A stretch of 64,000 nucleotides of DNA from positions 1 to 64,000 of the forward strand of contig JAFWSJ010000015.1 of the NCBI GenBank assembly GCA_017524405.1, read 5' to 3'. This document shows positions 1 through 64,000 of this stretch, piece by piece; the first letter of the stretch is position 1, and every line of letters begins with the position of its first letter. Both the position numbers and the translations under genes were made by a program. The notes beneath the pieces were generated by a model that was not told the DNA's origin, ran no database searches, and saw only the letters and a program-made list of their open reading frames with translations. The DNA comes from Candidatus Saccharimonadota bacterium (GTDB lineage Bacteria > Patescibacteriota > Saccharimonadia > Saccharimonadales > Saccharimonadaceae).

Positions 1-1508
1 CTATTGGCAGCAACGACAGCACCATCGACATAGAATCACCGGAAATAATTGGCGGAGCTTTCGCTCTCTACGGCTACTCATTCAATTTCTATGATGGGGT
101 ACTGAGAGGCGGAACTCATTCATACCAAGAAGGGACAATAAACACCATAGCAGACAATTCGACCATTACCCAAGAAATCCAGACAATAGGCGGAACCGAG
201 TATGAAACGCGATATCTCGTGGCCGAACATAATGTTGCGAGAATTGGGGATACGTACTATCTTCGACTAGCAGATGCAATTAGCGACGCCGAGGATAATG
301 ACATAATTGAGCTAATCGACGACAATTATTTCTTTAGCAACATTACGATCCCCGCAGAAAAAACAATCAGCATAAAAACTAACGGCCAAAAAATCTTCCC
401 GAATGCCCAGATTATTAATAACGGAAGCCTATCAATCGCGAACAATTCCACGACGGCCAACCCGCAAATTGACTACTACGGCTCTGGTTATTTCATAGTG
501 AACAACGCCGACGCAGAGTTGTCGCTCCAAAACCTCATCTTAAGTTGCCATTCCGGCGTATCAAATAGCGGAACAGCGAACTTACGGGGCATATCAATCG
601 ATGCAACAAGCACGACCATAAATAACTCCGGGTCTCTAACGGCTAACAATGCTAACTTGGCTTCATCTCAATATGCGCTCTACAACAACGGCGGCGAGGC
701 TTCATTCTCAACCATTTCACTAACCGGAAAAACACTGTACGTTAATGCAGGAACTCTAAATTTATCGGACGGAACACTTTCTAAGACCGGGGCCAGCGTA
801 AAAGACTTTATCACAAACAAAGGGACCCTTAACCTAAATCAAATTACAGCAACACTTACGAACACGGACCTCGAGCTGCCAAATGGCGACAACCAGCTCA
901 CTCAAACGCTCTATAATACCGGTAACCTAACCGCATCTAACAATTCCCACATAAGATACGTTCTTGATATGCCGGGGAAGACGGTCTGGGAGTATGTACT
1001 AGCAGTTTATAACGACGCCGGCACCATGACAGTAGCCAATAGCACGATAGAAGTGGATGGGAATAATGTCGGAAGGAATAGCTCCAAGCACACCTATGGG
1101 GTTTACAACCCATCTGGCACGCTCGTCATTGAAACCGGGGCCATTCGAACGAATAGCCGCGGCAATTCCTACGGAATCTGGAATGGAACCGGCACAACAA
1201 CAATAGGCATCGCCGAACCGCCTACATCCCCTAATTACGGCTACGATACTGCCGACGTCTCAACGACTAGCCCAGAAATTACAGCAATTGGAACCAATGC
1301 CGGCGAAGGCGTTCATAATGTATCGGGTAAAGTCTACTTCTATGACGGCAAGGTCTCGGGCAATACCGCTTCCTTTACCACTAACCCTACCGGCACCGAA
1401 CACTTCTACGAAATCTGCACCGAGCTCGACGCCTCCGTCACTCCAAACCTCTATACTTCCCGCCTCTTCTGGATGCGCGACGGTCAGTCAACCTGCGCCA
1501 ATAACTAG
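1..1508 (+). CDS. Secreted/surface repeat protein, 3' end (partial)
   Basis: The reading frame is already open at the left edge and stops at 1508, so about 500 C-terminal residues are visible and the start lies outside. A GTG at 219 is internal and is not the start. The protein is rich in Asn, Thr, Ser and Gly, with repeated short units of the type N-x-G-T-L and YDG-x(3)-G (for example FYDGVLRG and FYDGKVSG). This suggests a stacked beta-strand (beta-helix-like) extracellular protein or adhesin. No LPXTG motif or C-terminal membrane segment is visible. It ends a few bases before a terminator shared with ppa. I do not recognise a named family; surface location is inferred from composition and from similar surface genes at 9.7-15.2 kb. 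Confidence 0.6.
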   Translation, partial: IGSNDSTIDIESPEIIGGAFALYGYSFNFYDGVLRGGTHSYQEGTINTIADNSTITQEIQTIGGTEYETRYLVAEHNVARIGDTYYLRLADAISDAEDNDIIELIDDNYFFSNITIPAEKTISIKTNGQKIFPNAQIINNGSLSIANNSTTANPQIDYYGSGYFIVNNADAELSLQNLILSCHSGVSNSGTANLRGISIDATSTTINNSGSLTANNANLASSQYALYNNGGEASFSTISLTGKTLYVNAGTLNLSDGTLSKTGASVKDFITNKGTLNLNQITATLTNTDLELPNGDNQLTQTLYNTGNLTASNNSHIRYVLDMPGKTVWEYVLAVYNDAGTMTVANSTIEVDGNNVGRNSSKHTYGVYNPSGTLVIETGAIRTNSRGNSYGIWNGTGTTTIGIAEPPTSPNYGYDTADVSTTSPEITAIGTNAGEGVHNVSGKVYFYDGKVSGNTASFTTNPTGTEHFYEICTELDASVTPNLYTSRLFWMRDGQSTCANN

Positions 1509-1528
1509 CGCACGCAAAGCTAGCAAAC

Positions 1529-1556
1529 AAAAAACCAGGCCGCAAAGCCTGGTTTT
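1529..1556. terminator. Bidirectional intrinsic terminator
   Basis: The inverted repeat AACCAGGC/GCCTGGTT is flanked by an A-run on one side and a T-run on the other. It lies between the convergent surface-protein gene and ppa and can serve both. Confidence 0.8.
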
Positions 1557-1569
1557 CCGTAAAGCCAAA

Positions 1570-2103
1570 TTAGCTCTTCTTGTTCCAGCGCTCAATCGAG
1601 TCTGCAATTACCTTCTGCGCATCTTCGAGACCAAAGAAGCCCTTCACGTGAGTCGTACCAGGTTTCTTGAGATCCTTGTAGTGGTTGAAGTGGAACTCGA
1701 CCTGCTCGAACCAGCGCTTTGGCAAATCTTCGAGAGTCTTAACAGCATCGCCGTTGTTGCGATCATCATCGACAACCGCGATAATCTTGTCGTCGACTTC
1801 CCCGTCATCTTCGAACTTCATGACGCCAAGCACGCGTGCGGTAAGATAAATACCGGTCGTGAGTGGCTGGTCGGTCACAACGAGCACATCGAGCTCATCG
1901 CCGTCCTCATCAATCGTCTGAGGAATGAAACCGTAGTTGCAAGGCTTTGCAAATGCAATTGGTTCGATGCGATCGAGCTTGAAACAAGCGCGCTTGCGGT
2001 CCCACTCAATCTTGTGATTGCTGCCAGTTGGGATTTCAATTACAACGTTAATGGTGCCGTTTTTGTAGTCACCTGGATCAAGAACCTGATTAAAATCAGC
2101 CAT
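1570..2103 (-). CDS. ppa: Inorganic pyrophosphatase
   Basis: A soluble family I inorganic pyrophosphatase of 177 residues, the usual bacterial length. It hydrolyses PPi released by biosynthetic reactions. Visible signatures are the EIPTGSNHKIEWDR segment near residue 25 (family E-x-P-x-G-x-N-x-K-x-E), the Mg-binding DEDGDELDVLVV motif around residues 65-75 (family D-G-D-P-x-D), and the DDRNND segment near residue 110. The ATG start follows an AAGGAG Shine-Dalgarno a few bases upstream. It is monocistronic and divergent from gapA. Confidence 0.95.
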   Translation of the reverse strand: MADFNQVLDPGDYKNGTINVVIEIPTGSNHKIEWDRKRACFKLDRIEPIAFAKPCNYGFIPQTIDEDGDELDVLVVTDQPLTTGIYLTARVLGVMKFEDDGEVDDKIIAVVDDDRNNGDAVKTLEDLPKRWFEQVEFHFNHYKDLKKPGTTHVKGFFGLEDAQKVIADSIERWNKKS

Positions 2104-2151
2104 ATTCTCCTTTCTTTTACTCCATTTGTTTTCCCTATTATACCACGCGCC

Positions 2152-2190
2152 TTATGATATAATAAGCATAAGGAATATTATCAAAGGGAG
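2152..2190 (+). promoter_or_regulatory. gapA operon promoter and ribosome site
   Basis: An extended -10 (TGA-TATAAT; hexamer 2158-2163) without a good -35 is followed by an AAGGGAG Shine-Dalgarno near 2185 and the gapA ATG at 2199. It should drive the five-gene operon to 5983. Confidence 0.65.
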
Positions 2191-2198
2191 ACTTTCTA

Positions 2199-3209
2199 AT
2201 GGTCAAAATTGCAATAAATGGGTTCGGGCGCATTGGCCGCAACGCTTTCAAGATCGCCTTTGATCGCAACGATACGGAAATCGTCGCTATCAACGATTTA
2301 ACGGATGCCAAAACTCTCGCTCACCTACTCAAATATGATTCAAACTACGGCATTTATGCCTGTAATGTTGATTCTGACAACGAAAACATCATCGTTGAAG
2401 GCGAAAAAATCCGCGTTTACAGCGAAAAAGACCCCCACAATCTCCCGTGGGGTGAACTCGGCGTCGATGTCGTCATCGAATGCACTGGCCTCTTTACGAA
2501 GCCAGAGGACGCTCGCGCTCATATCGAAGCAGGTGCCAAAAAAGTCGTCATTTCTGCCCCAGCTAAGGGCGAAGGCGCCAAGACTATCGTCCTCGGCGTC
2601 AACGAAGACGAGGTTACAAGTGATGACCAAATTCTCTCCAACGCATCTTGCACTACGAACTGTATTGCCCCTGTCATGAAAGTCCTCGAAGATTTCATCG
2701 GCATCGACAAGGCTATGATGACCACCGTTCATAGCTACACTGCTAGCCAAAAGCTCCAGGATGCTCCAGCCAAGGATATCCGCGAAGCTCGCGCTGCTGC
2801 TGAGAATATCGTTCCGACGACTACCGGCGCTAGCAAGGCCGCCGCAAAGACCATCCCAAGCCTCCAAGGCAAGTTCAATGGTCTCTCTGTCCGCGTCCCA
2901 ACCCCAGTCGTTTCCCTCGCTGACATTACCGCCGTTACGAAGCGCCCAACCAGCGTCGAAGAAATTAACGACATCTTCAGAAAAACCGCTAACGAAGATT
3001 ACTACAAAGGCATTCTCGCTGCCACCGACGAAGAGCTCGTCTCTATCGACTACCGCGGTAACAGCAATTCCGCCATCGTCGACCTCAAGCTCACCGATGT
3101 CATCGAAGGCACCCTTATCAAGGTTGTCGCTTGGTACGACAACGAGTGGGTCTACAGCAATCGCCTCGTCGAGCTCAGCGTAGATTTCGGAAAGATGAGG
3201 AACGAATAA
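2199..3209 (+). CDS. gapA: Glyceraldehyde-3-phosphate dehydrogenase
   Basis: NAD(P)-dependent type I GAPDH of 336 residues, cytosolic, converting glyceraldehyde-3-phosphate to 1,3-bisphosphoglycerate. The Rossmann motif GFGRIGR is at residues 7-13. The catalytic motif SNASCTTNC is near residues 147-155, with the nucleophilic Cys in it. The C-terminal WYDNEWVYSNR segment is typical of the family. It is first in an operon with rpiB-like, rpe-like, PfkB and LOG genes; its TAA is followed at once by the next ATG. The grouping suggests a combined lower glycolysis and pentose-phosphate module. Confidence 0.97.
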   Translation: MVKIAINGFGRIGRNAFKIAFDRNDTEIVAINDLTDAKTLAHLLKYDSNYGIYACNVDSDNENIIVEGEKIRVYSEKDPHNLPWGELGVDVVIECTGLFTKPEDARAHIEAGAKKVVISAPAKGEGAKTIVLGVNEDEVTSDDQILSNASCTTNCIAPVMKVLEDFIGIDKAMMTTVHSYTASQKLQDAPAKDIREARAAAENIVPTTTGASKAAAKTIPSLQGKFNGLSVRVPTPVVSLADITAVTKRPTSVEEINDIFRKTANEDYYKGILAATDEELVSIDYRGNSNSAIVDLKLTDVIEGTLIKVVAWYDNEWVYSNRLVELSVDFGKMRNE

Positions 3210-3650
3210 ATGCACGTCTATCTCGGTGCCGACCACAACGGATTCGAATTGAAAAGCAAGGTTATTGATTGGCTCGCTAGCCGCAAAATAACCTTCACGG
3301 ATTTTGGCGCCATCGAGTATGACGGCGACGACGATTTCAACGATTATGCCCGCAAGGTCGCCGAGGCCGTTCTTCGTAATAACTCCGAAGGCCATTTTGG
3401 CGTGCTCATCTGTGGCTCCGGCCAAGGTATGTGCATGCAGGCCAACCGCTACAAAGGCATTCGCGCTGCCCTTTGCCGCGATGCCAGCGAAGTATACGAG
3501 CCACGTGGTCACGACCACGCCAATGTCCTCTGCATCCCAGCTAACACTGCCAGCGAACATTTCGCCGAGATTCTCGACGCCTTCCTCTCTGTCCCAGAGC
3601 TTCCAGACGCAAAATATCAACGCCGCGCGCGAAAGTTAGACGAGGACTAA
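3210..3650 (+). CDS. rpiB: RpiB/LacAB-family sugar-phosphate isomerase
   Basis: A 146-residue protein with the RpiB fold signatures: GADHNGFELK at the N-terminus and CGSGQGMCMQANRYKGIRAA near residues 69-88, where the family has C-G-T/S-G-x-G and ANK-x-x-GIRAA. Family knowledge predicts interconversion of ribose-5-phosphate and ribulose-5-phosphate using the active-site Cys. It starts immediately after the gapA stop and is followed after 1 nt by rpe. LacA/LacB-type specificity cannot be excluded, but the rpe neighbour favours the pentose-phosphate role. Confidence 0.88.
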   Translation: MHVYLGADHNGFELKSKVIDWLASRKITFTDFGAIEYDGDDDFNDYARKVAEAVLRNNSEGHFGVLICGSGQGMCMQANRYKGIRAALCRDASEVYEPRGHDHANVLCIPANTASEHFAEILDAFLSVPELPDAKYQRRARKLDED

Positions 3651-3651
3651 T

Positions 3652-4308
3652 ATGGCAGTACCAATAGTTGCTCCAACCATTACTACCGCAAATCCGACCG
3701 AGTATAAGGAAATTATCAAGAAGTATTATTCCTTTACGAAGCGCATCCATATCGATGCTTCTGATGGTACGCTCTCCCCTAACATGCCGACCCTCATGAG
3801 CGAAACCGCCATCTGGTGGCCAAAGGGCTGGCAGGTCGACATTCACCTCATGAGCGCCGAACCAGGCAACCATCTCGACAACCTCATCAAGCTTCACCCA
3901 AACCTCGTCATTCTTCACCCAGAGGCCAAAGATGATTTGCTCTCTATTTTCGACACTTTGAAGCAGAACGGTATGAAGGTAGGCGTCGCGATTACGAAGA
4001 ATATCTACCCGCCTTCGATCAAACCAATTATCGAAGCTGCCGACTACGCGCTTATCTTCTCCGGCACGCTCGGCAAACAAGGTGGCGAAGCCGATCTTCT
4101 TCTCCTCGAGAAAGTTCAGCTCATCCAGGAAATTCACCAAGCCATCGAAATCGGCTGGGATGGCGGCGCAAACCTCGAGAATATTCGCACTATCGTCCAT
4201 GGCGGCGTCACTGTTATTAACGTCGGTAGCGCTATCAGTAAAGCTGACGATCCACAGAAAATGTACACTGCTCTAATGGCTGAGACTGAAAAGGAGGATC
4301 CAATTTAA
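3652..4308 (+). CDS. rpe: Ribulose-phosphate 3-epimerase-like protein
   Basis: A 218-residue TIM-barrel protein of the Rpe family, expected to interconvert ribulose-5-phosphate and xylulose-5-phosphate. Visible motifs are RIHIDASDGTLSPN near residue 30 (family H-x-D-x-M-D-G; here Ser replaces Met), VDIHLMSAEP near residue 63, and the late GWDGGANLENI strand that carries the second metal/acid Asp (family VDGG). Sequence is divergent from textbook Rpe, so substrate range is less certain. Its stop overlaps the next ATG by one base (TAATG at 4306-4310). Confidence 0.8.
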   Translation: MAVPIVAPTITTANPTEYKEIIKKYYSFTKRIHIDASDGTLSPNMPTLMSETAIWWPKGWQVDIHLMSAEPGNHLDNLIKLHPNLVILHPEAKDDLLSIFDTLKQNGMKVGVAITKNIYPPSIKPIIEAADYALIFSGTLGKQGGEADLLLLEKVQLIQEIHQAIEIGWDGGANLENIRTIVHGGVTVINVGSAISKADDPQKMYTALMAETEKEDPI

Positions 4309-5261
4309 TGGCTCGCATCGTAAGCATCGGCTCTGCCCTACAGGACATCTTCCTTGTCGACCATGATGACTTTGGTACCAACACCAAAGGTTTCTTTAAC
4401 CAGCTCGAACTCGGAGCCAAAGTAGACATCGATAAGATCAAATACAGCACCGGCGGCGGCGCGACCAACGCTGCTACTACTTTTGCGCGCAACGGCCACG
4501 AATCCATTTTCATTGGCTGCATCTCTCACGATTCTGCCGGCCAAGCTATCTTGAATTCCCTTGACGACGAGGGCATCGACTCCAGCTACGTCACCTTCCT
4601 CGACCGCGAACAGACCGGCTCGTCAATTGTTATGCTCCCACCGAGCGGCGAGCGCACTATTCTCACCTGTCGCGGCGCCAGCTCACGCTTTGACGCACTC
4701 GAGCCAAACGACCTCGACGACATCCATCCAAATTGGCTCTACGTCACGACCTTCCGCGGCGACATGGACATGCTCGATCACTTCTTTATGAAGGCTCGCT
4801 CGCTCAAAACCAAGATTATGTTCAACCCGGGCAACCTCGAGCTTAAGCATCCCCGCAAACTCATCGGTCTTCTCTCTGACGTCGAGGTTCTCCTCGTCAA
4901 TAAGAAAGAAGCCCAGCAAATTGTCGAAGGCCACTTGCTCACCGAGCTCGTTTCGAAGCTCGCTAGCTACGTCCCAAAAGTCATCATCACCGACGGCAGC
5001 CAAGGCGGCATTGCCACCGACGGCGAAGAAGTTTATCGCTTCGGCATCTATGAAGACGTCAAGGTAAAAGACGCTACCGGTGCAGGCGACGCTTTCGGTT
5101 CCGGTTTCCTCGCTGCATATACTAACGGCAAATCTTTCAAAGACTCCCTTATCTTCGCAAGCGCTAACTCTACCTCCGTCATCCAGCGTATCGGCAGCAA
5201 AGACGGCATTATCAGCGCTAACGCACAAACTCATACTATGCCGATTCAGGAGATTCGTTAA
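4308..5261 (+). CDS. PfkB-family carbohydrate/nucleoside kinase
   Basis: A 317-residue ribokinase-superfamily kinase. The N-terminal substrate lid has GGGATNAATTFARNG near residue 47 and the C-terminal catalytic motif DATGAGDAFGSGF is near residue 255, with the catalytic Asp in GAGD. It transfers phosphate from ATP to a sugar or nucleoside hydroxyl. Position after rpiB and rpe suggests a pentose or ribonucleoside substrate; sequence alone does not decide between ribokinase, adenosine kinase or fructose-type kinase. Both ends overlap neighbours by one base, implying tight translational coupling. Confidence 0.88.
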   Translation: MARIVSIGSALQDIFLVDHDDFGTNTKGFFNQLELGAKVDIDKIKYSTGGGATNAATTFARNGHESIFIGCISHDSAGQAILNSLDDEGIDSSYVTFLDREQTGSSIVMLPPSGERTILTCRGASSRFDALEPNDLDDIHPNWLYVTTFRGDMDMLDHFFMKARSLKTKIMFNPGNLELKHPRKLIGLLSDVEVLLVNKKEAQQIVEGHLLTELVSKLASYVPKVIITDGSQGGIATDGEEVYRFGIYEDVKVKDATGAGDAFGSGFLAAYTNGKSFKDSLIFASANSTSVIQRIGSKDGIISANAQTHTMPIQEIR

Positions 5262-5983
5262 TGGATAAAATTGTCACCAACTGGCTCGACGCCATTGCTA
5301 ATGAAAAACTCGACGCCGACGACGTCGAACGCTCCCTCCGCTATGCGAAGGACCTCGAGCAAGGCCTCGCCAAGGTTCGTACTTACGCTCAGGGCGTCTC
5401 GATTTTCGGTTCCGCCCGCTTCCCAGAAGATAATAAGTGGTGTAAACTCGCCGAGCAACTTGGTATCATGCTCGCCCAGAATGGCCACGCTGTGATTACT
5501 GGCGGTGGCCCAAGCATTATGCAAGCCGCGAACAAGGGCTGCTACGAAGCTGGTGGCCGCAGTATCGGTCTCAATATTGAACTCCCTCATGAGCAGCACA
5601 TCAACCCGTACGTCACCGACTCGGTTGAATTCCGCTACTTCTTCGCTCGCAAAGTCATGCTCACTTTCTCGAGCAAGGTCTACGTCTTCTTCCCTGGCGG
5701 CTTTGGCACTCTCGACGAGTTCTCCGAAATTCTCATTCTCATGCAAGAAGGCAAGATGCCAAAGATGCCAATGTTCCTCATCGGCAAGAGTTTCTGGAAA
5801 CCGCTCGATAAGTTCTTCGAGTCTCGTATGCAGAAAAACGGCACCATCAAGGCTAGCGATCGCAAGATTTATCGCATTACCGATGATATTACCGAGGTCG
5901 TGAAGGCCGCCAACAAGATTGGCCACCCAAGTATTCACGACAATATCTACAACAACTACTCCTCAAGCCAGTCACACATTTAA
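5261..5983 (+). CDS. LOG-family Rossmann protein (TIGR00730-like)
   Basis: A 240-residue protein with the LOG/lysine-decarboxylase-like signature: GGGPSIMQAANKG near residue 87 and PGGFGTLDEFSEIL near residue 145, matching PGG-x-GT-x-x-E. Family members are nucleotide 5'-monophosphate phosphoribohydrolases, releasing a base and ribose-5-phosphate. Such an activity would feed the ribose-phosphate enzymes encoded just upstream. That functional link is inference. Last gene of the gapA operon, followed directly by a terminator. Confidence 0.88.
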   Translation: MDKIVTNWLDAIANEKLDADDVERSLRYAKDLEQGLAKVRTYAQGVSIFGSARFPEDNKWCKLAEQLGIMLAQNGHAVITGGGPSIMQAANKGCYEAGGRSIGLNIELPHEQHINPYVTDSVEFRYFFARKVMLTFSSKVYVFFPGGFGTLDEFSEILILMQEGKMPKMPMFLIGKSFWKPLDKFFESRMQKNGTIKASDRKIYRITDDITEVVKAANKIGHPSIHDNIYNNYSSSQSHI

Positions 5984-6012
5984 AAAACCGCCCCGAGGGG
6001 GCGGTTTTTTAT
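5983..6012. terminator. Bidirectional terminator (gapA operon / dnaE)
   Basis: ACCGCCCC/GGGGCGGT stem with A-run before and T-run after. The T-run overlaps the dnaE stop codon on the other strand, so one hairpin ends both convergent units. Confidence 0.9.
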
Positions 6013-9000
6013 TTCGCTATTACGTTTTCGTCTCCGAACACTTCTTTTAATCCAGAAATCAGCACGTCCTCAAGTTCTACCTTATATGGGATACGCATCG
6101 CCTTTTTCTTCTCGCCAATCACGAGAATAACCTCGGATAACCCCGGATAAGTACCGCAAATCTTCGTCATCGCATCAAGTTTCTTCTTGTCAGACGAATC
6201 CAAAATACGGATATACAACTTCTTTGCGGCTACTGGCTTTGCGTCGATGGAGCTCTCAGATGTCTTAAACTTCGTTGCCGGCTTATCGGAAGACTTTCTG
6301 TATCCACCACCTACTGACGTTGCGGCCGTCTTACCGCGTGGCTTGCTCGGCTCAACGCCCTTCGTTGGCGTCTTGAGCGTTGCGCCCGTCGACTCGTAGT
6401 TATCGAGCTCCTCGTCAGTGACTACTGTTATTTCCTCAGCATTAATCTTCGCTTCATCCGTCATATAGCCATCGCGATCGCGAGAATTAACCTTACCGGC
6501 CACCTTCACAACTGTATCAACAATCAACTTGCCGCCAATTTCCTCGAAGGTTCTCGGGAAAACCGTCACTTCAATATCGCCGAACTTATCTTCGATCTTC
6601 ACGAAAGCCATCTTCGAACCAGACTTCGTGATAAGCGTGCGCACATTCGTGACCAAACCGCCCACAATCACCTCTGCCCCGTCGAGATTTGGCTTAATCT
6701 CGTTCGTCGGCATCGTTTGCTCGTTAAAGTAAGTGTCGTACTTATCGAGTGGATGCGCCGAAATATAAAGACCCATCAAATCGCGCTCCCACATCAGCTT
6801 CTCTTTGTCGGTATACTTCGTTGGCGCCGGCGTGATCTCTACCTCTGGCACTTCCGCAGCCGCACCCATCGCACCAAACAAATCCGTCTGGCCAGAAGCG
6901 GCATCCTTCTGCATCTTGTTGCCGTATGCCTGAATCTTATCAAGATTGAACAACAAGTCCGAACGATCACCGAAGCGGTCAAACACGCCCGTCTTAATTG
7001 CCGATTCCCAAGATTTCTTATTGAACTTCGTCGCATTCACGCGCTTAGCGAAATCACAAACCGATTTGAACGGACCATTCTTGTCGCGCTCATCAATCAC
7101 TTCCTCGGCCAAAGCCTTACCCATACCCTTAATCGCCGCGAGGCCAAAGCGAATCTTCTTCTCTTTACCTACCGTTGCGAAATCCGGGTAAGACTCGTTA
7201 ATATCCGGGCCAAGCACCGGGATACCCATGCGCTTACACTCGGTCATCTCGATCGCGAGGCGATCCGTCCAGCGCATATCCGCAGTCATAAGTGCCGCCA
7301 TGAATGCATCTGGATAATAAGTCTTAAGATATGCCGTCCAGTAAGCGACCAAAGCGTAACATGCCGCGTGGCTCTTGTTGAAACAGTAGTTAGCGAAGTC
7401 GAGAAGCTGGCTCCAGAAAGTCTCCGCAATCTCTTCCGTTGCACCACCGACCTTCACCGCGCCTTCAATAAAGAGCGGTTTCATCTTATTCATGAGGTCA
7501 ACTTTCTTCTTACCCACGGCCTTACGCAAGGTATCTGCCTGACCGCCAGTAAAGCCACACCATTCCTTCGACGCCTGCATGAACTGCTCCTGGTAAATCA
7601 AAATACCATAGGTATTCTTGAGCGAATTCTCGAGTCCAGGGTGTAGATACGTAATCGGTTCTTCCCCGTGCTTGCGCTTAATGAAGCTCTCAATGAACTG
7701 CATCGGGCCCGGGCGATAAAGCGCGTTCATAGCGATAAGATCATCAAACGCCGTCGGCTGAAGCTCACGCAAATAACGCTTCATGCCCGCAGATTCAAAC
7801 TGGAACACACCCGTCGTATCGCCACGGCGGAACAACGCATATACATTGTCGTCATCAAGTGGCAACTTATTCATATCAATCACCTTGCCATGCACCTTCT
7901 TGATGATGCGCAAGGTCTGCTGAATCACCGAAAGGTTGGATAGACCGAGGAAGTCCATCTTGAGAAGGCCAAGCTCCTCAACCTGCGGACCAGGATACTG
8001 TGTCGCGAGCGGGCCTTTAGCCGAAACTTCAAGCGGCATAAACTTCACGAGATCGTCTGGCGCAATCACCACGCCACAAGCGTGCACGCCGTGGCTACGA
8101 ATCGTGCCCTCGAGCCTCATCGCAAGGTCAATCACCTCTTTCGCGGTCGGATTCGTCTCATATTCTTTCTTGAGATCCGGCTCATTAACAATGGCGTCTT
8201 TAAGCTTCACGTGGTGGCCCATCACTGGATCCGGCACGAGCTTCGCGAGCCTGTCCGCCTCAGCATAAGGCACATCCAAGACGCGCGCCACATCGCGCAC
8301 GGCGTTCTTCGCCATCATCTTACCGAAGGTCACGATGTTACTCACGCGACCTTTGCCGTACTTCTGTGTACAATATTCAATCACCTCGTCGCGGCGGTTA
8401 TCCTGAATATCGGTATCGATATCCGGCATCGAGATACGGTCTGGGTTCAAGAAGCGCTCGAAGAGCAAATGATATTTGAGCGGATCAAGATCGGTAATAT
8501 GAATCGCATATGCAAGGAGCGAACCTGCCGCCGAACCACGACCCGGTCCATAAATAATTCCCTGATTTTTGCCCCAGTTAATGAAGTCCTGAACGATAAG
8601 GAAGTAGCCGTTATAGCCCATCTTGTCGACCGTCTCGAGCTCGTAGTCGATACGCTCCAAAATCTCCTTCGAAAGCAATTTGCGAATCTCCGGAATCGAC
8701 GCCTTATCCGCCTCTTCCTTCGTCATATAGCCATAACGCTCAGCGAGCCCACGGAACACCAACTTATCAAGGTATTCCTTCTCGGTCTCGCCAGTATCAA
8801 TCGGGAACTTCGGAATAAGAATACGCCCAAGGTCAATCGTCACATTGCAGCTCTCAGCAATCTTCTTTGTATTGAGAATCGCCTCCGGGCAAGTCTTCTG
8901 CCAACGCGGGATCAACTCCTCCGGCGTAATCACGTGCAACTGGAAATCCTTCAAAGTCATACGGTTCTCTTCCATAATACGCGAGCCGGTACCAATACAG

Positions 9001-9710
9001 AGCAGCACCTCGTGCGCATCCTGATCCTCGTGCTTGATATAGTGCGCATCGCAAGTCACCACGAGCGGCAAATCAAACTCTTTCGAAAACTGCATCAAAG
9101 TCTCATTAATATGGTTCTGAACGTCCCAATGCGTCGGCGATTCCGGATGGCCATGATCCTGCATTTCCAGATAGAAACGCCCTTCAAAAGTCTTCGCGTA
9201 CCACTTCACCAATTCACGCGCCCTGTCCATGTCACCATTGCGAATCGCCATCGAAATCTCCGAGCCGGCACAACCCGAAAGACAAATCACGCCCTCGTTA
9301 TACTCTTCCATCACGCGATGGTCGATGCGCGGCTTATAGTATTTGCCCTCGGTTTCGGCAATCGTCAACATGCGACAAAGGTTTTCAAAACCCTTGTTCG
9401 TCTGGGCAAGCAAAGTAATATGGAAACGCTCCTTGTCATAGGCCGGATCACGATCTTCCAAACGGCGCGCCGCCACATAAGCCTCAAGGCCAAGAATCGG
9501 TTTTATGCCCGCGTCATTCGCGGTTTTATAGAGGTCAATGAGGCCGGACATCGTGCCGTGGTCGGTCACCGCCACCGCTTCCATGCCCGTCTCTTTCACG
9601 AGGTTCACCAGCTCATCCACCTTCGTCAAACCATCCAAAAGCGAATAGTGCGTGTGATTATGCAAGTGCACAAAATCACTCGGTTTTAGCTGTATCTCCT
9701 CTTTTGCCAT
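6009..9710 (-). CDS. dnaE: DNA polymerase III alpha subunit
   Basis: Replicative polymerase of DnaE1 type, 1233 residues, slightly longer than the usual ~1160. An N-terminal PHP domain begins with HLHNHTHYSLLDGL at residues 16-29. The catalytic PDIDTDI motif sits near residue 430 with its Asp triad partners. A PHP-linked palm/fingers region and a helix-hairpin-helix region follow, and an OB-fold (GGLVTNVRTLITKSGSKMAFVKIED) is near residues 1008-1085. The C-terminal ~100 residues after the OB-fold contain a Lys/Ser/Thr-rich linker. An extended -10 (TGA-TAGAAT, hexamer 9717-9722) lies 6 nt from the ATG, so the mRNA should be leaderless. Confidence 0.97.
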   Translation of the reverse strand: MAKEEIQLKPSDFVHLHNHTHYSLLDGLTKVDELVNLVKETGMEAVAVTDHGTMSGLIDLYKTANDAGIKPILGLEAYVAARRLEDRDPAYDKERFHITLLAQTNKGFENLCRMLTIAETEGKYYKPRIDHRVMEEYNEGVICLSGCAGSEISMAIRNGDMDRARELVKWYAKTFEGRFYLEMQDHGHPESPTHWDVQNHINETLMQFSKEFDLPLVVTCDAHYIKHEDQDAHEVLLCIGTGSRIMEENRMTLKDFQLHVITPEELIPRWQKTCPEAILNTKKIAESCNVTIDLGRILIPKFPIDTGETEKEYLDKLVFRGLAERYGYMTKEEADKASIPEIRKLLSKEILERIDYELETVDKMGYNGYFLIVQDFINWGKNQGIIYGPGRGSAAGSLLAYAIHITDLDPLKYHLLFERFLNPDRISMPDIDTDIQDNRRDEVIEYCTQKYGKGRVSNIVTFGKMMAKNAVRDVARVLDVPYAEADRLAKLVPDPVMGHHVKLKDAIVNEPDLKKEYETNPTAKEVIDLAMRLEGTIRSHGVHACGVVIAPDDLVKFMPLEVSAKGPLATQYPGPQVEELGLLKMDFLGLSNLSVIQQTLRIIKKVHGKVIDMNKLPLDDDNVYALFRRGDTTGVFQFESAGMKRYLRELQPTAFDDLIAMNALYRPGPMQFIESFIKRKHGEEPITYLHPGLENSLKNTYGILIYQEQFMQASKEWCGFTGGQADTLRKAVGKKKVDLMNKMKPLFIEGAVKVGGATEEIAETFWSQLLDFANYCFNKSHAACYALVAYWTAYLKTYYPDAFMAALMTADMRWTDRLAIEMTECKRMGIPVLGPDINESYPDFATVGKEKKIRFGLAAIKGMGKALAEEVIDERDKNGPFKSVCDFAKRVNATKFNKKSWESAIKTGVFDRFGDRSDLLFNLDKIQAYGNKMQKDAASGQTDLFGAMGAAAEVPEVEITPAPTKYTDKEKLMWERDLMGLYISAHPLDKYDTYFNEQTMPTNEIKPNLDGAEVIVGGLVTNVRTLITKSGSKMAFVKIEDKFGDIEVTVFPRTFEEIGGKLIVDTVVKVAGKVNSRDRDGYMTDEAKINAEEITVVTDEELDNYESTGATLKTPTKGVEPSKPRGKTAATSVGGGYRKSSDKPATKFKTSESSIDAKPVAAKKLYIRILDSSDKKKLDAMTKICGTYPGLSEVILVIGEKKKAMRIPYKVELEDVLISGLKEVFGDENVIAK

Positions 9711-9747
9711 GTCTTTATTCTATCACGAAAAACACGGCGAATCTGTG

Positions 9748-12700
9748 CTAGTTATTTGGCCTAATTGTCGGTCGAACGACGCTGTCTGGGATACCGTCAT
9801 AAGCGTACAGCACAGAAGGAGTCACGGTTAGCGTTGCATTCCAGTTTTCGAGTACCGCCAAGTCCTCGGTCGTCAGCTTCGAACATGACCTAAAGGCATA
9901 ATACATCGTGCTAAGCACCACCGGATGCCATTCACCCATCGCGCTAATATCTTCAATATTAACGGCGTTATAAAGAATGTACTGAATCGTTGTTAGCTGA
10001 CTCATATCCCAATTCTCAAGGCCGTGTAGCGTTACCAAGGAGGATGCAGCGTAGAACATCGAAGTCAAATCCTTCGGCTTAATGCAGGTGCTTCCGTCCG
10101 TATTTCGCGCCCAACCATCCAGCTGGCTAATATCTGTTAGCGCAGTCGCGTTATTGAACATTTTTGTCAAATTCGTCAATTTGCATGGCTTCCAATCCTG
10201 AAGACCCTCAAGCGTCCTAAGCGACGGGGTAAAACTGAACAGCTCTGACATATCCGTAATATTCGAGACATTCCATCCGCGGATCGGCGTCAAATCTGAA
10301 ATAGCCGTGTGATAGAAGACTCGCTTCATCACACTTAGCCCACTAAGGTCCCAACTCGAAAGTGGCGCAATATTCGCAAGGCTAGGGTCGTCGCTAAACA
10401 ACTCGTTGATATTATTCACACGCGAAGTATTAAAATTGCTTAAACCATAGACGCTGGAAAGCGACCTACACGCATGGAACATGTATTCCATATTTCGTAG
10501 CGCCGGCGTCTTCCAATCAATCAAAGCATCCACATTCTGCAAAGCATCCTGGTAATAGAACATCTTCTCCATAGTCGTCACCTTAGAGGTGTCCCAAGCA
10601 TAATACGGATCCTTGCCCTCTTCTTCGACAAGCTTATATTCGAGGCCCGTTAAATTCGTCAACTTACCAGTAACGAATTGGTCAAAGAAAGTCTGGACCA
10701 TCGTGGTTACACTAGACGTATTCCACTTTGCTAAACCCGCTACCGACGTTAGGCGAGGCATGCCAGAGAATGTACTATTCATGTTAGTAACTTTCGAAAT
10801 ATCCCATTTAGCCAAGCCATCGAGGTTTGCAAATCCCGAGCCGCTAAATGTTTCGTAAAGAGTCGTCACCGAGGATACGTCCCAATCTAGCAAGCCGGCC
10901 GTACTAGTTGCGCCAACCTCCTTAAACGTTCCCGATAAATCCGTCACTTTAGATGTGTTCCAAGCAACATATTCGGTTCCGTCAGCGCGCGCCACTATCT
11001 TTCGCGCCAGTGCCGAGATGTCAGCAAGCGCATAGTCGCTACTAAACAAATAGCTCATATCCTTCACACTACTCACGTCCCAGTTCGCTAATGCGCTAAT
11101 ATCATTCAGCGTCGATATGTTGCCGAATGCTACCGTCATATCTGTAACGCGCGATACGTCCCAATCCTGAAGGCCGTCAAGAGACGCCAATTTCGTAGAT
11201 TGGAACATATACGGCATCAAGGTCACATCTCTCACGCCCCAATTTCTAGCGCCGCTAACGCTTGTTAGATTAGTGCACCCCTTGAACATGCTGTGCATGT
11301 TCGTCACTTTGCTCATCTTCCACCCTGCTAGAGCATCAATATTCGTAATCGCCGTAGAGTCAGAGAACATCGTCCTAGCATCGGTCAAGCTTTCCGTATT
11401 CCAGTTCGTCAAACCGTCAATATTAGCCGTCGGCAACTTGTTAAATGCGTTCCAAAGCGTAGTCACGTGCGACACATCCCAGTTTGCAAAATCATCAAGA
11501 TCCGGCACTGCGGTATTGGCAGCGAGGAAACCTCTCAAAGTCGTCACGCCAGACATATCCCAGTCCGCTACACCTGAGAAATCCGTAACGGCACTTAACC
11601 TGCTCGAGTTGAGGTTACCGCCAAACATGTATGCAGAATCCGAATTGCCCTTAATGGTATCTGCGTCTGTATAAATATAAATCGTCGAATCATCCGAATT
11701 GAACCATGCATAAATATTAATCGGGGACGTAGACGTAGAAATCTTATTATTCGCGCCCGTAATTCTATCCTCAAGCAAAACATCCGCCTTCTTGATTGCA
11801 GCAATCTTCTTGTTGGCAAGTTTATTTAACTTCGTATTCACGTTAAGGCCCGTATCGAGCAACGCGTAACTCTCTTGCCATGGCGTGCCCTCGGTAGACT
11901 TCGTAATTGCCGGCCTGCCCCATGTTCCTTCAATATAGATATCTTCGTTACCCATAATGAAGTAATCTTTATTAATACGCTCGGCGGCGTCCGTACGGAT
12001 CACCCAGCCCTTAAAGTCCCAATCGCCACAAGTAATTGCCGTATCTGCAATACGCACCGTGCTAAAGACTACTTCTTCCTTTGCCGTAGGTAGCGTACCG
12101 TCAATCGTGCACCCTTCCGGCGCATTCGCCTCATAGCGCACCCAATATTTCAATTTCAATTTTGGCGTAGCGTCAGTAGAGCTTTCGCTACTAATATTAT
12201 TAACGATACTAATTCCCTTCAGCTGTTTGTTCGTTGGGAATAAACCGTCCTCGTCGTTGATATATTCATCTTTCAACTTAATTTCGACCGTCAGCTTTCG
12301 CGACATCGTACCGGTAAAGCCCGTCTTCGACACATCCCAAATCACCATCGGCGTACCGTCATTGGCAGCATCAACCGTTTTTCTACCGTCGCCCGTCATC
12401 TTGCCGGTCAACTCAAAATACTGGTTATTAATATAGTCCGAGAGAATCATCGTATCAAACGGCACCCTTAACCCCGACAAACTCATCATCTTGTCGAGGA
12501 ATGTTGTATGATCACTCTTTTCCATCTTATCGGTCACTTTTAGCATATATTCGGCAGTGCCCATGCTATACTGCACCCCATAAACGAACGAATCCGGATA
12601 CCTCTCTTTCAAGAGCTTATATAGAGCGACTTCTTGCGGGTGGTCATCATTCGGGAAACCGTCAGAGACAAGCATCACGCACAAATCGTTGCCCGGGACC

Positions 12701-13227
12701 GGTTCGTAATTTTCGAGGAGCGATAATACTCTATTGTATGCGCGGAAATAATTCGTTGAACCTGACGCGCCAAGACGATTAATGCTATTCTCTATCGTCG
12801 CCACATCAGTCGTGAAATCACTATTCAAAATCGAACTACTAGAAAAACTAATCATTGCCATACGGCTCTGGCCATCAGACAAAAGCGTATTTGCGAACTC
12901 CTTCAGATCAGCCTTTGCCTCGTCAATCGTATCGCCAAACATCGAGCCAGACTGGTCGACTACGAGCACCAAGTCGTAGTGCTTGTTTGAACGCACCGGA
13001 TTAGCGTTGAGCGTAAAGTCAATGTTCGCAACACCCTTCTTTGTCCAATAGGCTTCCTTGTCTACGCGCCAAGACCCCGGATCACCCGCTTCATAACTGA
13101 CGCCATTCGATTCCAAATTCACGCTGCGCACAGGCACATTCGCCGCAAAAGCCGCAAAGATCGGCAAAGAAACCACTGCGCTAACTGCAAAGATTATAGC
13201 CAGAATCGTAATTAATCTTTTGTTCAT
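9748..13227 (-). CDS. Secreted VWA and BspA/DUF285-repeat surface protein
   Basis: A large exported protein (1159 residues). The start at 13227 (MNKRLITIL) is chosen because GGTGGAG lies 6 nt upstream; a GTG at 13239 and an ATG at 13233 are too close to it. A signal peptide spans residues 1-29. A von Willebrand A domain (~82-265) has a complete MIDAS start DQSGS near residue 90. From about residue 545 there are some twenty BspA-type leucine-rich repeat units with the pattern W-D-V/T-S-x-V-T-x-M-x(2)-M/L-F. No LPXTG or C-terminal anchor is visible. It is encoded 12 nt downstream of another surface-protein gene. Role in adhesion is inferred from the families. Confidence 0.85.
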   Translation of the reverse strand: MNKRLITILAIIFAVSAVVSLPIFAAFAANVPVRSVNLESNGVSYEAGDPGSWRVDKEAYWTKKGVANIDFTLNANPVRSNKHYDLVLVVDQSGSMFGDTIDEAKADLKEFANTLLSDGQSRMAMISFSSSSILNSDFTTDVATIENSINRLGASGSTNYFRAYNRVLSLLENYEPVPGNDLCVMLVSDGFPNDDHPQEVALYKLLKERYPDSFVYGVQYSMGTAEYMLKVTDKMEKSDHTTFLDKMMSLSGLRVPFDTMILSDYINNQYFELTGKMTGDGRKTVDAANDGTPMVIWDVSKTGFTGTMSRKLTVEIKLKDEYINDEDGLFPTNKQLKGISIVNNISSESSTDATPKLKLKYWVRYEANAPEGCTIDGTLPTAKEEVVFSTVRIADTAITCGDWDFKGWVIRTDAAERINKDYFIMGNEDIYIEGTWGRPAITKSTEGTPWQESYALLDTGLNVNTKLNKLANKKIAAIKKADVLLEDRITGANNKISTSTSPINIYAWFNSDDSTIYIYTDADTIKGNSDSAYMFGGNLNSSRLSAVTDFSGVADWDMSGVTTLRGFLAANTAVPDLDDFANWDVSHVTTLWNAFNKLPTANIDGLTNWNTESLTDARTMFSDSTAITNIDALAGWKMSKVTNMHSMFKGCTNLTSVSGARNWGVRDVTLMPYMFQSTKLASLDGLQDWDVSRVTDMTVAFGNISTLNDISALANWDVSSVKDMSYLFSSDYALADISALARKIVARADGTEYVAWNTSKVTDLSGTFKEVGATSTAGLLDWDVSSVTTLYETFSGSGFANLDGLAKWDISKVTNMNSTFSGMPRLTSVAGLAKWNTSSVTTMVQTFFDQFVTGKLTNLTGLEYKLVEEEGKDPYYAWDTSKVTTMEKMFYYQDALQNVDALIDWKTPALRNMEYMFHACRSLSSVYGLSNFNTSRVNNINELFSDDPSLANIAPLSSWDLSGLSVMKRVFYHTAISDLTPIRGWNVSNITDMSELFSFTPSLRTLEGLQDWKPCKLTNLTKMFNNATALTDISQLDGWARNTDGSTCIKPKDLTSMFYAASSLVTLHGLENWDMSQLTTIQYILYNAVNIEDISAMGEWHPVVLSTMYYAFRSCSKLTTEDLAVLENWNATLTVTPSVLYAYDGIPDSVVRPTIRPNN

Positions 13228-13239
13228 TTTCATCTCCAC

Positions 13240-15201
13240 CTACTTTCTCTGCGCCTTAATTATCGCAATCACAACGCCTAGACCAAGTCCGCATCCTGCG
13301 AAAATCGAAACATATTTAATGATCTCGTCGAGCGTAGACGGCGTAGCAGGCTTTTCCTCGCTATCTGGAGTCTCTGGGGTCTCCGGCTCTTCTGGCGTAT
13401 CCGGCTCTGGGTCCGGCGTCGGCGTCGGGGTCGGGGTCGGGGTCGGATCCGGACTTGGGTCCTCTTCGCTCTTTATACCAGTGTCGAATGCCGTTACTGT
13501 TCTATACATCGCCCTTGCTGACGAGCTGCTGTTCATCACGTGGTTGTCCGCCGTCGCACTGAGGAGCTCGATTGGGTTTTCAATCGTCGTTTCGTAGTCT
13601 TCATGGACATCATAGCTAGCGTTGAGTACGCGCGATTCGCCAGGCGCCAGACTATCAATTTGCGCCAAGTGCGCCGAACGCAAACTTGCGCCCTCACCCG
13701 GTTCATCAAATGTCGTGCCCTTCTGATCGACATACACATTCACGTCCTTCAGCGTAAAGTTCGCCGTGTTTTTCACGGTAACCTTAAACCTCACCTCGTC
13801 GTCAGCGTAGAACTTATCTTTTGGATTCGTAATCTCCTGCGTAATTTCCGGCTGGAACACGCCCTCGCCAACCGACATCCACTTGCCCTGAATCGTCACG
13901 TCGTTCTCTGGCATCGAAAAATTATCTTCATGCATCCAGCCCAAGAACTGATAGCCATCCGCACTTGGCTCTGCCGCCAGCTGAACCGTATCGCCAGGAT
14001 ACTTCGCCCCAGAGGCCGGCACTAGGCTCGACCAGTTGTCCGGCATCACGTCGCCAATAAATTCATAATTCACCTCATAGCTAATCTTCTCGAAACCGCC
14101 GCGAATCGTAACGTTCGCCTCCGGCATCGCAAAGCCACCATTTTCAATGACCATACGATCAAAAGTCCAGCCCGTGAAGCGATAGCCCCTAAAGGTCCAT
14201 CCTGCCTGCGTCGTATCAAGCTCTACGAACTCGCCTGGCGCATAACTGCGCTCTGCTGGCGGCAGATAACCTTCCGGTGCCTCCGTTTCAATCTGATACT
14301 TCACATTGTATTTTGCCGTTTCGACAAACGAACCGACCAAAGTCACATCGCTATCCGGCATCGTGAATTTACCATTTTCGATCGTCGCATCCGCAGTCGT
14401 CCAACCAGAGAAAGTATAGCCACGAATAACTGGGTCCATCGCCACGCTCACGGTCGAGCCACTAATATACTGCTGCTCCGCCGGCACCTTCGCATTTAAC
14501 GGCGTCACGCCAGTATAGCTGTAGCGAACCGTGTGCTTTGCCGACGTTTCGTCCTTGCCGATCCAGTGGTGCGTCATGTTCGAATCCACCGTCGCTAGGT
14601 TTTCCATTTCCGTCGCGAAGTTATAAAAGTCACGACGTTTCTCGCCTTCGCGCAATCTTGGCGTCTTTGTGCGGATACCGACCGTAACTTCGCAGCCGGC
14701 CATCACGTTCTTCACGCGAAGGGAGACTGTTTCGGAGGCCTTGTCGTAATGCAGACCATGCCAAACATACTCGGTCTCGCCAGTATTCCAGCCCGTCGTG
14801 TCGCCAGTATCATCAATCACTAAGCCCGCACAGCTGCCCGAGCCATTGACCGGATGCGCCGCAATAATTCCGTTACTCGTCTCGACAAACCCCTGGAAGA
14901 CCAAACCATCCGGAATTTTGTCGGTCACCGCCATCACGCCGCTGCGAACCTCAACGCGCGTCGAGTCATTAGAATGAACGCCGTTGCGGTCGATACCATC
15001 GTATTTAATATGTAGATAGTAATCGAGATCCGAATTTTCGTTCACGCGAATACCGTTCGCAATCTGCTCTGCCCAGCTTGCCTGGTACGCTACTATCGCA
15101 CTCGCAACACCAATGCCGCCAAGTAGCAAAAAGCCAGCAACAAATAATAATTTCAATCGATTCGCCGCAAGTTTTACGCCTCTCTCACGAGAAATAATCA
15201 T
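13240..15201 (-). CDS. Membrane-anchored surface protein with SHIRT/MucBP-like repeats
   Basis: About 653 residues; the ATG at 15201 is preferred (GGGG-rich SD-like sequence 6 nt upstream) over a TTG at 15213. It has an N-terminal signal/membrane segment (residues ~15-40) and an adhesin-like head to ~220. Three repeats of ~70 residues (about 227-437) follow, each with Y-x-V-x-Y, P-x(3)-Y-x(2)-G and G-Y-x-F-x-GW plus MP-x-x-(D/N)-V-T motifs, as in SHIRT, MucBP or InlB-B repeats. Next come a DUF11-like Ig domain (ITNPKDKFYADDEVRFKVTVKN), a Pro-Thr linker coded by a GGGGTC hexanucleotide run (13420-13450), and a C-terminal TM helix with a basic tail. No sortase motif was seen. Confidence 0.82.
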   Translation of the reverse strand: MIISRERGVKLAANRLKLLFVAGFLLLGGIGVASAIVAYQASWAEQIANGIRVNENSDLDYYLHIKYDGIDRNGVHSNDSTRVEVRSGVMAVTDKIPDGLVFQGFVETSNGIIAAHPVNGSGSCAGLVIDDTGDTTGWNTGETEYVWHGLHYDKASETVSLRVKNVMAGCEVTVGIRTKTPRLREGEKRRDFYNFATEMENLATVDSNMTHHWIGKDETSAKHTVRYSYTGVTPLNAKVPAEQQYISGSTVSVAMDPVIRGYTFSGWTTADATIENGKFTMPDSDVTLVGSFVETAKYNVKYQIETEAPEGYLPPAERSYAPGEFVELDTTQAGWTFRGYRFTGWTFDRMVIENGGFAMPEANVTIRGGFEKISYEVNYEFIGDVMPDNWSSLVPASGAKYPGDTVQLAAEPSADGYQFLGWMHEDNFSMPENDVTIQGKWMSVGEGVFQPEITQEITNPKDKFYADDEVRFKVTVKNTANFTLKDVNVYVDQKGTTFDEPGEGASLRSAHLAQIDSLAPGESRVLNASYDVHEDYETTIENPIELLSATADNHVMNSSSSARAMYRTVTAFDTGIKSEEDPSPDPTPTPTPTPTPDPEPDTPEEPETPETPDSEEKPATPSTLDEIIKYVSIFAGCGLGLGVVIAIIKAQRK

Positions 15202-15298
15202 TAAAAACCCCAAACTTCGCAGTTTTTGGTTAGATTTACACCTCGCACACTTACCATAAGCTTAATCAAAAATTATAGAAAAGTCAAACTATATACTA

Positions 15299-15347
15299 TA
15301 TAATGAAGAAGAAATCACGTAGATTTGGGACTTTAAAAAGTCTACGT
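15299..15347 (+). promoter_or_regulatory. thyA promoter and 5'-leader hairpin
   Basis: A -10 TATAAT at 15299-15304 is followed by an inverted repeat ACGTAGA (15317-15323) / TCTACGT (15341-15347) enclosing GACTTT/AAAGTC. The hairpin lies just before the AAAGGAGGT ribosome site of thyA. It is too weak in T-run to be a terminator. A translational control role is a guess. Confidence 0.45.
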
Positions 15348-15362
15348 TAACAAAGGAGGTAA

Positions 15363-16211
15363 ATGAGTAAAGCAGATAAGCTTTTCGTCTCAATGTGCCG
15401 AGACATCTTGGATAACGGCACCGATACGCAAGGCGAAGCAGTGCGTCCGCACTGGCCAGATGGCACGCCAGCTTGCACTATCAAGAAATTTGGCGTCGTC
15501 AACCGTTATAATCTTCAGGAAGAATTTCCTGCACTTACCTTACGTAAGACTGCAATAAAGTTAGCAATCGATGAGATTCTCTGGATTTGGCAGAAAAAAT
15601 CCAACAATATTCACGATCTTAATTCTCACATTTGGGACGAGTGGGCCGACCCAGATGGCAGTATTGGTAAGGCCTACGGATACCAGCTTGGCGTCAAGCA
15701 CAAATACAAAGACGGCGAATTCGACCAGGTCGACCGCCTTCTTCACGATTTGAAGAAAACGCCATTCAGCCGTCGCATGCTCACAAATATCTACAATCAT
15801 GCCGATTTGCATGAGATGAATTTGTACCCATGCGCATTCCAGACTATCTGGAACGTCACCCAGAAAAAGGGCGACGACAAGCTCACGCTCAATATGGTTC
15901 TCGTCCAGCGCTCGCAAGATGTGCTGGCTGCAAATAACTGGAACGTCGTTCAATACGCCGCTCTTCTCATGATGATCGCACAGGTGTCCGATATGAAAGC
16001 CGGCGAGTTGATGCACGTCATCGCCGACGCTCACATCTACGACCGCCACGTGCCGCTCATCGAAGAGCTAATCTCTCGCAAACCGCACCCAGCTCCAAAG
16101 GTCACTCTCGACCCAACCATCAAGAATTTCTACGATTTCACGCCAGACAGCTTCACTATCGAAGATTATGAAACTGGCGAACAAATCAAGAACATCCCAA
16201 TCGCAATCTAA
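15363..16211 (+). CDS. thyA: Thymidylate synthase
   Basis: Methylates dUMP to dTMP using methylene-tetrahydrofolate; 282 residues. The catalytic Cys is in LYPCAFQTIWNV near residue 159, with Ala in place of the His common in E. coli ThyA. The phosphate-binding QRSQD motif, NWNVVQYA, and the HVIADAHIYDRH segment follow. This pattern matches the Bacillus/phi3T branch of ThyA rather than the E. coli branch (from memory of those sequences). The start has a strong AAAGGAGGTAA site. Coupled to dfrA, which regenerates the folate. Confidence 0.93.
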   Translation: MSKADKLFVSMCRDILDNGTDTQGEAVRPHWPDGTPACTIKKFGVVNRYNLQEEFPALTLRKTAIKLAIDEILWIWQKKSNNIHDLNSHIWDEWADPDGSIGKAYGYQLGVKHKYKDGEFDQVDRLLHDLKKTPFSRRMLTNIYNHADLHEMNLYPCAFQTIWNVTQKKGDDKLTLNMVLVQRSQDVLAANNWNVVQYAALLMMIAQVSDMKAGELMHVIADAHIYDRHVPLIEELISRKPHPAPKVTLDPTIKNFYDFTPDSFTIEDYETGEQIKNIPIAI

Positions 16212-16223
16212 GGAGGTGAAAAC

Positions 16224-16787
16224 ATGTTCGCGCACACGCTAATCTTAATGTGCCTAATTGTCGCAGTCGACAAAAACTGGGCCATCGGGAAAGGCGGCCA
16301 GTTACTCATCAGAAACAAGTACGACTTGGAGCACTTCAAGAGCATGACCATCGGCAATATTATCGTCTACGGTCGCAAAACTCTTGAGACTTTCCCTGGC
16401 AAAAAGCCTCTACCGGGCCGCACCAATATCGTCCTGACTCGCGATCCGCATTACGCCGTCGAAGGCGCAATTGTCGTCCACAGCCTCGAGGAATTGGACG
16501 CCACGTTGATCGAAATCCAAGCAAAGCAGCAAAAGAAGATCAAAGTTTTCGTCTGCGGTGGCGCGAGCATTTATGAGCAGCTCCTGCCCTATTGCGAGAT
16601 CGCCTATGTCACGCACTTCGACGCGGCAGCAGAAGGAGCAGACGCTTTCTTCCCTAACCTCAGCGAAATGCCGAACTGGCACATGGTCACAGACAAAAAC
16701 GAGCCGCTCAAAGTTTCGTACAAAAACGACGACGGCAGCTCTATGAGCATGGCCTTTGCTACATGGCTCAACGACAACGTAGACTAA
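16224..16787 (+). CDS. dfrA: Dihydrofolate reductase
   Basis: A 187-residue NADPH-dependent reductase returning dihydrofolate made by ThyA to tetrahydrofolate. Seen are IVAVDKNWAIGKGGQLL near the N-terminus, YDLEHFKSMTIGNIIVYGRKTLETFP (family D-x(2)-x-FK and GRKT-x-ES) and the NADPH-site segment VFVCGGASIYEQLLPYC. The ATG at 16224 has AAGGAGGTG 6-7 nt upstream; the first ten residues before LIVAVD extend the usual N-terminus slightly. Same transcript as thyA. Confidence 0.94.
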   Translation: MFAHTLILMCLIVAVDKNWAIGKGGQLLIRNKYDLEHFKSMTIGNIIVYGRKTLETFPGKKPLPGRTNIVLTRDPHYAVEGAIVVHSLEELDATLIEIQAKQQKKIKVFVCGGASIYEQLLPYCEIAYVTHFDAAAEGADAFFPNLSEMPNWHMVTDKNEPLKVSYKNDDGSSMSMAFATWLNDNVD

Positions 16788-16814
16788 AGCCCTCTATTTA
16801 TAGGGGGCTTTTTT
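16787..16814 (+). terminator. thyA-dfrA terminator
   Basis: AAGCCCTCTA/TAGGGGGCTT stem followed by a T-run. Confidence 0.85.
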
Positions 16815-16823
16815 CTTGCCCTC

Positions 16824-16852
16824 TTGACAAAACATAAGAAGTTTGCTATAAT
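16824..16852 (+). promoter_or_regulatory. Strong consensus promoter
   Basis: TTGACA (16824-16829), 17-nt spacer, TATAAT (16847-16852), with TGC in front of the -10. It drives the 136-residue acidic protein. Confidence 0.85.
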
Positions 16853-16900
16853 GACACTATTGGGTATCTTCTTATACAAAAACAAACATTGGAGAAAAAA

Positions 16901-17311
16901 ATGGGCGAACAGTATCCAGACTCTAGCTACAATAATATAAACAATGATTGGGATTTCACGAAAGAAAACTCTGAAATCGACAAAAAAGCATACGCAGACG
17001 AAGAAGTACAAGAAGTACCAGCCGGCGAACTCAATCCCCTCCCAGAGGGTGCCGATGCGGGAATCGATAATGCAGGCCTAGCCGAAGCGCCAAAAAGCGA
17101 TCTTAACCCAACCCCTAGCGATGCTGCCCCAGAACTCAATGCAGATCTCGCTGGATACCAAGACAGCGAAATCGCCAACCCAGTCCCAGACACCTCAGAC
17201 CTAAACCTTTATCCTGATCGTTCAGTAAAACCAAGCAGCGATTTGAACCCGCTCCCAGAGAAAAAAGACGAGGAAGGCCCAGAAGAAGGGGCTAACTTCA
17301 ACTCTCATTAA
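16901..17311 (+). CDS. Acidic repeat protein of unknown function
   Basis: 136 residues from the ATG at 16901, which follows TTGGAG at an 8-nt spacing (an in-frame TTG at 16889 is part of that site). The protein is hydrophilic and acidic, with no signal peptide or membrane segment. A short unit of the type (D/E)LNP-x-P recurs about five times (ELNPLPEG, DLNPTPSD, DLNLYPDR, DLNPLPEK), spaced 20-35 residues apart. It looks intrinsically disordered. A strong promoter and its own terminator suggest an abundant stand-alone product. Function unknown. Confidence 0.75.
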   Translation: MGEQYPDSSYNNINNDWDFTKENSEIDKKAYADEEVQEVPAGELNPLPEGADAGIDNAGLAEAPKSDLNPTPSDAAPELNADLAGYQDSEIANPVPDTSDLNLYPDRSVKPSSDLNPLPEKKDEEGPEEGANFNSH

Positions 17312-17326
17312 TAAATAATGACTAAC

Positions 17327-17365
17327 AAAAAATCTGCCCGCTTAAAAATCCCGGGCAGATTTTTT
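17327..17365. terminator. Bidirectional terminator
   Basis: AAAAATCTGCCCG / CGGGCAGATTTTTT inverted repeat between convergent genes; it ends the acidic-protein gene and overlaps the stop of the methyltransferase operon. Confidence 0.88.
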
Positions 17366-17924
17366 ATTTCGCTAATCTAAGATAGTAGAAACGCTCAACG
17401 TTACCAAAGCGCCCCGCCACTTCGTTATCGCGCTTCCCCGCTATTACAAAACCGCGCGCCTTCAGCCACGCCTCAAACTCAGCGATAATCTCGCGACGCA
17501 TCTTGCTATTCTTCACCACACCATTCTTCAGCTGCCACGGCTTCGCCTCAAACTGCGGCTTTAGCATCACGAGCAGCTCCGTCCCTGGCGCAACCAGCAA
17601 ACGCTTCGCGTATTCGAGCACCTCACGTAGACTAATAAAACTCACGTCCGCGAGAATCAAATCAACAGGCACCGATGGCACAAAGTCAAAAATATCTGTC
17701 TTTTCGTGCAGCTCGACCTCCGGCGCAAAGCGCAGAGGCGCCGCCATTTGGTTCGTGCCCTTCTCGACCGCAATCACCTTGCTCGCGCCACTACGCAAAG
17801 CAAACTCAGTAAACCCGCCCGTCGACGACCCGATATCGAGCACGACCTTGTCACGAAAATCCACGCCAAACGCCTTCACGGCGTCCGCGATCTTATATTC
17901 CGCCCGGCCAACTACATCTTTCAT
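17364..17924 (-). CDS. TlyA/FtsJ-like RNA methyltransferase lacking S4 domain
   Basis: 186 residues from the ATG at 17924 (MKDVVGRAEYKIADAV), placed just after the stop of the preceding lipid-kinase gene. The SAM-binding motif VVLDIGSSTGGFTEFAL (~residues 26-42) and the downstream LILADVSFISL and LLVMLKPQFEA strands are typical of TlyA/RrmJ-type enzymes acting on rRNA. Classical TlyA is ~260 residues with an N-terminal S4 RNA-binding domain. Here nothing S4-like fits upstream, because that space is the 3' end of the kinase gene. Last gene of the 20750-17364 operon. Confidence 0.85.
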   Translation of the reverse strand: MKDVVGRAEYKIADAVKAFGVDFRDKVVLDIGSSTGGFTEFALRSGASKVIAVEKGTNQMAAPLRFAPEVELHEKTDIFDFVPSVPVDLILADVSFISLREVLEYAKRLLVAPGTELLVMLKPQFEAKPWQLKNGVVKNSKMRREIIAEFEAWLKARGFVIAGKRDNEVAGRFGNVERFYYLRLAK

Positions 17925-17928
17925 GCTT

Positions 17929-18846
17929 CTATTTTGCCACGACGAGCAAGGCTTTTTCAACCTTCGCAATCTCGACCGTGCGCACGCCGGCAATCTTCTT
18001 GTATTCACCCTCAGCCTGGATCATAATCTCAGTCGCCTCCGGGAAAACCAAACAATCATACTCGCTCTCCGCCCCCGGCACCTGCTTAAACACCGAGCGA
18101 ATCATCATTGGCACAAGCTTATGAAACTTCGTCATACAGCCAGTCATGCTAAGAAAGCCGGTCTTATTGCGGAACCAACCGTCGCCCTTCATAATCTTCG
18201 CGACCGTCTTACCATTCACCGCCATATAGTCCGACTTTCCGCGGCATTCGGCGAAATCTTCCGACGCATCGCCGAGCAAGAAAGTCTCCGGCAAGAAACG
18301 CCTGCGATGATTCTTTAGCCACCACTTCATCAGCGTAAACAAACTGAAAATCGTCTTGCGACCGCCCTTGCGCAAAGTCTTTCGCGTCTTTGGCGCATCA
18401 AACACCGCACAGGCCTCGGCGAACATCCCAATCGTAAAGTAGCACATGCCGTAGCGCCAATGCTTGCCGTTAATCTTGCACTGCATCGGGTAAACCTTCT
18501 GCACTTTACCCTTCAAAATATCGTCAAGTTTCAAATTCCCAAAGCTGCGCGCCACGTCATTGAAGTTGCCATAGCCAATCACGCCAAGCTTTACGCTCTG
18601 CGCACGCGAAAGCATCACGCCATTAATCGCGATGTTCGCCGTGCCATCGCCGCCCGCTGCGATTACAAGATCCCCATCCGTAAGAATCCGCGCGAGTCTA
18701 CGTGCATTATCGTCGACGTTCGTCTTCGCAACCTCAAATTTTCCAATCATCACGCCCTTCAGCTCAGCGAGGCGGTCAATAATGTCGGTTTTCACCTTGC
18801 CATAGTGCGAGCTGCGCGGGTTATAAACTATAAATAATCTTTTCAT
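17929..18846 (-). CDS. Diacylglycerol/lipid kinase family protein
   Basis: 305 residues with the DAG-kinase catalytic fold. The N-terminal YNPRSSH-x(3)-K is followed by the nucleotide-binding LVIAAGGDGTANIAING near residues 78-94 and by GVIGYGNFNDVARSFG (family PLGTxNDFAR). Predicted to phosphorylate a lipid, as YegS/DgkB/BmrU proteins do. The exact lipid is not deducible. It overlaps the upstream membrane-protein gene by 4 nt (ATGA) and precedes the methyltransferase by 4 nt. Confidence 0.88.
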   Translation of the reverse strand: MKRLFIVYNPRSSHYGKVKTDIIDRLAELKGVMIGKFEVAKTNVDDNARRLARILTDGDLVIAAGGDGTANIAINGVMLSRAQSVKLGVIGYGNFNDVARSFGNLKLDDILKGKVQKVYPMQCKINGKHWRYGMCYFTIGMFAEACAVFDAPKTRKTLRKGGRKTIFSLFTLMKWWLKNHRRRFLPETFLLGDASEDFAECRGKSDYMAVNGKTVAKIMKGDGWFRNKTGFLSMTGCMTKFHKLVPMMIRSVFKQVPGAESEYDCLVFPEATEIMIQAEGEYKKIAGVRTVEIAKVEKALLVVAK

Positions 18847-19493
18847 TTTTCGGCCAAATACTTATTCAACTCTTCTATTTTCGCATAAAACACCGTAATG
18901 TCATCTCTTGACATTCCCGAAATTTCCTCTAGCGACGCCTTCCCCGCCTTCGTCTCAAGCTCCTCCCCCTCATTCCAAATCTCGCTAAACGCCGACAGAA
19001 GCTCCGTCGATTGCTCTTTGCCGCTCCCATACTTTGCCTTATAGTCAGCCAACTTCTTGCGATAATCAATCAATTCGCCCGCCAATTTCTTCAAAAACTC
19101 GCTCTCGGAATTCTTCAATTTCGCCAAATTCTGATCAGACAAATCCTGCAACAATTTCGCGTCACCCCAAATCGTATTCAGCTTCTCAATCTTGGCAAAT
19201 TCACCCTGAGCCGCCTCAACACTCTCCTTCACGCGACCATCTTTCGTTGCGCTCGATTCCGCGAGCTTCCCAAGAGCTTCGCGCGCACCGGAAACAGCCG
19301 CCTCAAACGCATCCGCCTTGCCCTGTTCAAACTCCTTCGCATCGAGAAACTCTTCAACCGCCCCTCGAGTCGCAACAATCTTCGCGGTCTGCTCTTTCGC
19401 GCCGCCATAATCCACGCGGTTCACGGCGGCAAGCACGAACACGGCAACCACCGCCGCAAGTCCAACACCGATGAGCGCCAAACCCTTCTTCAT
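18843..19493 (-). CDS. Membrane-anchored coiled-coil protein, unknown
   Basis: 216 residues. An N-terminal hydrophobic helix (residues ~5-25) is followed by a charged, Lys/Glu/Ala-rich helical domain with heptad-like spacing, presumably outside the membrane. No recognised family. It lies between the DUF3152 gene (1-nt gap) and the lipid kinase (4-nt overlap), so it is co-translated with them. Confidence 0.72.
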   Translation of the reverse strand: MKKGLALIGVGLAAVVAVFVLAAVNRVDYGGAKEQTAKIVATRGAVEEFLDAKEFEQGKADAFEAAVSGAREALGKLAESSATKDGRVKESVEAAQGEFAKIEKLNTIWGDAKLLQDLSDQNLAKLKNSESEFLKKLAGELIDYRKKLADYKAKYGSGKEQSTELLSAFSEIWNEGEELETKAGKASLEEISGMSRDDITVFYAKIEELNKYLAEK

Positions 19494-19494
19494 G

Positions 19495-20076
19495 CTACCT
19501 CCTCACCCACAATTCGCTCGGCATCGGCCAAGGGTTCGGACGGCAACCGAGTAAACCGGTAGATTGCTGAATCATCACCGGCCCCAGCCCGTTCGGGATC
19601 TCGCATTTCAAGATATGATCATGCCCAAGGAAATGTCCCGTCTCGTGATTAATCACCATAATTCGGTAATTCGCGAGCGAAACATTCAGCTCGTTGTAGG
19701 CGTCCGTCGCATGCATCCAGCGGTCGTCATTAATCAAAATCAAACTCCCAACCCGGCAGCTCAACTTCGCTGAACAACCCGGCGACGCCGCCGCGACCTG
19801 GTCGCCCGACGCCAAAATCACATGCGCCTGACCGCCGCTCTGCACTTCCTTCATCGTCACGCCCGCCCGTTTCCAGCCGCGCGCATCCGCATAAGTTTCC
19901 GCCACAATCTTGCGGAACTCTTCGAGATCCCCCGCTATCTTCCCCCGCGAAGAAATATCATAAGTAAACGTGTAGCTCGCCCCGCTCGTATAATGCCCAT
20001 CCGCAATCTTCTGCGCTTCGAGCTGAGTCGCTGCCACTTCTTTCGCCACCGCCAAACTAACGATGCCGCTAAACAT
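19495..20076 (-). CDS. DUF3152-type metzincin-like protein
   Basis: 193 residues. The motif HETGHFLGHDH near residues 142-152 fits H-E-x-x-H-x-x-G-x-x-H, the zinc-binding site of metzincin metalloproteases, and a Met (PVMIQQS) lies a short distance after it where a Met-turn would be. The YTFTYDISSRGKIAGDLEEFRKIVAETYADARGW region matches DUF3152 as I remember it. No signal peptide is evident from this start. The start shares a base with the stop of the upstream membrane gene (TAATG). Protease activity is inferred, not shown. Confidence 0.8.
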   Translation of the reverse strand: MFSGIVSLAVAKEVAATQLEAQKIADGHYTSGASYTFTYDISSRGKIAGDLEEFRKIVAETYADARGWKRAGVTMKEVQSGGQAHVILASGDQVAAASPGCSAKLSCRVGSLILINDDRWMHATDAYNELNVSLANYRIMVINHETGHFLGHDHILKCEIPNGLGPVMIQQSTGLLGCRPNPWPMPSELWVRR

Positions 20077-20750
20077 TATTCGTCCTCAGGACAAGTCACA
20101 ATATTCTTTAATGCTGATTTTTCGTCTGCCGAAGACTTTTCGCAAGGATCATCGAGCGCCGCGTTATAAGCCGCAATCTTCCAGCTCGTCTTCGAAACTG
20201 GTGAGAACGCAAACACACGCTCCGAGCCGCTCTTCGTCTTCACGACTAGGCTAATCACCTTATACATGCCGTTCTTGCGTAGGAAAATCTTATTGTTATC
20301 AGAGTAATCAAACTCCACATCAGCGCCATACTTGCTAGTAATGAGCACCATCAACTGACCGAAGTCTTCGCCATCAAACGCATCTTCCTTCGAAAGCGCC
20401 GCAATCGCGTCCGCCTGGTCGTCGACCTTGAGAAGCTTATACATGCCTTCAACTTTTTCCTTCAAAGCATCGCGCTCGAGACCAGCTTTCACGCCTTCGA
20501 CATTGATGCTATTCGCAATAATCACCATTACGATCACGGCGATCATACAACCCGCGGCAATAATCATCGCGCAAACGCCAATTCTCTGCCAAATAAAGTC
20601 GACCACTTTGCGGCCACTCACAATACCATTCGCGTTCACGGCGTTCACGACATTCATCTGCGTGCCACCGTTCTTAGTCGTTTGAACATCCAATTGTTCC
20701 GGCGTAGCATTCTGCACGGAATTCAAGAAATTTGTATTCTGATTCTCCAT
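20076..20750 (-). CDS. Single-pass membrane protein, unknown
   Basis: 224 residues: a ~55-residue polar N-terminus, a TM helix at about residues 58-82 (IGVCAMIIAAGCMIAVIVMVIIANSI), then a Glu/Asp/Lys-rich extracytoplasmic domain. First gene of a five-gene minus-strand operon. Upstream is an extended -10 (TGG-TAAAAT near 20780) and a GGGTGAG ribosome site. No family recognised. Confidence 0.72.
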   Translation of the reverse strand: MENQNTNFLNSVQNATPEQLDVQTTKNGGTQMNVVNAVNANGIVSGRKVVDFIWQRIGVCAMIIAAGCMIAVIVMVIIANSINVEGVKAGLERDALKEKVEGMYKLLKVDDQADAIAALSKEDAFDGEDFGQLMVLITSKYGADVEFDYSDNNKIFLRKNGMYKVISLVVKTKSGSERVFAFSPVSKTSWKIAAYNAALDDPCEKSSADEKSALKNIVTCPEDE

Positions 20751-20811
20751 AACTCACCCTAAAATTCTTATGCTTTAATTTTACCACATTTGTCGAGTAC
20801 AATAAGGAAGT

Positions 20812-21819
20812 ATGAAGAGCGCTGAAACCAAAGAGTATTACCGAATCTTAAGCCCAGACTATCCCGACTGGCTCGACGAATATATCAACACCAAAGAGCT
20901 ACAGTCTCAAAAATACGTCAGCGTCACCAACGGTACAATCTATACCGACCTCCTCGATATCGATACTTTCTACTCCAGCCTCGACCATTCCATCGCCGTC
21001 GCTCTCGTCGTCTGGCACTTCACGAAGGACAAAAAGCAAACCCTCGCCGGCCTCTTCCACGACATCGCCACACCAGCCTTCAAACACTGCGTAGACATTC
21101 TGAATGGCGATGCCCTCAAGCAAGAATCGACCGAGCAGCTCACGACTGAGTTTATCAAAAAATCCGACGACGTCATGAAATTGCTCAAACGTGACGGCAT
21201 CAAGCTCGAAGAAATCGACGACTACCACATCTACCCAATTGCCGACAACGACACGCCTCAGCTCTCTGCCGATCGCCTCGAGTATTCTCTCTCGAACGGT
21301 CTCTACCTATATCACCAGTTCACCCTCGACGACATCCGCAAGATTTATAACGACATCGAGATTCAGAAAAACGAATCCGGCGAAATCGAACTTGGCTTCA
21401 AAACCAAAGCCATCGCCCGCAAATTCGTCAAAACCACCAGCAAACTCTCGACCATCTACCGCGGCAAGGAGACCAGATACTCCATGTTCTTCATTACTGA
21501 ACTCCTAAAGAAGCTCAAAGACGAGGGTAAACTCACTGTCCAAGATCTTTTCGACCGCAAAGAATCTGACATCATCAAGATCATCGAAGACTCCGACTGC
21601 AAAGAGGCCTTCGATACTTGGCGAAAAGCCACAAAGCTCAAAGTCTCCCCTACTCCGCCAGAAGGCGTCTTTAGCACCAACCAGCCAGTCAAACTTCGTT
21701 ACATCGACCCGCTCTGGAACGGCGTCCGCATGTCAAAGGCCTGCAAAATCGCAAAAACCGCCATCGACAAAGCCATCTCGTTCGACACGAGCGGCTACGT
21801 CTACATTGACGAAAAATAA
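20812..21819 (+). CDS. HD-domain phosphohydrolase-like protein
   Basis: 335 residues. An HD-superfamily core is visible near residues 60-95: DHSIAVALVVWHF followed by TLAGLFHDIATPAFKH, giving the H...HD metal ligands. The C-terminal half is helical and charged, without a recognised domain. HD proteins hydrolyse phosphate esters of nucleotides; the substrate here is unknown. A -10 TACAAT at 20798-20803 lies 8 nt from the ATG, so the message has little or no leader. Divergent from the DUF3152 operon and ended by a hairpin at 21825-21856. Confidence 0.82.
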   Translation: MKSAETKEYYRILSPDYPDWLDEYINTKELQSQKYVSVTNGTIYTDLLDIDTFYSSLDHSIAVALVVWHFTKDKKQTLAGLFHDIATPAFKHCVDILNGDALKQESTEQLTTEFIKKSDDVMKLLKRDGIKLEEIDDYHIYPIADNDTPQLSADRLEYSLSNGLYLYHQFTLDDIRKIYNDIEIQKNESGEIELGFKTKAIARKFVKTTSKLSTIYRGKETRYSMFFITELLKKLKDEGKLTVQDLFDRKESDIIKIIEDSDCKEAFDTWRKATKLKVSPTPPEGVFSTNQPVKLRYIDPLWNGVRMSKACKIAKTAIDKAISFDTSGYVYIDEK

Positions 21820-21824
21820 CCAAC

Positions 21825-21856
21825 AAAAATGAGGCCCATCGGGTCTCCTTTTTTGT
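21825..21856. terminator. Terminator between HD gene and tRNA-Ser module
   Basis: GAGGCCC/GGGTCTC stem with ATC loop, A-rich on one side and T-rich on the other; usable from both strands. Confidence 0.75.
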
Positions 21857-21866
21857 TCTGGCGGAG

Positions 21867-21942
21867 AGAACAGGATATAAACAATGCGCCGTTGCCGCAA
21901 GCGGCCGGGCATTGGACGAACCTTGGGCTCTCATCCTGTTCT
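21867..21942 (-). ncRNA. Structured module A, 3' of tRNA-Ser(GGA)
   Basis: A 76-nt segment read on the minus strand after the tRNA and its hairpin. A 10-bp outer stem (21867-21876 with 21933-21942) encloses a core nearly identical to module B at 35086-35161. The core runs GAGCCCAAGGTTCGTCC, then a CAATGC/GCATTG stem with an inner hairpin capped by CTTG. The outer stem has exactly the sequence of the neighbouring tRNA's T-stem/acceptor 3' strand. Stems covary between A and B. No protein-coding pattern is convincing. Identity unknown; could be an RNA or a DNA integration site. Confidence 0.6.
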
Positions 21943-21944
21943 AG

Positions 21945-21983
21945 CAGAACAAAAATACAACCCTGCGGGTTGTCTTCTTGTTC
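21945..21983. terminator. Terminator 3' of tRNA-Ser(GGA)
   Basis: ACAACCC/GGGTTGT stem with TGC loop, flanked by an outer GAAC/GTTC pairing and by T-runs on both strands; it lies directly after the tRNA CCA on the minus strand. Confidence 0.8.
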
Positions 21984-22073
21984 TGGCGGAGAGAACAGGA
22001 TTCGAACCTGCGAGAGCCTTGCGACCCTACACGCTTTCCAAGCGTGCTCCTTAAACCACTCGGACATCTCTCC
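21984..22073 (-). tRNA. tRNA-Ser(GGA)
   Basis: 90 nt with encoded CCA. The acceptor GGAGAGA/TCTCTCC, a long variable arm typical of Ser, T-loop TTCGAAT and anticodon loop CTTGGAAAG give anticodon GGA (reads UCC/UCU). Confidence 0.96.
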
Positions 22074-22124
22074 AACACCCTAAATTCTACCACAAAACCC
22101 CCAGCTTTTCCACCCCCTTAGACA

Positions 22125-22153
22125 TTGACTTTTTATCTCGCTTGTGCTATAAT
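22125..22153 (+). promoter_or_regulatory. Consensus promoter
   Basis: TTGACT (22125-22130), 17-nt spacer, TATAAT (22148-22153) preceded by TGC. About 65 nt of leader precede the ATG at 22219. Confidence 0.85.
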
Positions 22154-22218
22154 AATAAGATATGTATAAGTTCACCGTATACATATAAAAATCTTGTAGA
22201 AAGAGTAGGTGTACGCAC

Positions 22219-22662
22219 ATGGAAATGAAGAACGAGTATCTGTTACTAACGGAGCCAGAGGAAACGGAAGAAACAGAAGAATCGAGCGAAGTCGAAGAAA
22301 ACGAAGAGACCAAAGAAATCAGAATCGAAGAAATCGACATTTACTCGATTATGGACCCCGCCCCGAAATACCCAAAGGGTATGAAGCCGGAAGAGGTTTA
22401 CCAGAAAGAGGCAGCTAGAATTGCCTCTATCGAACCTTACTACCTGGATATCCACAACGACGATCCTTTATGGATGTCACAGAGGGTTGCTCCAGGGGTA
22501 AAAATTGTCGTGTTCGACCTTAGCACTAAGGAAAGGCACGAGTACACGGTACCAAACAATCTTAGCAAGGAAGGACTCTTCAAGAGTGCCCTTCAGAGCG
22601 CAAAGACTGTTTTCGCTATCGTTAAGGTTTTCGAAGCGCAAGAGCATGCGCTCGTTAGCTAA
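22219..22662 (+). CDS. Small acidic cytosolic protein, unknown
   Basis: 147 residues. The N-terminal ~40 residues are almost all Glu/Thr/Ser (low complexity). After this comes a compact domain with Trp, Tyr and beta-strand-like stretches (IKVVFDLSTKERHEYTV-like region) and no signal or membrane segment. A strong promoter and dedicated terminator suggest good expression. The ATG at 22219 follows GTAGGTG at ~9 nt; an ATG two codons later is possible. Function unknown. Confidence 0.75.
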   Translation: MEMKNEYLLLTEPEETEETEESSEVEENEETKEIRIEEIDIYSIMDPAPKYPKGMKPEEVYQKEAARIASIEPYYLDIHNDDPLWMSQRVAPGVKIVVFDLSTKERHEYTVPNNLSKEGLFKSALQSAKTVFAIVKVFEAQEHALVS

Positions 22663-22677
22663 CACAATCTTCATATT

Positions 22678-22706
22678 AAAGGTCGGCCCTAAAAAGCCGA
22701 CCTTTT
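22678..22706 (+). terminator. Intrinsic terminator
   Basis: AAGGTCGGC/GCCGACCTT stem followed by a short T-run after the small acidic gene. Confidence 0.88.
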
Positions 22707-22808
22707 CAATGCCCAAAAATCTTAGCCATAATCAATTTTCAAAACCCCAAAAACAGGGTATAATTAGAACCAATCGCGATATTAAATTTAATTTTTTGAC
22801 GGGAAACA

Positions 22809-23756
22809 ATGTCAAACCAGGACAACGACACAATCATTGAGCTCAAAGCCGTATCAAAGCGCTACGGTTTTGGCGACGCCGAATCGTACGCACTCCGCAA
22901 CTTCGACCTCAAGGTTAAGCGCGGCGAGTTCATCATGATCATGGGCCCATCGGGCTGCGGCAAAACCACCTTACTAAACATCATCGGCCTCCTCGACAAG
23001 GCCAGCTCCGGCGAATATATCCTCGCCGGCAAAGACGTCTCGCGCGTCTCCGCGGGCAAAAAAGCTCGCTTCCGCGCCAAAGAAATTGGCTTCATTTTCC
23101 AAAACTTCAACCTGGTTCCTACCCTCCCGATTATCGAAAACGTTTCCCTTCCTCTTATCTACGCCGGCTACAGCAAGACTCGCCGTCTCCGCATGGCCGA
23201 CAACATCCTCGAGCATTTCCACCTCCGCGAACGCGAATACTACATGCCATACCAGCTCTCTGGCGGCCAACAGCAGCGCGTCGCCATCGCTCGTAGCCTT
23301 ATTTCAAATCCAAGCATCATCCTCGCCGATGAGCCAACCGGCAACCTTGATAGCCGCAACAGCCACATCATCATGGAAGAGCTCCGCGAGATTCATTCTA
23401 TGGGCAACACCATCATCATGGTTACCCACAACCCAGCCCTCACTACCTACGCCACCCGCGTGATCAACATGCTCGATGGCGAAATCGACACCGATATCAA
23501 GACCGTCGACGACAGCGAACTTCCAAAGGGCGGCAAGGGCGAAAAGGTTTCCGTAAAGGTCCTCCCTTCCCGCGACCCAATCAAGATGGAAATCCAGTCC
23601 GAATCCGACGTCGTCGTCTCCGGCGATAATGTCACCACCGAAGAAGACGCTGACGTACTTATCATGCCAGAGGAAAAGCCAAAGGCCCCAGCTAAGAAGA
23701 CTGCAAAAAAGACCACGAAGAAAAAGTCCACCAAAAAGAAAGGAGCCAAGAAATGA
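22809..23756 (+). CDS. ABC transporter ATP-binding protein (MacB/LolD type)
   Basis: 315 residues. Walker [10 protein letters not shown] (~residues 40-48), signature [15 protein letters not shown] (~152-166), Walker [13 protein letters not shown] (~172-183). It resembles the LolD/MacB/FtsE class that powers export or lipoprotein release through an FtsX-like permease, here encoded next with a 4-nt overlap. Beyond the ~230-residue core is a ~75-residue tail ending in a Lys/Ala/Thr-rich stretch, an unusual appendage that may bind nucleic acid or the membrane. Extended promoter element TATAAT at 22759-22764. Confidence 0.92.
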
Positions 23757-24979
23757 AATATCTCTTAAACACTCATTTCCATCTCGCGCTCGATAACTTG
23801 CGCCAGAATCGCGGCCGCACTTTCTTGTCCGCGCTCGGCATCGCCATTGGCGTCGCCAGCATTGTGCTCATCATGTCTCTCACCGGCGGCGTGAACAACC
23901 TCATCAGCGCCTCGAGCAGCAAGAACAACGCAAACCTCATTCTCGTTCGCCCAAGCTTCGGCAAAGCCGAAAATAGCTTCATCGATGGCCTCACCAATTC
24001 CCGCCAATTTAGCAAGTCCAACCTCACCATCGAAGACGTCAAGACCATCAAGAAGGTCAAGACCGTCAAATCCGCCGCTCCGATTGCTATCAGCAACAGC
24101 GCAGTCTCGATTGCCGGCAAGGTTTACCAGAACAACACCATCGTTGCTACGAACAACGACCTCCAGGATGTCCTCGACCTTCATCTAAAGAATGGCCAGT
24201 TCCTCGATTACAAGCTCCGCGAAAACGTTGCTGTCGTTGGCTACAAAACCGCGATGTCTCTCTTCGGTACGCCCGAAGCCATCGCTCGCACTTTCACCTA
24301 CAATGACAAACAGTTCATGGTCGTAGGCGTTCTCGACGAGATGAACGATCCAATCAATTTCAATAACGTCGACTTTGATAACTCCATTTTGATCAACATC
24401 GACTTCGCCAGCACCTTCGAATCTTCGATTCAGATTCAGCAAATCGATGTCCGCACCAACACTTCTAGCGACGTCGACTCCGCTGTCGCTAAGATTGAAA
24501 AGAAGCTCAAAGAGCTCAAGAATGGTGACGAAAACTTCGAGGTCGTCTCCGGAAACAGCAACCTTCACCCAGCCGGCTCGATGCTTTCCGTCATTTCCGG
24601 CATGCTCACTCTCGTTGCGAGCATCTCGCTCATCGTCGGTGGCGTTGGCATCATGAACATCATGCTCGTCTCCGTCTCTGAGCGCACGCGCGAAATCGGC
24701 ATCCGCAAAGCCGTCGGCGCCAGCTCCAGCCAAATCATGCTCCAGTTCCTCTTCGAGTCCCTCATTCTCAGCGTCATCGGCGGCATCATGGGCTTCATCT
24801 TTGGCTACATCTTCGCCTTCTTCATCTCTCTAGTCAGCCCATTTGCGCCACACATCTCCTGGCAAATCCTTGGCCTCACTGGCGCAACCAGCCTCCTCGT
24901 CGGCATCGCCTTCGGCATCTACCCAGCCATCAAGGCCGCCCGCAAGGACCCAATCGAATCCCTCAAATTCTATCGCTAA
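23753..24979 (+). CDS. ABC transporter permease (MacB/FtsX type)
   Basis: 408 residues. A first TM helix (~residues 21-45, GRTFLSALGIAIGVASIVLIMSL) is followed by a MacB-PCD periplasmic-type domain (~50-270) and three C-terminal TM helices of the FtsX domain, with the conserved SERTREIGIRKAVGAS loop. Partner of the ATPase encoded upstream. No membrane-fusion protein is encoded nearby, so it probably works as a two-component exporter. Substrate unknown. Confidence 0.93.
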   Translation: MKYLLNTHFHLALDNLRQNRGRTFLSALGIAIGVASIVLIMSLTGGVNNLISASSSKNNANLILVRPSFGKAENSFIDGLTNSRQFSKSNLTIEDVKTIKKVKTVKSAAPIAISNSAVSIAGKVYQNNTIVATNNDLQDVLDLHLKNGQFLDYKLRENVAVVGYKTAMSLFGTPEAIARTFTYNDKQFMVVGVLDEMNDPINFNNVDFDNSILINIDFASTFESSIQIQQIDVRTNTSSDVDSAVAKIEKKLKELKNGDENFEVVSGNSNLHPAGSMLSVISGMLTLVASISLIVGGVGIMNIMLVSVSERTREIGIRKAVGASSSQIMLQFLFESLILSVIGGIMGFIFGYIFAFFISLVSPFAPHISWQILGLTGATSLLVGIAFGIYPAIKAARKDPIESLKFYR

Positions 24980-24980
24980 T

Positions 24981-26021
24981 ATGAAAATTCTCGGCATTGA
25001 ATCATCGTGCGACGAAACCGCCGCCGCGATTATCGAGGACGGACAAAAAGTCCTGTCCAATGTTGTCGTGTCCCAAATCGACATCCACGCCGAGTATGGT
25101 GGTGTCATCCCAGAAATCGCCGCCCGGAGCCACATCGAGGCGATCAATCCCGTCATCGAAAAGGCATTGAAAGACGCCAGCGAAACTCTCGATTCCATCG
25201 ACGCCATCGCCGTCACTCATACCCCAGGCCTCGTCGGCAGCCTTCTCATCGGCACTCTTGCCGCTCGCACCCTAGCCATCACGCATAACAAGCCATTCTA
25301 CCCTACTCATCATCTAAAATCACACATTTACGCCAACTGGCTCAGCGGATATAATCCAGAATTTCCGCTCCTCGCAGCCGTAGTCAGCGGCGGCCACACC
25401 CAGATCATCTACATGGAACGCCACGATCATTTTGAAATTATCGGCACGACGCGCGACGACGCTATCGGCGAATGTTTCGACAAGGTCGCAAAAATCCTTG
25501 GCCTTCCCTACCCTGGCGGCCCAAATATCGCAAAATTGGCCGAAAATGGCGACGCAAACAAATATCATCTACCAATTCCACAGGTCGGCGGCTTAGATTT
25601 CTCGTTTAGCGGCCTTAAAACGGCCGTCCTGCGCGCCGTTCAGCACGAAGTGGGAAAAGACATTCATACGCCGTCAACCGAGCTTAAATCGCTTCTCACG
25701 GCCCAGCAGAAGGCAGATTTTGCGGCCAGCTTCCAGAAAACTGCCGTCGACATCCTGATTAAGAAGCTACAGAAAGCCACCGAGCTTCACCCAGAAACCA
25801 AATCCATCTTGCTCGCCGGCGGCGTCAGCGCCAACGAACTCCTACGCACCGAACTCCACAAAGCCTTCGACAAAGATTTCCAGGTCTTCGTCCCAGACAT
25901 GAAATTCAGCACCGACAACGGCGCCATGGTCGCCTCCGCTGCCTACTACTCTATCCAGGCCGGCGAAAAGCCAACCGACCCATACAGCCTCGACATCTCC
26001 CCTCGCTCCATCATCTGCTAA
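24981..26021 (+). CDS. tsaD: tRNA N6-threonylcarbamoyladenosine synthase subunit TsaD
   Basis: 346 residues from the ATG at 24981, one base after the permease stop; the open frame extends upstream but inside the permease gene. N-terminal MKILGIESSCDET, metal-binding HHLKSHIYANW (H-x-x-x-H) near residue 110, VVSGGHTQI near 135 and LLAGGVSANELLR near residue 278 are family hallmarks. It transfers the threonylcarbamoyl group to A37 of ANN-decoding tRNAs together with TsaB/TsaE, which are not in this window. Confidence 0.96.
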   Translation: MKILGIESSCDETAAAIIEDGQKVLSNVVVSQIDIHAEYGGVIPEIAARSHIEAINPVIEKALKDASETLDSIDAIAVTHTPGLVGSLLIGTLAARTLAITHNKPFYPTHHLKSHIYANWLSGYNPEFPLLAAVVSGGHTQIIYMERHDHFEIIGTTRDDAIGECFDKVAKILGLPYPGGPNIAKLAENGDANKYHLPIPQVGGLDFSFSGLKTAVLRAVQHEVGKDIHTPSTELKSLLTAQQKADFAASFQKTAVDILIKKLQKATELHPETKSILLAGGVSANELLRTELHKAFDKDFQVFVPDMKFSTDNGAMVASAAYYSIQAGEKPTDPYSLDISPRSIIC

Positions 26022-26051
26022 TCCACGGCATAAGTGTTATAATCAACATAT

Positions 26052-27212
26052 ATGAGTTTTGAGGAGTCCTCGAAGGCCGTTCGCCGCAAATTGGCGAAAC
26101 TGACCGATACCGATCCGAATGATTGGTATCTTTGCATGAAAGCCCGTTTTGGCATGGCCTGCGTTTTTAATGCGCTCCGTGATATAAAAAGCTACGGCGA
26201 AGTCATCACGACGCCATACACCTGCATCACCTCAATTAACCCGATTCTTACTTCCGGTCTTAAGCCGGTTTATGCAGATATTGACCCCGAATTCTTGAGC
26301 ACTACCTCTGTAAAAAGCGCCCTTGTCCACCCGAAAACGCTTGCTATTGTCATGCAGCACACGCTCGGCATGATTGGCGACAAGACCAAGCTCGCCAAAT
26401 TCGCAGCCGACCGTAATCTCCTCCTCGTCGAGGATGCTGCCCACTGCGTCACCCGCATGGCACGCAGCAAAAGCGGCAAAATTCTCGCAGATATCTCTGT
26501 CCACAGCTTCGGCGTCGAGAAGGTCCTAACGACCAGCAAATTCGGCGGCGCCATCTATGTTAACCCCGAGCTAAAGAAGAAAAACAAGGAATTATACGAA
26601 CAAATCTGCGTGAAGCTCGGCCAGCTCAAAGAGCCCGACCACTTCCTCGGCTTCCGCGTCCGCACTTACCGCTTCCATAATGGCGTCCTTCAGCGCATGC
26701 CGAAAGCCATCAAACCAGGGTTCCGCAGCCTCCAGATTAAGCTCGGTCTCCTCGAGCCCGCTATTTATCCATTCGAACAGGATGGCCAGCAAGACGCACC
26801 GAAGAATACGAATAACTATGTAAACGAAAAAATGCTCGAGTCGCTAAGCAAGCTCAAGATGAATTACATGCGCCGCGAGGCCAATGTCGAACTATATAAC
26901 AAGCACATGAGCTCGAAGCATTTCAAAAACGTGACCAGCCTAAACGAGCCGCTGCTCGCCTACCCTATTCTCTTTAAGGATCAAAAGAAGGCTCAGGCCG
27001 CCTACGAAATGCTCTCCGCCTCCGGATATTTCATCCGTCGCTGGTACGATCCGCTCATCTACCCAGGTCCAAAATCCACCAAACGCTACTACTATAATCC
27101 AGAGAGTGTCCCGGTTGCTGAGGATATCTCAAAACGTGTGCTCTGCCTGCCGACTGACCTACCAGCCATCGAAACGCAGAAAATCATCAAACTTATATCA
27201 CAGGACGCATAA
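26052..27212 (+). CDS. DegT/DnrJ/EryC1-type PLP aminotransferase-like protein
   Basis: 386 residues. The segments VITTPYTCITSINPILTSGLKPVYADIDPEFL, LLLVEDAAHCV (PLP-stabilising Asp) and SFGVEKVLTTSKFGGAIYV (putative Schiff-base Lys) follow the DegT family order. Such enzymes aminate nucleotide-linked keto sugars for surface glycans. Placement before a FemAB gene supports an envelope role, but this is inference. A -10 TATAAT at 26038-26043 lies 8 nt from the ATG, giving an almost leaderless message. Confidence 0.82.
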   Translation: MSFEESSKAVRRKLAKLTDTDPNDWYLCMKARFGMACVFNALRDIKSYGEVITTPYTCITSINPILTSGLKPVYADIDPEFLSTTSVKSALVHPKTLAIVMQHTLGMIGDKTKLAKFAADRNLLLVEDAAHCVTRMARSKSGKILADISVHSFGVEKVLTTSKFGGAIYVNPELKKKNKELYEQICVKLGQLKEPDHFLGFRVRTYRFHNGVLQRMPKAIKPGFRSLQIKLGLLEPAIYPFEQDGQQDAPKNTNNYVNEKMLESLSKLKMNYMRREANVELYNKHMSSKHFKNVTSLNEPLLAYPILFKDQKKAQAAYEMLSASGYFIRRWYDPLIYPGPKSTKRYYYNPESVPVAEDISKRVLCLPTDLPAIETQKIIKLISQDA

Positions 27213-27215
27213 TTC

Positions 27216-28157
27216 ATGACAAAACTGAACCAACATTTTCTTCAAACTAAAGCATGGGCCGATTTTCAAGAGGCCGAAGGCAACAAAGTTTTTCATGAAA
27301 AAGGCGAAAATTTCGAATATTTTGCCATTTTGAAGAGCACTTCGCTCGGAAAATACCTATTTTTGCCCTACGGCCCTGCCCTCGCGGACAAAAAAGCGCT
27401 AAAAAATGCCCTAACTTCCCTTAAAAAGCTGGCAGCCGAGCAAAATGCGATCTTTATCCGCGTCGAACCGACCGTTTTCTTCAAAGAAACCGAAATGAAA
27501 AAGCTCGGATTCAAAAAAGCGCACCATATCGAGCCAGAAAATTCCTGGTTTATCGACCTCACTCAGTCCGAAGAAGACATTCTTGGGGCCATGGAGTCGC
27601 GCAAGGTGCGTTATTACCGAAATTTTGCCAAAAAAGGCATGTCGATCCGCACCACACACGACCCGGAAGAAATCAAAATTCTCTACAAACTCTATACCGA
27701 AGTCGCCGCAAACGACAATTTTCAGACTTTTGACGAAAAATACCTCAAAAATCAGATGAAATTCCCATTTTCGACCCTTTACGTCGTCGATTTGGAGGAA
27801 GAAGGCAAAAAAGTGCCGATCGCGGCCGCCCTCATGTACGACAAAGATGACACCTGCTACTACGCACACACCGGCGCCGACTACGAACACCGCAAATATA
27901 ACGCCGGAATTATCCTTCTAATTAAGATGATTTTGGACGCGAAGGCCAACGGCCGCAAATTTTTCGATTTTTGGGGCGTCACCACCTCCGAGGACCCAAA
28001 ACACCCGTGGTACGGCTTCAGCAAATTCAAAATGTCCTTCGGCGGCAAGTTGCTCACCTTTACCGGCACCTACGATTTACCAGTCAATAAAGGCAAGTAT
28101 CGCCTCTATTCCCTGCTCCGCCCAATCAACAAGTTGAAGCGAAAACTCCACAAATAA
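27216..28157 (+). CDS. FemAB-family aminoacyl transferase
   Basis: 313 residues with GNAT-like FemAB features: FLQTKAWADFQEAEG at the N-terminus, the mid-protein SRKVRYYRNFAKKG helix, and the C-terminal KFFDFWGVTTSEDPKHPWYGFSKFKMSFGG motif that is nearly diagnostic. The family adds amino acids to lipid II stem peptides from aminoacyl-tRNA (FemX/MurM type). In the same transcript as the DegT-like gene (3-nt gap). Confidence 0.9.
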   Translation: MTKLNQHFLQTKAWADFQEAEGNKVFHEKGENFEYFAILKSTSLGKYLFLPYGPALADKKALKNALTSLKKLAAEQNAIFIRVEPTVFFKETEMKKLGFKKAHHIEPENSWFIDLTQSEEDILGAMESRKVRYYRNFAKKGMSIRTTHDPEEIKILYKLYTEVAANDNFQTFDEKYLKNQMKFPFSTLYVVDLEEEGKKVPIAAALMYDKDDTCYYAHTGADYEHRKYNAGIILLIKMILDAKANGRKFFDFWGVTTSEDPKHPWYGFSKFKMSFGGKLLTFTGTYDLPVNKGKYRLYSLLRPINKLKRKLHK

Positions 28158-28186
28158 AAAAACGCCCCTCACTCGAGGGGTTTTTC
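28156..28186. terminator. Bidirectional terminator
   Basis: CCCCTC/GAGGGG stem with ACTC loop between A-run and T-run; it contains the stop codon of the opposite-strand 76-residue gene. Confidence 0.85.
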
Positions 28187-28399
28187 TTTTGGCACTTCCC
28201 CGTTATAGTCATTTAGATCGAACATCGGCCGCTGGCCTTCATTTTTGATTTTTTGGGCCTTTTTAAGGAGTTTGTTTAGCGCAATTTCGGAATTAGCGGA
28301 ACCAACATGGACCGTCTTAGTAACCCGGCCATTCTTTTTCCAGCAAACTTGCACACCCGTTGCCCCACTCGCCGTCGTAAACTTCCTCACAAAAGCCAT
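28169..28399 (-). CDS. IS1634-type transposase N-terminal domain remnant
   Basis: 76 residues from the ATG at 28399 (MAFVRKFTTASGATGVQV); a longer start at 28417 has no ribosome site. The pattern MAF-x-RK-x-x-T-x-SGATxVQ, then VGSANSE-x-x-L, GQ and a closing DL resembles, as I recall it, the N-terminus of IS1634/IS4-superfamily transposases. The catalytic DDE part is absent, because the FemAB gene occupies the space after it. It is either an insertion-sequence relic or a domesticated DNA-binding domain. No inverted repeats were found. Confidence 0.6.
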   Translation of the reverse strand: MAFVRKFTTASGATGVQVCWKKNGRVTKTVHVGSANSEIALNKLLKKAQKIKNEGQRPMFDLNDYNGEVPKEKPLE

Positions 28400-28479
28400 A
28401 TATCCACATTTTAACATACTATATACACAAGCATTATGCCCTGCCCCACACTAACCATTACCTGTTTATTAGTCCCCAT

Positions 28480-28508
28480 TTGCATTAGCATCCCGCTTAT
28501 GCTACAAT
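28480..28508 (+). promoter_or_regulatory. Promoter of orphan RNA gene
   Basis: TTGCAT (28480-28485), 17-nt spacer, TACAAT (28503-28508) with TGC directly before the -10. Confidence 0.75.
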
Positions 28509-28523
28509 GGAAACATCAAACAT

Positions 28524-28722
28524 GGTGGGCATGTTTGGTAGGTTAGACGCAAGAACGTAAGTATGGACGCAAATTCCAACACAGTATTTTGATTCTGTCA
28601 ACTTTCACGTGAAATTGGAAGGCCACATTTTGTGGTCATTTTTCACGCGAAAAAGATCAAATAACAGAGGTAGGGCAGGGAACTAGTAAAATAGAAGCCT
28701 AAATCAAAACAAAACGCCCACC
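28524..28722 (+). ncRNA. Unidentified ~200-nt structured RNA
   Basis: This stretch has no plausible ORF but a good promoter just upstream. Its ends pair (GGTGGGC 28524-28530 with GCCCACC 28716-28722). Inside are a TTCCAA/TTGGAA stem, a GGCCACA/TGTGGTC hairpin and a TTTTTC-ACGC-GAAAAA hairpin. The words GACGCAAG and GACGCAAA occur near the 5' side. I see none of the conserved cores of tmRNA, RNase P RNA, SRP RNA or a T-box. No strong terminator follows; transcription may run toward valS. It could be a divergent housekeeping RNA (6S-like architecture) or a lineage-specific RNA. Confidence 0.6.
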
Positions 28723-28778
28723 TCTATAACGCGACCTTTTGACAAAACGCCAGAATATTACCCCAATAACAACAGATT

Positions 28779-28795
28779 ATGGTATAATTGTCCCT
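28779..28795 (+). promoter_or_regulatory. Extended -10 promoter giving leaderless valS
   Basis: TGG-TATAAT (hexamer 28783-28788) lies 7 nt before the valS ATG, so transcription should start at or next to the initiation codon. Confidence 0.75.
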
Positions 28796-31357
28796 ATGAA
28801 ATTCAGCAAAGCTTATGAACCAAACCAATACGAGCCAGACATCTACGCTCTCTGGGAAAAATCCGGTGCCTTCGCGCCAACAAACAAAAAGAACGCCAAA
28901 AACTACACTATTGTCATGCCACCGCCAAATGCAAACGGTAATCTTCACATTGGCCACGGCCTAACTATCGCTCTCGAGGATATTCTTACCCGTTATCATC
29001 GCCTCAAAGGCGACAATACCTGGTATATCCCAGGTGCCGATCATGCTGGATTTGAAACTTGGGTGGTTTACGAGCGTAGACTAGAGGCGGCAGGGAAAAC
29101 CCGCTTCGATTACAACCGCGATGAGCTTTACGATCAGGTTTGGAATTTCGTCCACGAACAGCGTGGCAACATGGAGCTTCAGCTGAGAGCCCTTGGCGCA
29201 TCCTGCGACTGGGACCATCTTACTTTCACTCTCGACCAAAAGGTCGTCGATACCGTCTATGATACCTTCGAGAAATTCTGGAAGGAAGGCCTCATTTACA
29301 GGGGTAAGAAGCTAGTTAACTTCTGTACCAAGCATCAAACCGCCTTTGCAGATATCGAGGTCACTCACAAAGACGAGCAGGGGAAACTCTGGCAAATCGC
29401 CTACCCATTAGCTAATCCAAAAGCAGAGCTAGAAGAAATTATCGTATCTACCACTCGCCCAGAAACCCTCCTCGGCGATACCGCTGTTGCAGTTAGCCCA
29501 AAGGACAAGCGCTACGCAGAGGTCATTGGCGAAAAGGTCAAACTACCTCTTACGAACCGCGAAATTGAGATCATTGCAGACGAACACGCAGACCCAGAAT
29601 TCGGCACGGGTGTTGTAAAAATTACACCAGCTCACGACCCGAACGACTATGAAGTTGGTCAGCGCCATAACCTCGATATGATCACCGTAATCGGCTTCGA
29701 TGGCAAGATGACCAAAGAGGCCGGCGCCAACTACGAAGGCCTCACCACCGCTGATGCGCGCCAAAAGGTCCTCGGCGACCTCGAAGATCAGGGCCTCCTG
29801 CGCGGAGAAGAGCGCATCGTTCACTCTGTCGGCCACTGCTACAAGTGCGACACCGTTATCGAGCCACTCCTTAAGGAACAGTGGTTCGTCGATGTCAAAC
29901 CGCTCGCCAAGAAAGCTATCGAAACTCTCGAGGCAAATAAGATCAAATTCCACCCAGCAAACAAGAAGCGCGTCCTCATTAACTACCTCAAGAACCTCAA
30001 AGACTGGAACATTTCACGCCAGATTCCATGGGGAATTCCAATCCCAGCCTTCCAGAATGTCGACGACCCAACTGATTGGATTTTTGATAAGCGCGTCGAC
30101 CAGCAAGAAATCAAGAAAAACGGCAAAACTTACCGCCGCGACGAAGATACCTTCGATACCTGGTTCAGCTCTGGTCAGTGGCCAGTAATTCTCACCAACG
30201 AAAAGAAGCAGCACTACCCGACCAGTGTCATGGAAACCGGCGCCGACCTCTTATTCCAGTGGGTTGGCCGCATGATTATGCTCGGCCTCTACAACACCGG
30301 TGACGTCCCATTCGAGGAAGTCTACATGCATGGCATGGTCCTCGATGAAAAGGGCCAGAAGATGAGTAAGTCCAAGGGTAACGTGATTAACCCAATCGAA
30401 ATGGTCAGCAAGTACGGCTCCGACGCATTGCGCCTCGGTCTCATCGCTAGCCGCAGCGCCGGCGTTAATCAGGCCTTCAGCAGCTCCAAGGTTATCGCTA
30501 GCCGCAACCTCTGCAACAAGCTCTGGAATGTCTCCCGCCTCATTCAGGATATGGTAGACAACGCCGAAGAGCAGAGCAACGAAATTAAGATCGACAACTA
30601 CGGTGAAGATTGGATCTGCCGCGAAATCACGAAGACCAACAAAGAAATCCAGAAGCTCCTCGAGAAGTATCGCTTCGCAGAAGCTGGCGACGCCATCTAC
30701 GACCTCATCTGGAACAAGTACGCTGACTGGTTCCTCGAAGGCGAAAAGCTCTGGAAAGACACCGCTCTTCTCAAGAAGACTCTCGAACAGATTCTCATCA
30801 TGCTTCACCCATTCGCGCCATTTGTTACGGAAACCATTTGGCAGACGCTCAGTTGGACTGAGGGTATGGTCATGACTCAAACATGGCCTGAGAGCCTCCC
30901 ATTTGACGCTAAGAGGGCCGCAAAGTTCGAAGAGCTAATCTCTATCGTCACAAACATCAGAAGCCACTTCCAGAGCCTCCCAGGCGCTGGCAGCTATCCA
31001 GTCGCCTTCTACGACGATAAGCTCATCTATGATAACCAGCTCCTCATTCAGCACTATACGAAGGCACCGGCCGTCCCAGAAATTAAGCCAGAAGACGCCA
31101 AGGGCCTCCATCTTGCGATTGCTGGTCATCCAAATATCTATCTCGAGATTCCAGAGGATATCCATGCCAAGTACAAGGCCAACCTCGAAGACCGCATCAT
31201 GAAGCTCGGCCAAGAGATTAACACCCTCGAAGCACGCCTCCGCAACCCTAACTACGTAGAGAAGGCTCCGAAAGAACTCGTCGAGGAAACCAAGTCTCAG
31301 CTCGAGACCAAGTCTAAGCTCCTCGCCGATATGAAAGCCGAATTCGAGCTAGTCTAA
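28796..31357 (+). CDS. valS: Valyl-tRNA synthetase
   Basis: 853 residues from the ATG at 28796; an upstream in-frame ATG at 28739 lies before the promoter. Class I synthetase: PPPNANGNLHIGHG (HIGH, ~residues 41-54), an inserted CP1 editing domain (~180-380, STTRPETLLGDTAVAVSP), KGQKMSKSKGNV (KMSKS, ~520), an anticodon-binding domain, and a C-terminal coiled coil (~780-853). The coiled coil is typical of ValRS. Charges tRNA-Val. No T-box leader is seen. Confidence 0.97.
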   Translation: MKFSKAYEPNQYEPDIYALWEKSGAFAPTNKKNAKNYTIVMPPPNANGNLHIGHGLTIALEDILTRYHRLKGDNTWYIPGADHAGFETWVVYERRLEAAGKTRFDYNRDELYDQVWNFVHEQRGNMELQLRALGASCDWDHLTFTLDQKVVDTVYDTFEKFWKEGLIYRGKKLVNFCTKHQTAFADIEVTHKDEQGKLWQIAYPLANPKAELEEIIVSTTRPETLLGDTAVAVSPKDKRYAEVIGEKVKLPLTNREIEIIADEHADPEFGTGVVKITPAHDPNDYEVGQRHNLDMITVIGFDGKMTKEAGANYEGLTTADARQKVLGDLEDQGLLRGEERIVHSVGHCYKCDTVIEPLLKEQWFVDVKPLAKKAIETLEANKIKFHPANKKRVLINYLKNLKDWNISRQIPWGIPIPAFQNVDDPTDWIFDKRVDQQEIKKNGKTYRRDEDTFDTWFSSGQWPVILTNEKKQHYPTSVMETGADLLFQWVGRMIMLGLYNTGDVPFEEVYMHGMVLDEKGQKMSKSKGNVINPIEMVSKYGSDALRLGLIASRSAGVNQAFSSSKVIASRNLCNKLWNVSRLIQDMVDNAEEQSNEIKIDNYGEDWICREITKTNKEIQKLLEKYRFAEAGDAIYDLIWNKYADWFLEGEKLWKDTALLKKTLEQILIMLHPFAPFVTETIWQTLSWTEGMVMTQTWPESLPFDAKRAAKFEELISIVTNIRSHFQSLPGAGSYPVAFYDDKLIYDNQLLIQHYTKAPAVPEIKPEDAKGLHLAIAGHPNIYLEIPEDIHAKYKANLEDRIMKLGQEINTLEARLRNPNYVEKAPKELVEETKSQLETKSKLLADMKAEFELV

Positions 31358-31386
31358 CAAAAAGCAGGCCCCAGAGCCTGCTTTTT
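31357..31386. terminator. Bidirectional terminator
   Basis: AAAGCAGGC/GCCTGCTTT stem between convergent valS and the HIT gene, with A- and T-runs. Confidence 0.88.
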
Positions 31387-31388
31387 GA

Positions 31389-31763
31389 TTAAAACGCTAA
31401 TTTTGCGGCTATTTCGCTGAACTCATCCTCAGTGAGCTTGAGCGTCCTGCCATACTCCCAAGTCTCGTCGTATGGCATGAGATGCACATGCGCGTGCGGC
31501 ACATCCGTACCGATCACCTTCATAAGCGTCCTGCGACCAGAAACCTCCTCCATGCGTGCCGCAACCTTTTTCACGGTCGCCCACAAAGCATGGTAATCCT
31601 CATCGGAAAGCTCATAAATCTTGTCGACTTCCACCTTTGGGATTACGAGCGTATGCCCCTTGCTCTCCGGATTGATATCTAGAAACGCTAGAGTCTTCTC
31701 GTCTTCGTATACCTTATAGCAGGGAATTTCACCTGCCACAATCTTCGAAAAAATACTTGCCAT
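31389..31763 (-). CDS. HIT-family nucleotide hydrolase
   Basis: 124 residues. IVAGEIPCYKVYEDEKTLAFLDINPESKGHTLVIPK at the N-terminus and HAHVHLMPY (H-x-H-x-H) near residue 92 place it in the Hint/HIT group, which hydrolyses AMP-linked nucleotides. The ATG follows AAAGGAG; an extended -10 (TGC-TAAAAT near 31784) is just upstream. Single gene. Confidence 0.93.
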   Translation of the reverse strand: MASIFSKIVAGEIPCYKVYEDEKTLAFLDINPESKGHTLVIPKVEVDKIYELSDEDYHALWATVKKVAARMEEVSGRRTLMKVIGTDVPHAHVHLMPYDETWEYGRTLKLTEDEFSEIAAKLAF

Positions 31764-31837
31764 AATTACTCCTTTTCTCTATTTTAGCAAAAAGTTCAGG
31801 GCAAGGAAAAAGGGGCTCATAGAGCCCCGAAGAGGCA

Positions 31838-32425
31838 TTAAGCCTCCGTTTCCGATTCACCTCCTTCCGGCTTTGAGAACTCCTCGCAAAGAGCGATAAG
31901 CTCATCCTCTGTAAGATTCCAGCCCGTCGTATCACCAGCGACATTCCAGAGGTCGGCTGACGCCCACTTCTGAGCGTATAAGCTCCCCTTAGGAAATGTG
32001 ATAATGTAGCTAAGCCAGCAACTCTCGATTGGTTCCATAGAGATGTGCTTCGCGCCCAAAGAGTGAATCTTCATCAAGCCGTCAAAGCTGATAGGAGTAA
32101 GCATCATGGATCGCCTCCCGATGCGTGTCTCCGTTTCAGATTCAACCACTTCCGGTTTGTCAGTGCGGCGCGAGTACTCCTCACAGAGATCGACAAACTC
32201 TCTCTGCGTGAGGGAACAACGCATATTCTGCACGTCGCCATTAATCACGACAACCCACTGATCCGAACTGCCCGTATTCGAAGCACAGAGAGTAAAACCG
32301 TTAGGGAAACTAACTCTGTAGCTAAGAGCCAAATCATAAGTCTTGATAGGATCTATCGTGATGTTTGCGCCAAGCGAATGAATCCTTATGAGATTCTTGA
32401 AGCCTATAGGTGTAATTTTTGTCAT
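31838..32425 (-). CDS. Tandem-duplicated domain protein, unknown
   Basis: 195 residues made of two copies of a ~90-residue unit. Both open with (I/L)TPI-x-F-x-x-L-(I/M)-(R/K)IHSLGA, continue with (I/M)-x-P-I and a (V/I)-x-FP-(N/K)G strand, and end with L-x-x-(L/D)CEE-(Y/F)S followed by an acidic VESETET / GESETEA linker. The second unit starts near residue 105. No signal peptide or TM segment. The ATG has GGGAGGG 6 nt upstream. I do not recognise the family. Confidence 0.75.
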   Translation of the reverse strand: MTKITPIGFKNLIRIHSLGANITIDPIKTYDLALSYRVSFPNGFTLCASNTGSSDQWVVVINGDVQNMRCSLTQREFVDLCEEYSRRTDKPEVVESETETRIGRRSMMLTPISFDGLMKIHSLGAKHISMEPIESCWLSYIITFPKGSLYAQKWASADLWNVAGDTTGWNLTEDELIALCEEFSKPEGGESETEA

Positions 32426-32579
32426 AAAACGCCCTCCCGTTTTTTATAGTAATTTACTTTCAAGTTTGCCCAAACGAACACCTACATTATACCACACATC
32501 CGCAAAAAAGTCAATACTACTCATGTCTATTTACAGCGGTAAGCCGCTAATTTTCTTAGCTATGGCGTATAATTGTCTC

Positions 32580-32882
32580 ATGAGCGATATTAGCGAATAC
32601 CAGAAACGTGCGATGGCCAACAAGGTCAAACACAATTTCAACCTCACTAACGTCAATATGGAGTTCAACCTCCTCTACGGCGAGGTTGGCGAAGCCTTTG
32701 ATGCCTGGCTTAAGGGCAAGGATGACCTCGGTTCCGAACTCGCAGATATCGCAATTTATCTCTTCGGCCTCTCCGAAATCCTCGGTTTCGACCTCGATAA
32801 AGAAATCCAAAAGAAAATGAGTATCAACGAACGCCGCGTCTACAAGAAGGTCAACGGCATCGACGTCAAAGAGCTCCAGTAA
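32580..32882 (+). CDS. MazG-like nucleotide pyrophosphohydrolase
   Basis: 100 residues from the ATG at 32580. An all-alpha MazG/NTP-PPase pattern is visible: LLYGEVGEAFDAWLKG (E-x-x-E-x-x-D/E metal helix) and LGSELADIAIYLFGL (E-x-x-D). It should cleave nucleoside triphosphates to monophosphate and PPi, as a house-cleaning activity. A -10 TATAAT (32568-32573) sits 6 nt before the ATG, so the gene is leaderless; upstream in-frame codons lie before the promoter. Confidence 0.85.
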   Translation: MSDISEYQKRAMANKVKHNFNLTNVNMEFNLLYGEVGEAFDAWLKGKDDLGSELADIAIYLFGLSEILGFDLDKEIQKKMSINERRVYKKVNGIDVKELQ

Positions 32883-32907
32883 TTTTACAAACAGCCAAAA
32901 TCCTGTT

Positions 32908-32949
32908 ATAATAACGTCCACTTTAGTACCTTGAAAGGAGATGATTAAT
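32908..32949 (+). promoter_or_regulatory. Promoter and ribosome site deciding a TTG start
   Basis: TGT-TATAAT near 32906-32913 and AAAGGAG ending at 32940. The ATG at 32941 abuts the ribosome site, whereas TTG at 32950 has a 9-nt spacing. Confidence 0.6.
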
Positions 32950-33570
32950 TTGTCTAGGATTTCCAATGACCATTCCTATTTTTTGGCAGTTCAACATTTC
33001 TCAAACGCAGAGGAACGCGTTGAGCTGTTCACCGGGCGCAACACAGAAAAATTTCACGAAGCCAGAATAGCAGACGAAACCGAACAACAACGCTACAATT
33101 TTGCTCTTTGGGCCCTGATGGGACTCGAGCCAAACGATAGATACGTAACTGGCATAATAGTCCCTTACGAAGAAGAGATGCGAAAGAAACACTCTCATTA
33201 CCCGGATGCCTGGGTCGAGTTTACGATGCCGGAACAATACGAAAACGCCGGCGAGCGCTTCGTATACGACCCTCTAAGTCGCAAGCTTATACCCCACGGG
33301 GTTTGGACTGAGGTCTGCGAGCCAACACAAACCGCGCGAATTACTCAGTACGAAATCGTCGCGAAGTATTTCAATCCGAAATACGCCTCAATCATTCGCC
33401 CCGAGGGCGCATGCGTCTTCAATCATTGGGATCAAATGCCAAAAGCAGACAAAATCGATAATGATTTCTGCTTCATTACCGCAGCGTTATGCGAAGGCTA
33501 TCTCACTGGGTCGTTTGATCTGAATAACCCCGAAGATTTCCGCGTAGATTATTTCATCGCCCGCTACTAA
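32950..33570 (+). CDS. Hypothetical protein, unknown
   Basis: About 206 residues from the TTG at 32950 (an ATG three codons earlier is directly against the Shine-Dalgarno and less likely). Soluble-looking and rich in aromatic residues and acidic/polar patches, with FALWALMGLEPNDRYVTGIIVPYEEEM and FITAALCEGYLTGSFDLNNPEDFRVDYFIARY. No motif I can name. Single gene with its own promoter and terminator. Confidence 0.72.
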   Translation: MSRISNDHSYFLAVQHFSNAEERVELFTGRNTEKFHEARIADETEQQRYNFALWALMGLEPNDRYVTGIIVPYEEEMRKKHSHYPDAWVEFTMPEQYENAGERFVYDPLSRKLIPHGVWTEVCEPTQTARITQYEIVAKYFNPKYASIIRPEGACVFNHWDQMPKADKIDNDFCFITAALCEGYLTGSFDLNNPEDFRVDYFIARY

Positions 33571-33597
33571 GAAAACCCCGCCTAGCGGGGTTTCTTT
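33569..33597. terminator. Bidirectional terminator
   Basis: AACCCCGC/GCGGGGTT stem separating convergent genes; the distal part overlaps the next stop codon. Confidence 0.85.
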
Positions 33598-34225
33598 ATA
33601 TCTCGAAACTTTCGCCAAATCCGAGTTTCACGAACTCCGCACCAATCTCAGCACAAGCGTTCTTTAGCCAGTTGCAGTTAAAAGTCATGCCGAGATCAGA
33701 GAGCACCGCATCATGAATCGGAATCACCACCTCTGGTTTCGCGCGGCGCACAAAGTCAATTGTCTCAGCAATCTTATTCCACGGCGAAGCAATCGGCGCA
33801 AGCAACACCCTAGAAGAGCCCGCAGGCAAGTCAAACGAATCGCCCGGATTTACAACCAAACCATCCACAACCACCCCAATATTGTCGCAAGGCACCTGCC
33901 CGGGAATAATCGCGGCATGGTCTCGGCCAAAGAAATCCAATTTAAAGCCGCTCACATCGCGCGTATCGCCCGCTTTCGCTGCAACCGCTCCATTTACCAT
34001 CTCGGCGGTTTCCGCGCTTGAGATGAGCTCTGAGGCCGGATTAGCGGCCATTATTCGCTCGATCACTGCAGGCTGACAGTGGTCGCCATGTTTATGCGTC
34101 AAAATAATCCCGACAACATTCGTGAATTCAGGCAATTTTTTCTCAAATTCCACTGGGTCGAACAACAAGGTCTTGCCATCCTTCTCGACCGCAAAACCAC
34201 TATGCTCAAATTTAGTGATTTTCAT
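33596..34225 (-). CDS. Metallo-beta-lactamase-fold hydrolase
   Basis: 209 residues from the ATG at 34225 (MKITKFEHSGFAVEKDGKTLLFDP), whose GGAGG site lies inside the end of def. GIILTHKHGDHCQPAVIE near residues 43-60 is the H-x-H-x-D-H metal motif; DFFGRDHAAI and VVIPIHDAVLSDLG supply later ligands. It resembles UPF0173-like metal-dependent hydrolases. Substrate unknown. It overlaps def by 14 nt in the same operon. Confidence 0.88.
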   Translation of the reverse strand: MKITKFEHSGFAVEKDGKTLLFDPVEFEKKLPEFTNVVGIILTHKHGDHCQPAVIERIMAANPASELISSAETAEMVNGAVAAKAGDTRDVSGFKLDFFGRDHAAIIPGQVPCDNIGVVVDGLVVNPGDSFDLPAGSSRVLLAPIASPWNKIAETIDFVRRAKPEVVIPIHDAVLSDLGMTFNCNWLKNACAEIGAEFVKLGFGESFEI

Positions 34226-34760
34226 TCCGTTTTTCCTCCATAATTTTGTGAAATTCATCGCAAGACACGAACTCCGAACGGTCCACTAGGTCCGTAATAA
34301 TCCGCCCCACTATATGATCCGCCTCATGCTGCATAACATGCGCCAAAAATCCTTCAACCTTCTCGTCGTGCGCATTGCCAGCCTCATCTAGGTAACTCAC
34401 GCGCACAGCCTTGTACCGAGGAATCTCCGCATAAATCGGCAATCCATCCTCCCCTGGAACGCTACAGCAGCCCTCCCACATCGGCTCTTTCTCGCCAAAG
34501 CCCTCTTCGACCTTCAGGTTGATGCAAACTTGGTCAAAAACCTCGAGCTCAGGCCGATTCGGTGTCGGCTTTATCGTAATCGCCGTGATTGCGACCGGCT
34601 CCCCAATCTGAATCGCGCTTAAGCCCACCCCGTACGCACCGCTCTTCGAAATCTTCACGAGCTCAGCAATCAGCTTCTTCATTCCATCACCAGAAAGCTC
34701 CTCTGGCTCGAGCAATCTAGACTTTTGGTGTAACACCTCTGGATCCGTCACAATTTTCAT
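34212..34760 (-). CDS. def: Peptide deformylase
   Basis: 182 residues. It removes the N-formyl group from nascent proteins. Motif 1 is GVGLSAIQIG (family GxGLAAxQ), motif 2 is WEGCCSVPG (family EGCLS; the metal Cys is present and Leu is replaced by Cys), and motif 3 is QHEADH (family HExxH; the first His and Glu are retained as HEADH). Other residues follow the family order. A -10 TATACT (34767-34772, TGC before it) is 6 nt from the ATG: leaderless. Confidence 0.93.
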   Translation of the reverse strand: MKIVTDPEVLHQKSRLLEPEELSGDGMKKLIAELVKISKSGAYGVGLSAIQIGEPVAITAITIKPTPNRPELEVFDQVCINLKVEEGFGEKEPMWEGCCSVPGEDGLPIYAEIPRYKAVRVSYLDEAGNAHDEKVEGFLAHVMQHEADHIVGRIITDLVDRSEFVSCDEFHKIMEEKRNENH

Positions 34761-34776
34761 ACTGTCAGTATAGCAA

Positions 34777-34806
34777 GAAAAACCGGCGCCAAAGCACCGG
34801 TTTTAT
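34777..34806 (-). terminator. Terminator of the 75-residue gene
   Basis: AACCGGCGC/GCACCGGTT-type stem with T-run on the minus strand. Confidence 0.75.
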
Positions 34807-34813
34807 AAATGAG

Positions 34814-35041
34814 CTAGCCAATGTAGCAAAGAGAAGCTGCAGATATCCGTCGCGACTCATCGTTAATCGTCACCTCGCAGGGCGGTGGCCCGTCGTCTAT
34901 CAAACGAAGCACCGTCAACGGCTCAGGCGGAAGTCCGAGTTCCTCTCTCTTTTTTGTTCTCGCCAACTTGCCTTCGAAGTATTTACGCGCCTCTTCAGCG
35001 TTCTCGTCGCTAAGGCGACTAGGCGAAACATCTCTGAGCAT
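34814..35041 (-). CDS. Small hypothetical protein
   Basis: 75 residues, charged N-terminus (SDENAEEARKYFEGKLARTKKREELGLPPEP) and a short beta-like C-terminus. The ribosome site AAGGAGGTGGTAAT is very strong and a TGG-TATAAT promoter lies near 35074-35082, directly after module B. That supports a real gene despite the lack of a recognised family. Confidence 0.7.
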   Translation of the reverse strand: MLRDVSPSRLSDENAEEARKYFEGKLARTKKREELGLPPEPLTVLRLIDDGPPPCEVTINDESRRISAASLCYIG

Positions 35042-35085
35042 ATTACCACCTCCTTAAGGTACAAAGATACGCAGATTATACCAAA

Positions 35086-35161
35086 GCGAGAGGATATAAA
35101 CAATGCGCCGTCGTCGCTAACGCGACCGGGCATTGGCGAACCTGGGCTCGACCCCTCTCGC
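35086..35161 (-). ncRNA. Structured module B, 3' of tRNA-Ser(CGA)
   Basis: The second 76-nt copy of module A. The core GAGCCCAGGTTCGCC, the CAATGC/GCATTG stem and the GTTTATATCC end are conserved. The inner hairpin differs in sequence but still pairs (GTCGC/GCGAC, loop GTTA). The outer stem is now GCGAGAGG/CCTCTCGC, again identical to the 3' T-stem region of its own neighbouring tRNA. So three stems have changed in a compensatory way between copies. Confidence 0.6.
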
Positions 35162-35164
35162 GCA

Positions 35165-35202
35165 GAATAAAAATACAACCCAAAGGGTTGTCTTTTTTAT
35201 TC
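35165..35202. terminator. Terminator 3' of tRNA-Ser(CGA)
   Basis: ACAACCC/GGGTTGT stem as at tRNA-Ser(GGA), with loop AAA and outer GAAT/ATTC pairing; T-runs on both strands. Confidence 0.8.
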
Positions 35203-35290
35203 TGGCGGAAGCGAGAGGATTCGAACCTCCGAGACATTGCTGCCCACACGATTTCGAGTCGTGCGCCTTCAACCACTCGGCCACGCTTCC
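35203..35290 (-). tRNA. tRNA-Ser(CGA)
   Basis: 88 nt with encoded CCA. Acceptor GGAAGCG/CGCTTCC, long variable arm, T-loop TTCGAAT; anticodon loop CTCGAAA gives CGA (reads UCG). Confidence 0.96.
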
Positions 35291-35337
35291 ACCAATAATC
35301 TTACCACACCCCAAGAAAAACCCCAAGTAGAGAATCG

Positions 35338-37056
35338 CTACGCCGAAAGGCTTTCCGAACTGCGAGCCTGCTTAATCTTGGCGCTACAATAGCGTCGAAT
35401 CAATGACAATTGAGAAACGTACTTTCGCCACATACTGACATAATGACCCCGTTTTTTTGATTCTTCACCGTAGCCAAAAGCCTGATCTGCGTATTCCAGT
35501 GGCGGCGTACTCAAATCGCCGGCCGAAATCCAACAACTACGAATACCGCCAGAAGTCATTGGTGACTGCAACTCGACGCCGCCCAGCCAAGCTACCGGCT
35601 CCGATTGGCCATTTTCATACTGAACGCTCGCATAGTTGAAAATATATTTTAGCTGCTTGTCGTTCGAGCGCACGCAGTTTACCCCCACCACACCGTACAA
35701 ACTAGTCTGAGTATAGTAATCCGCAGTCTCATCATTAAAGTTCGGCTGCATATAGTAGTTGCCCTTAGCCCGCACAAATTCCGGAGCTGCTTTCCTGTCT
35801 GGATCCCCGCTTCGCCCATCTAGATTAAATGCCGGTGTTTGCGAAACCTCACTATACAATCTCCCTCGCATCATTCCTTTTGCTAGACAATCAAGATATT
35901 CGTCCTGCGAATTGTAGTGCTTTGCCGTCCCGAAGAAAATCGCTTCACCCGAACGCCCCTCAAGATCAACCCGCCCCTCTTGCGTAATCGCAGAAAGCGC
36001 CTTTTGCATCTCGCTTGGCAAAATCAGCATTTCTTCAGAATAGCCCTTACCGTACCATCTCTCCTTCTCCGAAAGAACGTAATCCGGCAACAAACGCCAT
36101 ACGCCTTGCGAATTACTTCGATAAAAGCTCCTCTGCATAATCTTTCCGTCAGGACATTTCACATAGCCAATCGCCCCATCGCGACCGCCAGAAATACTGA
36201 AAATACCAGATAACCCAATCTCCATTCCATCAACCTCGACCTTATATTTTGGTTCGAGATTCGCATTCAGCAGCTCGCTCGTCGTCAACTCCCAGCTTCC
36301 GCCGCCAGCAAGCGGCACCGGGTCGCCTTCACACTCGCTCTTGCCGAGCATCTCAACACCCTCCTCGCGCGTATAGCGCTCGAAAGGCGGCCTCTCTGAC
36401 AACCGCTCTGCAGCCTCGCGCTGAAGCCCCTTATATACCTGATGGTATTCCTCGCGTTTCCCGTAAACAATTTTCTTAAACTCATCGTATTTCGAATCCA
36501 AAAGAAATAGCCAGCTCTCAGCTCTGTCTCTTTTATCCGGATCCGCCTTCCATCGCTCGCACATATCACGTATTTCCTCAATTCGCTCATCGAGGCGCGC
36601 CGGGGAAGGGCACGTTTTACCAACAGACTCAAGCGTCCTTGGGTGGCACAGATCAACGAATTCTTCGCCATATAGACCCGTCGAAAAACAAAGAATCTGC
36701 CGCATTTCACGGCTATCTGCAAACGAGCGATCAAATACCGCCTCCGCCCCATATGCCTGAACGGGCGTCTGAATCTGCTCAATGATTCTGTCGGCTTCTC
36801 TCTGGCCAAATTCATCGCTGCCAATAATATCGAGCGCCGCCTCTCTGGACTCCTCGCTCATCTGGACATCGTGCTCCGACAGAGCCGTACTATCCGGCAG
36901 CAAAACCATTGCCATGAACTTACGCTCTTGGCGTTCTCGGTCCAACTGCTCGCGCGACTTCTGAGTTTCGCCTTTACCTTTAAACATGAGCCCACGTAAG
37001 GATTCCCATGTATTCTTGACGCCACTCGCCCGGATGCTTTCGTTTGATTCATTCAT
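35338..37056 (-). CDS. Large hypothetical protein, unknown
   Basis: 572 residues. Hydrophilic, no signal peptide or TM helix. The N-terminal ~220 residues are rich in charged helices; the C-terminal half is rich in Gly, Tyr and Ser with many short strands (for example YIFNYASVQYENGQSEPVAWLGGVEL), followed by a basic C-terminal tail. No catalytic motif recognised. An AAAGGAG lies ~14 nt before the ATG, rather far, so the start is provisional. Flanked by tRNA genes on both sides. Confidence 0.65.
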   Translation of the reverse strand: MNESNESIRASGVKNTWESLRGLMFKGKGETQKSREQLDRERQERKFMAMVLLPDSTALSEHDVQMSEESREAALDIIGSDEFGQREADRIIEQIQTPVQAYGAEAVFDRSFADSREMRQILCFSTGLYGEEFVDLCHPRTLESVGKTCPSPARLDERIEEIRDMCERWKADPDKRDRAESWLFLLDSKYDEFKKIVYGKREEYHQVYKGLQREAAERLSERPPFERYTREEGVEMLGKSECEGDPVPLAGGGSWELTTSELLNANLEPKYKVEVDGMEIGLSGIFSISGGRDGAIGYVKCPDGKIMQRSFYRSNSQGVWRLLPDYVLSEKERWYGKGYSEEMLILPSEMQKALSAITQEGRVDLEGRSGEAIFFGTAKHYNSQDEYLDCLAKGMMRGRLYSEVSQTPAFNLDGRSGDPDRKAAPEFVRAKGNYYMQPNFNDETADYYTQTSLYGVVGVNCVRSNDKQLKYIFNYASVQYENGQSEPVAWLGGVELQSPMTSGGIRSCWISAGDLSTPPLEYADQAFGYGEESKKRGHYVSMWRKYVSQLSLIRRYCSAKIKQARSSESLSA

Positions 37057-37138
37057 CGACTGAGCGATATCTCCTTTTCACCAATTATACCAAACCATTA
37101 GCACTATTCTCTGCACAGCATTGGTCGAGCAATGGCAA

Positions 37139-37166
37139 CAAAAAATGCCCTAATAGGCATTTTTAG
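37139..37166. terminator. Terminator after tRNA-Arg
   Basis: AAAATGCC/GGCATTTT inverted repeat with T-runs on both strands. Confidence 0.82.
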
Positions 37167-37175
37167 CTCGAATTA

Positions 37176-37252
37176 TGGTATGCCCGATACGATTCGAACG
37201 TACGACCTTCAGCTCCGCAAGCTGACGCTCTATCCAACTGAGCTACGGGCAC
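37176..37252 (-). tRNA. tRNA-Arg(GCG)
   Basis: 77 nt with encoded CCA. Acceptor GTGCCCG/CGGGCAT (one G-T pair), D-arm GCTC/GAGC, T-loop TTCGAAT. The anticodon stem TCAGC/GCTGA encloses TTGCGGA, so the anticodon is GCG, reading CGC/CGU. Most bacteria use ACG (inosine) here. Confidence 0.93.
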
Positions 37253-37387
37253 ATATGTGGATTAACCCGTCCAAAAAGGACGAGATTACTCCACCGTTCA
37301 AAGATTAAATGGACGTCGCGCCCGCAAAAAGCAAACGTGATAGACCATATTATAGCACAATTTTTCAAGAGATGGTATACTATTTTT

Positions 37388-38119
37388 ATGGCAGAACAGA
37401 AGAAGACATCCGGATTCAAACCAACACTTCAAAAAGCCAAGGCAAAATTTTTCAAAACTTACTACAGCAACCCTGCAAAAGATTTGAAAATCATCGCCGT
37501 TACTGGCACTTCTGGGCGGGACATTACTGCAAATTATCTGCAGAGCATTATCAAGGCAAAAGATAGCAAAGTCGGACTCGTCATCGATCCGAAAACGACC
37601 TCCGAACTCTATCGCAAGCTGTTCAAGATTTGGAAAACTGGCACCGATTACGTTGTCGTTTCCATCGACAGCGCCGCACTCGCCAACCATCTTTTCTATG
37701 GTATGCCGATTCATGCGAACGTTATTACCGACAATATCAGTGACGACGCAAAATCCATTCTGTTCAACACTACTCCAGACTTCAGCATCATCAATCGCGA
37801 TGACGAAAACTATGAGACTTACGCCGCTTACCCAGGCAAAACTGCTACTTTGAGCTACGGCCATCACCACAATGCTGACCTCAAGGTTATCCCAGGCAAA
37901 CTCTACAAGCATGGCGCCGAGGCCACTCTCGTCTTTAACGGCGAGCGCTTCGAAGTTGCAACCTATCTGACCAACGACCAGGTCGCCTTCTACATGGCCG
38001 CTGCTGCTACTGCCGCCTTCGCTCTCGATTTCAATTCCGAACAAATCGTTGACGGCATCGCCGATTACGAACCAGAAGCCGAAGAACCAAAACAAGAAGA
38101 AGATAAACCCGTTTTATGA
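37388..38119 (+). CDS. Degenerate Mur-ligase-like protein
   Basis: 243 residues from the ATG at 37388; a -10 TATACT (37376-37381) lies 6 nt upstream, so it is leaderless. IIAVTGTSGRDITANYLQSII corresponds to the Mur ligase P-loop (GTNGKTTT), but the essential Lys is missing. VITDNISDDAK, FSIINRDDEN and LSYGHHHNADLKV follow the order of a MurE central domain, as in the intact paralogue at 40710-41957. The C-terminal ligase domain is absent. ATP use is doubtful; it may be a binding or regulatory relic. Its TGA overlaps the next ATG. Confidence 0.72.
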   Translation: MAEQKKTSGFKPTLQKAKAKFFKTYYSNPAKDLKIIAVTGTSGRDITANYLQSIIKAKDSKVGLVIDPKTTSELYRKLFKIWKTGTDYVVVSIDSAALANHLFYGMPIHANVITDNISDDAKSILFNTTPDFSIINRDDENYETYAAYPGKTATLSYGHHHNADLKVIPGKLYKHGAEATLVFNGERFEVATYLTNDQVAFYMAAAATAAFALDFNSEQIVDGIADYEPEAEEPKQEEDKPVL

Positions 38120-38967
38120 TCAATCAAAAACTCCTCGTTTCGGGCGCAAACTTTTTTGCGGACGATTACGAAATCAACCCCTATTACAACAAAAGCAAAA
38201 TTGACGTCAAAAAAGCGCAGCAAGAACACGCCGAAATCGTAGACTGCTTCAAAAAAGCTGGCACCGAAATTATCCAAGTCGCTGCGCCTGAGCATTGCCA
38301 GGATGGCGTCTATACTGCCAACTGGGCTCTCGTCAAAGATGGCATCGCCGTCATGTCCCGCCTCCCAGAAGCTCGCAAAGAAGAGGAGCCATATGCTAAA
38401 GCTCAGCTCGAACAGCTCGGCTACAAATGCGTCGAAGTCCCAGACAATCTTCTTTTCTCGGGGCAGGGCGACAGTCTCCGCTGCGGCAATTATCTCTTTG
38501 CTGGTAGTGGCTACCGTTCCGAACCGGCCGCCCAGGCCTTTGCCGCGAAGACACTTGGTCTCACGCTAATTCAGCTCCACGCCAAACCGCAGCTCAATCC
38601 AGATGGCACCGAACACATCAACCCGTTCACAAATCACGCCGATAGTTTCTGGTACGACCTCGACCTCGCCGTCGCCGTCATCGACGACCATACTATCGCC
38701 TACTGCCCAGAAGCCCTCGATGAGGCCAGCAACAAACAGCTGGAAGCTCTCACGGACATCGACAAAATCCGCGTCGATTTCAACGAATGCACCGATGGCT
38801 TCGCCTGCAACATGGTTAGCACTGGCAAATGCGCCATTATGTCAAACAAAGCCCCAAAGCTTCAGGCCGAGCTCGAAGCCCGCGGTATCACTTGTTTCAC
38901 CCCTGACGTCACTGAGCTTAAAAAAGGCGGCGGTTACATTCGCTGCGTAAGTCTTTGGCTCAGCTAA
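38116..38967 (+). CDS. Amidinotransferase/DDAH-fold hydrolase
   Basis: 283 residues of the guanidine-modifying enzyme superfamily. CQDGVYTANWALV near residue 58 corresponds to the family D-x-V-F-x-x-N motif, the central NHADSFWYDLD region carries the catalytic His, and KKGGGYIRCVSL near residue 275 carries the C-terminal nucleophilic Cys. Members hydrolyse dimethylarginine, arginine or related guanidines. Specificity not decidable. Translationally coupled (ATGA) to the Mur-like protein. Confidence 0.82.
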   Translation: MINQKLLVSGANFFADDYEINPYYNKSKIDVKKAQQEHAEIVDCFKKAGTEIIQVAAPEHCQDGVYTANWALVKDGIAVMSRLPEARKEEEPYAKAQLEQLGYKCVEVPDNLLFSGQGDSLRCGNYLFAGSGYRSEPAAQAFAAKTLGLTLIQLHAKPQLNPDGTEHINPFTNHADSFWYDLDLAVAVIDDHTIAYCPEALDEASNKQLEALTDIDKIRVDFNECTDGFACNMVSTGKCAIMSNKAPKLQAELEARGITCFTPDVTELKKGGGYIRCVSLWLS

Positions 38968-39007
38968 ATTTTCAGGTATAATTAAGTTAACAATAAAGGA
39001 GTTATAA

Positions 39008-39736
39008 ATGAACCCAGAATTAACTGGTGCTGCTCCAAAAGCAGCTGCACCAAAAAAGAAATCTAATGTCGGCCTCATCATCGGCATCATCGCTGGCGCA
39101 CTCATCATCGCAGGTGGCGTCGTCGCAGCAATCCTTCTTATCAACAACGCCAACAACGGCGGCGGCGAAGAAGGTGGCAACCAAGAAATCGCTCAAGATG
39201 TTTCCGAACCATACAAGAACGACAAGGCTTATTTCATTAAGATTGATGGCAAGACCTTCACTAACCAGAGCAAGATCAAGGATCTCGGCAAGGTTGGCTA
39301 CAACTACAACAGCCGCGTCGAAGACCAGAACGTCCCAGCTGGCAAGTATATGATCATGATCGGTGGCGGCTCCGTCAGCAATTCCGACAAGGGCACGAGC
39401 ATCAGCATCACCCCATACAACGACGGCAAAGAATCCGTGAAATTCCCAGAAGCAAAGCTCGGTAAGGTCACCATTACCACCTCCACCCTCGCAAAGGCTC
39501 AGGCCGAATACGAGAAGATGGAAGTCTACGGTGGCATCCACCTCGGTAGCACCCGCAAAGACGTCGTCAAAGCCTTCGGCGAACCAACCGACTCTCACGA
39601 ATACGAAGACTACAAGGGTAACAAGTACGAGAAAATCGAGTACCAAGATAAGACCTGGAAAGAATTCGAATTCAAGATCGAAGACGGTAAGGTCACCGAA
39701 ATCGTCTGGACTAACTACGGCGAACTAAACCGCTAA
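39008..39736 (+). CDS. Membrane-anchored BamE/SmpA-like domain protein
   Basis: 242 residues: an Ala/Lys-rich N-terminus, one TM helix (~residues 18-42, VGLIIGIIAGALIIAGGVVAAILLI) and an outer domain. The C-terminal 65 residues (YGGIHLGSTRKDVVKAFGEPT ... YKGNKYEKIEYQD ... FKIEDGKVTEI) match the two-strand SmpA/BamE-like repeat seen in many secreted proteins. Strong AAAGGAG site, -10 TATAAT near 38977. Function unknown. Confidence 0.75.
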   Translation: MNPELTGAAPKAAAPKKKSNVGLIIGIIAGALIIAGGVVAAILLINNANNGGGEEGGNQEIAQDVSEPYKNDKAYFIKIDGKTFTNQSKIKDLGKVGYNYNSRVEDQNVPAGKYMIMIGGGSVSNSDKGTSISITPYNDGKESVKFPEAKLGKVTITTSTLAKAQAEYEKMEVYGGIHLGSTRKDVVKAFGEPTDSHEYEDYKGNKYEKIEYQDKTWKEFEFKIEDGKVTEIVWTNYGELNR

Positions 39737-39746
39737 TTAAGCCAAT

Positions 39747-39780
39747 AAAAATATCTCCCGAGCTCGGGAGATATTTTTTA
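39747..39780. terminator. Bidirectional terminator
   Basis: AAATATCTCCCGAG/CTCGGGAGATATTT perfect inverted repeat between convergent genes. Confidence 0.9.
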
Positions 39781-40713
39781 TTTCTTTCTACTTTGTGCTG
39801 CTTGCTGGAGTTTAAATTCGAAGTCGCGTCGATTACTGCGGACAATCGATTTCAAGATAATTCCAGTAAACAGACAGAGCGTGCCAAGAATCGCCGACAC
39901 CCCGCTCACCATCAGGGACGGGAAGCGCGCCACAAGACCAGTTCTCGTGAAATCTACCAATACCGGAATAAATAGCGCCGCTGCAATCACATACAAAATA
40001 AATGCGATAAAAGACCAGAAAAACCCTGGTTTATAGTCACGGAACAGACGAACAATCGTCCAAAGCACACGCATTCCGTCAGGAATCGTGTTTAGCTTCG
40101 AGCGGCTACCGGCCGGACGATCACGGTATTCAACCACGACATTCTCAATCTGCATATTCTTGTCGACCGCGTGGAGCGTCATCTCGGTTTCTATCTCGAA
40201 TCCCTTCGAGAGTACCGGGAAAGTCTTCACAAACTGATAGCTAAACGCTCTGTAACCCGTCATCACATCTTTGATCTTCGCATGGAAGGCCTTATTGATG
40301 ATGCCTTGAACGAGTTTGTTACCAAAGTTATGGAATTTGCGCTTGTTTTCCTTCGCGTACGTCGAGGATAGGCGGTCGCCAACAACCATATCAGCACCAT
40401 GCTCGACCACTGCTTTAATCATCTCTGGGGCAGCCTCTGCCGGGTAAGTATCGTCGCCGTCAACTAAGATATAGCAATCTGCGTCAACTTCGCGGAACAT
40501 CCTGCGAAGCACATTACCTTTACCTTGTTGGTGCTCATAGCGAACCTCGGCACCCGCAGCTTTTGCAAGAGCAGCCGTCTTATCGGTCGAATTGTTGTCG
40601 TAGACATAAATCTTCGCAGTCGGCAGAACTTTTTTGAAATCCTTTACGACTTTCGAGATAGTTACTTCCTCGTTATAGCAAGGAATTAAAACTGCAATTT
40701 CGGCCTTTTTCAT
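39778..40713 (-). CDS. Family 2 glycosyltransferase, membrane-bound
   Basis: 311 residues. GT-A domain: VLIPCYNEEVTISKVVKDF at the N-terminus, YVYDNNSTDKTAALA, and YILVDGDDTYPAEA (DxD-type metal site, ~residue 90). Two C-terminal TM helices (~230-255 and ~265-290). Similar to polyprenyl-phosphate mannosyl/glucosyltransferases (DPM1/GtrB type), which load sugars onto a lipid carrier. Overlaps the MurE-like gene by 4 nt, suggesting a wall or envelope glycan role. Confidence 0.9.
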   Translation of the reverse strand: MKKAEIAVLIPCYNEEVTISKVVKDFKKVLPTAKIYVYDNNSTDKTAALAKAAGAEVRYEHQQGKGNVLRRMFREVDADCYILVDGDDTYPAEAAPEMIKAVVEHGADMVVGDRLSSTYAKENKRKFHNFGNKLVQGIINKAFHAKIKDVMTGYRAFSYQFVKTFPVLSKGFEIETEMTLHAVDKNMQIENVVVEYRDRPAGSRSKLNTIPDGMRVLWTIVRLFRDYKPGFFWSFIAFILYVIAAALFIPVLVDFTRTGLVARFPSLMVSGVSAILGTLCLFTGIILKSIVRSNRRDFEFKLQQAAQSRKK

Positions 40714-41957
40714 TTCTTTACCACTTTCTTTAATGCTTTCTTTATCTCATCCAGTTCGTAATAATCGTGTGCGCCGTCCGCACGCTCGATGGTCTTCTCG
40801 TTGCCCTTACCGAGGAAGAGCACTGTATCACCAGGCTTTGCAATCTTACAGGCAAGAAGAATAGCCTTCGGGCGATTCTGCTCGATAAGCAACTCCGTCT
40901 TCGGCGTTTCTTTCACGCCCTCTGCGATCTGGTCAATAATCTCCATGCCAGGCGTATCGCGGTCATCCTCTTCAGTGAGAATCACAATATCTGCATACTT
41001 ACCAGCGATTTGCCCCTGTGGTTTACGCTTCGACGGATCGCGGCGACCGCCAGCCGAGCCAAACATCACGATGAGACGCCCCTTCGTGGCCTTCTTCATA
41101 TCTGGGAATAGTTTTTCGAATGCATCTGGCGTATGAGCATAATCCATAATTGCCGTGAACTTCTGGCCCATATCAACACGCACCATGCGGCCTTCCACCT
41201 CTGCGAGAGCATAGATGCCATCGGCAATTTCTTTATCGCTAAGGCCGAGCTTCTTGCCGACTGCCACGCAGGCCAGGGAATTAGAGACATTGAATTTACC
41301 CGCGATCTGTGTGCGTATCTTGAGACCGTCATTCGTCACATACTCGACGCCATCTGGCATGAGCTTCACCTTCGTCGCGCGGAGCTTACCGGCGTCAACA
41401 CCGTAGGTCATATATTTATCGACGTCGCGTTCAAAGAATTTCGCGCTTGGATCATCGGCGTTAATCACGCCGTATTTTGCTTTCTTAAACAGTTTACGTT
41501 TCGCATCGCGATAGCGCTCAAAAGTCTTGTGATAATCGAGATGCTCGTGCGTCACATTCGTCATAACGGCAATATCAATCGGAATTCCAAGGTCGCGATG
41601 CTGCGCAAGCGCATGACTCGTTAGCTCAAGCACGAGATACTCAGCACCAGATTTCGCGATAGTCTTAATGCGTTCGTTGAGAAGCTTCACGTCGACCGTA
41701 GTCATATGCTCCATCTGCTCATGGATCTCATCTACGCCCCAACCAACCGTCGTCATCACGCCAGTCTTATGGCCAGCAGTATTGAGCATTTTCCAAATCA
41801 TAAAAGAAGTCGTCGTCTTGCCATTCGTGCCAGTTACGCCAATCACCTTCAGTTTTCGGCCAGGGAAGCCCTTCGCCGTGCTAAACAGCGCCGCTTTCCC
41901 GATGTGATACGGAATCGTCAAAGAATCATAAAACGGAATTTTCTGCCTGATACTCAT
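40710..41957 (-). CDS. murE: MurE-like Mur ligase
   Basis: 415 residues. VIGVTGTNGKTTTSFMIWKML (ATP P-loop ~residues 37-57), TNVTHEHLDYH, VINADDPSA, AEVEGRMVRVDMGQKFTAIMDYAHTPDAF and FGSAGGRRDPSKRKPQG are MurE hallmarks. It is ~75 residues shorter than typical because the N-terminal UDP-MurNAc domain is almost absent. The position of the DAP-selecting DNPR motif reads EDDRDTP, so the added amino acid cannot be assigned. The -10 TAAAAT (41964-41969, TGG before) is 6 nt from the ATG: leaderless. Confidence 0.87.
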   Translation of the reverse strand: MSIRQKIPFYDSLTIPYHIGKAALFSTAKGFPGRKLKVIGVTGTNGKTTTSFMIWKMLNTAGHKTGVMTTVGWGVDEIHEQMEHMTTVDVKLLNERIKTIAKSGAEYLVLELTSHALAQHRDLGIPIDIAVMTNVTHEHLDYHKTFERYRDAKRKLFKKAKYGVINADDPSAKFFERDVDKYMTYGVDAGKLRATKVKLMPDGVEYVTNDGLKIRTQIAGKFNVSNSLACVAVGKKLGLSDKEIADGIYALAEVEGRMVRVDMGQKFTAIMDYAHTPDAFEKLFPDMKKATKGRLIVMFGSAGGRRDPSKRKPQGQIAGKYADIVILTEEDDRDTPGMEIIDQIAEGVKETPKTELLIEQNRPKAILLACKIAKPGDTVLFLGKGNEKTIERADGAHDYYELDEIKKALKKVVKK

Positions 41958-42009
41958 GCTACAATTTTACCATAGCTCTTAAAACTTGTACCTTAAGGAG
42001 GTGGTTATT

Positions 42010-42429
42010 ATGACATTTAGAAGAGCCTTGCGCTGGATTATTCCGACTCTTTGGCTTGCCTTCGCCATTTTTCTCTCCTGCCAAACTGGTAGCAGCAGCG
42101 GAAAAATGTCGGAATGGCTAACCAAGTTCCTTTTCTCTAGCGCTGCGCCAAAAGTAGCCCACGCATTACTGCGCGTCATCGCGCACTTCGGCGTCCATTT
42201 CGTCCTTGGCTTCCTGGTCTACCAGGCCGCTCGCTACGACGTACCGCAGCCCGCAAGCGTCACGCTGTTCTGTGGCTTCACCGTGGCAGTCTGCGACGAA
42301 CTAATTCAACTCTTTATTTCCGGACGCGCTTTCGAAATCTGCGACATCGCCTTTAATGTAACCGGCATTATCGTCGCAATCTTCGTCTGCGTTTTTATCA
42401 CCCCAAAACAAAAAACCGCCCAGGCTTAA
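42010..42429 (+). CDS. VanZ-family membrane protein
   Basis: 139 residues from the ATG at 42010 with AAGGAGGTGG upstream. Four predicted TM helices; the first half has SCQTGSSSGKMSEWLTKFLF and KVAHALLRVIAHFGVHFVLGFLVY and the second has CDELIQLFISGRAFEICDIAFNVTG, the VanZ pattern (x-DE-x-x-Q-x-F-x-x-GR-x-x-x-x-x-D-x-x-x-N). Function of VanZ-like proteins outside vancomycin clusters is not settled. Confidence 0.9.
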   Translation: MTFRRALRWIIPTLWLAFAIFLSCQTGSSSGKMSEWLTKFLFSSAAPKVAHALLRVIAHFGVHFVLGFLVYQAARYDVPQPASVTLFCGFTVAVCDELIQLFISGRAFEICDIAFNVTGIIVAIFVCVFITPKQKTAQA

Positions 42430-42440
42430 GGGCGGTTTTT
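42409..42440. terminator. Bidirectional terminator
   Basis: AAAAACCGCCC/GGGCGGTTTTT stem around the VanZ stop codon. Confidence 0.88.
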
Positions 42441-42448
42441 AAAAGCCA

Positions 42449-43069
42449 TTATTTTTCGCAATAATAAGTGTTTCCGCCAGAGAACATGATGCTCGCCTCG
42501 TCACCCTTATCGGCCACGATTGCCATCTCGAGATCCTGCAAGCCTTTAGCCTCTTTGTAGACTCCATCCTCTACTAAGTCCACGTCGGAGAACGTAATTT
42601 TGTAATACTTGTACTTCGTATCACTCTTGATGATTTGCCTTGCGTCGTATTTACCGCTGTAGCTATTGTTCGCCAAATCACCATATTTGCCATATTTGAA
42701 AGTTTGCCTATTGGCGTCCATAGTTATCGTTGAAGTATATTCCTCCTCGAGCCCACTTATCTTCTTTTCGCCCCTACAATTCCAAACGCCTGACACATCC
42801 TGTTCTGGCCCAGAACCGCTATTGCGGATTTCGGAGATAACCGTCGCAACGAACTCTTCGCCGCTCTTCGAATTCAAGAAATTGTTCACGATATTACTGA
42901 GAAAGAGCAGTGCGATTAGTGGCAAAACACCGAAAACCACAATGACTACAACGACAATAATTAGCACCGTATTGCTACTTTTCTTTGGCTGAACCGGCTG
43001 CGCATACTGCTGTTGACCGCCCTGATTCTGCTGCGAAGCATCTGGGATTGTATCATTTGCTTTTGTCAT
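42449..43069 (-). CDS. Membrane protein with Gln-rich N-terminus, unknown
   Basis: 206 residues: ~30 residues rich in Gln/Pro, a TM helix (~32-65, VLIIVVVVIVVFGVLPLIALLFL), then an outer domain with DVSGVWNCRG and YYKITFSDVDLVEDGVY strands, and a final Cys. The layout resembles small sensor-like or lipocalin-like exported domains. AAAGGAATT site and TGC-TATAAT promoter upstream (~43098). No name can be given. Confidence 0.72.
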   Translation of the reverse strand: MTKANDTIPDASQQNQGGQQQYAQPVQPKKSSNTVLIIVVVVIVVFGVLPLIALLFLSNIVNNFLNSKSGEEFVATVISEIRNSGSGPEQDVSGVWNCRGEKKISGLEEEYTSTITMDANRQTFKYGKYGDLANNSYSGKYDARQIIKSDTKYKYYKITFSDVDLVEDGVYKEAKGLQDLEMAIVADKGDEASIMFSGGNTYYCEK

Positions 43070-43124
43070 AATAATTCCTTTTTTATCTCCATAAATTATA
43101 GCATAGGCGCCATCAAAAACGTCA

Positions 43125-43151
43125 TTAGCACTCGGCCCTTGACAGTGCCAA
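43125..43151 (+). promoter_or_regulatory. CIRCE operator (HrcA site)
   Basis: TTAGCACTC (43125-43133), 9-nt spacer, CAGTGCCAA (43143-43151). The right half differs from the consensus GAGTGCTAA at two positions. Spacing and location before groES are canonical. Confidence 0.88.
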
Positions 43152-43167
43152 TTTACGGCTCTATACT
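43139..43167 (+). promoter_or_regulatory. groES promoter
   Basis: TTGACA (43139-43144), 17-nt spacer, TATACT (43162-43167). The -35 lies inside the CIRCE element, so HrcA binding would block polymerase. Confidence 0.88.
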
Positions 43168-43203
43168 AGAGGTAAGCATTAATTTTCAGGAGGAAATTAC
43201 CAT

Positions 43204-43458
43204 ATGTCTATCAAGCCTCTAGCTGACCGCGTCGTTGCCAAAAAGGACGCCGCCACCAGTACGACCGCTTCCGGCATCTTGCTCGGGGAAGCAAAAGAAA
43301 AACCAAACACCGCTACCATCGAATCCGTTGGCCCAGACGTAAAGACGCTCAAGAAAGGCGATCGCGTCATCTATCGCGAGTACTCCGCCACTGAGCTCAA
43401 ATACGAGGGTAAAGATTATCTAATTATTAAGGAAGAAGACGTCCTCGCGACGCTATAA
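43204..43458 (+). CDS. groS: Co-chaperonin GroES
   Basis: 84 residues, about ten shorter than usual. IKPLADRVVAKKDAATSTTASGILLGEAKEKPNTATI includes the mobile loop and the closing KYEGKDYLIIKEEDVLATL strand is typical. A strong CAGGAGGAAAT site. Caps GroEL, encoded 8 nt downstream. Heat regulation through CIRCE is expected. Confidence 0.96.
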   Translation: MSIKPLADRVVAKKDAATSTTASGILLGEAKEKPNTATIESVGPDVKTLKKGDRVIYREYSATELKYEGKDYLIIKEEDVLATL

Positions 43459-43466
43459 GGAGTTAT

Positions 43467-45092
43467 ATGGCAAAGAAAGTATTCTACGATGCCGAAGCCC
43501 GCGAGAAAGTTCTCGGCGGCGCCAAGGCGCTCTATGACGCAGTCAAAGTAACCTTCGGTCCAAAAGGCCGCAACGTTGTAATCGAGAAGAGCTACGGCGC
43601 ACCAACCATCACTCATGATGGCGTCACCGTCGCCGAAGCCGTCGATCTTGGCAACGAAGACGACGAAACCCTCGGCTACCAGATGGGCGCAAAGCTCATC
43701 AAGTCTGCCGCCCAGAAGCTCAATAAGGTCGCTGGCGATGGCACCACAACCGTCACTGTCCTCACTTACAATATCCTCGCCGAAGCCAACAAGCTCATCG
43801 CTGCTGGCCACAATCCAATGGACCTCAGAAAGGGCATCGAAGCCGCAGGCGCAGAAATTGTAAAGGGCATCAACAAGCTCGCTGAGCAAATCGAAGGCGA
43901 CGATAGCAAGGTTGCCGAAGTTGCCACCATCTCCGCTGGTGACGCCGAAATCGGCAAGCTCATCGCAAACGTCATCTCGAAAATCGGCAAAGACGGCGTC
44001 GTTACCGTCGAACAAGGCCAGGGCCTCGAAATGCAGTCCGAAATCACCGAAGGCTACACCTATGACAAGGGCTACGCCTCCCCATTCTTCATTACCGACA
44101 CCCAGCGCCAAGAGGCGATCTTCGACAAGCCAGAAATTCTTATCACCGACAAGAAGATTTCTGCCGTCAACGACATCGTTCCGTTCCTCGAGAAGATGGC
44201 CCAATCTGGTCGCAAAGACCTCGTCATCATCGCCGAGGATGTCGAAGGCGAAGCGCTCTCCGTCCTCGTCCTCAACAAGCTCAAAGGCGTCTTTAATACC
44301 TTGGTTCTCAAGGCTCCAGCCTTTGGCGACCAGCGCAAAGCAATCATGGAAGATATCGCCACCCTCACTGGCGCAACTGTTGTCTCTAGTGAAAAGGGCA
44401 TGAGCCTCGAAGATTCCGGCCTCGAAATCCTCGGTCAAGCTCGCAAGATTATCGCCACCAAAGACCAAACTACTATCATCAATGGTGCCGGCGACGCCCG
44501 CGAAGTTAAGGCTCGCATTGCAGATATTGAAGCCCAAGCCGCAGCCGCTCAGTCCGATTACGAAACCGAGCAATACAATAAGCGCGCTGCTGCTCTCGCC
44601 GGCCGCGTTGCAGTCATCAAAGTTGGTGGCGCCACCGAAACCGAAATCGATGAGAAGAAATATCGCGTCGATGATGCTGTTGCCGCTACAAAGGCTGCTC
44701 TCGATGAAGGTATCGTCCCAGGCGGCGGCGTAACTCTCGTCAATCTCGCGAAAAACATCAAGGACAAGAGCGCAGGCGCAGAAATCTTGAAGGCCGCTCT
44801 CAAAGCTCCATTCATCCAGATCATGGAAAACGCTGGCCTCAACAGCCAAGCACTCCTCGCCCAGGTGGAAGCCGCCGCAGACGGGCAGGGCATTAACGTC
44901 ATGAGCCCAGAAAAAGGCCTTGTCGACCTCAAGAAGGATGGCGTTGTCGACCCAGCTCGCGTCACCCGCGAAGCCGTCCAGAATGCAGTCAGCATTGCCG
45001 CAACTACTATCACGATGGGTGCTCTCATCGTCGATCTCCCAGAGAAAAACGACCCAGCCGCAGCTGCCGGCATGGGTGGTGGCATGTATTAA
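43467..45092 (+). CDS. groL: Chaperonin GroEL
   Basis: 541 residues, full length. VTFGPKGRNVVIEKSYGAPTITHDGVTVA near residue 25, the ATP-site segment AGDGTTTVTVL near residue 84, EGYTYDKGYASPFF, and EGIVPGGGVTLV near residue 410, and a short Gly-Met C-terminal tail (GMGGGMY). Forms the 14-mer folding chamber. Only groEL copy in the window. Confidence 0.98.
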   Translation: MAKKVFYDAEAREKVLGGAKALYDAVKVTFGPKGRNVVIEKSYGAPTITHDGVTVAEAVDLGNEDDETLGYQMGAKLIKSAAQKLNKVAGDGTTTVTVLTYNILAEANKLIAAGHNPMDLRKGIEAAGAEIVKGINKLAEQIEGDDSKVAEVATISAGDAEIGKLIANVISKIGKDGVVTVEQGQGLEMQSEITEGYTYDKGYASPFFITDTQRQEAIFDKPEILITDKKISAVNDIVPFLEKMAQSGRKDLVIIAEDVEGEALSVLVLNKLKGVFNTLVLKAPAFGDQRKAIMEDIATLTGATVVSSEKGMSLEDSGLEILGQARKIIATKDQTTIINGAGDAREVKARIADIEAQAAAAQSDYETEQYNKRAAALAGRVAVIKVGGATETEIDEKKYRVDDAVAATKAALDEGIVPGGGVTLVNLAKNIKDKSAGAEILKAALKAPFIQIMENAGLNSQALLAQVEAAADGQGINVMSPEKGLVDLKKDGVVDPARVTREAVQNAVSIAATTITMGALIVDLPEKNDPAAAAGMGGGMY

Positions 45093-45109
45093 AACGCCAC
45101 AAACTAACA

Positions 45110-45139
45110 AAATATCCCGGTTTAACCCGGGATATTTTT
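45110..45139. terminator. groEL terminator (bidirectional)
   Basis: AAATATCCCGG/CCGGGATATTT stem followed by T-run; it also suits the opposite 175-residue gene. Confidence 0.88.
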
Positions 45140-45157
45140 AAAGGTAGGCGATTTTAT

Positions 45158-45685
45158 TTAAGCAGCTGGATTCTGCTCAGCCGGAATGCCAAGCTTGTCG
45201 ATTGCTTCGACGACATAAAGCAAAGCTTCTGCTTTTTCTTTTTCGTCAGCAATCATCTTTGCTGCGTTGTAGGCTGGCTCGATGCAAGCCTTATCTTCGG
45301 TAAGGTCGATAATTTCCTTATAAATCTTGAACTTCTTCTCGGTTGGAATCTCAACATTCTCGAGGATTGGGCGAAGGTCGCCAAGCGCCATCGTCTTCAC
45401 CTTGTTAAGATCCGGGTCGCCATAAACAGCCTTCGCTGGTTCTGGCATACCAGTTGCTTCTGCTACGGCAGCAGCAACGGCATCATCGGTAGCAGTAGTA
45501 TCGGCAGGAGCTACATCTGGAGCAGCCTCAGCTGCGGCTGGCGCATCAACCATGCCCGGTACTTCCGGTGTTGGAGGAACGCCAAGATCTGGCGTCGCAA
45601 CCGCGTCAGCAGCTGCCGCACCAGGATTAGTTATACTATTGATTGCTTGCTGCAACTCATCTGGAGTCGCGTTAGTTTGGTCCAT
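45158..45685 (-). CDS. Ala/Pro-rich hypothetical protein
   Basis: 175 residues. The N-terminal ~95 residues are low-complexity Ala, Pro, Asp and Val; the C-terminal ~75 form a compact helical domain (DLRPILENVEIPTEKKFKIYKEIIDLTEDKACIEPAYNAAKMIADEKEKAEALLYVVEAIDKLGIP). No TM segment. Good AAGGTGG ribosome site; TGA-TAGAAT -10 near 45717. Unknown function. Confidence 0.72.
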   Translation of the reverse strand: MDQTNATPDELQQAINSITNPGAAAADAVATPDLGVPPTPEVPGMVDAPAAAEAAPDVAPADTTATDDAVAAAVAEATGMPEPAKAVYGDPDLNKVKTMALGDLRPILENVEIPTEKKFKIYKEIIDLTEDKACIEPAYNAAKMIADEKEKAEALLYVVEAIDKLGIPAEQNPAA

Positions 45686-45733
45686 ATTTGCCCACCTTTT
45701 CTTAAATTACCTATTATTCTATCACGCTTACGC

Positions 45734-46198
45734 CTATATACGCAAGAAACGCACGAGCTTGTCGAGCATATCGAGCTTCACTGGCTCCATCGGAAGCCTT
45801 GCGCCGAATATGTCCACAATCTGTTCACCTTCGGTTTCAGGGAAGTAGACTCTCACTCTCGAGCCAAAGCGCTTCTTTGGCGTCAAAACGATGCTGTAAT
45901 GATTGTTGTCATTTAGCACGCCAAATGCGCGGAACTTATCAAACGGATAAAGATTATTACCCTCGGAAATACCCTTATCGGAAAGGGAATAATGAAGCAT
46001 GCGAGGCTTGCGCATCGTGTAGGTCAAAAGCGCAATCGCCGCAACTATAATCAAGATCAAGAAGGTCCATTGCTGAAGCCAAATTGCTAAACCGCAGAGG
46101 ACAGCCACGACTATAAATAGCCCAAAATACCACCCTGCATTCTTTTTGTATTCTATATATTCGCGAGCTTCCCAGTTCACAATTGTCTTCTTAGCCAT
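45734..46198 (-). CDS. Two-helix membrane protein with PH-like domain
   Basis: 154 residues from the ATG at 46198. A short N-terminus, two adjacent TM helices (~27-68), then a cytosolic beta-rich domain (LHYSLSDKGISEGNNLYPFDKFRAFGVL ... SIVLTPKKRFGSRVRVYFPE) resembling bacterial PH domains of the YcxB/DUF type. A TGC-TATAAT -10 is 9 nt before the ATG. Family assignment tentative. Confidence 0.7.
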   Translation of the reverse strand: MAKKTIVNWEAREYIEYKKNAGWYFGLFIVVAVLCGLAIWLQQWTFLILIIVAAIALLTYTMRKPRMLHYSLSDKGISEGNNLYPFDKFRAFGVLNDNNHYSIVLTPKKRFGSRVRVYFPETEGEQIVDIFGARLPMEPVKLDMLDKLVRFLRI

Positions 46199-46242
46199 AG
46201 TACTTTCATTATAGCACAAGCGCAATAATCAAGAAAAACATC

Positions 46243-46272
46243 AAAAAATGCCCTGACTAGCAGTGCATCTTT
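46243..46272. terminator. Terminator after tRNA-Ser(GCT)
   Basis: ATGCxCTG/CAGxGCAT imperfect stem with T-run on the minus strand; no tRNA-mimicking module follows, unlike the other two tRNA-Ser genes. Confidence 0.65.
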
Positions 46273-46365
46273 TGGCGGAGGGTGAGAGATTCGAACTCTC
46301 GCACCAGCTTTCGCCAGTCTAACGATTTAGCAAACCGTCCCCTTCAGCCACTTGGGTAACCCTCC
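46273..46365 (-). tRNA. tRNA-Ser(GCT)
   Basis: 93 nt with encoded CCA. Acceptor GGAGGGT/ACCCTCC, long variable arm, T-loop TTCGAAT; anticodon loop TTGCTAA gives GCT (reads AGC/AGU). Confidence 0.95.
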
Positions 46366-46439
46366 AACACACTCTATCTTACCACAAATTGGATTTTTGT
46401 GGTATAATAAAGCCATCTAAAAGGAATAGTGAACAAAAT

Positions 46440-46850
46440 ATGAAACACGCAATTAAGAAAATTGGTCAGGTCGCAACCGGTATCGGTGCTGCCCTTACAC
46501 TTCTTGCAGGCCGCGCAATGGCAGCAAGTAGCGAGATTAACGAAGCCGCAAACCCAGCCGAGGCTGGCGCACAGGCCGCTCGCGGTAATGGCACCCCAAC
46601 CGAGCTTATCGGTAGCAACGGCGTCTTTACCAGAATCACCAACACCGTTCTCTACGCAGTTGGCATCATCTCTGTTATCATGCTTATCTATGGCGGTCTC
46701 CGCTATGTTGTCTCGGGTGGCGACAGCAAAAAAGTTACCGATGCGAAGAACACTATCATCTACGCAATCATCGGTCTCATCGTCGCTATTCTTTCCTACG
46801 CTATTGTCAACTTCGTCATCAACGCTATTGGTGGCGGCACGAACGTCTAA
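46440..46850 (+). CDS. VirB2/TrbC-like pilin, copy 1
   Basis: 136 residues from the ATG at 46440 (SD AAAGGAA; TGG-TATAAT upstream). Signal peptide ~1-30 ending AMA-AS. The mature part has two TM helices joined by the short loop SGGDSKKVTDAKNT, then IIYAIIGLIVAILSYAIVNFV. This two-helix hairpin with a conserved S-x-GD-x-x-K-x-x-x-AK loop is the VirB2/TrbC pilin layout. The same loop recurs in four of the five genes at 48176-50868 and in weaker form in the fifth, all on the opposite strand. Confidence 0.82.
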   Translation: MKHAIKKIGQVATGIGAALTLLAGRAMAASSEINEAANPAEAGAQAARGNGTPTELIGSNGVFTRITNTVLYAVGIISVIMLIYGGLRYVVSGGDSKKVTDAKNTIIYAIIGLIVAILSYAIVNFVINAIGGGTNV

Positions 46851-47489
46851 TTAACTTCTAGCAATTACTACTATTCCAATCTTTTTGGCGCCCGCTTCGC
46901 GAAGCTTTTCTATGGCCGCCATCATACTACTTCCAGTAGTCCAGACATCGTCAAACAACAAATATTTTGCTTCCGGATCAACATTCGTCGCCCGGTAGGC
47001 TTCTTTGGCTTGAGCCGCGCGCTTCTCGCGACTCGCCCCTACCTGCACAGAATTTTTATTACGGACCAGCACTCGAGCCATCGGCAGCTTCATCTTATTC
47101 GCAATTAGCCCAACATGATCGAAGCCTCGCTCTCGCACGTGTCGAGCAATCGTCGGCAGGGGAGCGAGCACGGAATCATTCGGTACCGCACCATCTAGCA
47201 TCTCGGCAAAAACCGATGCCGCCGCTCGCACCGAGTGAAACTTATAAATCTCAATGAGCCGTCTTAGCGCGCCCTCGCGTTTCCCGACGCAAAACTGGGG
47301 AATCCCAGCCAATTCGCATCTTCAACAGACATGCGATCTAAGCTCAGCGCCGCACATCAAGCACTGGCCGTAGCCCCGCCTAGTGATGTCATTTTTACAA
47401 CGTTCGCATAGTATTCCACCGATTTTTCCACACAAAATACAGTTATGAGGACAAAATAATTCGCTAATGTTTGAAATAATTGTATTTTT
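46851..47489 (-). pseudogene. comF: ComF-like amidophosphoribosyltransferase, damaged
   Basis: The 153 residues before the stop at 46851 hold an intact PRTase domain (LLFDDVWTTGSSM PRPP motif, RERGFDHVGLIANKM). Reading upstream in the same frame gives the ComF zinc-finger segment (FCPHNCILCGKIGGILCERC ... CLMCGAE ... HVC), but a TGA at 47322-47324 interrupts it inside the last C-x-x-C. Further upstream the only start with a ribosome site, GTG at 47491-47493 after AAGGAGGG, is in another frame, so a +1 shift is also needed. The in-frame TGA at 47490-47492 bounds the frame. Two lesions point to a decaying gene; downstream re-initiation could still yield the PRTase part. Confidence 0.7.
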
Positions 47490-47584
47490 CACAACAAAAC
47501 CCTCCTTTTCCCTTGATTTTAGAAAAAAAGCTCCATATAATAAAGCTTAAGAGTGTAAATAGTGGAGGAGGAGTAATTTTAACT

Positions 47585-48091
47585 ATGGCTCGCAAAGATG
47601 AAATGAGCTTGGACGATGAGCTCACTGCTGCCTTCCTTTCTGAAGAGGGCAATACTGAAGTAGCAGAAGAGGGTTTGGTGGAATCCGCTGAAAGCGCTCC
47701 AGTCGAAGAAGAGGTTTATACCGAAGAAACTACTGAAGACAACTGGGAAGACGAGACCGAAAATCTCCCTGGCCAGCTCGCTGTTGATGTTTACGAAACC
47801 GCAGACAAACTTATCATCAAGGCTCGCACCGCAGGTATCGAGCGCAAGGATCTCGACGTTTCTATTTCTGATAACATCCTAACCATCTCCGGCGTCCTTA
47901 GCGGCGGCGAAGACGATCGTGCTACTCAGTGGCACATCCAGGAATGCTACTGGGGCGAATTCAGCCGCACCATCGCACTTCCTGTTCCAGTCATCGAAGA
48001 CGGCGTCGAAGCTGTTCTCAAAGATGGTGTTCTCACTATTTCCTTCGAGAAGGAAAAGACTGAAGAACCAAAGCGCATCATGATCAACTAG
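47585..48091 (+). CDS. Small heat-shock protein, Hsp20 family
   Basis: 168 residues from the ATG at 47585, preceded by GGAGGAGGAG. A ~70-residue acidic, probably disordered N-terminus is followed by the alpha-crystallin domain: LAVDVYETADKLIIKARTAGIERKDLDVSISDNILTISG and FSRTIALPVPV-x(3)-GVEAVLKDGVLTISFEK (family A-x-x-x-n-GVL). Ends with a short IMIN tail resembling the I-x-I motif. Holdase chaperone. A TATAAT lies near 47535-47540. Confidence 0.92.
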   Translation: MARKDEMSLDDELTAAFLSEEGNTEVAEEGLVESAESAPVEEEVYTEETTEDNWEDETENLPGQLAVDVYETADKLIIKARTAGIERKDLDVSISDNILTISGVLSGGEDDRATQWHIQECYWGEFSRTIALPVPVIEDGVEAVLKDGVLTISFEKEKTEEPKRIMIN

Positions 48092-48104
48092 TCCATTGGA
48101 CTTT

Positions 48105-48134
48105 AAATAGCTCTCCGAAAGGGGAGCTATTTTT
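48105..48134 (+). terminator. hsp20 terminator
   Basis: AAATAGCTCTCC/GGGGAGCTATTT stem and T-run. Confidence 0.85.
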
Positions 48135-48141
48135 ATGCCAA

Positions 48142-48164
48142 CAAAAAACCGCCCGTAGGCGGTC
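48142..48164 (-). terminator. Terminator of the pilin operon
   Basis: ACCGCC-CGTA-GGCGGT hairpin followed, on the minus strand, by a T-run; it closes the five-gene pilin operon. Confidence 0.8.
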
Positions 48165-48175
48165 TAATGTCTTTA

Positions 48176-48493
48176 TTAAGCGCCCATCGCACCAAGTACG
48201 AACTGAGTAATCGCAAAGGCCATCAACGAGATGATGAGACCGATGATGCCATAAAGGATGGTATCCTTTGCCTTCTTGAGCTTCGTTGCGTCACCCTGAG
48301 ATGTTGCATAGCTAACGCCACCAAGGATGATCATGATAACAGCCACAATACCGATCACGACATACACAGCATTGAGAATCATCTGAATCTGCTGTTCGAG
48401 CGTTGCGCCACCGCCTTCATCTGGATCAACAGAGTCGAGACCCTGCTTTGCCTGCTCGGCTGCGGTTGCGAAAATCTTTACAATACTATTCAT
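48176..48493 (-). CDS. VirB2-like pilin, copy 2
   Basis: 105 residues. A ~35-residue polar N-terminus, then two TM helices (VYVVIGIVAVIMIILGGVSYAT and ILYGIIGLIISLMAFAITQFVL) linked by SQGDATKLKKAKDT. No clear signal peptide. Last of five co-directional pilin-like genes; SD AAAGGAG. Presumed structural subunit of the T4SS-like apparatus encoded at 51046-62622. Confidence 0.82.
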   Translation of the reverse strand: MNSIVKIFATAAEQAKQGLDSVDPDEGGGATLEQQIQMILNAVYVVIGIVAVIMIILGGVSYATSQGDATKLKKAKDTILYGIIGLIISLMAFAITQFVLGAMGA

Positions 48494-48527
48494 TCATTTT
48501 CTCCTTTGACCTATTTATACCTTATTC

Positions 48528-48827
48528 CTAGAATTGATTCAAGATAAAGTTCGTAATCGCAAACGCCGCAATCGCTACGATTAAACCGATAACGGCATAA
48601 ATAATAGTGTTCTTAGCCTTGGTTAGCTTGTTCGAATCGCCCTGAGATGTCGCATAGCCAACGCCGCCAAGGATAATGAAGATTACCGCAGTAATACCGA
48701 TAACGATATATACGCTATTTAGGATAATAGCGATGGCGCCACTTGCGGTCGCCCCAGTCCCAGCATTTTCATACGACTCTTTTGTCTGCTCGCTGATTCC
48801 TTTTGCTATAATTTTCAAAATATCCAT
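48528..48827 (-). CDS. VirB2-like pilin, copy 3
   Basis: 99 residues, very similar to copy 2 in the TM hairpin (VYIVIGITAVIFIILGGVGYAT, loop SQGDSNKLTKAKNT, IIYAVIGLIVAIAAFAITNFIL) but different in the N-terminal 30 residues. SD AGAAGGAG. A likely recent duplicate of copy 2. Confidence 0.82.
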   Translation of the reverse strand: MDILKIIAKGISEQTKESYENAGTGATASGAIAIILNSVYIVIGITAVIFIILGGVGYATSQGDSNKLTKAKNTIIYAVIGLIVAIAAFAITNFILNQF

Positions 48828-48838
48828 ATCTTCTCCTT

Positions 48839-49246
48839 CTAGCTACCGTTACTGCCACCGCCGCCGTTAGTGCCGCTAATTGCGCCGGTCACAAAGGCTG
48901 TAATCGCAAATGCCATCAACGTAATAATCAAGCCAATCGCGGCATATATAATAATATTCTTTGCCTTAACAATCTTCGCGGCATCACCCTGGGAGGTAAT
49001 GTAATAAACCGCACCAATAATAATCGCAATCGTCGCAATAATACCGACATAGAGGTAAACCGTATTAAGAATATTTTTAATGGTATTCGTGGCATCCTCA
49101 TCGGACTTTGTACCACAAATCATACTGTAGTTCGGGTCGTCCTTGCTTAAGTAAATACAAGGGTCATCAGCAGCATATGCCGGAATCGAAATCAGCGAAC
49201 CGAGAAACGCCACGACGAGCGCCAAAATCTTCATCTTCTTTTTCAT
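48839..49246 (-). CDS. VirB2-like pilin with signal peptide, copy 4
   Basis: 135 residues. Signal peptide ~1-25 (cleavage after AYA). The mature N-terminus contains two Cys (DDPCIYL and MICG), then the TM hairpin with loop SQGDAAKIVKAKNI, and a Gly/Ser-rich tail. The Cys pair could form an exposed disulfide. Abuts the upstream copy with no gap. Confidence 0.82.
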   Translation of the reverse strand: MKKKMKILALVVAFLGSLISIPAYAADDPCIYLSKDDPNYSMICGTKSDEDATNTIKNILNTVYLYVGIIATIAIIIGAVYYITSQGDAAKIVKAKNIIIYAAIGLIITLMAFAITAFVTGAISGTNGGGGSNGS

Positions 49247-49957
49247 TTACTCACCTCCTCCTTGGATACCATTTACGACCGTATTTACAATTGTTGCCGC
49301 CAGAATAACAATTACCAAGCCAATGATAGAGTAGAGCAGGGTATTCTTGGCTTTCGTCGCCTTCTGCGGATCGCCAAGGCTCGTCGTATATTGAATGCCA
49401 CCCCAGACAATCATGATACCAGTAATAATGCCAGCCCAGAGGAATGCCGAGTTAAAGATTTCTAGGAAGAACTTGTCACCAGAGTTCCTTGCGCCAGAGA
49501 TAATGCCAGAAATGACGTTCGAGATAATCGAAGCAGTCATAACCAGCGCCAAACCGATGATAGCGTTCGTAACTGTCTTCTTTCCTCTCATGGTCTTCGT
49601 CACATCGCCCTGAGCGAGGATATACTGGAAACCGCCCCACATCACGAAACCAATCGCCAAATAACCGACGATACCAAAGATCATACTAATTACGTTCATC
49701 ACGAGCGTCCAGACAAACTTGCGCATACCGGCTTCCTTATCGCCGCCACCAAGCTTCTCCGGGGATATCACCTTGCACTCGCCGGTTTTTTCATCGGGAG
49801 TATCGGATTCCAGCAATCCGTCATACCAAGCGCGAAGCCCCAAGAAATGGCTCGAGCAAGTATAGTTCGGGCCATCAGCATATACGCTTCCAGCCGGAAC
49901 TAGCACCGCAGCACCAAGCGCAATCGCCACCACTAAAGCTAGTATCATTTTCTTCAT
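49247..49957 (-). CDS. Double VirB2-like protein (two TM hairpins), copy 5
   Basis: 236 residues. Signal peptide ~1-27, an N-terminal outer segment with Cys residues, then two successive pilin-type hairpins. The first is GYLAIGFVMWGGFQYI-LAQGDVTKTMRGKKT-VTNAIIGLALVMTASII; the second AGIITGIMIVWGGIQYT-TSLGDPQKATKAKNT-LLYSIIGLVIVILAATIV. This looks like an internal duplication or fusion of two VirB2 modules, which would make four TM helices. Confidence 0.8.
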   Translation of the reverse strand: MKKMILALVVAIALGAAVLVPAGSVYADGPNYTCSSHFLGLRAWYDGLLESDTPDEKTGECKVISPEKLGGGDKEAGMRKFVWTLVMNVISMIFGIVGYLAIGFVMWGGFQYILAQGDVTKTMRGKKTVTNAIIGLALVMTASIISNVISGIISGARNSGDKFFLEIFNSAFLWAGIITGIMIVWGGIQYTTSLGDPQKATKAKNTLLYSIIGLVIVILAATIVNTVVNGIQGGGE

Positions 49958-50868
49958 TAAGCAGTCCTTTCTTCGTCTGATTCTACTTTAATTACGCCGG
50001 TATCCACTTGAACATTACTAGTCGGTTCAGGAACAAGCAAGTTCATAATTACAGCCAACATCACCCATGCGATCATGCCAACTACCACTTGCATCAAGCG
50101 CTTCTTGCCAGTCGCGAGCTGCTGCTCGTTATCGCGCGCCGTCAAGATAAGGACGGCACAAATCACAATGCCGACCGTACCGGCAATCACCACCGTGCCA
50201 GTAAGCACGGCGACTATAAACCTCAGGACGCCCTGAATGCCCTCATCGCTATTGCACCAGCTATCAGGGAAGAGCGTCGAGCAATGGTTCGGATCGCCGC
50301 CAGGGACTTTCGTGTCCATTTCGCCGCTACCGCCATTGTTGTTATTGTTATTGTTATTGCTGTTGTTATTATTGCCGTTGCCACTGCCGCCACACTGTTT
50401 TTCGTCTTCATAATCGGAGACATAGCATCGTGCAGGATATTTCATACCGGCTTCATAATATTTCTTATTGCTGCTTTCGCATGCAGACTGAGCGTTCCCA
50501 TTACTCTCATGGCAGATCACAACATCGCCGGACTCCATATACGACCGCACCGCCTTGGTAATAAGGCTTTTATTAGTGGCCGCCCATTGAGACTTAAAGT
50601 TCACGTGCGATGCTATCTGCGACTCACATTGCGTCGCATCGGAAGAGGCCTTCCCAAAACCGCAACTACTGAGTTCCGATTTGTGGTAAGTGGTCATCAC
50701 GTACGCACACCCCTTTTCGTAGAGAGCCGCGCTATCCGAGCTACCAACATCGAAGGTACAGTATATATTACCGTTTCTGCCCGTCGCGCTGGCATCATTG
50801 CTGTTTAGCCCCGCAATCCCCACTACGGCAAACACTAGCGCAATTATTAATCCAATTTTTCTTTTCAT
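49957..50868 (-). CDS. Large VirB2-like membrane protein with Asn-rich linker, copy 6
   Basis: 303 residues. Signal peptide ~1-28. An extracytoplasmic domain (~30-165) with about nine Cys is joined by a Gly/Asn-rich linker coded by a GTTATT-type repeat (50337-50385). A second Cys-containing stretch leads to a C-terminal TM hairpin (RFIVAVLTGTVVIAGTVGIVICAVLIL, loop TARDNEQQLATGKKRL). It resembles the pilins only in the last 80 residues, and may be a tip or adhesin-like subunit. First gene of the operon; -10 TATAAT (50905-50910, TGT before). Confidence 0.72.
   Translation of the reverse strand: MKRKIGLIIALVFAVVGIAGLNSNDASATGRNGNIYCTFDVGSSDSAALYEKGCAYVMTTYHKSELSSCGFGKASSDATQCESQIASHVNFKSQWAATNKSLITKAVRSYMESGDVVICHESNGNAQSACESSNKKYYEAGMKYPARCYVSDYEDEKQCGGSGNGNNNNSNNNNNNNNGGSGEMDTKVPGGDPNHCSTLFPDSWCNSDEGIQGVLRFIVAVLTGTVVIAGTVGIVICAVLILTARDNEQQLATGKKRLMQVVVGMIAWVMLAVIMNLLVPEPTSNVQVDTGVIKVESDEERTA
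50337..50385 (-). repeat. Asn-codon microsatellite
   Basis: Run of AAC/AAT codons (hexanucleotide-like GTTATT on the plus strand) inside copy 6; length changes in steps of 3 would keep frame and vary linker length. Confidence 0.8.
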
Positions 50869-51007
50869 ATCTTTACCTGGTAAAAACCTATTAAGCTTAG
50901 CCTAATTATAACATAATTATTTACATCTCCGAGAACCCCCTATATAATCTAGAAATAACTCAAGAACACATCACTTAAGCAAAAGCGTTAAAAATACTAT
51001 ATAATAC

Positions 51008-51036
51008 TTGACGAAAACGCTTATGTGTGCTATAAT
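51008..51036 (+). promoter_or_regulatory. Promoter of T4SS core genes
   Basis: TTGACG (51008-51013), 17-nt spacer, TATAAT (51031-51036) with TGC before it; ATG 9 nt downstream. Confidence 0.82.
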
Positions 51037-51045
51037 AGAATAGTT

Positions 51046-54000
51046 ATGGGTAAGCGTGTAAAAAAGCTAGTCTTATCTGTTTTGTTGGCCGTATTCGGGG
51101 CATTTAGCCTTGTTGGCCCGGTTTTTGCTACCCCTGTTGATACTGATAACCCGAATGGCAGCCAAACCCCTTCTGTCCGAAATATCACCGGTGACACTGA
51201 TAAAAACACCGGTACCGATAACCCGAATGGCTCCCAAACTCCATCTGTCCGTAATATTACAGGGGACGACACTGGCGACGATTCCACAGACCCGAATAGC
51301 GAAACCGAATCCGAAGCGGCTCAAGTATCCAAATCTTGTAGCGAACAGGTTGGTAGCCTAAGCTGGATTATCTGTCCAGGTACCGGCCTTCTCGGTAGTA
51401 TTATCGACGGTGCTTACGGCATTCTTACCTCACTCATGCAGGTCAATCCGATCCCGAGCGACGATAGTACCCCTATGTACATCGTCTGGGACTACTTCAA
51501 GAACCTCACGAACACCCTATTCGTCATCTTCTTTATCATCGTTATCTTGTCACAGCTAACCGGCATTGGCATCAGCAACTACGGCATCAAGAAAGTTTTG
51601 CCGCGCATTATTATCGCAGCAATCCTCGTAAACCTCAGCTACATCATCTGTACGCTCGCCGTCGACCTCAGTAATATCTTCGGCATCGGTCTCCGTAGCG
51701 TCTTCGAAAATATCGAAAATATCGCCGTCAGCAACGGCTCCATCTCTGATGTTGCCCGCAACATTTCCGCCTCATCCATCATTGCTGGCGTGATTGGCGT
51801 CGGCGGCGCAACCGCCGCTGTCGGTGGCGCGCTTGTCGCATTCGGTGGTCTCGAAGGTGCAATCTGGATGCTCATCCCGATTATCCTCTCAGGCGTCTTT
51901 GCCGTTGTTTCCGCGCTTATTACGATGGCCGCTCGTCAGTCCCTCATCTTTATTCTCGCGATGATCTCGCCACTTGCACTCATCGCCTACATGCTTCCGA
52001 ACACCGAAAGCTGGTTCAAAAAATGGTATCAACTCTTCATGCGCATGCTCGTCTTCTATCCACTCTTTAGTATTTTGTATGGCGCATCTAGCCTTGCCGG
52101 CCTCGTTATTATTACTTCGTCCATCAGCGACAATGCCGCCGCTAACTCCCTTGGCGTCATCCTCGGCCTTGCCGTCCGCATCTTGCCGCTCTTCGCTTCA
52201 ATCCCGCTTATGAAGATGTCCGGTACTGTCCTCGACAAGGTCGGCGGGGTCTTCAGCAAGCTTACTACCCCAGTTGCCGCCGCAGTCGGTGGCTACGCTG
52301 GTTCCCAGCAAGCCCTCGCAAAACAGAAGCATGTCGCTCAGTCCAAGACGCCTTCTGGCCGCCTCGCTCGCTACCTCAAACAGCGCGAATATAACCGCGC
52401 AGAGGAAGCAAAGCGCTTTGCCGCCCAGGGCCAGGACGAGATGGAAACCAACTACATGCGCAGCCGTTATAACCGCAAGGGCCAAGTCAATGCTCGCGGT
52501 AAGAGTATTTACCAGGGCCAGCAGATGCAACTTCACAACAAGGCTGTTCGTCAACAAATTGAAAACGACTTTGACGAAGGCTTTGCTCATGATGGCACCG
52601 ATAAGCGCGTGAAGGCAACCGATCGCCGCTTCATGGAACGTGTCAACAATAAGATCGACGACGCGATCATCGAAGAGCATATCGCTAATACCCGCAAGAC
52701 TGTTGTCCAACGCAACAACGATGTTAAGCGTGCCGAAACCATTCGCGCCGCTCTCCAGACTGAAGGCAACAACTTCGATAACCACATCCAACAGCAAGTC
52801 CTTGCCGGCTTCAATATTGACAGAGTCAAGCTCCAGCAAGCCCTCGACAAACAGGCTAACGGCATCACTCTTACTGATGCGGAGAAAAATATTATCAATG
52901 CCCATAACGAGGGTAAGAACTTCGTACTCGCCGACGCTATGGCTATTAAGCGCAAGGCCGACAACGTCATGAAGAGTACTATGTATGAACTTCTCGACGA
53001 TACTTCTGCCGGTAGTGTGCCAAAGGCAAAACTTATCGAATCCTTCAAGACAAAGGACTACAACTCGATGAGCGCCGCCATCGCTGTTATGGCTAAGCGT
53101 GGTGACCACGGCGATATTATTGAAGTTCTCCGCGACCACTCCGCCGAAGTTGTTGGCGACGATGATCCAAACAATATTCGCTTCCAAAAGGAGCTCAACG
53201 ATATCTGTCTCTCCCTCAAGGGCGAAAACACTGTCCTTTGGTCTTATGGTAAGGCGAACATGATTCGCCGCGGTAAGCACGACAACGGTTCTCAGGATCT
53301 AATCGCAGGCTTTACGGACTTTGCTTCCTTCGTTGAAGGTAAGAATGCCGAAGGCGATATCGACTTCTACAGCGCCGCTACCCAGCAATCGCTCAAGAAT
53401 CTCCACGATTCGCTCGACAATGGAACCAAGTCCTTTACGGCTACTGATGGTCCTGCCGCTCTTACGACCGCTGAGAAAAACCTCCTCAAGGCTGAGAAGA
53501 CCTTCAATATGATTGATATGCGCAAGATCTTCGAGAACGTCCGCGACAATAAGATCGTCGGCGATATGGACCGCACGGTCTTCAACAAGATGCTCGACTT
53601 TGCCGTCGGTGACGAGGCGCATGGCGTCGCGCCAATCGACATGAAGGAATACTACATGACTTGGGTCAAGGGTTATCGCGACTCTGTCTGTTCCGGTAAG
53701 ATGGATGGTGAGCAGCTCGACTCGTTCAACAACTACTTCACGATGGGCTTCGGCTCCGAGAAGCAGGCGCTCTATGAACGCGAGGCGCTCGACGAATACG
53801 GCAACGTCAGACATAGAGACGACGGCTCTATCATCTATAACTACGATATTGTCGACGAAAAGATCAACGAGTTCTTCCGCGATATGGGCGCTAACCAGCT
53901 TGCAAGTCTCAAGACTGCCACGCTCTTCAAGTTCAGCGATACTCTAAACGATATCGATAGGAAGCATGGCATGGCTGACGCCGACATCTACGACTTGGTC

Positions 54001-54168
54001 GAATGCCAAGACGGTAAGACGCGCAAAATCAACAAACGCGTCAAGGAATTGCTCGCCGGTGAAATCGCAAGCCTTAACAAGGCAAACATGAACGGCACCC
54101 GCTCGGGTATGAACCCAATTCTCCGCGAGCTACTCGGCATCAGTACCGACAAACCGCGCAACCGATAA
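51046..54168 (+). CDS. VirB6/TrbL-like polytopic membrane protein
   Basis: 1040 residues from the ATG at 51046. A signal/TM helix (~8-27) is followed by a perfectly repeated ~20-residue element (NPNGSQTPSVRNITGD, residues ~35-80), one Cys-rich bend, then at least six TM helices between ~145 and ~395, as in VirB6/TrbL inner-membrane channel proteins. The remaining ~640 residues are hydrophilic, charged and largely helical, so probably cytosolic. That tail is unusually long. Divergent from the pilin operon, with PrgI, TraC-like and VirB4 genes following. Confidence 0.78.
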   Translation: MGKRVKKLVLSVLLAVFGAFSLVGPVFATPVDTDNPNGSQTPSVRNITGDTDKNTGTDNPNGSQTPSVRNITGDDTGDDSTDPNSETESEAAQVSKSCSEQVGSLSWIICPGTGLLGSIIDGAYGILTSLMQVNPIPSDDSTPMYIVWDYFKNLTNTLFVIFFIIVILSQLTGIGISNYGIKKVLPRIIIAAILVNLSYIICTLAVDLSNIFGIGLRSVFENIENIAVSNGSISDVARNISASSIIAGVIGVGGATAAVGGALVAFGGLEGAIWMLIPIILSGVFAVVSALITMAARQSLIFILAMISPLALIAYMLPNTESWFKKWYQLFMRMLVFYPLFSILYGASSLAGLVIITSSISDNAAANSLGVILGLAVRILPLFASIPLMKMSGTVLDKVGGVFSKLTTPVAAAVGGYAGSQQALAKQKHVAQSKTPSGRLARYLKQREYNRAEEAKRFAAQGQDEMETNYMRSRYNRKGQVNARGKSIYQGQQMQLHNKAVRQQIENDFDEGFAHDGTDKRVKATDRRFMERVNNKIDDAIIEEHIANTRKTVVQRNNDVKRAETIRAALQTEGNNFDNHIQQQVLAGFNIDRVKLQQALDKQANGITLTDAEKNIINAHNEGKNFVLADAMAIKRKADNVMKSTMYELLDDTSAGSVPKAKLIESFKTKDYNSMSAAIAVMAKRGDHGDIIEVLRDHSAEVVGDDDPNNIRFQKELNDICLSLKGENTVLWSYGKANMIRRGKHDNGSQDLIAGFTDFASFVEGKNAEGDIDFYSAATQQSLKNLHDSLDNGTKSFTATDGPAALTTAEKNLLKAEKTFNMIDMRKIFENVRDNKIVGDMDRTVFNKMLDFAVGDEAHGVAPIDMKEYYMTWVKGYRDSVCSGKMDGEQLDSFNNYFTMGFGSEKQALYEREALDEYGNVRHRDDGSIIYNYDIVDEKINEFFRDMGANQLASLKTATLFKFSDTLNDIDRKHGMADADIYDLVECQDGKTRKINKRVKELLAGEIASLNKANMNGTRSGMNPILRELLGISTDKPRNR

Positions 54169-54181
54169 AAATCAGCCGCTC

Positions 54182-54217
54182 AAAAGGGCCAGACCGAAAG
54201 GGAACTGGCCCTTTTTC
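54182..54217 (+). terminator. Terminator after VirB6-like gene
   Basis: AGGGCCAG/CTGGCCCT stem followed by a T-run, so the downstream T4SS genes are a separate transcript. Confidence 0.85.
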
Positions 54218-54243
54218 TATTGCGTTTATGCTAGAATATAAGT

Positions 54244-55305
54244 ATGGCCCAATATAAGGTCCCACAAGATGTAGAGGCCGACGATAAACTCATCGGTCCA
54301 TTTAGCTTTCGCCAATTTGTCTACATAATGATTGCCTTCGGCTTAGCCGTTGCATGCTTTTTCTTGTGGCAAATTTTTCCGCTTCTTATTCTAATTCCAA
54401 TCCCGATTATTATCTTGCTCGGCATTCTTGCGCTTCCAATCAAAAAAGACCAGCCAATGGAGACTTACCTCTCCGCCGTTGTCGATTTTTATACGAAACC
54501 CCAAAAGCGTTATTGGATGCCAGGCCAAGTTGACAACTCGATTACCATCTCCGCGCCAAAGAAGGCCGAAGCTGAACGCACCAAGGGTCTCAGCCAAGAA
54601 GAGGTCAGCCGCCGTCTTTCCTTCCTTTCCGATGTTGTCGATACTGAAGGTCGTTCGATCCACAATTCTAACCTTCGCGACGACGTTGCTGCCGAGGCCG
54701 ACGCTGCTACGGACATCTTCGAAACCAGCGAAACATATACCATCGACAAAAGCATTCAGCAGAGCACGGAAGATCACCATCGCCAGCTCGTTGAACAAAT
54801 GCGCACCGCTATTGAGAACAAAAATAGTCTCCAGCCTCAGGCTGCTCCAACTATTTCTCATCAAATCGTGCAGCCGGCACCGGCGCCAGCTCCACAGCCG
54901 GTTCTTCCAGCTCCACAGGCCGCTGGTCCACAACCAGCCGCTCCGGCTCAGATTATTACTCCAGCCGAAACCCCAGTCGCCGCTCCAACCGCGAACATCC
55001 CTCCTATTGCGCCGCCAGTTATGGCCAAACCAGACATGACAAGCGCCGTGGTCGTTCAGCCAGATCTCGAAGAAATCCATGAAGCAATTACTGCGCCAAA
55101 GCCGCCGGAAGATATTTCCACAGAAGTTCCGGCAGAAGCGCCAAAAGGCATATCAGCCGACACCGAGCTAGAAGCCCCAAGGCCAGTTCCGATTCCGGAA
55201 TACGAGGAACCAGAAGCCCCGGAACTCGAAACAAATCCAGAACCTGAGCCAGAATCAACCGAAAGCAACGAAGATAATCAAGAAGTATATATATCATTAC
55301 ATTAA
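54244..55305 (+). CDS. PrgI/VirB3-like membrane protein with long tail
   Basis: 353 residues. YKVPQDVEADDKLIGPFSFRQFVYIM at the start plus two TM helices (~25-65) match PrgI-family proteins, which take the VirB3 place before VirB4 in Gram-positive T4SS. After ~residue 105 comes a long Pro/Ala/Gln- and Glu-rich, disordered tail not found in typical PrgI. A -10 TAGAAT (54232-54237, TGC before) is 6 nt from the ATG: leaderless. Confidence 0.85.
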   Translation: MAQYKVPQDVEADDKLIGPFSFRQFVYIMIAFGLAVACFFLWQIFPLLILIPIPIIILLGILALPIKKDQPMETYLSAVVDFYTKPQKRYWMPGQVDNSITISAPKKAEAERTKGLSQEEVSRRLSFLSDVVDTEGRSIHNSNLRDDVAAEADAATDIFETSETYTIDKSIQQSTEDHHRQLVEQMRTAIENKNSLQPQAAPTISHQIVQPAPAPAPQPVLPAPQAAGPQPAAPAQIITPAETPVAAPTANIPPIAPPVMAKPDMTSAVVVQPDLEEIHEAITAPKPPEDISTEVPAEAPKGISADTELEAPRPVPIPEYEEPEAPELETNPEPEPESTESNEDNQEVYISLH

Positions 55306-55317
55306 GGAGTCAAAACA

Positions 55318-56208
55318 GTGCAACCAAATCAAATACAACCACCAACAAACCCAGGCCAGCCGCTTCAAGCGCCGACTGCGCCTCAGGCTTTTAATCCACA
55401 AATGCAGGCTCAGCCTGCTCAACCAGTCGCCCCTCAGGCGATGGCCGCACAACCAGCAGCTCAGCCTCAACAGACTCCACAGGCCGCCGCTGCACGTCCG
55501 GCACGCCGCGACACTCCAACTTCTACGCAGCACACCCTCATCTTCTCTGAGCTCCGCGACTCCATGGTAATCATGAAAGATGGTTCTTTCCGCGCTGTTG
55601 TTGCTTGTAAATCCATCAACTTCGACCTCATGTCCGAGGCTGAACGCGAATCCGTCGAGTACTCCTACCAAAACTTCTTGAACTCGCTTGACTTCACGGT
55701 CCAAATTCTCATCCGCTCTCAGCGCGTCGATATCGCGCCATATATTGAGCGCCTCATGGACCTCCGCCGCAAGAACGACAACATGCTCCTCGGCGTATTG
55801 ATGGATGATTACATCAACTTCATCGACATCTTGAGCCAAGAAGCAAACATTATGGATAAGTCCTTCTTTATCGTCATTCCTTACTACTCATCAAAGGAAG
55901 CAGAGAAAGCTCTCGAACAATCCAAGAACTTCTTTAAGTCCTTCACAAAAGACAAAACCCCACCAATCACCCGTATCGATCGTGCCGTTTATGACAAAGC
56001 AATCACCGAAATCAACAACCGTGTCGAAACCGTCATTTCTGGCCTCTTCCAAATCGGTGTTCAGGCCGTTCGCCTCAACACTCAAGAACTCAGTCAGCTC
56101 TATTACAACTTCAACAACCCAGGCGAAGCCGTTCGCGAACCGCTTGGCGATTTCAGCAAAGTTGCCCAGTTATATGTAAGAAAAGCGCAACCAGGGGAGG
56201 AGATTTAA
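55318..56208 (+). CDS. TraC-like / VirB4 N-terminal-type protein
   Basis: 296 residues from the GTG at 55318 (AAGGAG 8 nt upstream). A ~70-residue Gln/Pro/Ala-rich head is followed by a domain (LIFSELRDSMVIMKDGSFRAVVACKSINFDLMSEAERESVEYSYQNFLNSLDF) like the N-terminal part of TraC/VirB4 ATPases. No Walker motif. In this lineage the ATPase seems to be split, with the motor domain in the next gene, 1 nt away. Confidence 0.8.
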   Translation: MQPNQIQPPTNPGQPLQAPTAPQAFNPQMQAQPAQPVAPQAMAAQPAAQPQQTPQAAAARPARRDTPTSTQHTLIFSELRDSMVIMKDGSFRAVVACKSINFDLMSEAERESVEYSYQNFLNSLDFTVQILIRSQRVDIAPYIERLMDLRRKNDNMLLGVLMDDYINFIDILSQEANIMDKSFFIVIPYYSSKEAEKALEQSKNFFKSFTKDKTPPITRIDRAVYDKAITEINNRVETVISGLFQIGVQAVRLNTQELSQLYYNFNNPGEAVREPLGDFSKVAQLYVRKAQPGEEI

Positions 56209-56209
56209 T

Positions 56210-58012
56210 ATGGCAAAGCAAAAACAACTCAGCGCCGCCGACATCGCGGCCCAAGCCCAGCTTCAAGAAGAAGTCGAAGCGCAGCGCGCCTTTGAGGCGG
56301 GTATTACCACCCTCCGCGACACCATCGCACCGTCAAGCCTCGAATTTCAGTCCGATCATTTCCGTATCGGTACGAAGTATGGCCGCACTATTTATGTCTA
56401 CGCCTACCCACGCGCGCTTCTAACCGGTTGGCTCAGTGCCATTATTAATATGGATGAGGTTCTCGATATTTCGATGTATGTCTATCCTGTCGAAACCGCC
56501 ATCATCATGAAGAACTTGAGCAAAAAGGTGACTCAGCTCGAAGCTAGCATCAATATCAAGAACGAAAAAGGTAAAGTTCGCGACCCAGAGCTCGAAGCCG
56601 CCATCAACGACGCCGAGGAACTCCGCGACCAACTTCAGGTCGGCGCCGAACGCTTCTTCCGCTACGCACTATATATTACTATCTATGCCGATTCCATCGA
56701 AGAACTAAACTTTGTCCAGCAAAAAGTTGAAACCATCTTTGGCCAGCAAATGGTCAAGACCAAGGTTGCAAGCGCTCAGCAAGAGCAGGGTATGAACAGC
56801 ACCATGCCGCAATGTACTGATCAACTCCAGATTCGCCGTAACATGAACACCGGCGCAGTCTCAACCAGCTTCCCATTCACTTCCGCTGACCTCACTCAGG
56901 AGAAGGGTATTCTTTACGGCATCAACATGCACAACAACGGTCTCGTGATTTTTGACCGCTTCTCGCTTGAAAACGCAAACATGGTCGTCTTCGCTAAGTC
57001 TGGTGCAGGTAAATCGTTTACCGTGAAGCTCGAAGCGCTCCGCTCGCTCATGGTTGGCACAGATATCCTCATTATCGACCCAGAAAATGAGTATCAGAAG
57101 CTTGCCGATGCTGTTGGCGGCGCCTATGTCCGCCTCAGCCTCAACTCCGATGCTCGCATTAATCCATTCGATTTGCCAAAGGTTGTCGATTCCGAAGACG
57201 CCAACGATGCGCTTCGCGCCAACCTCATTACGCTTCACGGCCTCCTCCGCCTCATGCTCGGCGGTGCCGTTAATGGCGTAGGCCTTACTCCAACCGAGGA
57301 AGCCGACCTTGACCAGGCACTTATCGATACCTATGCTCGCGCCGGTATTACCAACGACCCGCTCACTCATACCGCACCTCCTCCGACCATCATTAATCTT
57401 TACGATACTTTACTCCATATGGGCGGCACTGGTCCTAGCCTCGCTCAGCGTCTCCGCAAGTACACTACCGGTACTTTCGCTGGTATTTTCTCGCAACAAA
57501 GCAATATTGATATTAACAACCAAATGGTCGTCTTCAATATTCGCGACCTCGAAGACGAGCTCCGCCCAGTCGCTATGTACATCGTCTTGAGCCACGTCTG
57601 GAACATTATCCGCGCAGAGAAGAAGAAGCGCATGCTCATCGTCGATGAGGCTTGGCATCTCATGAAATACGAGGATTCCGCAAACTTCCTCTTTAGCCTT
57701 GCTAAGCGCGCACGTAAGTATTACCTCGGTCTCACTACTATTACGCAGGACGTCGAGGACTTCATGAGCACCAAGATGGGCCGCGCTATCGTGAACAACT
57801 CTTCGATGCAGCTTCTCCTCAAGCAGAACCCTGCCGCTATCGACGTTATGTCCGATGTCTTCAAGCTTACCGACGAGGAGCGCAAACGTCTTTCGAGCTT
57901 CCCAGTCGGCCAAGGCCTCTTCTTCGCCGGCCAAAACCACGTCCATATTCAGATTGTGGCTTCCGAGACCGAAGAATCACTCATCACCACCAACCCAGCA
58001 GACAAAAAATAA
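56210..58012 (+). CDS. virB4: VirB4/TraC-type T4SS ATPase
   Basis: 600 residues. After a non-catalytic N-terminal region, Walker A FAKSGAGKSFTVK is near residue 262 and Walker B RMLIVDEAWHLM near residue 470, followed by the TITQDVEDFM and LLKQNP sensor-like segments of the VirB4 family. Energises assembly or transport in the T4SS. No VirD4 coupling ATPase, VirB11 or relaxase gene is present in the window. Start ATG after GGGGAGGAG. Confidence 0.93.
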   Translation: MAKQKQLSAADIAAQAQLQEEVEAQRAFEAGITTLRDTIAPSSLEFQSDHFRIGTKYGRTIYVYAYPRALLTGWLSAIINMDEVLDISMYVYPVETAIIMKNLSKKVTQLEASINIKNEKGKVRDPELEAAINDAEELRDQLQVGAERFFRYALYITIYADSIEELNFVQQKVETIFGQQMVKTKVASAQQEQGMNSTMPQCTDQLQIRRNMNTGAVSTSFPFTSADLTQEKGILYGINMHNNGLVIFDRFSLENANMVVFAKSGAGKSFTVKLEALRSLMVGTDILIIDPENEYQKLADAVGGAYVRLSLNSDARINPFDLPKVVDSEDANDALRANLITLHGLLRLMLGGAVNGVGLTPTEEADLDQALIDTYARAGITNDPLTHTAPPPTIINLYDTLLHMGGTGPSLAQRLRKYTTGTFAGIFSQQSNIDINNQMVVFNIRDLEDELRPVAMYIVLSHVWNIIRAEKKKRMLIVDEAWHLMKYEDSANFLFSLAKRARKYYLGLTTITQDVEDFMSTKMGRAIVNNSSMQLLLKQNPAAIDVMSDVFKLTDEERKRLSSFPVGQGLFFAGQNHVHIQIVASETEESLITTNPADKK

Positions 58013-58063
58013 CCCGCTTATAGTGGCTTTAACACCTTAAATATTGTATAATTAATACGTATT

Positions 58064-60847
58064 ATGGTGGCAAAACCACAAGGTCAAAAGTATCGTCTTC
58101 CGCACGATCCATATAATAATATGGAGCGACCAGATTTTCTTGCTCGCGAAACTCTTTCCCAAGCTGAATCAGACCTTCCTGCAATCCAAAAAGAAGCAGA
58201 GCTCGTCAGGCATCACTCGACCCCTCACCGCAAACATTCCGCAACAACTCGTCTCCGACAATCCGAAGAAAACCAGCAGAGCACCCTCGCTAGCAAGCCC
58301 TTCCGCAATAACGTCGCTGGGCGCACTAGCCTCCAGCTTAGCCGTACCGAGCATAAACGCCTCCCTCATCTAAAAAAGTTAGCCCCAGCTTCAATTATTA
58401 CTATTCTTCTTGCTGGCGGCGGATTACTATTTTATTTCTCCCAGACCATGCTCCCGGCACATCTTTCTAGTGCTTACACGGCAGCAACCGACATTCAGTA
58501 TCCATCCTACATTTCGCGTAACCAGCGCCTCTTCAAGTACATGATGGATGGTGGCAACCAACTCAAGATGTCAAATAAGCTTACGATGCGCTACACGTCT
58601 TTCACTCCGTACATGAAACGCCGCCTCGCAAAAAACGGCATTCAGGTTGGTTACGTCGACGCCGACGGTAGCTTCAATACCAAACAGCTCATCGCTAACA
58701 ACCGCACCGTTTTGAAATATGGCGACGAAATAATTAGTGCCGACGACTTCCAAACCAAATTCGCGAACGACGCAAACTTCCGCGAAGCCTACACAAGAGC
58801 AAAGCGCGGCCGCGTTGCTGGCTTCTTCGATAATTCCGCCGACAATTTCATGACGGAACAAAGTGTGACCCGTAACAACCTCAGAAACCACCACGATACC
58901 GGCAACGCCGAAATGGATGACGCAAACTTCCGCGAAGTCGTCAACAACCACGTAACCGGCTCCGACGCCAGCGTCAATTCCGTTCATTCAAGAACCGGCG
59001 ACGAAGACGAAGTTGGCAAAAACGGCGACACGATTGAAGCGAGCAAGCTCGAAGGCGACACACCAGAAATAAAAGCTCGCACTCTTGTTAATGGCCTCGT
59101 AAGCAAAGTCGAAAAGGGAACCGGCGTCGCCAAATACGCCTGCGTTGGCCTTCGTGTCGCAAATATGGCCGCAGTAACCGTCACGGCCTACCAGATTTTC
59201 CAGTCCATCGCTTATTTCATGAGTTTATCCGAACCAATTAGCAAAACTATCGCAGTCGGAGGCGATTCTTCCGCCACAAACGCAGCTCTAAACTTCTTCA
59301 CTCGGGTCACCGATTCTACTGTTCAATATGTCGACAATGATGGCAAAATTAGAAACGAAACCGTGACCGGCTCGCCGCTCGAGGCTGACGGCGCTCAGCT
59401 TATCCTCGTCGGCACACCAGTCAACCAGAACAAAGTTGCTCCTTACTCGCTGGCAAATATTTTCGGTTCTGCAGCTACCGTTGCTGGACTCTATGACGCT
59501 TCCCAAGCGACTTGCGATGGCGTGATTGCCAGCTCCGCCATCGTTTCTCTTGCCTCAAATGCCATGCCAGGCGGCACTCTCGCAAAATTTGTCGTTAATG
59601 CCGTAGCAAATACCGTTGGCGGCATCGCAATTACCGCCGCCGTCGGCGCAATTGTGCAAACCATTATTCCTTATGTAGCGAGGATATTCACGAATGACAT
59701 TTTTGAACGTTATCACGGTATTCCGGGTGGCCATTTCTTTACCCAAGGCGGCGCCGCCACAAATTTCAAGCTCGCCACCCAGGCCAGCGCCTTCATGCCG
59801 GCAAGCGAAGAGTATGTTAAAGAGCAGAATCGCAAAACTACAGTTGTACTCACGCAAGAAGCTGAAATCGATCGCCTCAGGCGCAGTCCATTTGATGCTT
59901 CGAGTCCAAACACCTTCCTCGGCTCTCTCCTCTCAAAGCTCTCATTCTCGGTCGTCGGATCTAAGCTCGGTAATGGTCTTGCCGGCTTCGGCACACTCGT
60001 TCGTAACGCATTCCGAAAAGTCTTCGATCCAACCGCAAGTGCTGCCGACGAAGAGATTGCCTACACTTCAAGCTACGGTAGCTGCGGCAACAGCACCCTC
60101 GACACTGTTTGCGATATTTATGGCAATGTCATTCCAGCCCGCGACTACTCCACTATCAATCTCAAACCAGACGACAAGAAATATAACTCCGTCATCGGAC
60201 CAAATCTCGATAGTGATGGCAAAATTATCAAAAACTCAGAGCTCGCAAAGTTCATTAGCTTCTGCGTAGAGCGCGATTCGCCGTGGGGCGTACTCGACGC
60301 GAACATTATGAATGCGCTCCAAACCGATTTCGGCATCGTAGGAAACAACCTTTATCTCGTTGAAGATGCCGTCGATATCATTAATGCTGCCGAGGACGAA
60401 GCGAACCGCCCATGGGGTACCGGCGAAATCTGCACGATGAGCAAAGATAACCCTCGTTGGGATAGCGAGTTTAAATATTATCAGGCCTACGTCGAAGATA
60501 TGCGTGTTCTCAACGAGTATGAAGAGGGCGAAGACACCGCCAGCCTCAACCCGGTTCTCGCCTACTCAAAAGAATACAAAGCAGAACATCCAGACGATAC
60601 TTCTTTCGAAGGAACTCTTGCTCGCATTTCTGGTTACACCAAAGACGATATTTCGTTCTTGCTCGAATTCACTCGTTACTCATCCGAAATCGCAAATTAC
60701 GACTATTCTAATCTGTTCGTCTTCGGAAAAAATCAATCCGAATTTGTCGGCGAGCCAGAAAATTTGGAAACCGAAATCCCGCAAATTCTATCGAGCATTC
60801 CTTACGCTACAAATCTTTTCGTCGATCGAAGGAACTACACAGTATGA
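58064..60847 (+). CDS. Large membrane protein of the T4SS cluster, unknown
   Basis: 927 residues. A ~105-residue basic cytosolic N-terminus precedes one TM helix (~108-128). A long extracytoplasmic domain follows, then a hydrophobic TM-like region (~350-380) and another (~485-540; IVSLASNAMPGG and VNAVANTVGGIAITAAVGAIVQTIIPYVARIF). The C-terminal ~280 residues are soluble and contain four Cys in a CGNSTLDTVCD-type region. No enzyme motif. Conserved position after VirB4 suggests a VirB8/VirB10-like scaffold or tip role; this is inference. TATAAT 11 nt before the ATG. Confidence 0.7.
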   Translation: MVAKPQGQKYRLPHDPYNNMERPDFLARETLSQAESDLPAIQKEAELVRHHSTPHRKHSATTRLRQSEENQQSTLASKPFRNNVAGRTSLQLSRTEHKRLPHLKKLAPASIITILLAGGGLLFYFSQTMLPAHLSSAYTAATDIQYPSYISRNQRLFKYMMDGGNQLKMSNKLTMRYTSFTPYMKRRLAKNGIQVGYVDADGSFNTKQLIANNRTVLKYGDEIISADDFQTKFANDANFREAYTRAKRGRVAGFFDNSADNFMTEQSVTRNNLRNHHDTGNAEMDDANFREVVNNHVTGSDASVNSVHSRTGDEDEVGKNGDTIEASKLEGDTPEIKARTLVNGLVSKVEKGTGVAKYACVGLRVANMAAVTVTAYQIFQSIAYFMSLSEPISKTIAVGGDSSATNAALNFFTRVTDSTVQYVDNDGKIRNETVTGSPLEADGAQLILVGTPVNQNKVAPYSLANIFGSAATVAGLYDASQATCDGVIASSAIVSLASNAMPGGTLAKFVVNAVANTVGGIAITAAVGAIVQTIIPYVARIFTNDIFERYHGIPGGHFFTQGGAATNFKLATQASAFMPASEEYVKEQNRKTTVVLTQEAEIDRLRRSPFDASSPNTFLGSLLSKLSFSVVGSKLGNGLAGFGTLVRNAFRKVFDPTASAADEEIAYTSSYGSCGNSTLDTVCDIYGNVIPARDYSTINLKPDDKKYNSVIGPNLDSDGKIIKNSELAKFISFCVERDSPWGVLDANIMNALQTDFGIVGNNLYLVEDAVDIINAAEDEANRPWGTGEICTMSKDNPRWDSEFKYYQAYVEDMRVLNEYEEGEDTASLNPVLAYSKEYKAEHPDDTSFEGTLARISGYTKDDISFLLEFTRYSSEIANYDYSNLFVFGKNQSEFVGEPENLETEIPQILSSIPYATNLFVDRRNYTV

Positions 60848-62622
60848 AACCAGCCCTAAAAGCATTACTCATTAGTTTCGTTGCCTCAATTCTAATATTG
60901 AATCCAGCTTTTGCCGCAATTCCAAGTGAAGACGTCCTCGATTATTATGACCAAAACGGCGTCTATTATTACAACGAGGTTGGCGGCGAAGATGCCTGCA
61001 ACTCAGTCTCCACAATTCTTTCCGGCGATTCGATCGAAGAAAAAATTTGGAATTATTTCATTAAAAAAGGTTTTAATGACGCCCAAACCGCCGGCATTCT
61101 CGGCAACGCTATGGTCGAAAGCTCCCTCGAGCCAACTCGTGCCAGCAATGATACCTTCTGGGGACTCTTCCAATGGGGCTATGGTCGCAAAGACAAACTC
61201 TTCACTAAGCTAAGAAACGCCGGCCTCAGTCAGTACACTAGTAGCGAATATTGGGGAATCGGAGCAAGCAAAAAAATTGCGGCGGCCGACCTCGATCGCG
61301 TCCTTGCCGTTGAGCTAGACCACGCCACTTCCGAAACCGATCGCAACTGGCAAACCGAGATTAAAAAACAAAGCACCCCAGAGGCTGCTGCCGAAGTTTT
61401 CCTAACTTTGTTTGAGCGCGCCGTAAACGGTAAGTCCGAAATCCTTTACTACGAACCGTTCGTCGGACAGCTCTACCAGGGCGCAAAAAAGCGCCGCGAT
61501 TATGCTCGCGAATTCTACAAGAAGTATAGTGGCAAAGGTATCGCTGCATCCGGCACTTCCGGCGGCGCCGAAAACGGCCACAATCTCACAATCATCGGCG
61601 ACTCCATCACGTTCTTCTCGAACGCCTCGATTCGCAGCCAATTCAGCGATCTCGACTCAAGTGATATTAACGCCAAGAGCGGACGCCAATGGCACGAAGG
61701 CGTAAAAGTCGCCAAAGAAATCAAACTTCATGACACCGTCATCTTCGCCCTCGGCACCAATAGCGAGGACCTTACCGAGAAGAAAGTGTCTGAAGCAATC
61801 AGCACAATTGGCGCCCAACGTCGCATCGTTCTTGTTACAAACTACGACATGAACAACCCTCACCGCTTCGATTCAAACAACGAAATCTTCCGCAACTTCG
61901 CAAAGAAACACTCAAATATTTATCTCGCCGACTGGAAAACCGCCATTTCCGAAAAGGGCTGGGATTACATGGCCGACGGCTTCCATCCAAACGCCAAGGG
62001 CCAAAAACTCTTTGCCGAAACTCTCTACAAGGCCGTTAATGGTAGTCTCGACGCAAAGGGCTGTAGCGTAAATAGCGAATTTACCGCACTCGTCAAAGCC
62101 TATGCTTGGCCAGATTTCCATAAGGCTCCATACACAAACCGCATGCCAGAATATGCCAATGCCGTCAGCAAATCTTCTGCCGAAGGCCGCTATGTTGGTG
62201 GTTGGGCGCGCGGCGTGCAGGGCATCGACTGCGGCGGCTTCGTTACCATTCTCGTCCAAAATTCCGGCATCGCCAAAAATTACAACGATGGCAAAGGCGG
62301 CACTTGGGCTCAGGAACGCTGGGTCAAAAACCACAGCTGGATTCTCCTAAACAAGAATTCCGATACGCCAGTCGACACTAGTATTCTCCAGCCAGGCGAC
62401 GTCGCCTTCACAAACGGCCACACCTTCATTTATGTTGGTGAAATCGAGGGCTTCAATTCCGTCATCGCCTTCGCATCATGGGGCGAGGACACCGCTCGTG
62501 CGCCAATGGCCGGCAAAGAAGATCTTCTCCACGGTAAAGGCGGTACCGTTCGTTGGTATCGCAATCCAATGTATTCCACAAATTCCACCACAACCTATTC
62601 TACAAACGAGAGGAATAACTAA
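60844..62622 (+). CDS. Triple-domain wall hydrolase (lysozyme-like, SGNH, NlpC/CHAP-like)
   Basis: 592 residues with a signal peptide (~1-24). Domain 1 (~55-210): phage-tail-lysozyme-like, IWNYFIKKGFNDAQTAGILGNAMVESS with the putative catalytic Glu. Domain 2 (~245-390): SGNH hydrolase, IIGDSIT (Ser block I), FALGTNS and ADGFHPN (Asp-His block V). Domain 3 (~395-575): Cys/His peptidase, GIDCGGFV and GDVAFTNGHTFIYVGE, NlpC/P60 or CHAP type. Together these could cut glycan, de-acylate and cleave peptide cross-links, like an elaborated VirB1. Overlaps the preceding gene by ATGA. Confidence 0.82.
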   Translation: MKPALKALLISFVASILILNPAFAAIPSEDVLDYYDQNGVYYYNEVGGEDACNSVSTILSGDSIEEKIWNYFIKKGFNDAQTAGILGNAMVESSLEPTRASNDTFWGLFQWGYGRKDKLFTKLRNAGLSQYTSSEYWGIGASKKIAAADLDRVLAVELDHATSETDRNWQTEIKKQSTPEAAAEVFLTLFERAVNGKSEILYYEPFVGQLYQGAKKRRDYAREFYKKYSGKGIAASGTSGGAENGHNLTIIGDSITFFSNASIRSQFSDLDSSDINAKSGRQWHEGVKVAKEIKLHDTVIFALGTNSEDLTEKKVSEAISTIGAQRRIVLVTNYDMNNPHRFDSNNEIFRNFAKKHSNIYLADWKTAISEKGWDYMADGFHPNAKGQKLFAETLYKAVNGSLDAKGCSVNSEFTALVKAYAWPDFHKAPYTNRMPEYANAVSKSSAEGRYVGGWARGVQGIDCGGFVTILVQNSGIAKNYNDGKGGTWAQERWVKNHSWILLNKNSDTPVDTSILQPGDVAFTNGHTFIYVGEIEGFNSVIAFASWGEDTARAPMAGKEDLLHGKGGTVRWYRNPMYSTNSTTTYSTNERNN

Positions 62623-63527
62623 TGAATTTACCAAAGAACTTAACTAGGAATCAAAAAATAGTATTAGCGATCGTTACCTTCTTCTTTGTCTTTGCAATCA
62701 TTTATTCCGTAATCACGCTCATTAATCGCATCGGTAAAGTTAAGACGATCGTGAAATACGCACCATATAGCGCCACCGTTACGCTTAACGATGTTCCCGT
62801 CGCAAACAACGCCACCGTCTGGCTTCTTCCAGGCGAATACAATCTCAAGGTCGAATATAATCATTTTGATTCCTATAGTGACACTATTACAATCTCCGAG
62901 GACAGCAACGCAATCGTAGGCGTTCTAAATCCTAGCGATAGCGAAGGCGAAGATTACTTAAGCAAACATGAACGCGAGTTCGTCGATGCGGAAGGAAAAG
63001 TCGGCAGCACACTCTCTCAGCAAGGCGCAAAATTAAAAGAGAAGTACCCAATTCTCAACTATCTCCCAATTAATAATTCTTTATATTCTATTAGCTACCA
63101 ATATGACGACAACGATAAGCCAGTGGTTAATGTAAAAGCCGATCCAGAAAACCTCGACATCGCTATCGAAAAACTCAAGCTCCTAAAAGACGTTAATTTA
63201 ATTGACGTGAATCTAGTTTTTCATACTCCAACTGAATTCTCGAACTATAGCGAAAATGCCGAGGAAGATCCAGCCGCTTTCATTAAAGCTGCCTTCGGTC
63301 TCACCGATAAATATGTCATCAATGCAGGAAAGTATAACGGCGACTATTATTACACTAGCTTCTATATTAACGATTACAACCGCGCCCTCGACTATGCGCA
63401 TTATCGTATCATCCTAAAGAAACAAAAAACCGGCTGGTCCGCCATCACAACCCCTCAGCCTCTCTTCACGAAATATAATACCAACAAAATCCCAGAAAAA
63501 ATTCTTACTGCTACAAACTCATATTAA
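62622..63527 (+). CDS. PEGA-domain membrane protein
   Basis: 301 residues. TM helix ~12-35; then a PEGA-like domain (APYSATVTLNDVPVANNATVWLLPGEYNLKVEYNHFDSYSDTITI, ~45-95). The C-terminal part has a VDLVFHTP-type region and KYNGDYYYTSFYINDYNRALDYAHYRIIL. Start overlaps the previous stop by one base, so it is part of the T4SS operon. Role unknown, probably surface scaffolding. Confidence 0.8.
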   Translation: MNLPKNLTRNQKIVLAIVTFFFVFAIIYSVITLINRIGKVKTIVKYAPYSATVTLNDVPVANNATVWLLPGEYNLKVEYNHFDSYSDTITISEDSNAIVGVLNPSDSEGEDYLSKHEREFVDAEGKVGSTLSQQGAKLKEKYPILNYLPINNSLYSISYQYDDNDKPVVNVKADPENLDIAIEKLKLLKDVNLIDVNLVFHTPTEFSNYSENAEEDPAAFIKAAFGLTDKYVINAGKYNGDYYYTSFYINDYNRALDYAHYRIILKKQKTGWSAITTPQPLFTKYNTNKIPEKILTATNSY

Positions 63528-64000
63528 CCTGCATCTCTGCCGGAACATTTGTGCTAGTAATGATTTTTTGGTAGTTTTTAAAGTTATGAATCAAATGTTT
63601 TTGTCTCGTCTCATCGAGCTCAGAGAAAATATCGTCTAAGAGGACCACCGGCTGCTTTCCGGTTTCTTTTTCGAGTATTTCTGCCTCAATAAATTTCAGA
63701 GCCAGAATAATACTTCGCATTTCGCCACGCGACGCCGAGCCATCAGCATTCTTGCCATTAAACACAAATCCATAATCATCACGATGTGCACCGAACGACG
63801 TATAACCGAGAATTTTATCGCGCTCGAAGTTCTGTGAAAGCCGCGCCAAATATTCATTTTCATCAACATTCTCGCCAAGATATTCAATATAACATTCATC
63901 CTTATTATTCGCGATACTCTGATAATTGCTCGTCATAAGCTCATTTATTTTCTTCAGCACCTTCAGGCGCGTCTGCTTCAGCTCCACGCCATACTGTGCA
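63511..64000 (-). CDS. recF: RecF DNA-repair ATPase, C-terminal part (partial)
   Basis: The frame is open to the right edge (upstream codons read AQYGVELKQ), so the 5' part is outside. GYTSFGAHRDDYGFVFNGK, ASRGEMRSIILALKFIEAEIL (ABC signature helix) and VVLLDDIFSELDETRQKHL (Walker B and D-loop) are diagnostic of RecF, which loads RecA at gaps. The last 17 nt overlap the end of the convergent PEGA gene. Confidence 0.93.
   Translation of the reverse strand, partial: AQYGVELKQTRLKVLKKINELMTSNYQSIANNKDECYIEYLGENVDENEYLARLSQNFERDKILGYTSFGAHRDDYGFVFNGKNADGSASRGEMRSIILALKFIEAEILEKETGKQPVVLLDDIFSELDETRQKHLIHNFKNYQKIITSTNVPAEMQVNMSL

Follow-up and report, generated by a model that had tools for sequence, protein, structure and literature searches.

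Structured repeat units with an RtT-type layout behind tRNA genes of Saccharibacteria

The repeat unit behind tRNA-Ser(GGA)

The window analyzed here is a 64,000-nucleotide stretch of a Candidatus Saccharimonadota genome (contig JAFWSJ010000015.1, positions 1 to 64,000), which encodes on the minus strand a tRNA-Ser(GGA) that is followed, from the first base past the CCA, by a 125-bp repeat unit of the type denoted class A below (Table 1). The initial annotation of this locus described a terminator-like hairpin 3' of the tRNA with a 76-nt module behind it, an outer 10-bp stem with the T-stem/acceptor sequence of the tRNA, and a direct repeat of the tRNA 3' end, and all of these are present. The module is a stem-loop on the minus strand that consists, from 5' to 3', of AGAACAGGAT, GAGAGCCC, AAGGTTCG, the core hairpin CAATGCCCGG...ACGGCGCATTG with a bulged C, TTTAT and ATCCTGTTCTCTCCGCCA, and its outer stem is formed by AGAACAGGAT and ATCCTGTTCT (21933-21942 and 21867-21876). 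The direct repeat comprises 24 exact base pairs, or 27 with one mismatch, at a spacing of 125 bp (21850-21876 and 21975-22001); the probability of a chance 24-mer repeat inside a few hundred bases is negligible. Three features go beyond that annotation: the terminator lies inside the repeat unit, the copy of the T-arm 5' half, AAGGTTCG, lies ahead of the core hairpin, and the window contains a second copy of the unit, which is matched to another serine tRNA.

Table 1. Positions of the two class A units of the window and of their parts
Feature	Position	Strand	Remark
tRNA-Ser(GGA), host gene	21984-22073	-	CCA encoded
Repeat unit, class A, 125 bp	21859-21983	-	first base past the tRNA CCA to the CCA of the copy
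Intrinsic terminator hairpin	21957-21973	-	ACAACCC-GCA-GGGTTGT + ATTTTTG, in the interval between tRNA and module; terminator scan
5' arm AGAACAGGAT	21933-21942	-	inverted copy of the T-stem/acceptor 3' strand of the tRNA
GAGAGCCC + AAGGTTCG	21917-21932	-	inverted T-arm remainder + direct copy of the T-arm 5' half
Constant core hairpin	21882-21914	-	CAATGCCCGG-variable terminal stem-ACGGCGCATTG, one bulged C
3' arm ATCCTGTTCTCTCCGCCA	21859-21876	-	repeats directly the final 18 nt of the tRNA, from T-loop nt 60 to CCA
Second terminator-like hairpin, past the end of the unit	21831-21847		scan reports + strand; on the - strand ATTTTTG follows
tRNA-Ser(CGA), host of the second unit	35203-35290	-	
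Second class A unit	35084-35202	-	matched to tRNA-Ser(CGA)
Terminator of the second unit	35175-35191	-	
5' arm of the second unit	35154-35161	-	GCGAGAGG
Core hairpin of the second unit	35101-35135	-	
3' arm of the second unit	35084-35095	-	ATCCTCTCGCTT

The predicted RNA fold of a 94-nt segment is more stable than 199 of 200 shuffled sequences (z -3.3), that of the 76-nt module by itself is more stable than all 200 (z -4.4), and the DNA fold of the module beats 199 of 200 (z -3.9); an additional small hairpin, GAGCC/GGTTC, is possible in the predicted fold within 21917-21932 of the minus strand. The core was correctly described as non-coding, in that it contains no convincing open reading frame in the window unit and the antisense frames differ among copies. 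No promoter was seen behind the terminator of the window copy. The second terminator-like hairpin, at 21831-21847, may once have been the terminator of the tRNA or may be left over from another unit.

Two classes of units and their match to the host tRNA

A third class A unit is present on another contig of the same genome; the tRNA in front of it is cut by the contig end and has a tRNA-Gln-like 3' end. With a covariance model built from 25 copies (R1), class A was detected behind eight tRNA species in 27 of the 37 genomes sampled from the genus, and in none of the 24 genomes of other families that were scanned. Across 393 genomes of the order, strong matches are confined to the genus and weak ones occur mainly in its sister genera within the family, and in named genomes the exact core tail occurs in 34 stretches, all of them from Saccharibacteria records. 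In the sister-genus copies the layout is retained, and the core stem either shows compensatory changes (CAATG/CATTG, TAATG/CATTA, TATTG/CAATA, ATCCG/CGGAT) or is replaced by other hairpins. Among 79 distinct class A copies, 51 have a detected upstream tRNA of eight species (Gln-TTG 14, Ser-GGA 9, Lys-CTT 8, Ser-CGA 7, Gln-CTG 6, Arg-TCG 3, Glu-CTC 3 and Arg-CCG 1), and single units are gene-less and 105-208 bp long. In two cases (L209 of G029 and L006 on contig C11 of the source genome), a short hairpin-forming insertion (TTTGCTTGCAAATTGCCCGGAGGGC) lies between the class A core and the 3' arm.

A scan for copies of tRNA ends behind any tRNA of the collected loci yielded a second, longer type of unit, class B, which in the source genome follows tRNA-Ala(CGC), tRNA-Gly(TCC) and tRNA-Val(TAC) (L012, L018 and L024). 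Its model (R2) detects it in 32 of the 37 genomes of the genus, where the hosts are Tyr, Gly, Glu, Val, Ala, Ser-TGA, Lys and Leu tRNAs; examples at tRNA-Tyr come from relatives of the source genome (L253, L255). Class B units are 172-194 bp long, share the interior GGAGCCGAGCGAAA-hairpin-TTTTCCGAGGCGACGCC and carry the full 18-nt copy in 16 of 28 cases. At least one unit of either class is present in 33 of the 37 genomes, and a literature search found no published description of such units in Saccharibacteria.

The arms of each class A unit follow the tRNA behind which it is located. In the 51 copies with a detected tRNA, the perfect match of the 3' arm has a median length of 18 nt to the copy's own tRNA versus 4 nt to other species, and the T-loop base mostly tracks the host (A in Ser and most Gln, G in most Lys, C in Glu). 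The arms of the same unit are complementary far above swapped arms (permutation z 11.9), with poor complementarity in Gln-CTG, some Glu and some Gln-TTG copies, and in 70 of 76 copies the base before GG in the T-arm half copy and the T-stem base covary. The nearest neighbors by 5'-arm sequence share the same tRNA in 95% of cases, with 18% expected; judging from this common tRNA of 5'-arm neighbors, class A units are target-specific lineages.

The fold covaries as well. On 74 distinct rows, 92.9% of the cells are paired, compared to 78.5% in shuffles, and the covariation score is 0.389, compared to 0.138 in shuffled and at most 0.089 in slid versions, figures that lean towards structure as the alignment was fitted to the model; the core helix is paired in 98.4%, and 8 of its 13 pairs are changed on both sides. 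Neither condition that the initial annotation named as refuting, a lack of further copies next to tRNA genes or loss of the stem, holds: such copies exist by the dozen, and the stem is retained and covaries. Roughly half of the class A copies reach the end of the CCA; others are often decayed after 10-16 nt, and most of these retain the first 9-16 nt, that is, the stem part.

Possible insertion at tRNA 3' ends and the search for an enzyme

In one genome (G032, L060), the CCA of tRNA-Ser(GGA) is joined directly to the flank that follows the unit in two relatives (L199 and L185), with 96.8% identity over approximately 250 bp, and the difference is exactly one 130/132-bp unit. This pair reveals a discrete unit with the tRNA 3' end as its boundary, and it does not give the direction of the change; a deletion between the 18-bp repeats could produce the same pair. 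In places, namely at Gln, Ser and Lys tRNAs, two or three units stand in tandem; such arrays can be the result of ordinary recombination. At the end of one contig (G019 contig C2, 1-330; L067/L168), at least three identical 105-bp units follow tRNA-Gln(TTG) in tandem, and in the actual genome this array is probably longer.

We consider the chances about even that these units are RtT-like (see below) structured elements which are small non-autonomous insertions at tRNA 3' ends. A non-coding, gene-less unit that sits exactly past the CCA, usually with its own terminator, and ends in an approximately 18-nt copy of the tRNA would then be an element that enters the T-loop-to-CCA segment of tRNA genes, and the 18-nt copy would be the target's own 3' end, displaced by the insertion. 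The terminator of the unit would keep the tRNA transcript intact, and a cellular enzyme would recognize the folded single strand with its tRNA-sequence outer stem, junction and bulged core hairpin. Both proposals of the initial annotation, a small element at the tRNA 3' end and a tRNA-linked structured RNA, survive in the present analysis; its term "mobile" is partly supported, by one precise presence/absence pair, while the recombinase searches pointed to no enzyme.

Against insertion stand the absence of a co-occurring recombinase, of a cargo gene and of any chimeric tRNA such as the insertion of a foreign 3' end is expected to produce. Most of the 24 genomes searched for tyrosine recombinases (PF00589) have a single gene, which is Xer-like, including two genomes with seven class A units each, and the Xer-like protein is the only integrase present in all 24. 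Serine recombinases (PF00239) have a patchy distribution across genomes, and the Y1 transposase (PF01797) is absent in 11 of 12 genomes tested and stop-interrupted in the remaining one; an association of the units with any of these three families was rejected as inconsistent. A search for the host dif site by the general dif pattern gave no consistent match, and no match to the class A core was found in viral contigs. The idea that a foreign 3' end takes the place of the tRNA's own was rejected, since among the differing cases the tRNA's own acceptor stem pairs equally well as or better than the displaced copy, the sole exception involving a single G-U pair. The genes behind the units form no common set, and integron-like cassette arrays were discarded: the gene-spaced modules (G005:C41, G017:C9, G021:C12) have differing segments, some ends of which are the tails of other integrative elements. 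One genome (G027, L146 5797-7008) encodes a second tyrosine integrase (358 aa); its gene lies immediately upstream of tRNA-Arg(TCG) and belongs to a larger integrative element close to a unit.

At several loci (L148 3159-7297, L149, L228, L151 and L152), the junction of a foreign segment coincides with the CCA copy of a unit; one of these segments encodes the C-terminus of a large serine recombinase, the coding sequence of which seemingly runs across the attachment point (tails GERCRELIDAADE... and WLGKIKQALTIYKE...). Transfer RNA 3' ends are classic integration sites, and each unit might be the relic of a collapsed larger integrative element, or of a passive foldback or tandem duplication of the tRNA 3' end. 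The fragments of larger elements that adjoin CCA copies and the 5' arm, which is an inverted copy of the T-arm, are compatible with such an origin, but independent collapses would not give, in 27 genomes and behind eight tRNA species, one and the same core hairpin with its compensatory changes, nor are two classes of fixed lengths expected, and we regard this origin as very unlikely. Even less probable, to the point of being barely credible, is that the host keeps the unit as a spare landing site, a second tRNA 3' end past the terminator at which incoming integrative elements spare the tRNA transcript: the foreign segments do join the CCA copy of the unit and not that of the tRNA, but the CCA part is lost in many copies and the conserved core hairpin is left unexplained.

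Relation to RtT and other known systems

RtT has mostly been regarded as an sRNA from the tyrT operon of E. coli and from other gammaproteobacterial tRNA loci. The initial annotation knew of no described family with the layout found here; RtT (Rfam RF00391) has it. The E. coli tyrT region contains, in this order, GGGGAAGGAT, GAGAAGC, AAGGTTCGA, hairpins and AATCCTTCCCCCACCACCA, with a closing stem of 10 bp and a repeat period of 178 bp as measured in that region. As in Saccharibacteria, the E. coli repeats are located directly 3' of the tRNA gene, in tandem, each ending in AATCC...CCA from the tRNA; the 5' arm GGGGAAGGAT pairs with ATCCTTCCCC over 10 bp, comparable to the approximately 10-bp closing stem here, and AGGATGAGAAGC...AAGGTTCGA is the counterpart of AGGATGAGAGCC...AAGGTTCG in the Saccharibacteria unit. 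A copy of the tRNA end (approximately the last 19 bp) directly 3' of its own tRNA, often in tandem, thus characterizes both. They differ in the terminator between tRNA and unit on the Saccharibacteria side, in the hosts (many tRNA species compared to tRNA-Tyr in E. coli) and in the interior, which is about 80 nt long in E. coli, whereas the class A core of about 45 nt is different and class B is partly similar. Class B, with a period of 172-194 bp, is closer to E. coli RtT than class A is: R2 ranks an E. coli RtT copy second in 67 kb, at 15.6 bits with a weak E value of 0.09, and R1 does not single out E. coli RtT.

In a permissive Rfam search, the window copy aligns with RtT end to end at 23.1 bits (E ~0.01), below the threshold of 45, and the best score over 13 genomes, 29.1 bits, is also below this curated threshold; the top genome-wide matches fall on tRNA-linked units in three genomes (G019, G022 and G009) and not in a fourth (G030). 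The Saccharibacteria unit is built like RtT and would work like it; its scores of 23-29 bits leave it outside the formal family, for which 45 are required. Common descent and convergence are both possible, because much of the common sequence follows from the universal T-arm. The RtT-type layout looks like a wider class and more than a curiosity of E. coli. RtT RNAs were detected near tRNA genes in Actinobacillus and have been reported near other tRNAs in Pasteurellaceae (PMC4986893), and the rtT repeat is of variable size in Salmonella (PMC2658671). E. coli RtT was not found in phage records; one contig of a viral collection (L257, IMGVR_UViG_2713896729_000008) carries two tandem E. coli-type RtT repeats.

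The presumed relative in E. coli is known as an RNA, which by analogy weighs against the insertion reading. The units could be structured RNAs, as has been proposed for E. coli RtT, that are transcribed by read-through from the tRNA promoter, released by tRNA processing, selected for their fold as RNA and spread only by duplication and descent, an explanation that we hold to be possible but clearly less probable than insertion. It agrees with the annotation of E. coli RtT as an sRNA processed from the tyrT transcript and with the RNAs of Actinobacillus cited above, and the RNA folds are strong (z -4.4 for one copy of each class). That the stem part persists in copies with a decayed CCA part suggests that the units are constrained where they stand and are not a neutral footprint, and this too speaks for a structured RNA and against insertion. 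G-T pairs outnumber A-C pairs 21:8 outside the outer stem (p 0.024), as expected for a folded tRNA-sense strand, but over all pairs the ratio is just 53:37 (p 0.11). A terminator was detected ahead of the module in at least 42 of the 51 class A units, with the window copy lacking a visible promoter behind it, and an RNA function alone would leave unexplained the 3' copies that run through the CCA.

Among DNA elements, integron attC sites share with the units a folded palindrome, an outer stem, an unpaired spacer, an inner stem carrying an extrahelical base, and a terminal structure that varies. In place of the GTTRRRY box, however, the units have GTTTATA; an IntI-type integrase and gene cassettes are absent, with a single Xer-like integrase in most genomes; and the constancy is reversed, in that the outer arms are variable and matched to the tRNA whereas the inner stem is constant. 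Integrative elements of the tyrosine integrase type that target tRNA genes likewise have an identity block from the T-loop to the CCA, the tRNA 3' end copied at their far side and empty sites with one intact tRNA 3' end, as in the pair described above, but the units, usually of 105-210 bp, contain neither integrase nor cargo and have a conserved fold. REP/BIME sequences and their RAYT transposases, to which rtT-like sequences have been linked (PMC2965389), are comparable as small, dispersed, palindromic extragenic units; those considered here are bound to tRNA 3' ends, have tRNA-matched arms and occur where 11 of 12 genomes lack a Y1 transposase.

A specific version of the DNA reading is that the folded strand is an attC-like substrate of a tyrosine recombinase, either the host Xer or one acting in trans, with the T-arm/acceptor segment of the tRNA as the target, by analogy with attC x attI. 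The arrangement of outer stem, junction, core stem with a bulged base and variable terminal loop fits this version, as do the spacer between core stem and tRNA arm, which is nearly always TTTAT on one strand and variable in length on the other, the single-stranded DNA folds of several copies, and the Xer-like protein as the sole integrase common to all 24 genomes. The missing box, IntI and cassettes point the other way; the folds of the Lys, the Gln(CTG) and one Gln(TTG) copy as single-stranded DNA are not clearly better than shuffles; and an exchange at G^TT would not give the products that are seen, as the sequence shared with the tRNA starts only to the right of the T-loop (tRNA GTTCGA, module GTTTAT). 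We deem this version unlikely. A somewhat better, still low, probability is assigned to the broader conjecture that RtT-like units are minimal mobile elements found across phyla, and that a host enzyme, for which Xer is the only universal candidate, recombines their folded strand, with its outer stem of host-tRNA sequence, into tRNA 3' ends in an attC-like manner.

The presence of the RtT layout in Saccharibacteria, at many tRNAs and with every copy written to fit its own tRNA, suggests that the class is general and makes its origin testable. Dozens of natural copies with matched arms, the tandem arrays and an empty site make insertion, fold and transcription separable. For the annotation of tRNA genes in streamlined genomes, the units add a recurrent feature that is currently read as spacer.

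Follow-up and report, generated by a model that had tools for sequence, protein, structure and literature searches.

Two serine tRNA genes of a Saccharibacteria genome are followed by the same short arrangement of repeats and hairpins, and the question raised by this locus is whether the arrangement is a passive duplication, a selected structure or a piece of DNA that moves. The window, by which we mean the whole stretch of 64,000 nt analysed (G000:C13:1-64000), belongs to a genome of ~0.9 Mb in 18 contigs and contains four tRNAs, all on the minus strand (ARAGORN). Units of ~125 bp were found directly behind tRNA-Ser(GGA) and tRNA-Ser(CGA) and, by a covariance model, at none of the other window tRNAs; the model recovered exactly two copies (E values 1e-19 and 4e-18), so within the window tRNA-Ser(GCT) and tRNA-Arg(GCG) are without the unit, as an earlier note on this DNA had said. 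The exact 125-bp period reported there for both genes is also present, the tRNA 3'-end motif recurring 125 bp downstream, at 21984 and 21859 for the GGA gene (start of the CCA complement) and at 35210 and 35085 for the CGA gene (agcgagagga). The parts of the two units are as follows.

35203..35290, minus strand: tRNA-Ser(CGA) (ARAGORN, Rfam RF00005)
35165..35202, minus strand: bidirectional terminator of the unit, GAATAAAAA...TTTTTATTC (terminator-like hairpin on both strands; sequence)
35154..35161, minus strand: 5' arm of P1, GCGAGAGG, an inverted copy of the tRNA 3' strand (fold, match to its own tRNA, covariation)
35137..35150, minus strand: hairpin P2, CGAGC/GTTCG, inverted T-loop against the direct T-stem/T-loop half GGTTCG (fold, pair counts)
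35101..35135, minus strand: bulged hairpin P3, CAATGCCCGG-variable tip-CGACGGCGCATTG (pattern, model, covariation, tips, diverged stems)
35096..35100, minus strand: linker TTTAT between P3 and the displaced tRNA end (sequence; conserved in alignment A1)
35084..35095, minus strand: displaced tRNA 3' fragment, with the 3' arm of P1, CCTCTCGC, at 35086-35093 (sequence, arm match, retention counts)
21984..22073, minus strand: tRNA-Ser(GGA), first copy of the arrangement (ARAGORN)
21859..21983, minus strand: whole 125-bp unit of the GGA gene (sequence, covariance model, terminator scan)
21947-21983, minus strand: terminator of the GGA unit
21933-21941, minus strand: 5' arm of P1 of the GGA unit
21918-21930, minus strand: P2 of the GGA unit
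21882-21914, minus strand: P3 of the GGA unit
21877-21881, minus strand: linker of the GGA unit
21859-21876, minus strand: displaced tRNA 3' end of the GGA unit
21821..21858, minus strand: second terminator (hairpin and T-run) beyond the displaced tRNA end of the GGA unit (sequence)

In the sense of the tRNA, the order is the tRNA with its CCA, the terminator, an inverted copy of the T-arm, the GGTTCG half, P3, TTTAT and the displaced tRNA end. The direct copy of the T-arm is interrupted in the T-loop by the bulged hairpin and is preceded by the inverted copy, which in the CGA unit consists of GCGAGAGG plus GTCGAGCC. P3 reads CAATGC-CCG-variable tip-GA-CGG-C-GCATTG, with one-sided bulges, and a two-part pattern for this inner hairpin matched the window twice (21882-21914 and 35101-35135) and none of 100 shuffled sequences. 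Position 59 has the base of the local tRNA, mostly A at Gln and Ser, G at Lys and C at Glu. We read the 3' end of tRNA-Ser(CGA), from position 59 to CCA, as the part supplied by the inserted unit, inferring from the empty and filled sites compared below which copy is which. The displaced end retains all 18 nt in the GGA copy and 12 of 18 in the CGA copy (35084-35095). The hairpin and T-run at 21821..21858 is read as the original tRNA terminator, shifted downstream by the insertion; the terminator scan scored it on the plus strand only, so that its action in the tRNA sense is deduced from the sequence. The differences between both units listed in the earlier note could all be read: the outer stem switches from GAACAGGAT/ATCCTGTTC to GCGAGAGG/CCTCTCGC, the flanking terminator changes from GAAC/GTTC to GAAT/ATTC, and the inner hairpin is altered in both arms, a change that we located at its tip.

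A third copy in the same genome is found at the beginning of contig C11, after a sequence that appears to be the end of a tRNA-Gln(TTG), and has a longer linker. Here (L003/L037) and at L157 and L049 the longer linker replaces TTTAT and contains a second hairpin, CATTTGCTTGCAAAT or CATTCGGGCTCTCCCGAAT, both arms of which differ between copies. In addition, at 35060-35101 of the window (minus strand) a TTGTTT at the edge of P3 stands 17 bp ahead of a TATAAT that belongs to the next gene, which may thus have acquired a new promoter half through the insertion; the promoter scan made no call.

At tRNA-Ser(CGA), genome G008 has an empty site, GCCA followed directly by ATCAGATGATATG, where G033 has the same flank plus 122 bp; their flanks agree at 93.7% over 1326 bp upstream and 92.1% over 214 bp downstream. 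Another pair with similar flanks is G035 and G036, the former with two units and the latter with a single one. Units also stand in tandem, two or three together, at Gln(TTG), Ser(GGA), Ser(CGA) and Lys(CTT), and the period differs between loci (3x105 bp in L039, 2x118 bp in L040 and L012, 3x136 bp in L259 and 2x143 bp in L149). The distribution is patchy, with the unit at seven of the 29 tRNA-Ser(CGA) loci examined; at the unit-free locus L021 (G032) the start of the downstream gene is shared with the window, at 86% over 37 bp and 71% over 169 bp. The earlier note spoke of a second copy of a module, which is right as to the repeated arrangement and too modest otherwise, because the unit is, by the pair of empty and filled sites, an inserted mobile piece. 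Across genomes, it is read as gene-less mobile DNA of about 105-145 bp inserted behind tRNA genes. The terminator is part of the insert and arrives with it, and is not part of the folded site.

The same note had argued from covariation in three stems for a selected structure, and had made this depend on an alignment of many copies showing covariation above background. Such an alignment, with 57 copies and three helices, gave three measures that beat all 500 shuffles: 87.7% of the cells were paired against 80.0% after shuffling, 146 cells were changed on both sides against 54, and the covariation score was 0.237 against 0.120, all of these counts being inflated by the kinship of the copies. Sliding the partner by 1-3 columns lowered the pairing to 34-53%. 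Two further counts over the 57 copies were within the range of the shuffles, namely the pairs with a double change (12, with 127 of 500 shuffles as high) and the further pair types (37, with 155 of 500 as high). P3 was paired in 98% of its cells and P2, the weakest helix, in 76.5%; the covariation of P1 is partly built in, because its 3' arm is a copy of the tRNA. Covariation therefore exceeds the shuffles as claimed, with the correction that the terminator stem lies outside the folded site.

The arms follow the tRNA next to them. In 41 tRNA-adjacent copies the 5' arm fits its own tRNA at 7.15 of nine positions, other tRNAs at 5.71 and shuffled ones at 5.26, and a fit of at least 8 of 9 is found in 44% against 1.7%. 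The fit of P1 is poor (5-7 of 9) in the Lys and several Gln(CTG) copies. At L139, where the upstream tRNA differs from the displaced end, the 5' arm fits the adjacent displaced end (GAGGGAC/GTCCCTC) and not the tRNA, so that what is retained is the pairing within the module. In the displaced tRNA end the pairing part (positions 59-67) is kept at 337 of 342 positions and positions 69-76 at 245 of 304, counted over 38 of the 41 rows, three having been dropped. The inverted arm is not a perfect counterpart of the T-arm, matching it at a mean of 11.65 of 16 (40 copies, no shuffled control).

The hairpin tips vary and still close. Over 84 copies there are 45 distinct tip sequences, whose closing stem averages 4.62 (0.66 in shuffled tips), and 38 of the 45 have a closing stem of at least 4 bp (2.6% when shuffled), one of the 45 resembling a chance match. 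As the 84 copies had been chosen for having at least 4 of their 5 basal positions paired, basal-stem counts alone are no evidence here; the tip counts are free of this selection. The core of P3, CCCG...(G/A)ACGGCG with its one-sided bulges, is kept in 81 of the 84, and diverged copies replace both sides of the P3 base (CAATGC/GCATTG, ATCCGC/GCGGAT, CAAAGC/GCTTTG, CAAAAC/GTTTTG, TAATGC/GCATTA) around a constant CCCG...ACGGCG. Judging by these sequence comparisons (covariation, fit of the arm to its own tRNA and closure of the tips), the pairing of the unit is under selection and is not the result of passive duplication.

The distribution of the unit was followed with the covariance model R1, built from the 57 copies, in searches with a stricter filter that loses weak matches: within this Saccharibacteria genus it gave 89 matches, spread over 33 of the 45 genomes (12 having none), and beyond it matches in 21 of 199 genomes and four of 61 genera in a sample of the family, and in 16 of 294 genomes in a sample of the class, all of them within the same family. 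Within the genus the targets are Ser(GGA), Ser(CGA), Gln(TTG), Gln(CTG), Glu(CTC), Lys(CTT), Arg(TCG) and Arg(CCG); further ones are Glu(TTC) in G044 and, for diverged copies in sister genera, Leu and Glu. The impression of a module of tRNA-Ser does not survive this comparison, as Gln, Lys, Glu and Arg are also used, plus Leu in the sister genera. The core dialects TTCGARCC and GAGAGCC are each found at Ser(CGA), Gln(TTG) and further tRNAs, and being common to different tRNAs they indicate similar bodies with arms refitted to each tRNA. Where records with the module are named, among the matches listed, they are MAGs of Candidatus Saccharibacteria, several of them from rumen and gut. In viral sequences the two-part pattern had one match, in an unrelated sequence with the module flanks absent, and a looser pattern in the viral and plasmid search gave at least 120 stretches, of which 80 were scored with the model and none matched; a check of the stems in all 120 kept one, which is not a module. 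BLASTN of the unit against the phages and plasmids searched gave no match. In genome contigs the two-part pattern hit 106 stretches, and the non-Saccharibacteria ones among the matches listed are without module flanks and were discarded as chance.

A recombinase gene travelling with the unit was looked for around the 89 copies. By comparison of the listed places, one copy (G027:C3) has a non-Xer tyrosine recombinase within 2 kb, with its element in the tRNA upstream of the unit, and none has a full PF07508 protein nearby; in the genus, PF07508 is found in 16 of 45 genomes and PF00589 in 39, and neither yields a protein linked to the unit. Most genomes of the genus have one Xer-like PF00589 protein. 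The sole PF00589 protein found in G000 scores 224 against the XerA-type cut-off of 220 and 133.3 against the integron-integrase cut-off of 265, and its best PDB matches are Xer proteins. The tyrosine recombinase at ~0.9 kb from the unit in L053 is separated from it by an intact tRNA-Arg and a displaced half of a tRNA, and was set aside as an insertion of its own. The tyrosine-recombinase elements of G029 and G021 were also rejected as a source of the unit, since they end near a tRNA-Ala fragment without the module. Their contigs (L198 and L199) are similar and carry a recombinase of ~305 aa beside a partial tRNA-Ala, in what seems to be a small, separate integrative element; L199 has in addition one TnpA-like ORF, recognised by sequence alone.

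The large serine recombinases of the genus (L164-L192, in 16 of 45 genomes) have a tRNA in 20 of 29 loci, and in 16 of these 20 an ORF on the opposite strand stops within the tRNA; the anchors are the 3' ends of Leu, Ala, Asn, Gln, Phe, Glu, Gly and Arg tRNAs. In the statement of the 2014 Islander paper on this point, only tyrosine-type integrases were then known to target tRNA genes (PMC4383910). These serine-recombinase elements seem to use the same hotspots, presumably including the tRNA copies made by the units. Between the units of L079 lie genes for Fic and macro-domain proteins, along with a zinc ribbon left over from a large serine recombinase; other neighbours are a DUF1771 protein (L044), a Schlafen-type helicase (L264) and a relative of adenylosuccinate synthetase (L045), and an ABC transporter is among the accessory genes at L045/L264/L079/L044/L135. 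The gene stretches between units at L041, L044, L045, L079, L135 and L157 are partly like serine-recombinase elements. The accessory genes among the units are possibly cargo or a defence hotspot. Downstream of tRNA-Ser(CGA) in L024 (G016) and L026 (G026) we also observed an unrelated small hairpin of the same plan, CGGAAGC-hairpin-GCTTCCGCCA, with outer arms that are copies of the acceptor 3' strand, which suggests a wider class of tRNA-matched folded units.

How could such a unit enter a tRNA gene? The T-arm is itself an inverted repeat, and the integron integrase is an enzyme that pairs a folded attC with a double-stranded attI. The reading that we prefer, though we hold it with not quite even confidence, is that of a gene-less, tRNA-targeted mobile unit in which the recombination site would be a folded single DNA strand similar to attC. 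The unit would insert in the T-loop/T-stem part of the tRNA gene and shift the old 3' end downstream; since it would bring its own version of position 59 to CCA along with a terminator, the tRNA would remain usable. The inverted T-arm would form P2 with the direct half of the T-stem and P1 with the 3' strand of the tRNA; because one strand pairs with both halves of the split T-arm, it could fold into something near to a double-stranded T-arm, capped by a loop and with P3 protruding at the position of the T-loop. A tyrosine-type recombinase would then join this folded site to the double-stranded T-arm of a tRNA gene, the enzyme being the host Xer (gene at L197:1405-2352) or an integrase provided in trans; a host Xer acting on the folded site would be the simplest candidate, which is a guess by analogy with phage CTX. 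In this preferred reading we infer the working form (single-stranded DNA, not RNA), the strand, the exact crossover and the candidate enzyme. The sections of the Islander paper on integration sites place the crossover zone of tRNA-targeting integrases in the T-arm, either in the T loop or at the junction of the T and acceptor stems (PMC4383910). A more ambitious version, which we consider less likely than not, is that recombination through folded single strands exists here apart from classical integrons, with the tRNA genes as the double-stranded partner sites; small folded units would restore a T-arm duplex, insert behind the tRNAs of six amino acids, stack, and seed hotspots of accessory genes in these ultrasmall bacteria.

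A transcribed small RNA, or a regulator associated with the tRNA 3' end, with a three-way junction that binds or mimics the T-arm, is an alternative that we consider unlikely. The 82-nt stretch folds as RNA at -40.5 kcal/mol (z -4.2), better than 200 of 200 shuffles, and the wobbles of P2 and P3 together (51 GT, 0 AC) are consistent with top-strand RNA. P2 accounts for 46 of these GT and has no AC; P1 conflicts, with AC exceeding GT (48 against 27). Against a transcript, a bidirectional terminator stands between the tRNA and the module, the scan gave no promoter-like site next to the module, no gene was seen to recur downstream, and Rfam 15 reported over the window only tRNA at gathering scores, with nothing at E<=1 over 35060-35200; moreover, the unit resembles mobile DNA in that a copy of the tRNA end comes with the insertion and that units repeat in tandem. 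As DNA, both strands fold at -20.7 kcal/mol, the top one with z -3.2 (better than 200 of 200 shuffles) and the bottom one with z -3.6 (one of 200 shuffles reached it), and as they fold equally well a choice of strand is unsupported. We give similarly low credence to a conventional double-stranded attP remnant, a MITE-like derivative of a T-loop-class tyrosine-integrase element whose inverted repeats would be binding sites and need no folding. That a T-arm is an inverted repeat by nature speaks for it. So does the combination of a tDNA with a displaced 3' fragment identical from the T-loop to CCA, the signature of tRNA islands in the Islander paper's own description (PMC4383910). The 45 distinct tips, however, vary freely in sequence and length and are nearly all self-complementary, which is hard to explain by double-stranded DNA binding, the conserved one-sided bulges of P3 are equally unexpected in such a binding site, and the genus genomes, phages and plasmids searched yielded no autonomous element that combines this site with an integrase.

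Descent from the large serine-recombinase elements, the unit being a spare landing site (decoy or by-product) or derived from an element end, looks very improbable to us. These elements do sit at tRNA 3' ends in the proportion given above and have left an integrase remnant between two units at tRNA-Lys (L079), but nhmmer with a 58-copy profile gave no match in L164-L196, the far end of the elements, where read, matches only the last ~8 nt of the tRNA while the unit matches up to 18, and the terminator side of the unit is not conserved, unlike what is expected of a serine attP half-site. Lowest of all we rank inert footprints, decaying relics in which pairing would be a trace of origin. Loss is visible, with 18 of 38 displaced tRNA ends incomplete and the 12 genus genomes without a module; nevertheless those incomplete ends keep the nine paired positions in 157 of 162 cells against 85 of 144 for the last eight, and the near-complete pairing of P3 in the 57 copies tells the same way.

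The attC-like folded site was compared with what is known. To our knowledge, integron attC and CTXphi are the known cases in which the recombination site is formed solely by the folding of single-stranded DNA. In the literature covered, outside which lie most subscription papers and all preprints, we found no description of a unit of this kind. If the preferred reading is true, it would be a third case, anchored at tRNA genes and located in the Candidate Phyla Radiation, and the principle would be broader; it would also explain how a genome of such small size takes up DNA without breaking its tRNAs. As the paired arms record the tRNA to which each unit is adapted, target switching would be directly traceable, and a single covariance model would be a marker for insertion hotspots that ordinary island finders drop as too short and integrase-free.

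The R boxes of attC have a conserved AAC/GTT core at the crossover; no such common end box appears in alignment A1, where the arms of the unit follow the tRNA. As described in the parts of PMC2727003 that deal with the attC fold, attC sites have paired outer arms, one-sided unpaired bases and a free terminal structure. The unit resembles them, within that description (PMC2727003), in its outer arms, paired at the crossover side and inverted so that they must match to fold, in an inner stem with conserved one-sided unpaired bases (the imperfect, bulged stem of the 81 copies mentioned) and a terminal structure free in sequence and length yet paired, and in the stacking of tandem units at a fixed anchor. 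It differs in that its arms copy the host tRNA instead of being fixed R-box heptanucleotides, P3 is strongly conserved in sequence, there is an extra hairpin (P2), and the units (105-143 bp in the arrays read) are mostly without a cassette gene; no integron integrase was found in the window genome, its PF00589 protein being below the cut-off. With tRNA islands (Islander class, T-loop/T-stem sublocation) it shares the restored tRNA, a displaced 3' fragment of up to 18 nt and tandem accretion, and all 38 usable tRNA-adjacent copies have an intact tDNA plus a 3' fragment in the same orientation (18 nt or shortened). An island has an integrase gene inside and a length of at least 2 kb by the rules quoted from the Islander paper (PMC4383910), whereas the 125-bp unit has no space for an integrase gene and has a structured non-coding body with an inverted T-arm copy. 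Missing defining features of both attC and tRNA islands, the unit is assigned to neither.

MITEs, REP/BIME and the ends of IS200/IS605 are short non-coding mobile palindromes, some recognised as single-stranded hairpins, and the unit is likewise short, non-coding, mobile and palindromic; in contrast to them, its direct repeat is the tRNA end, it is anchored at tRNAs, and no tetranucleotide target rule or link to a Y1 transposase was seen. The attP(+) hairpin of CTXphi is used by XerC/XerD and exists only when the single-stranded DNA folds. It is borne by a phage and mimics dif, whereas the unit mimics the T-arm of a tRNA; by analogy, both would have in common a recombination site formed only by folded single-stranded DNA.
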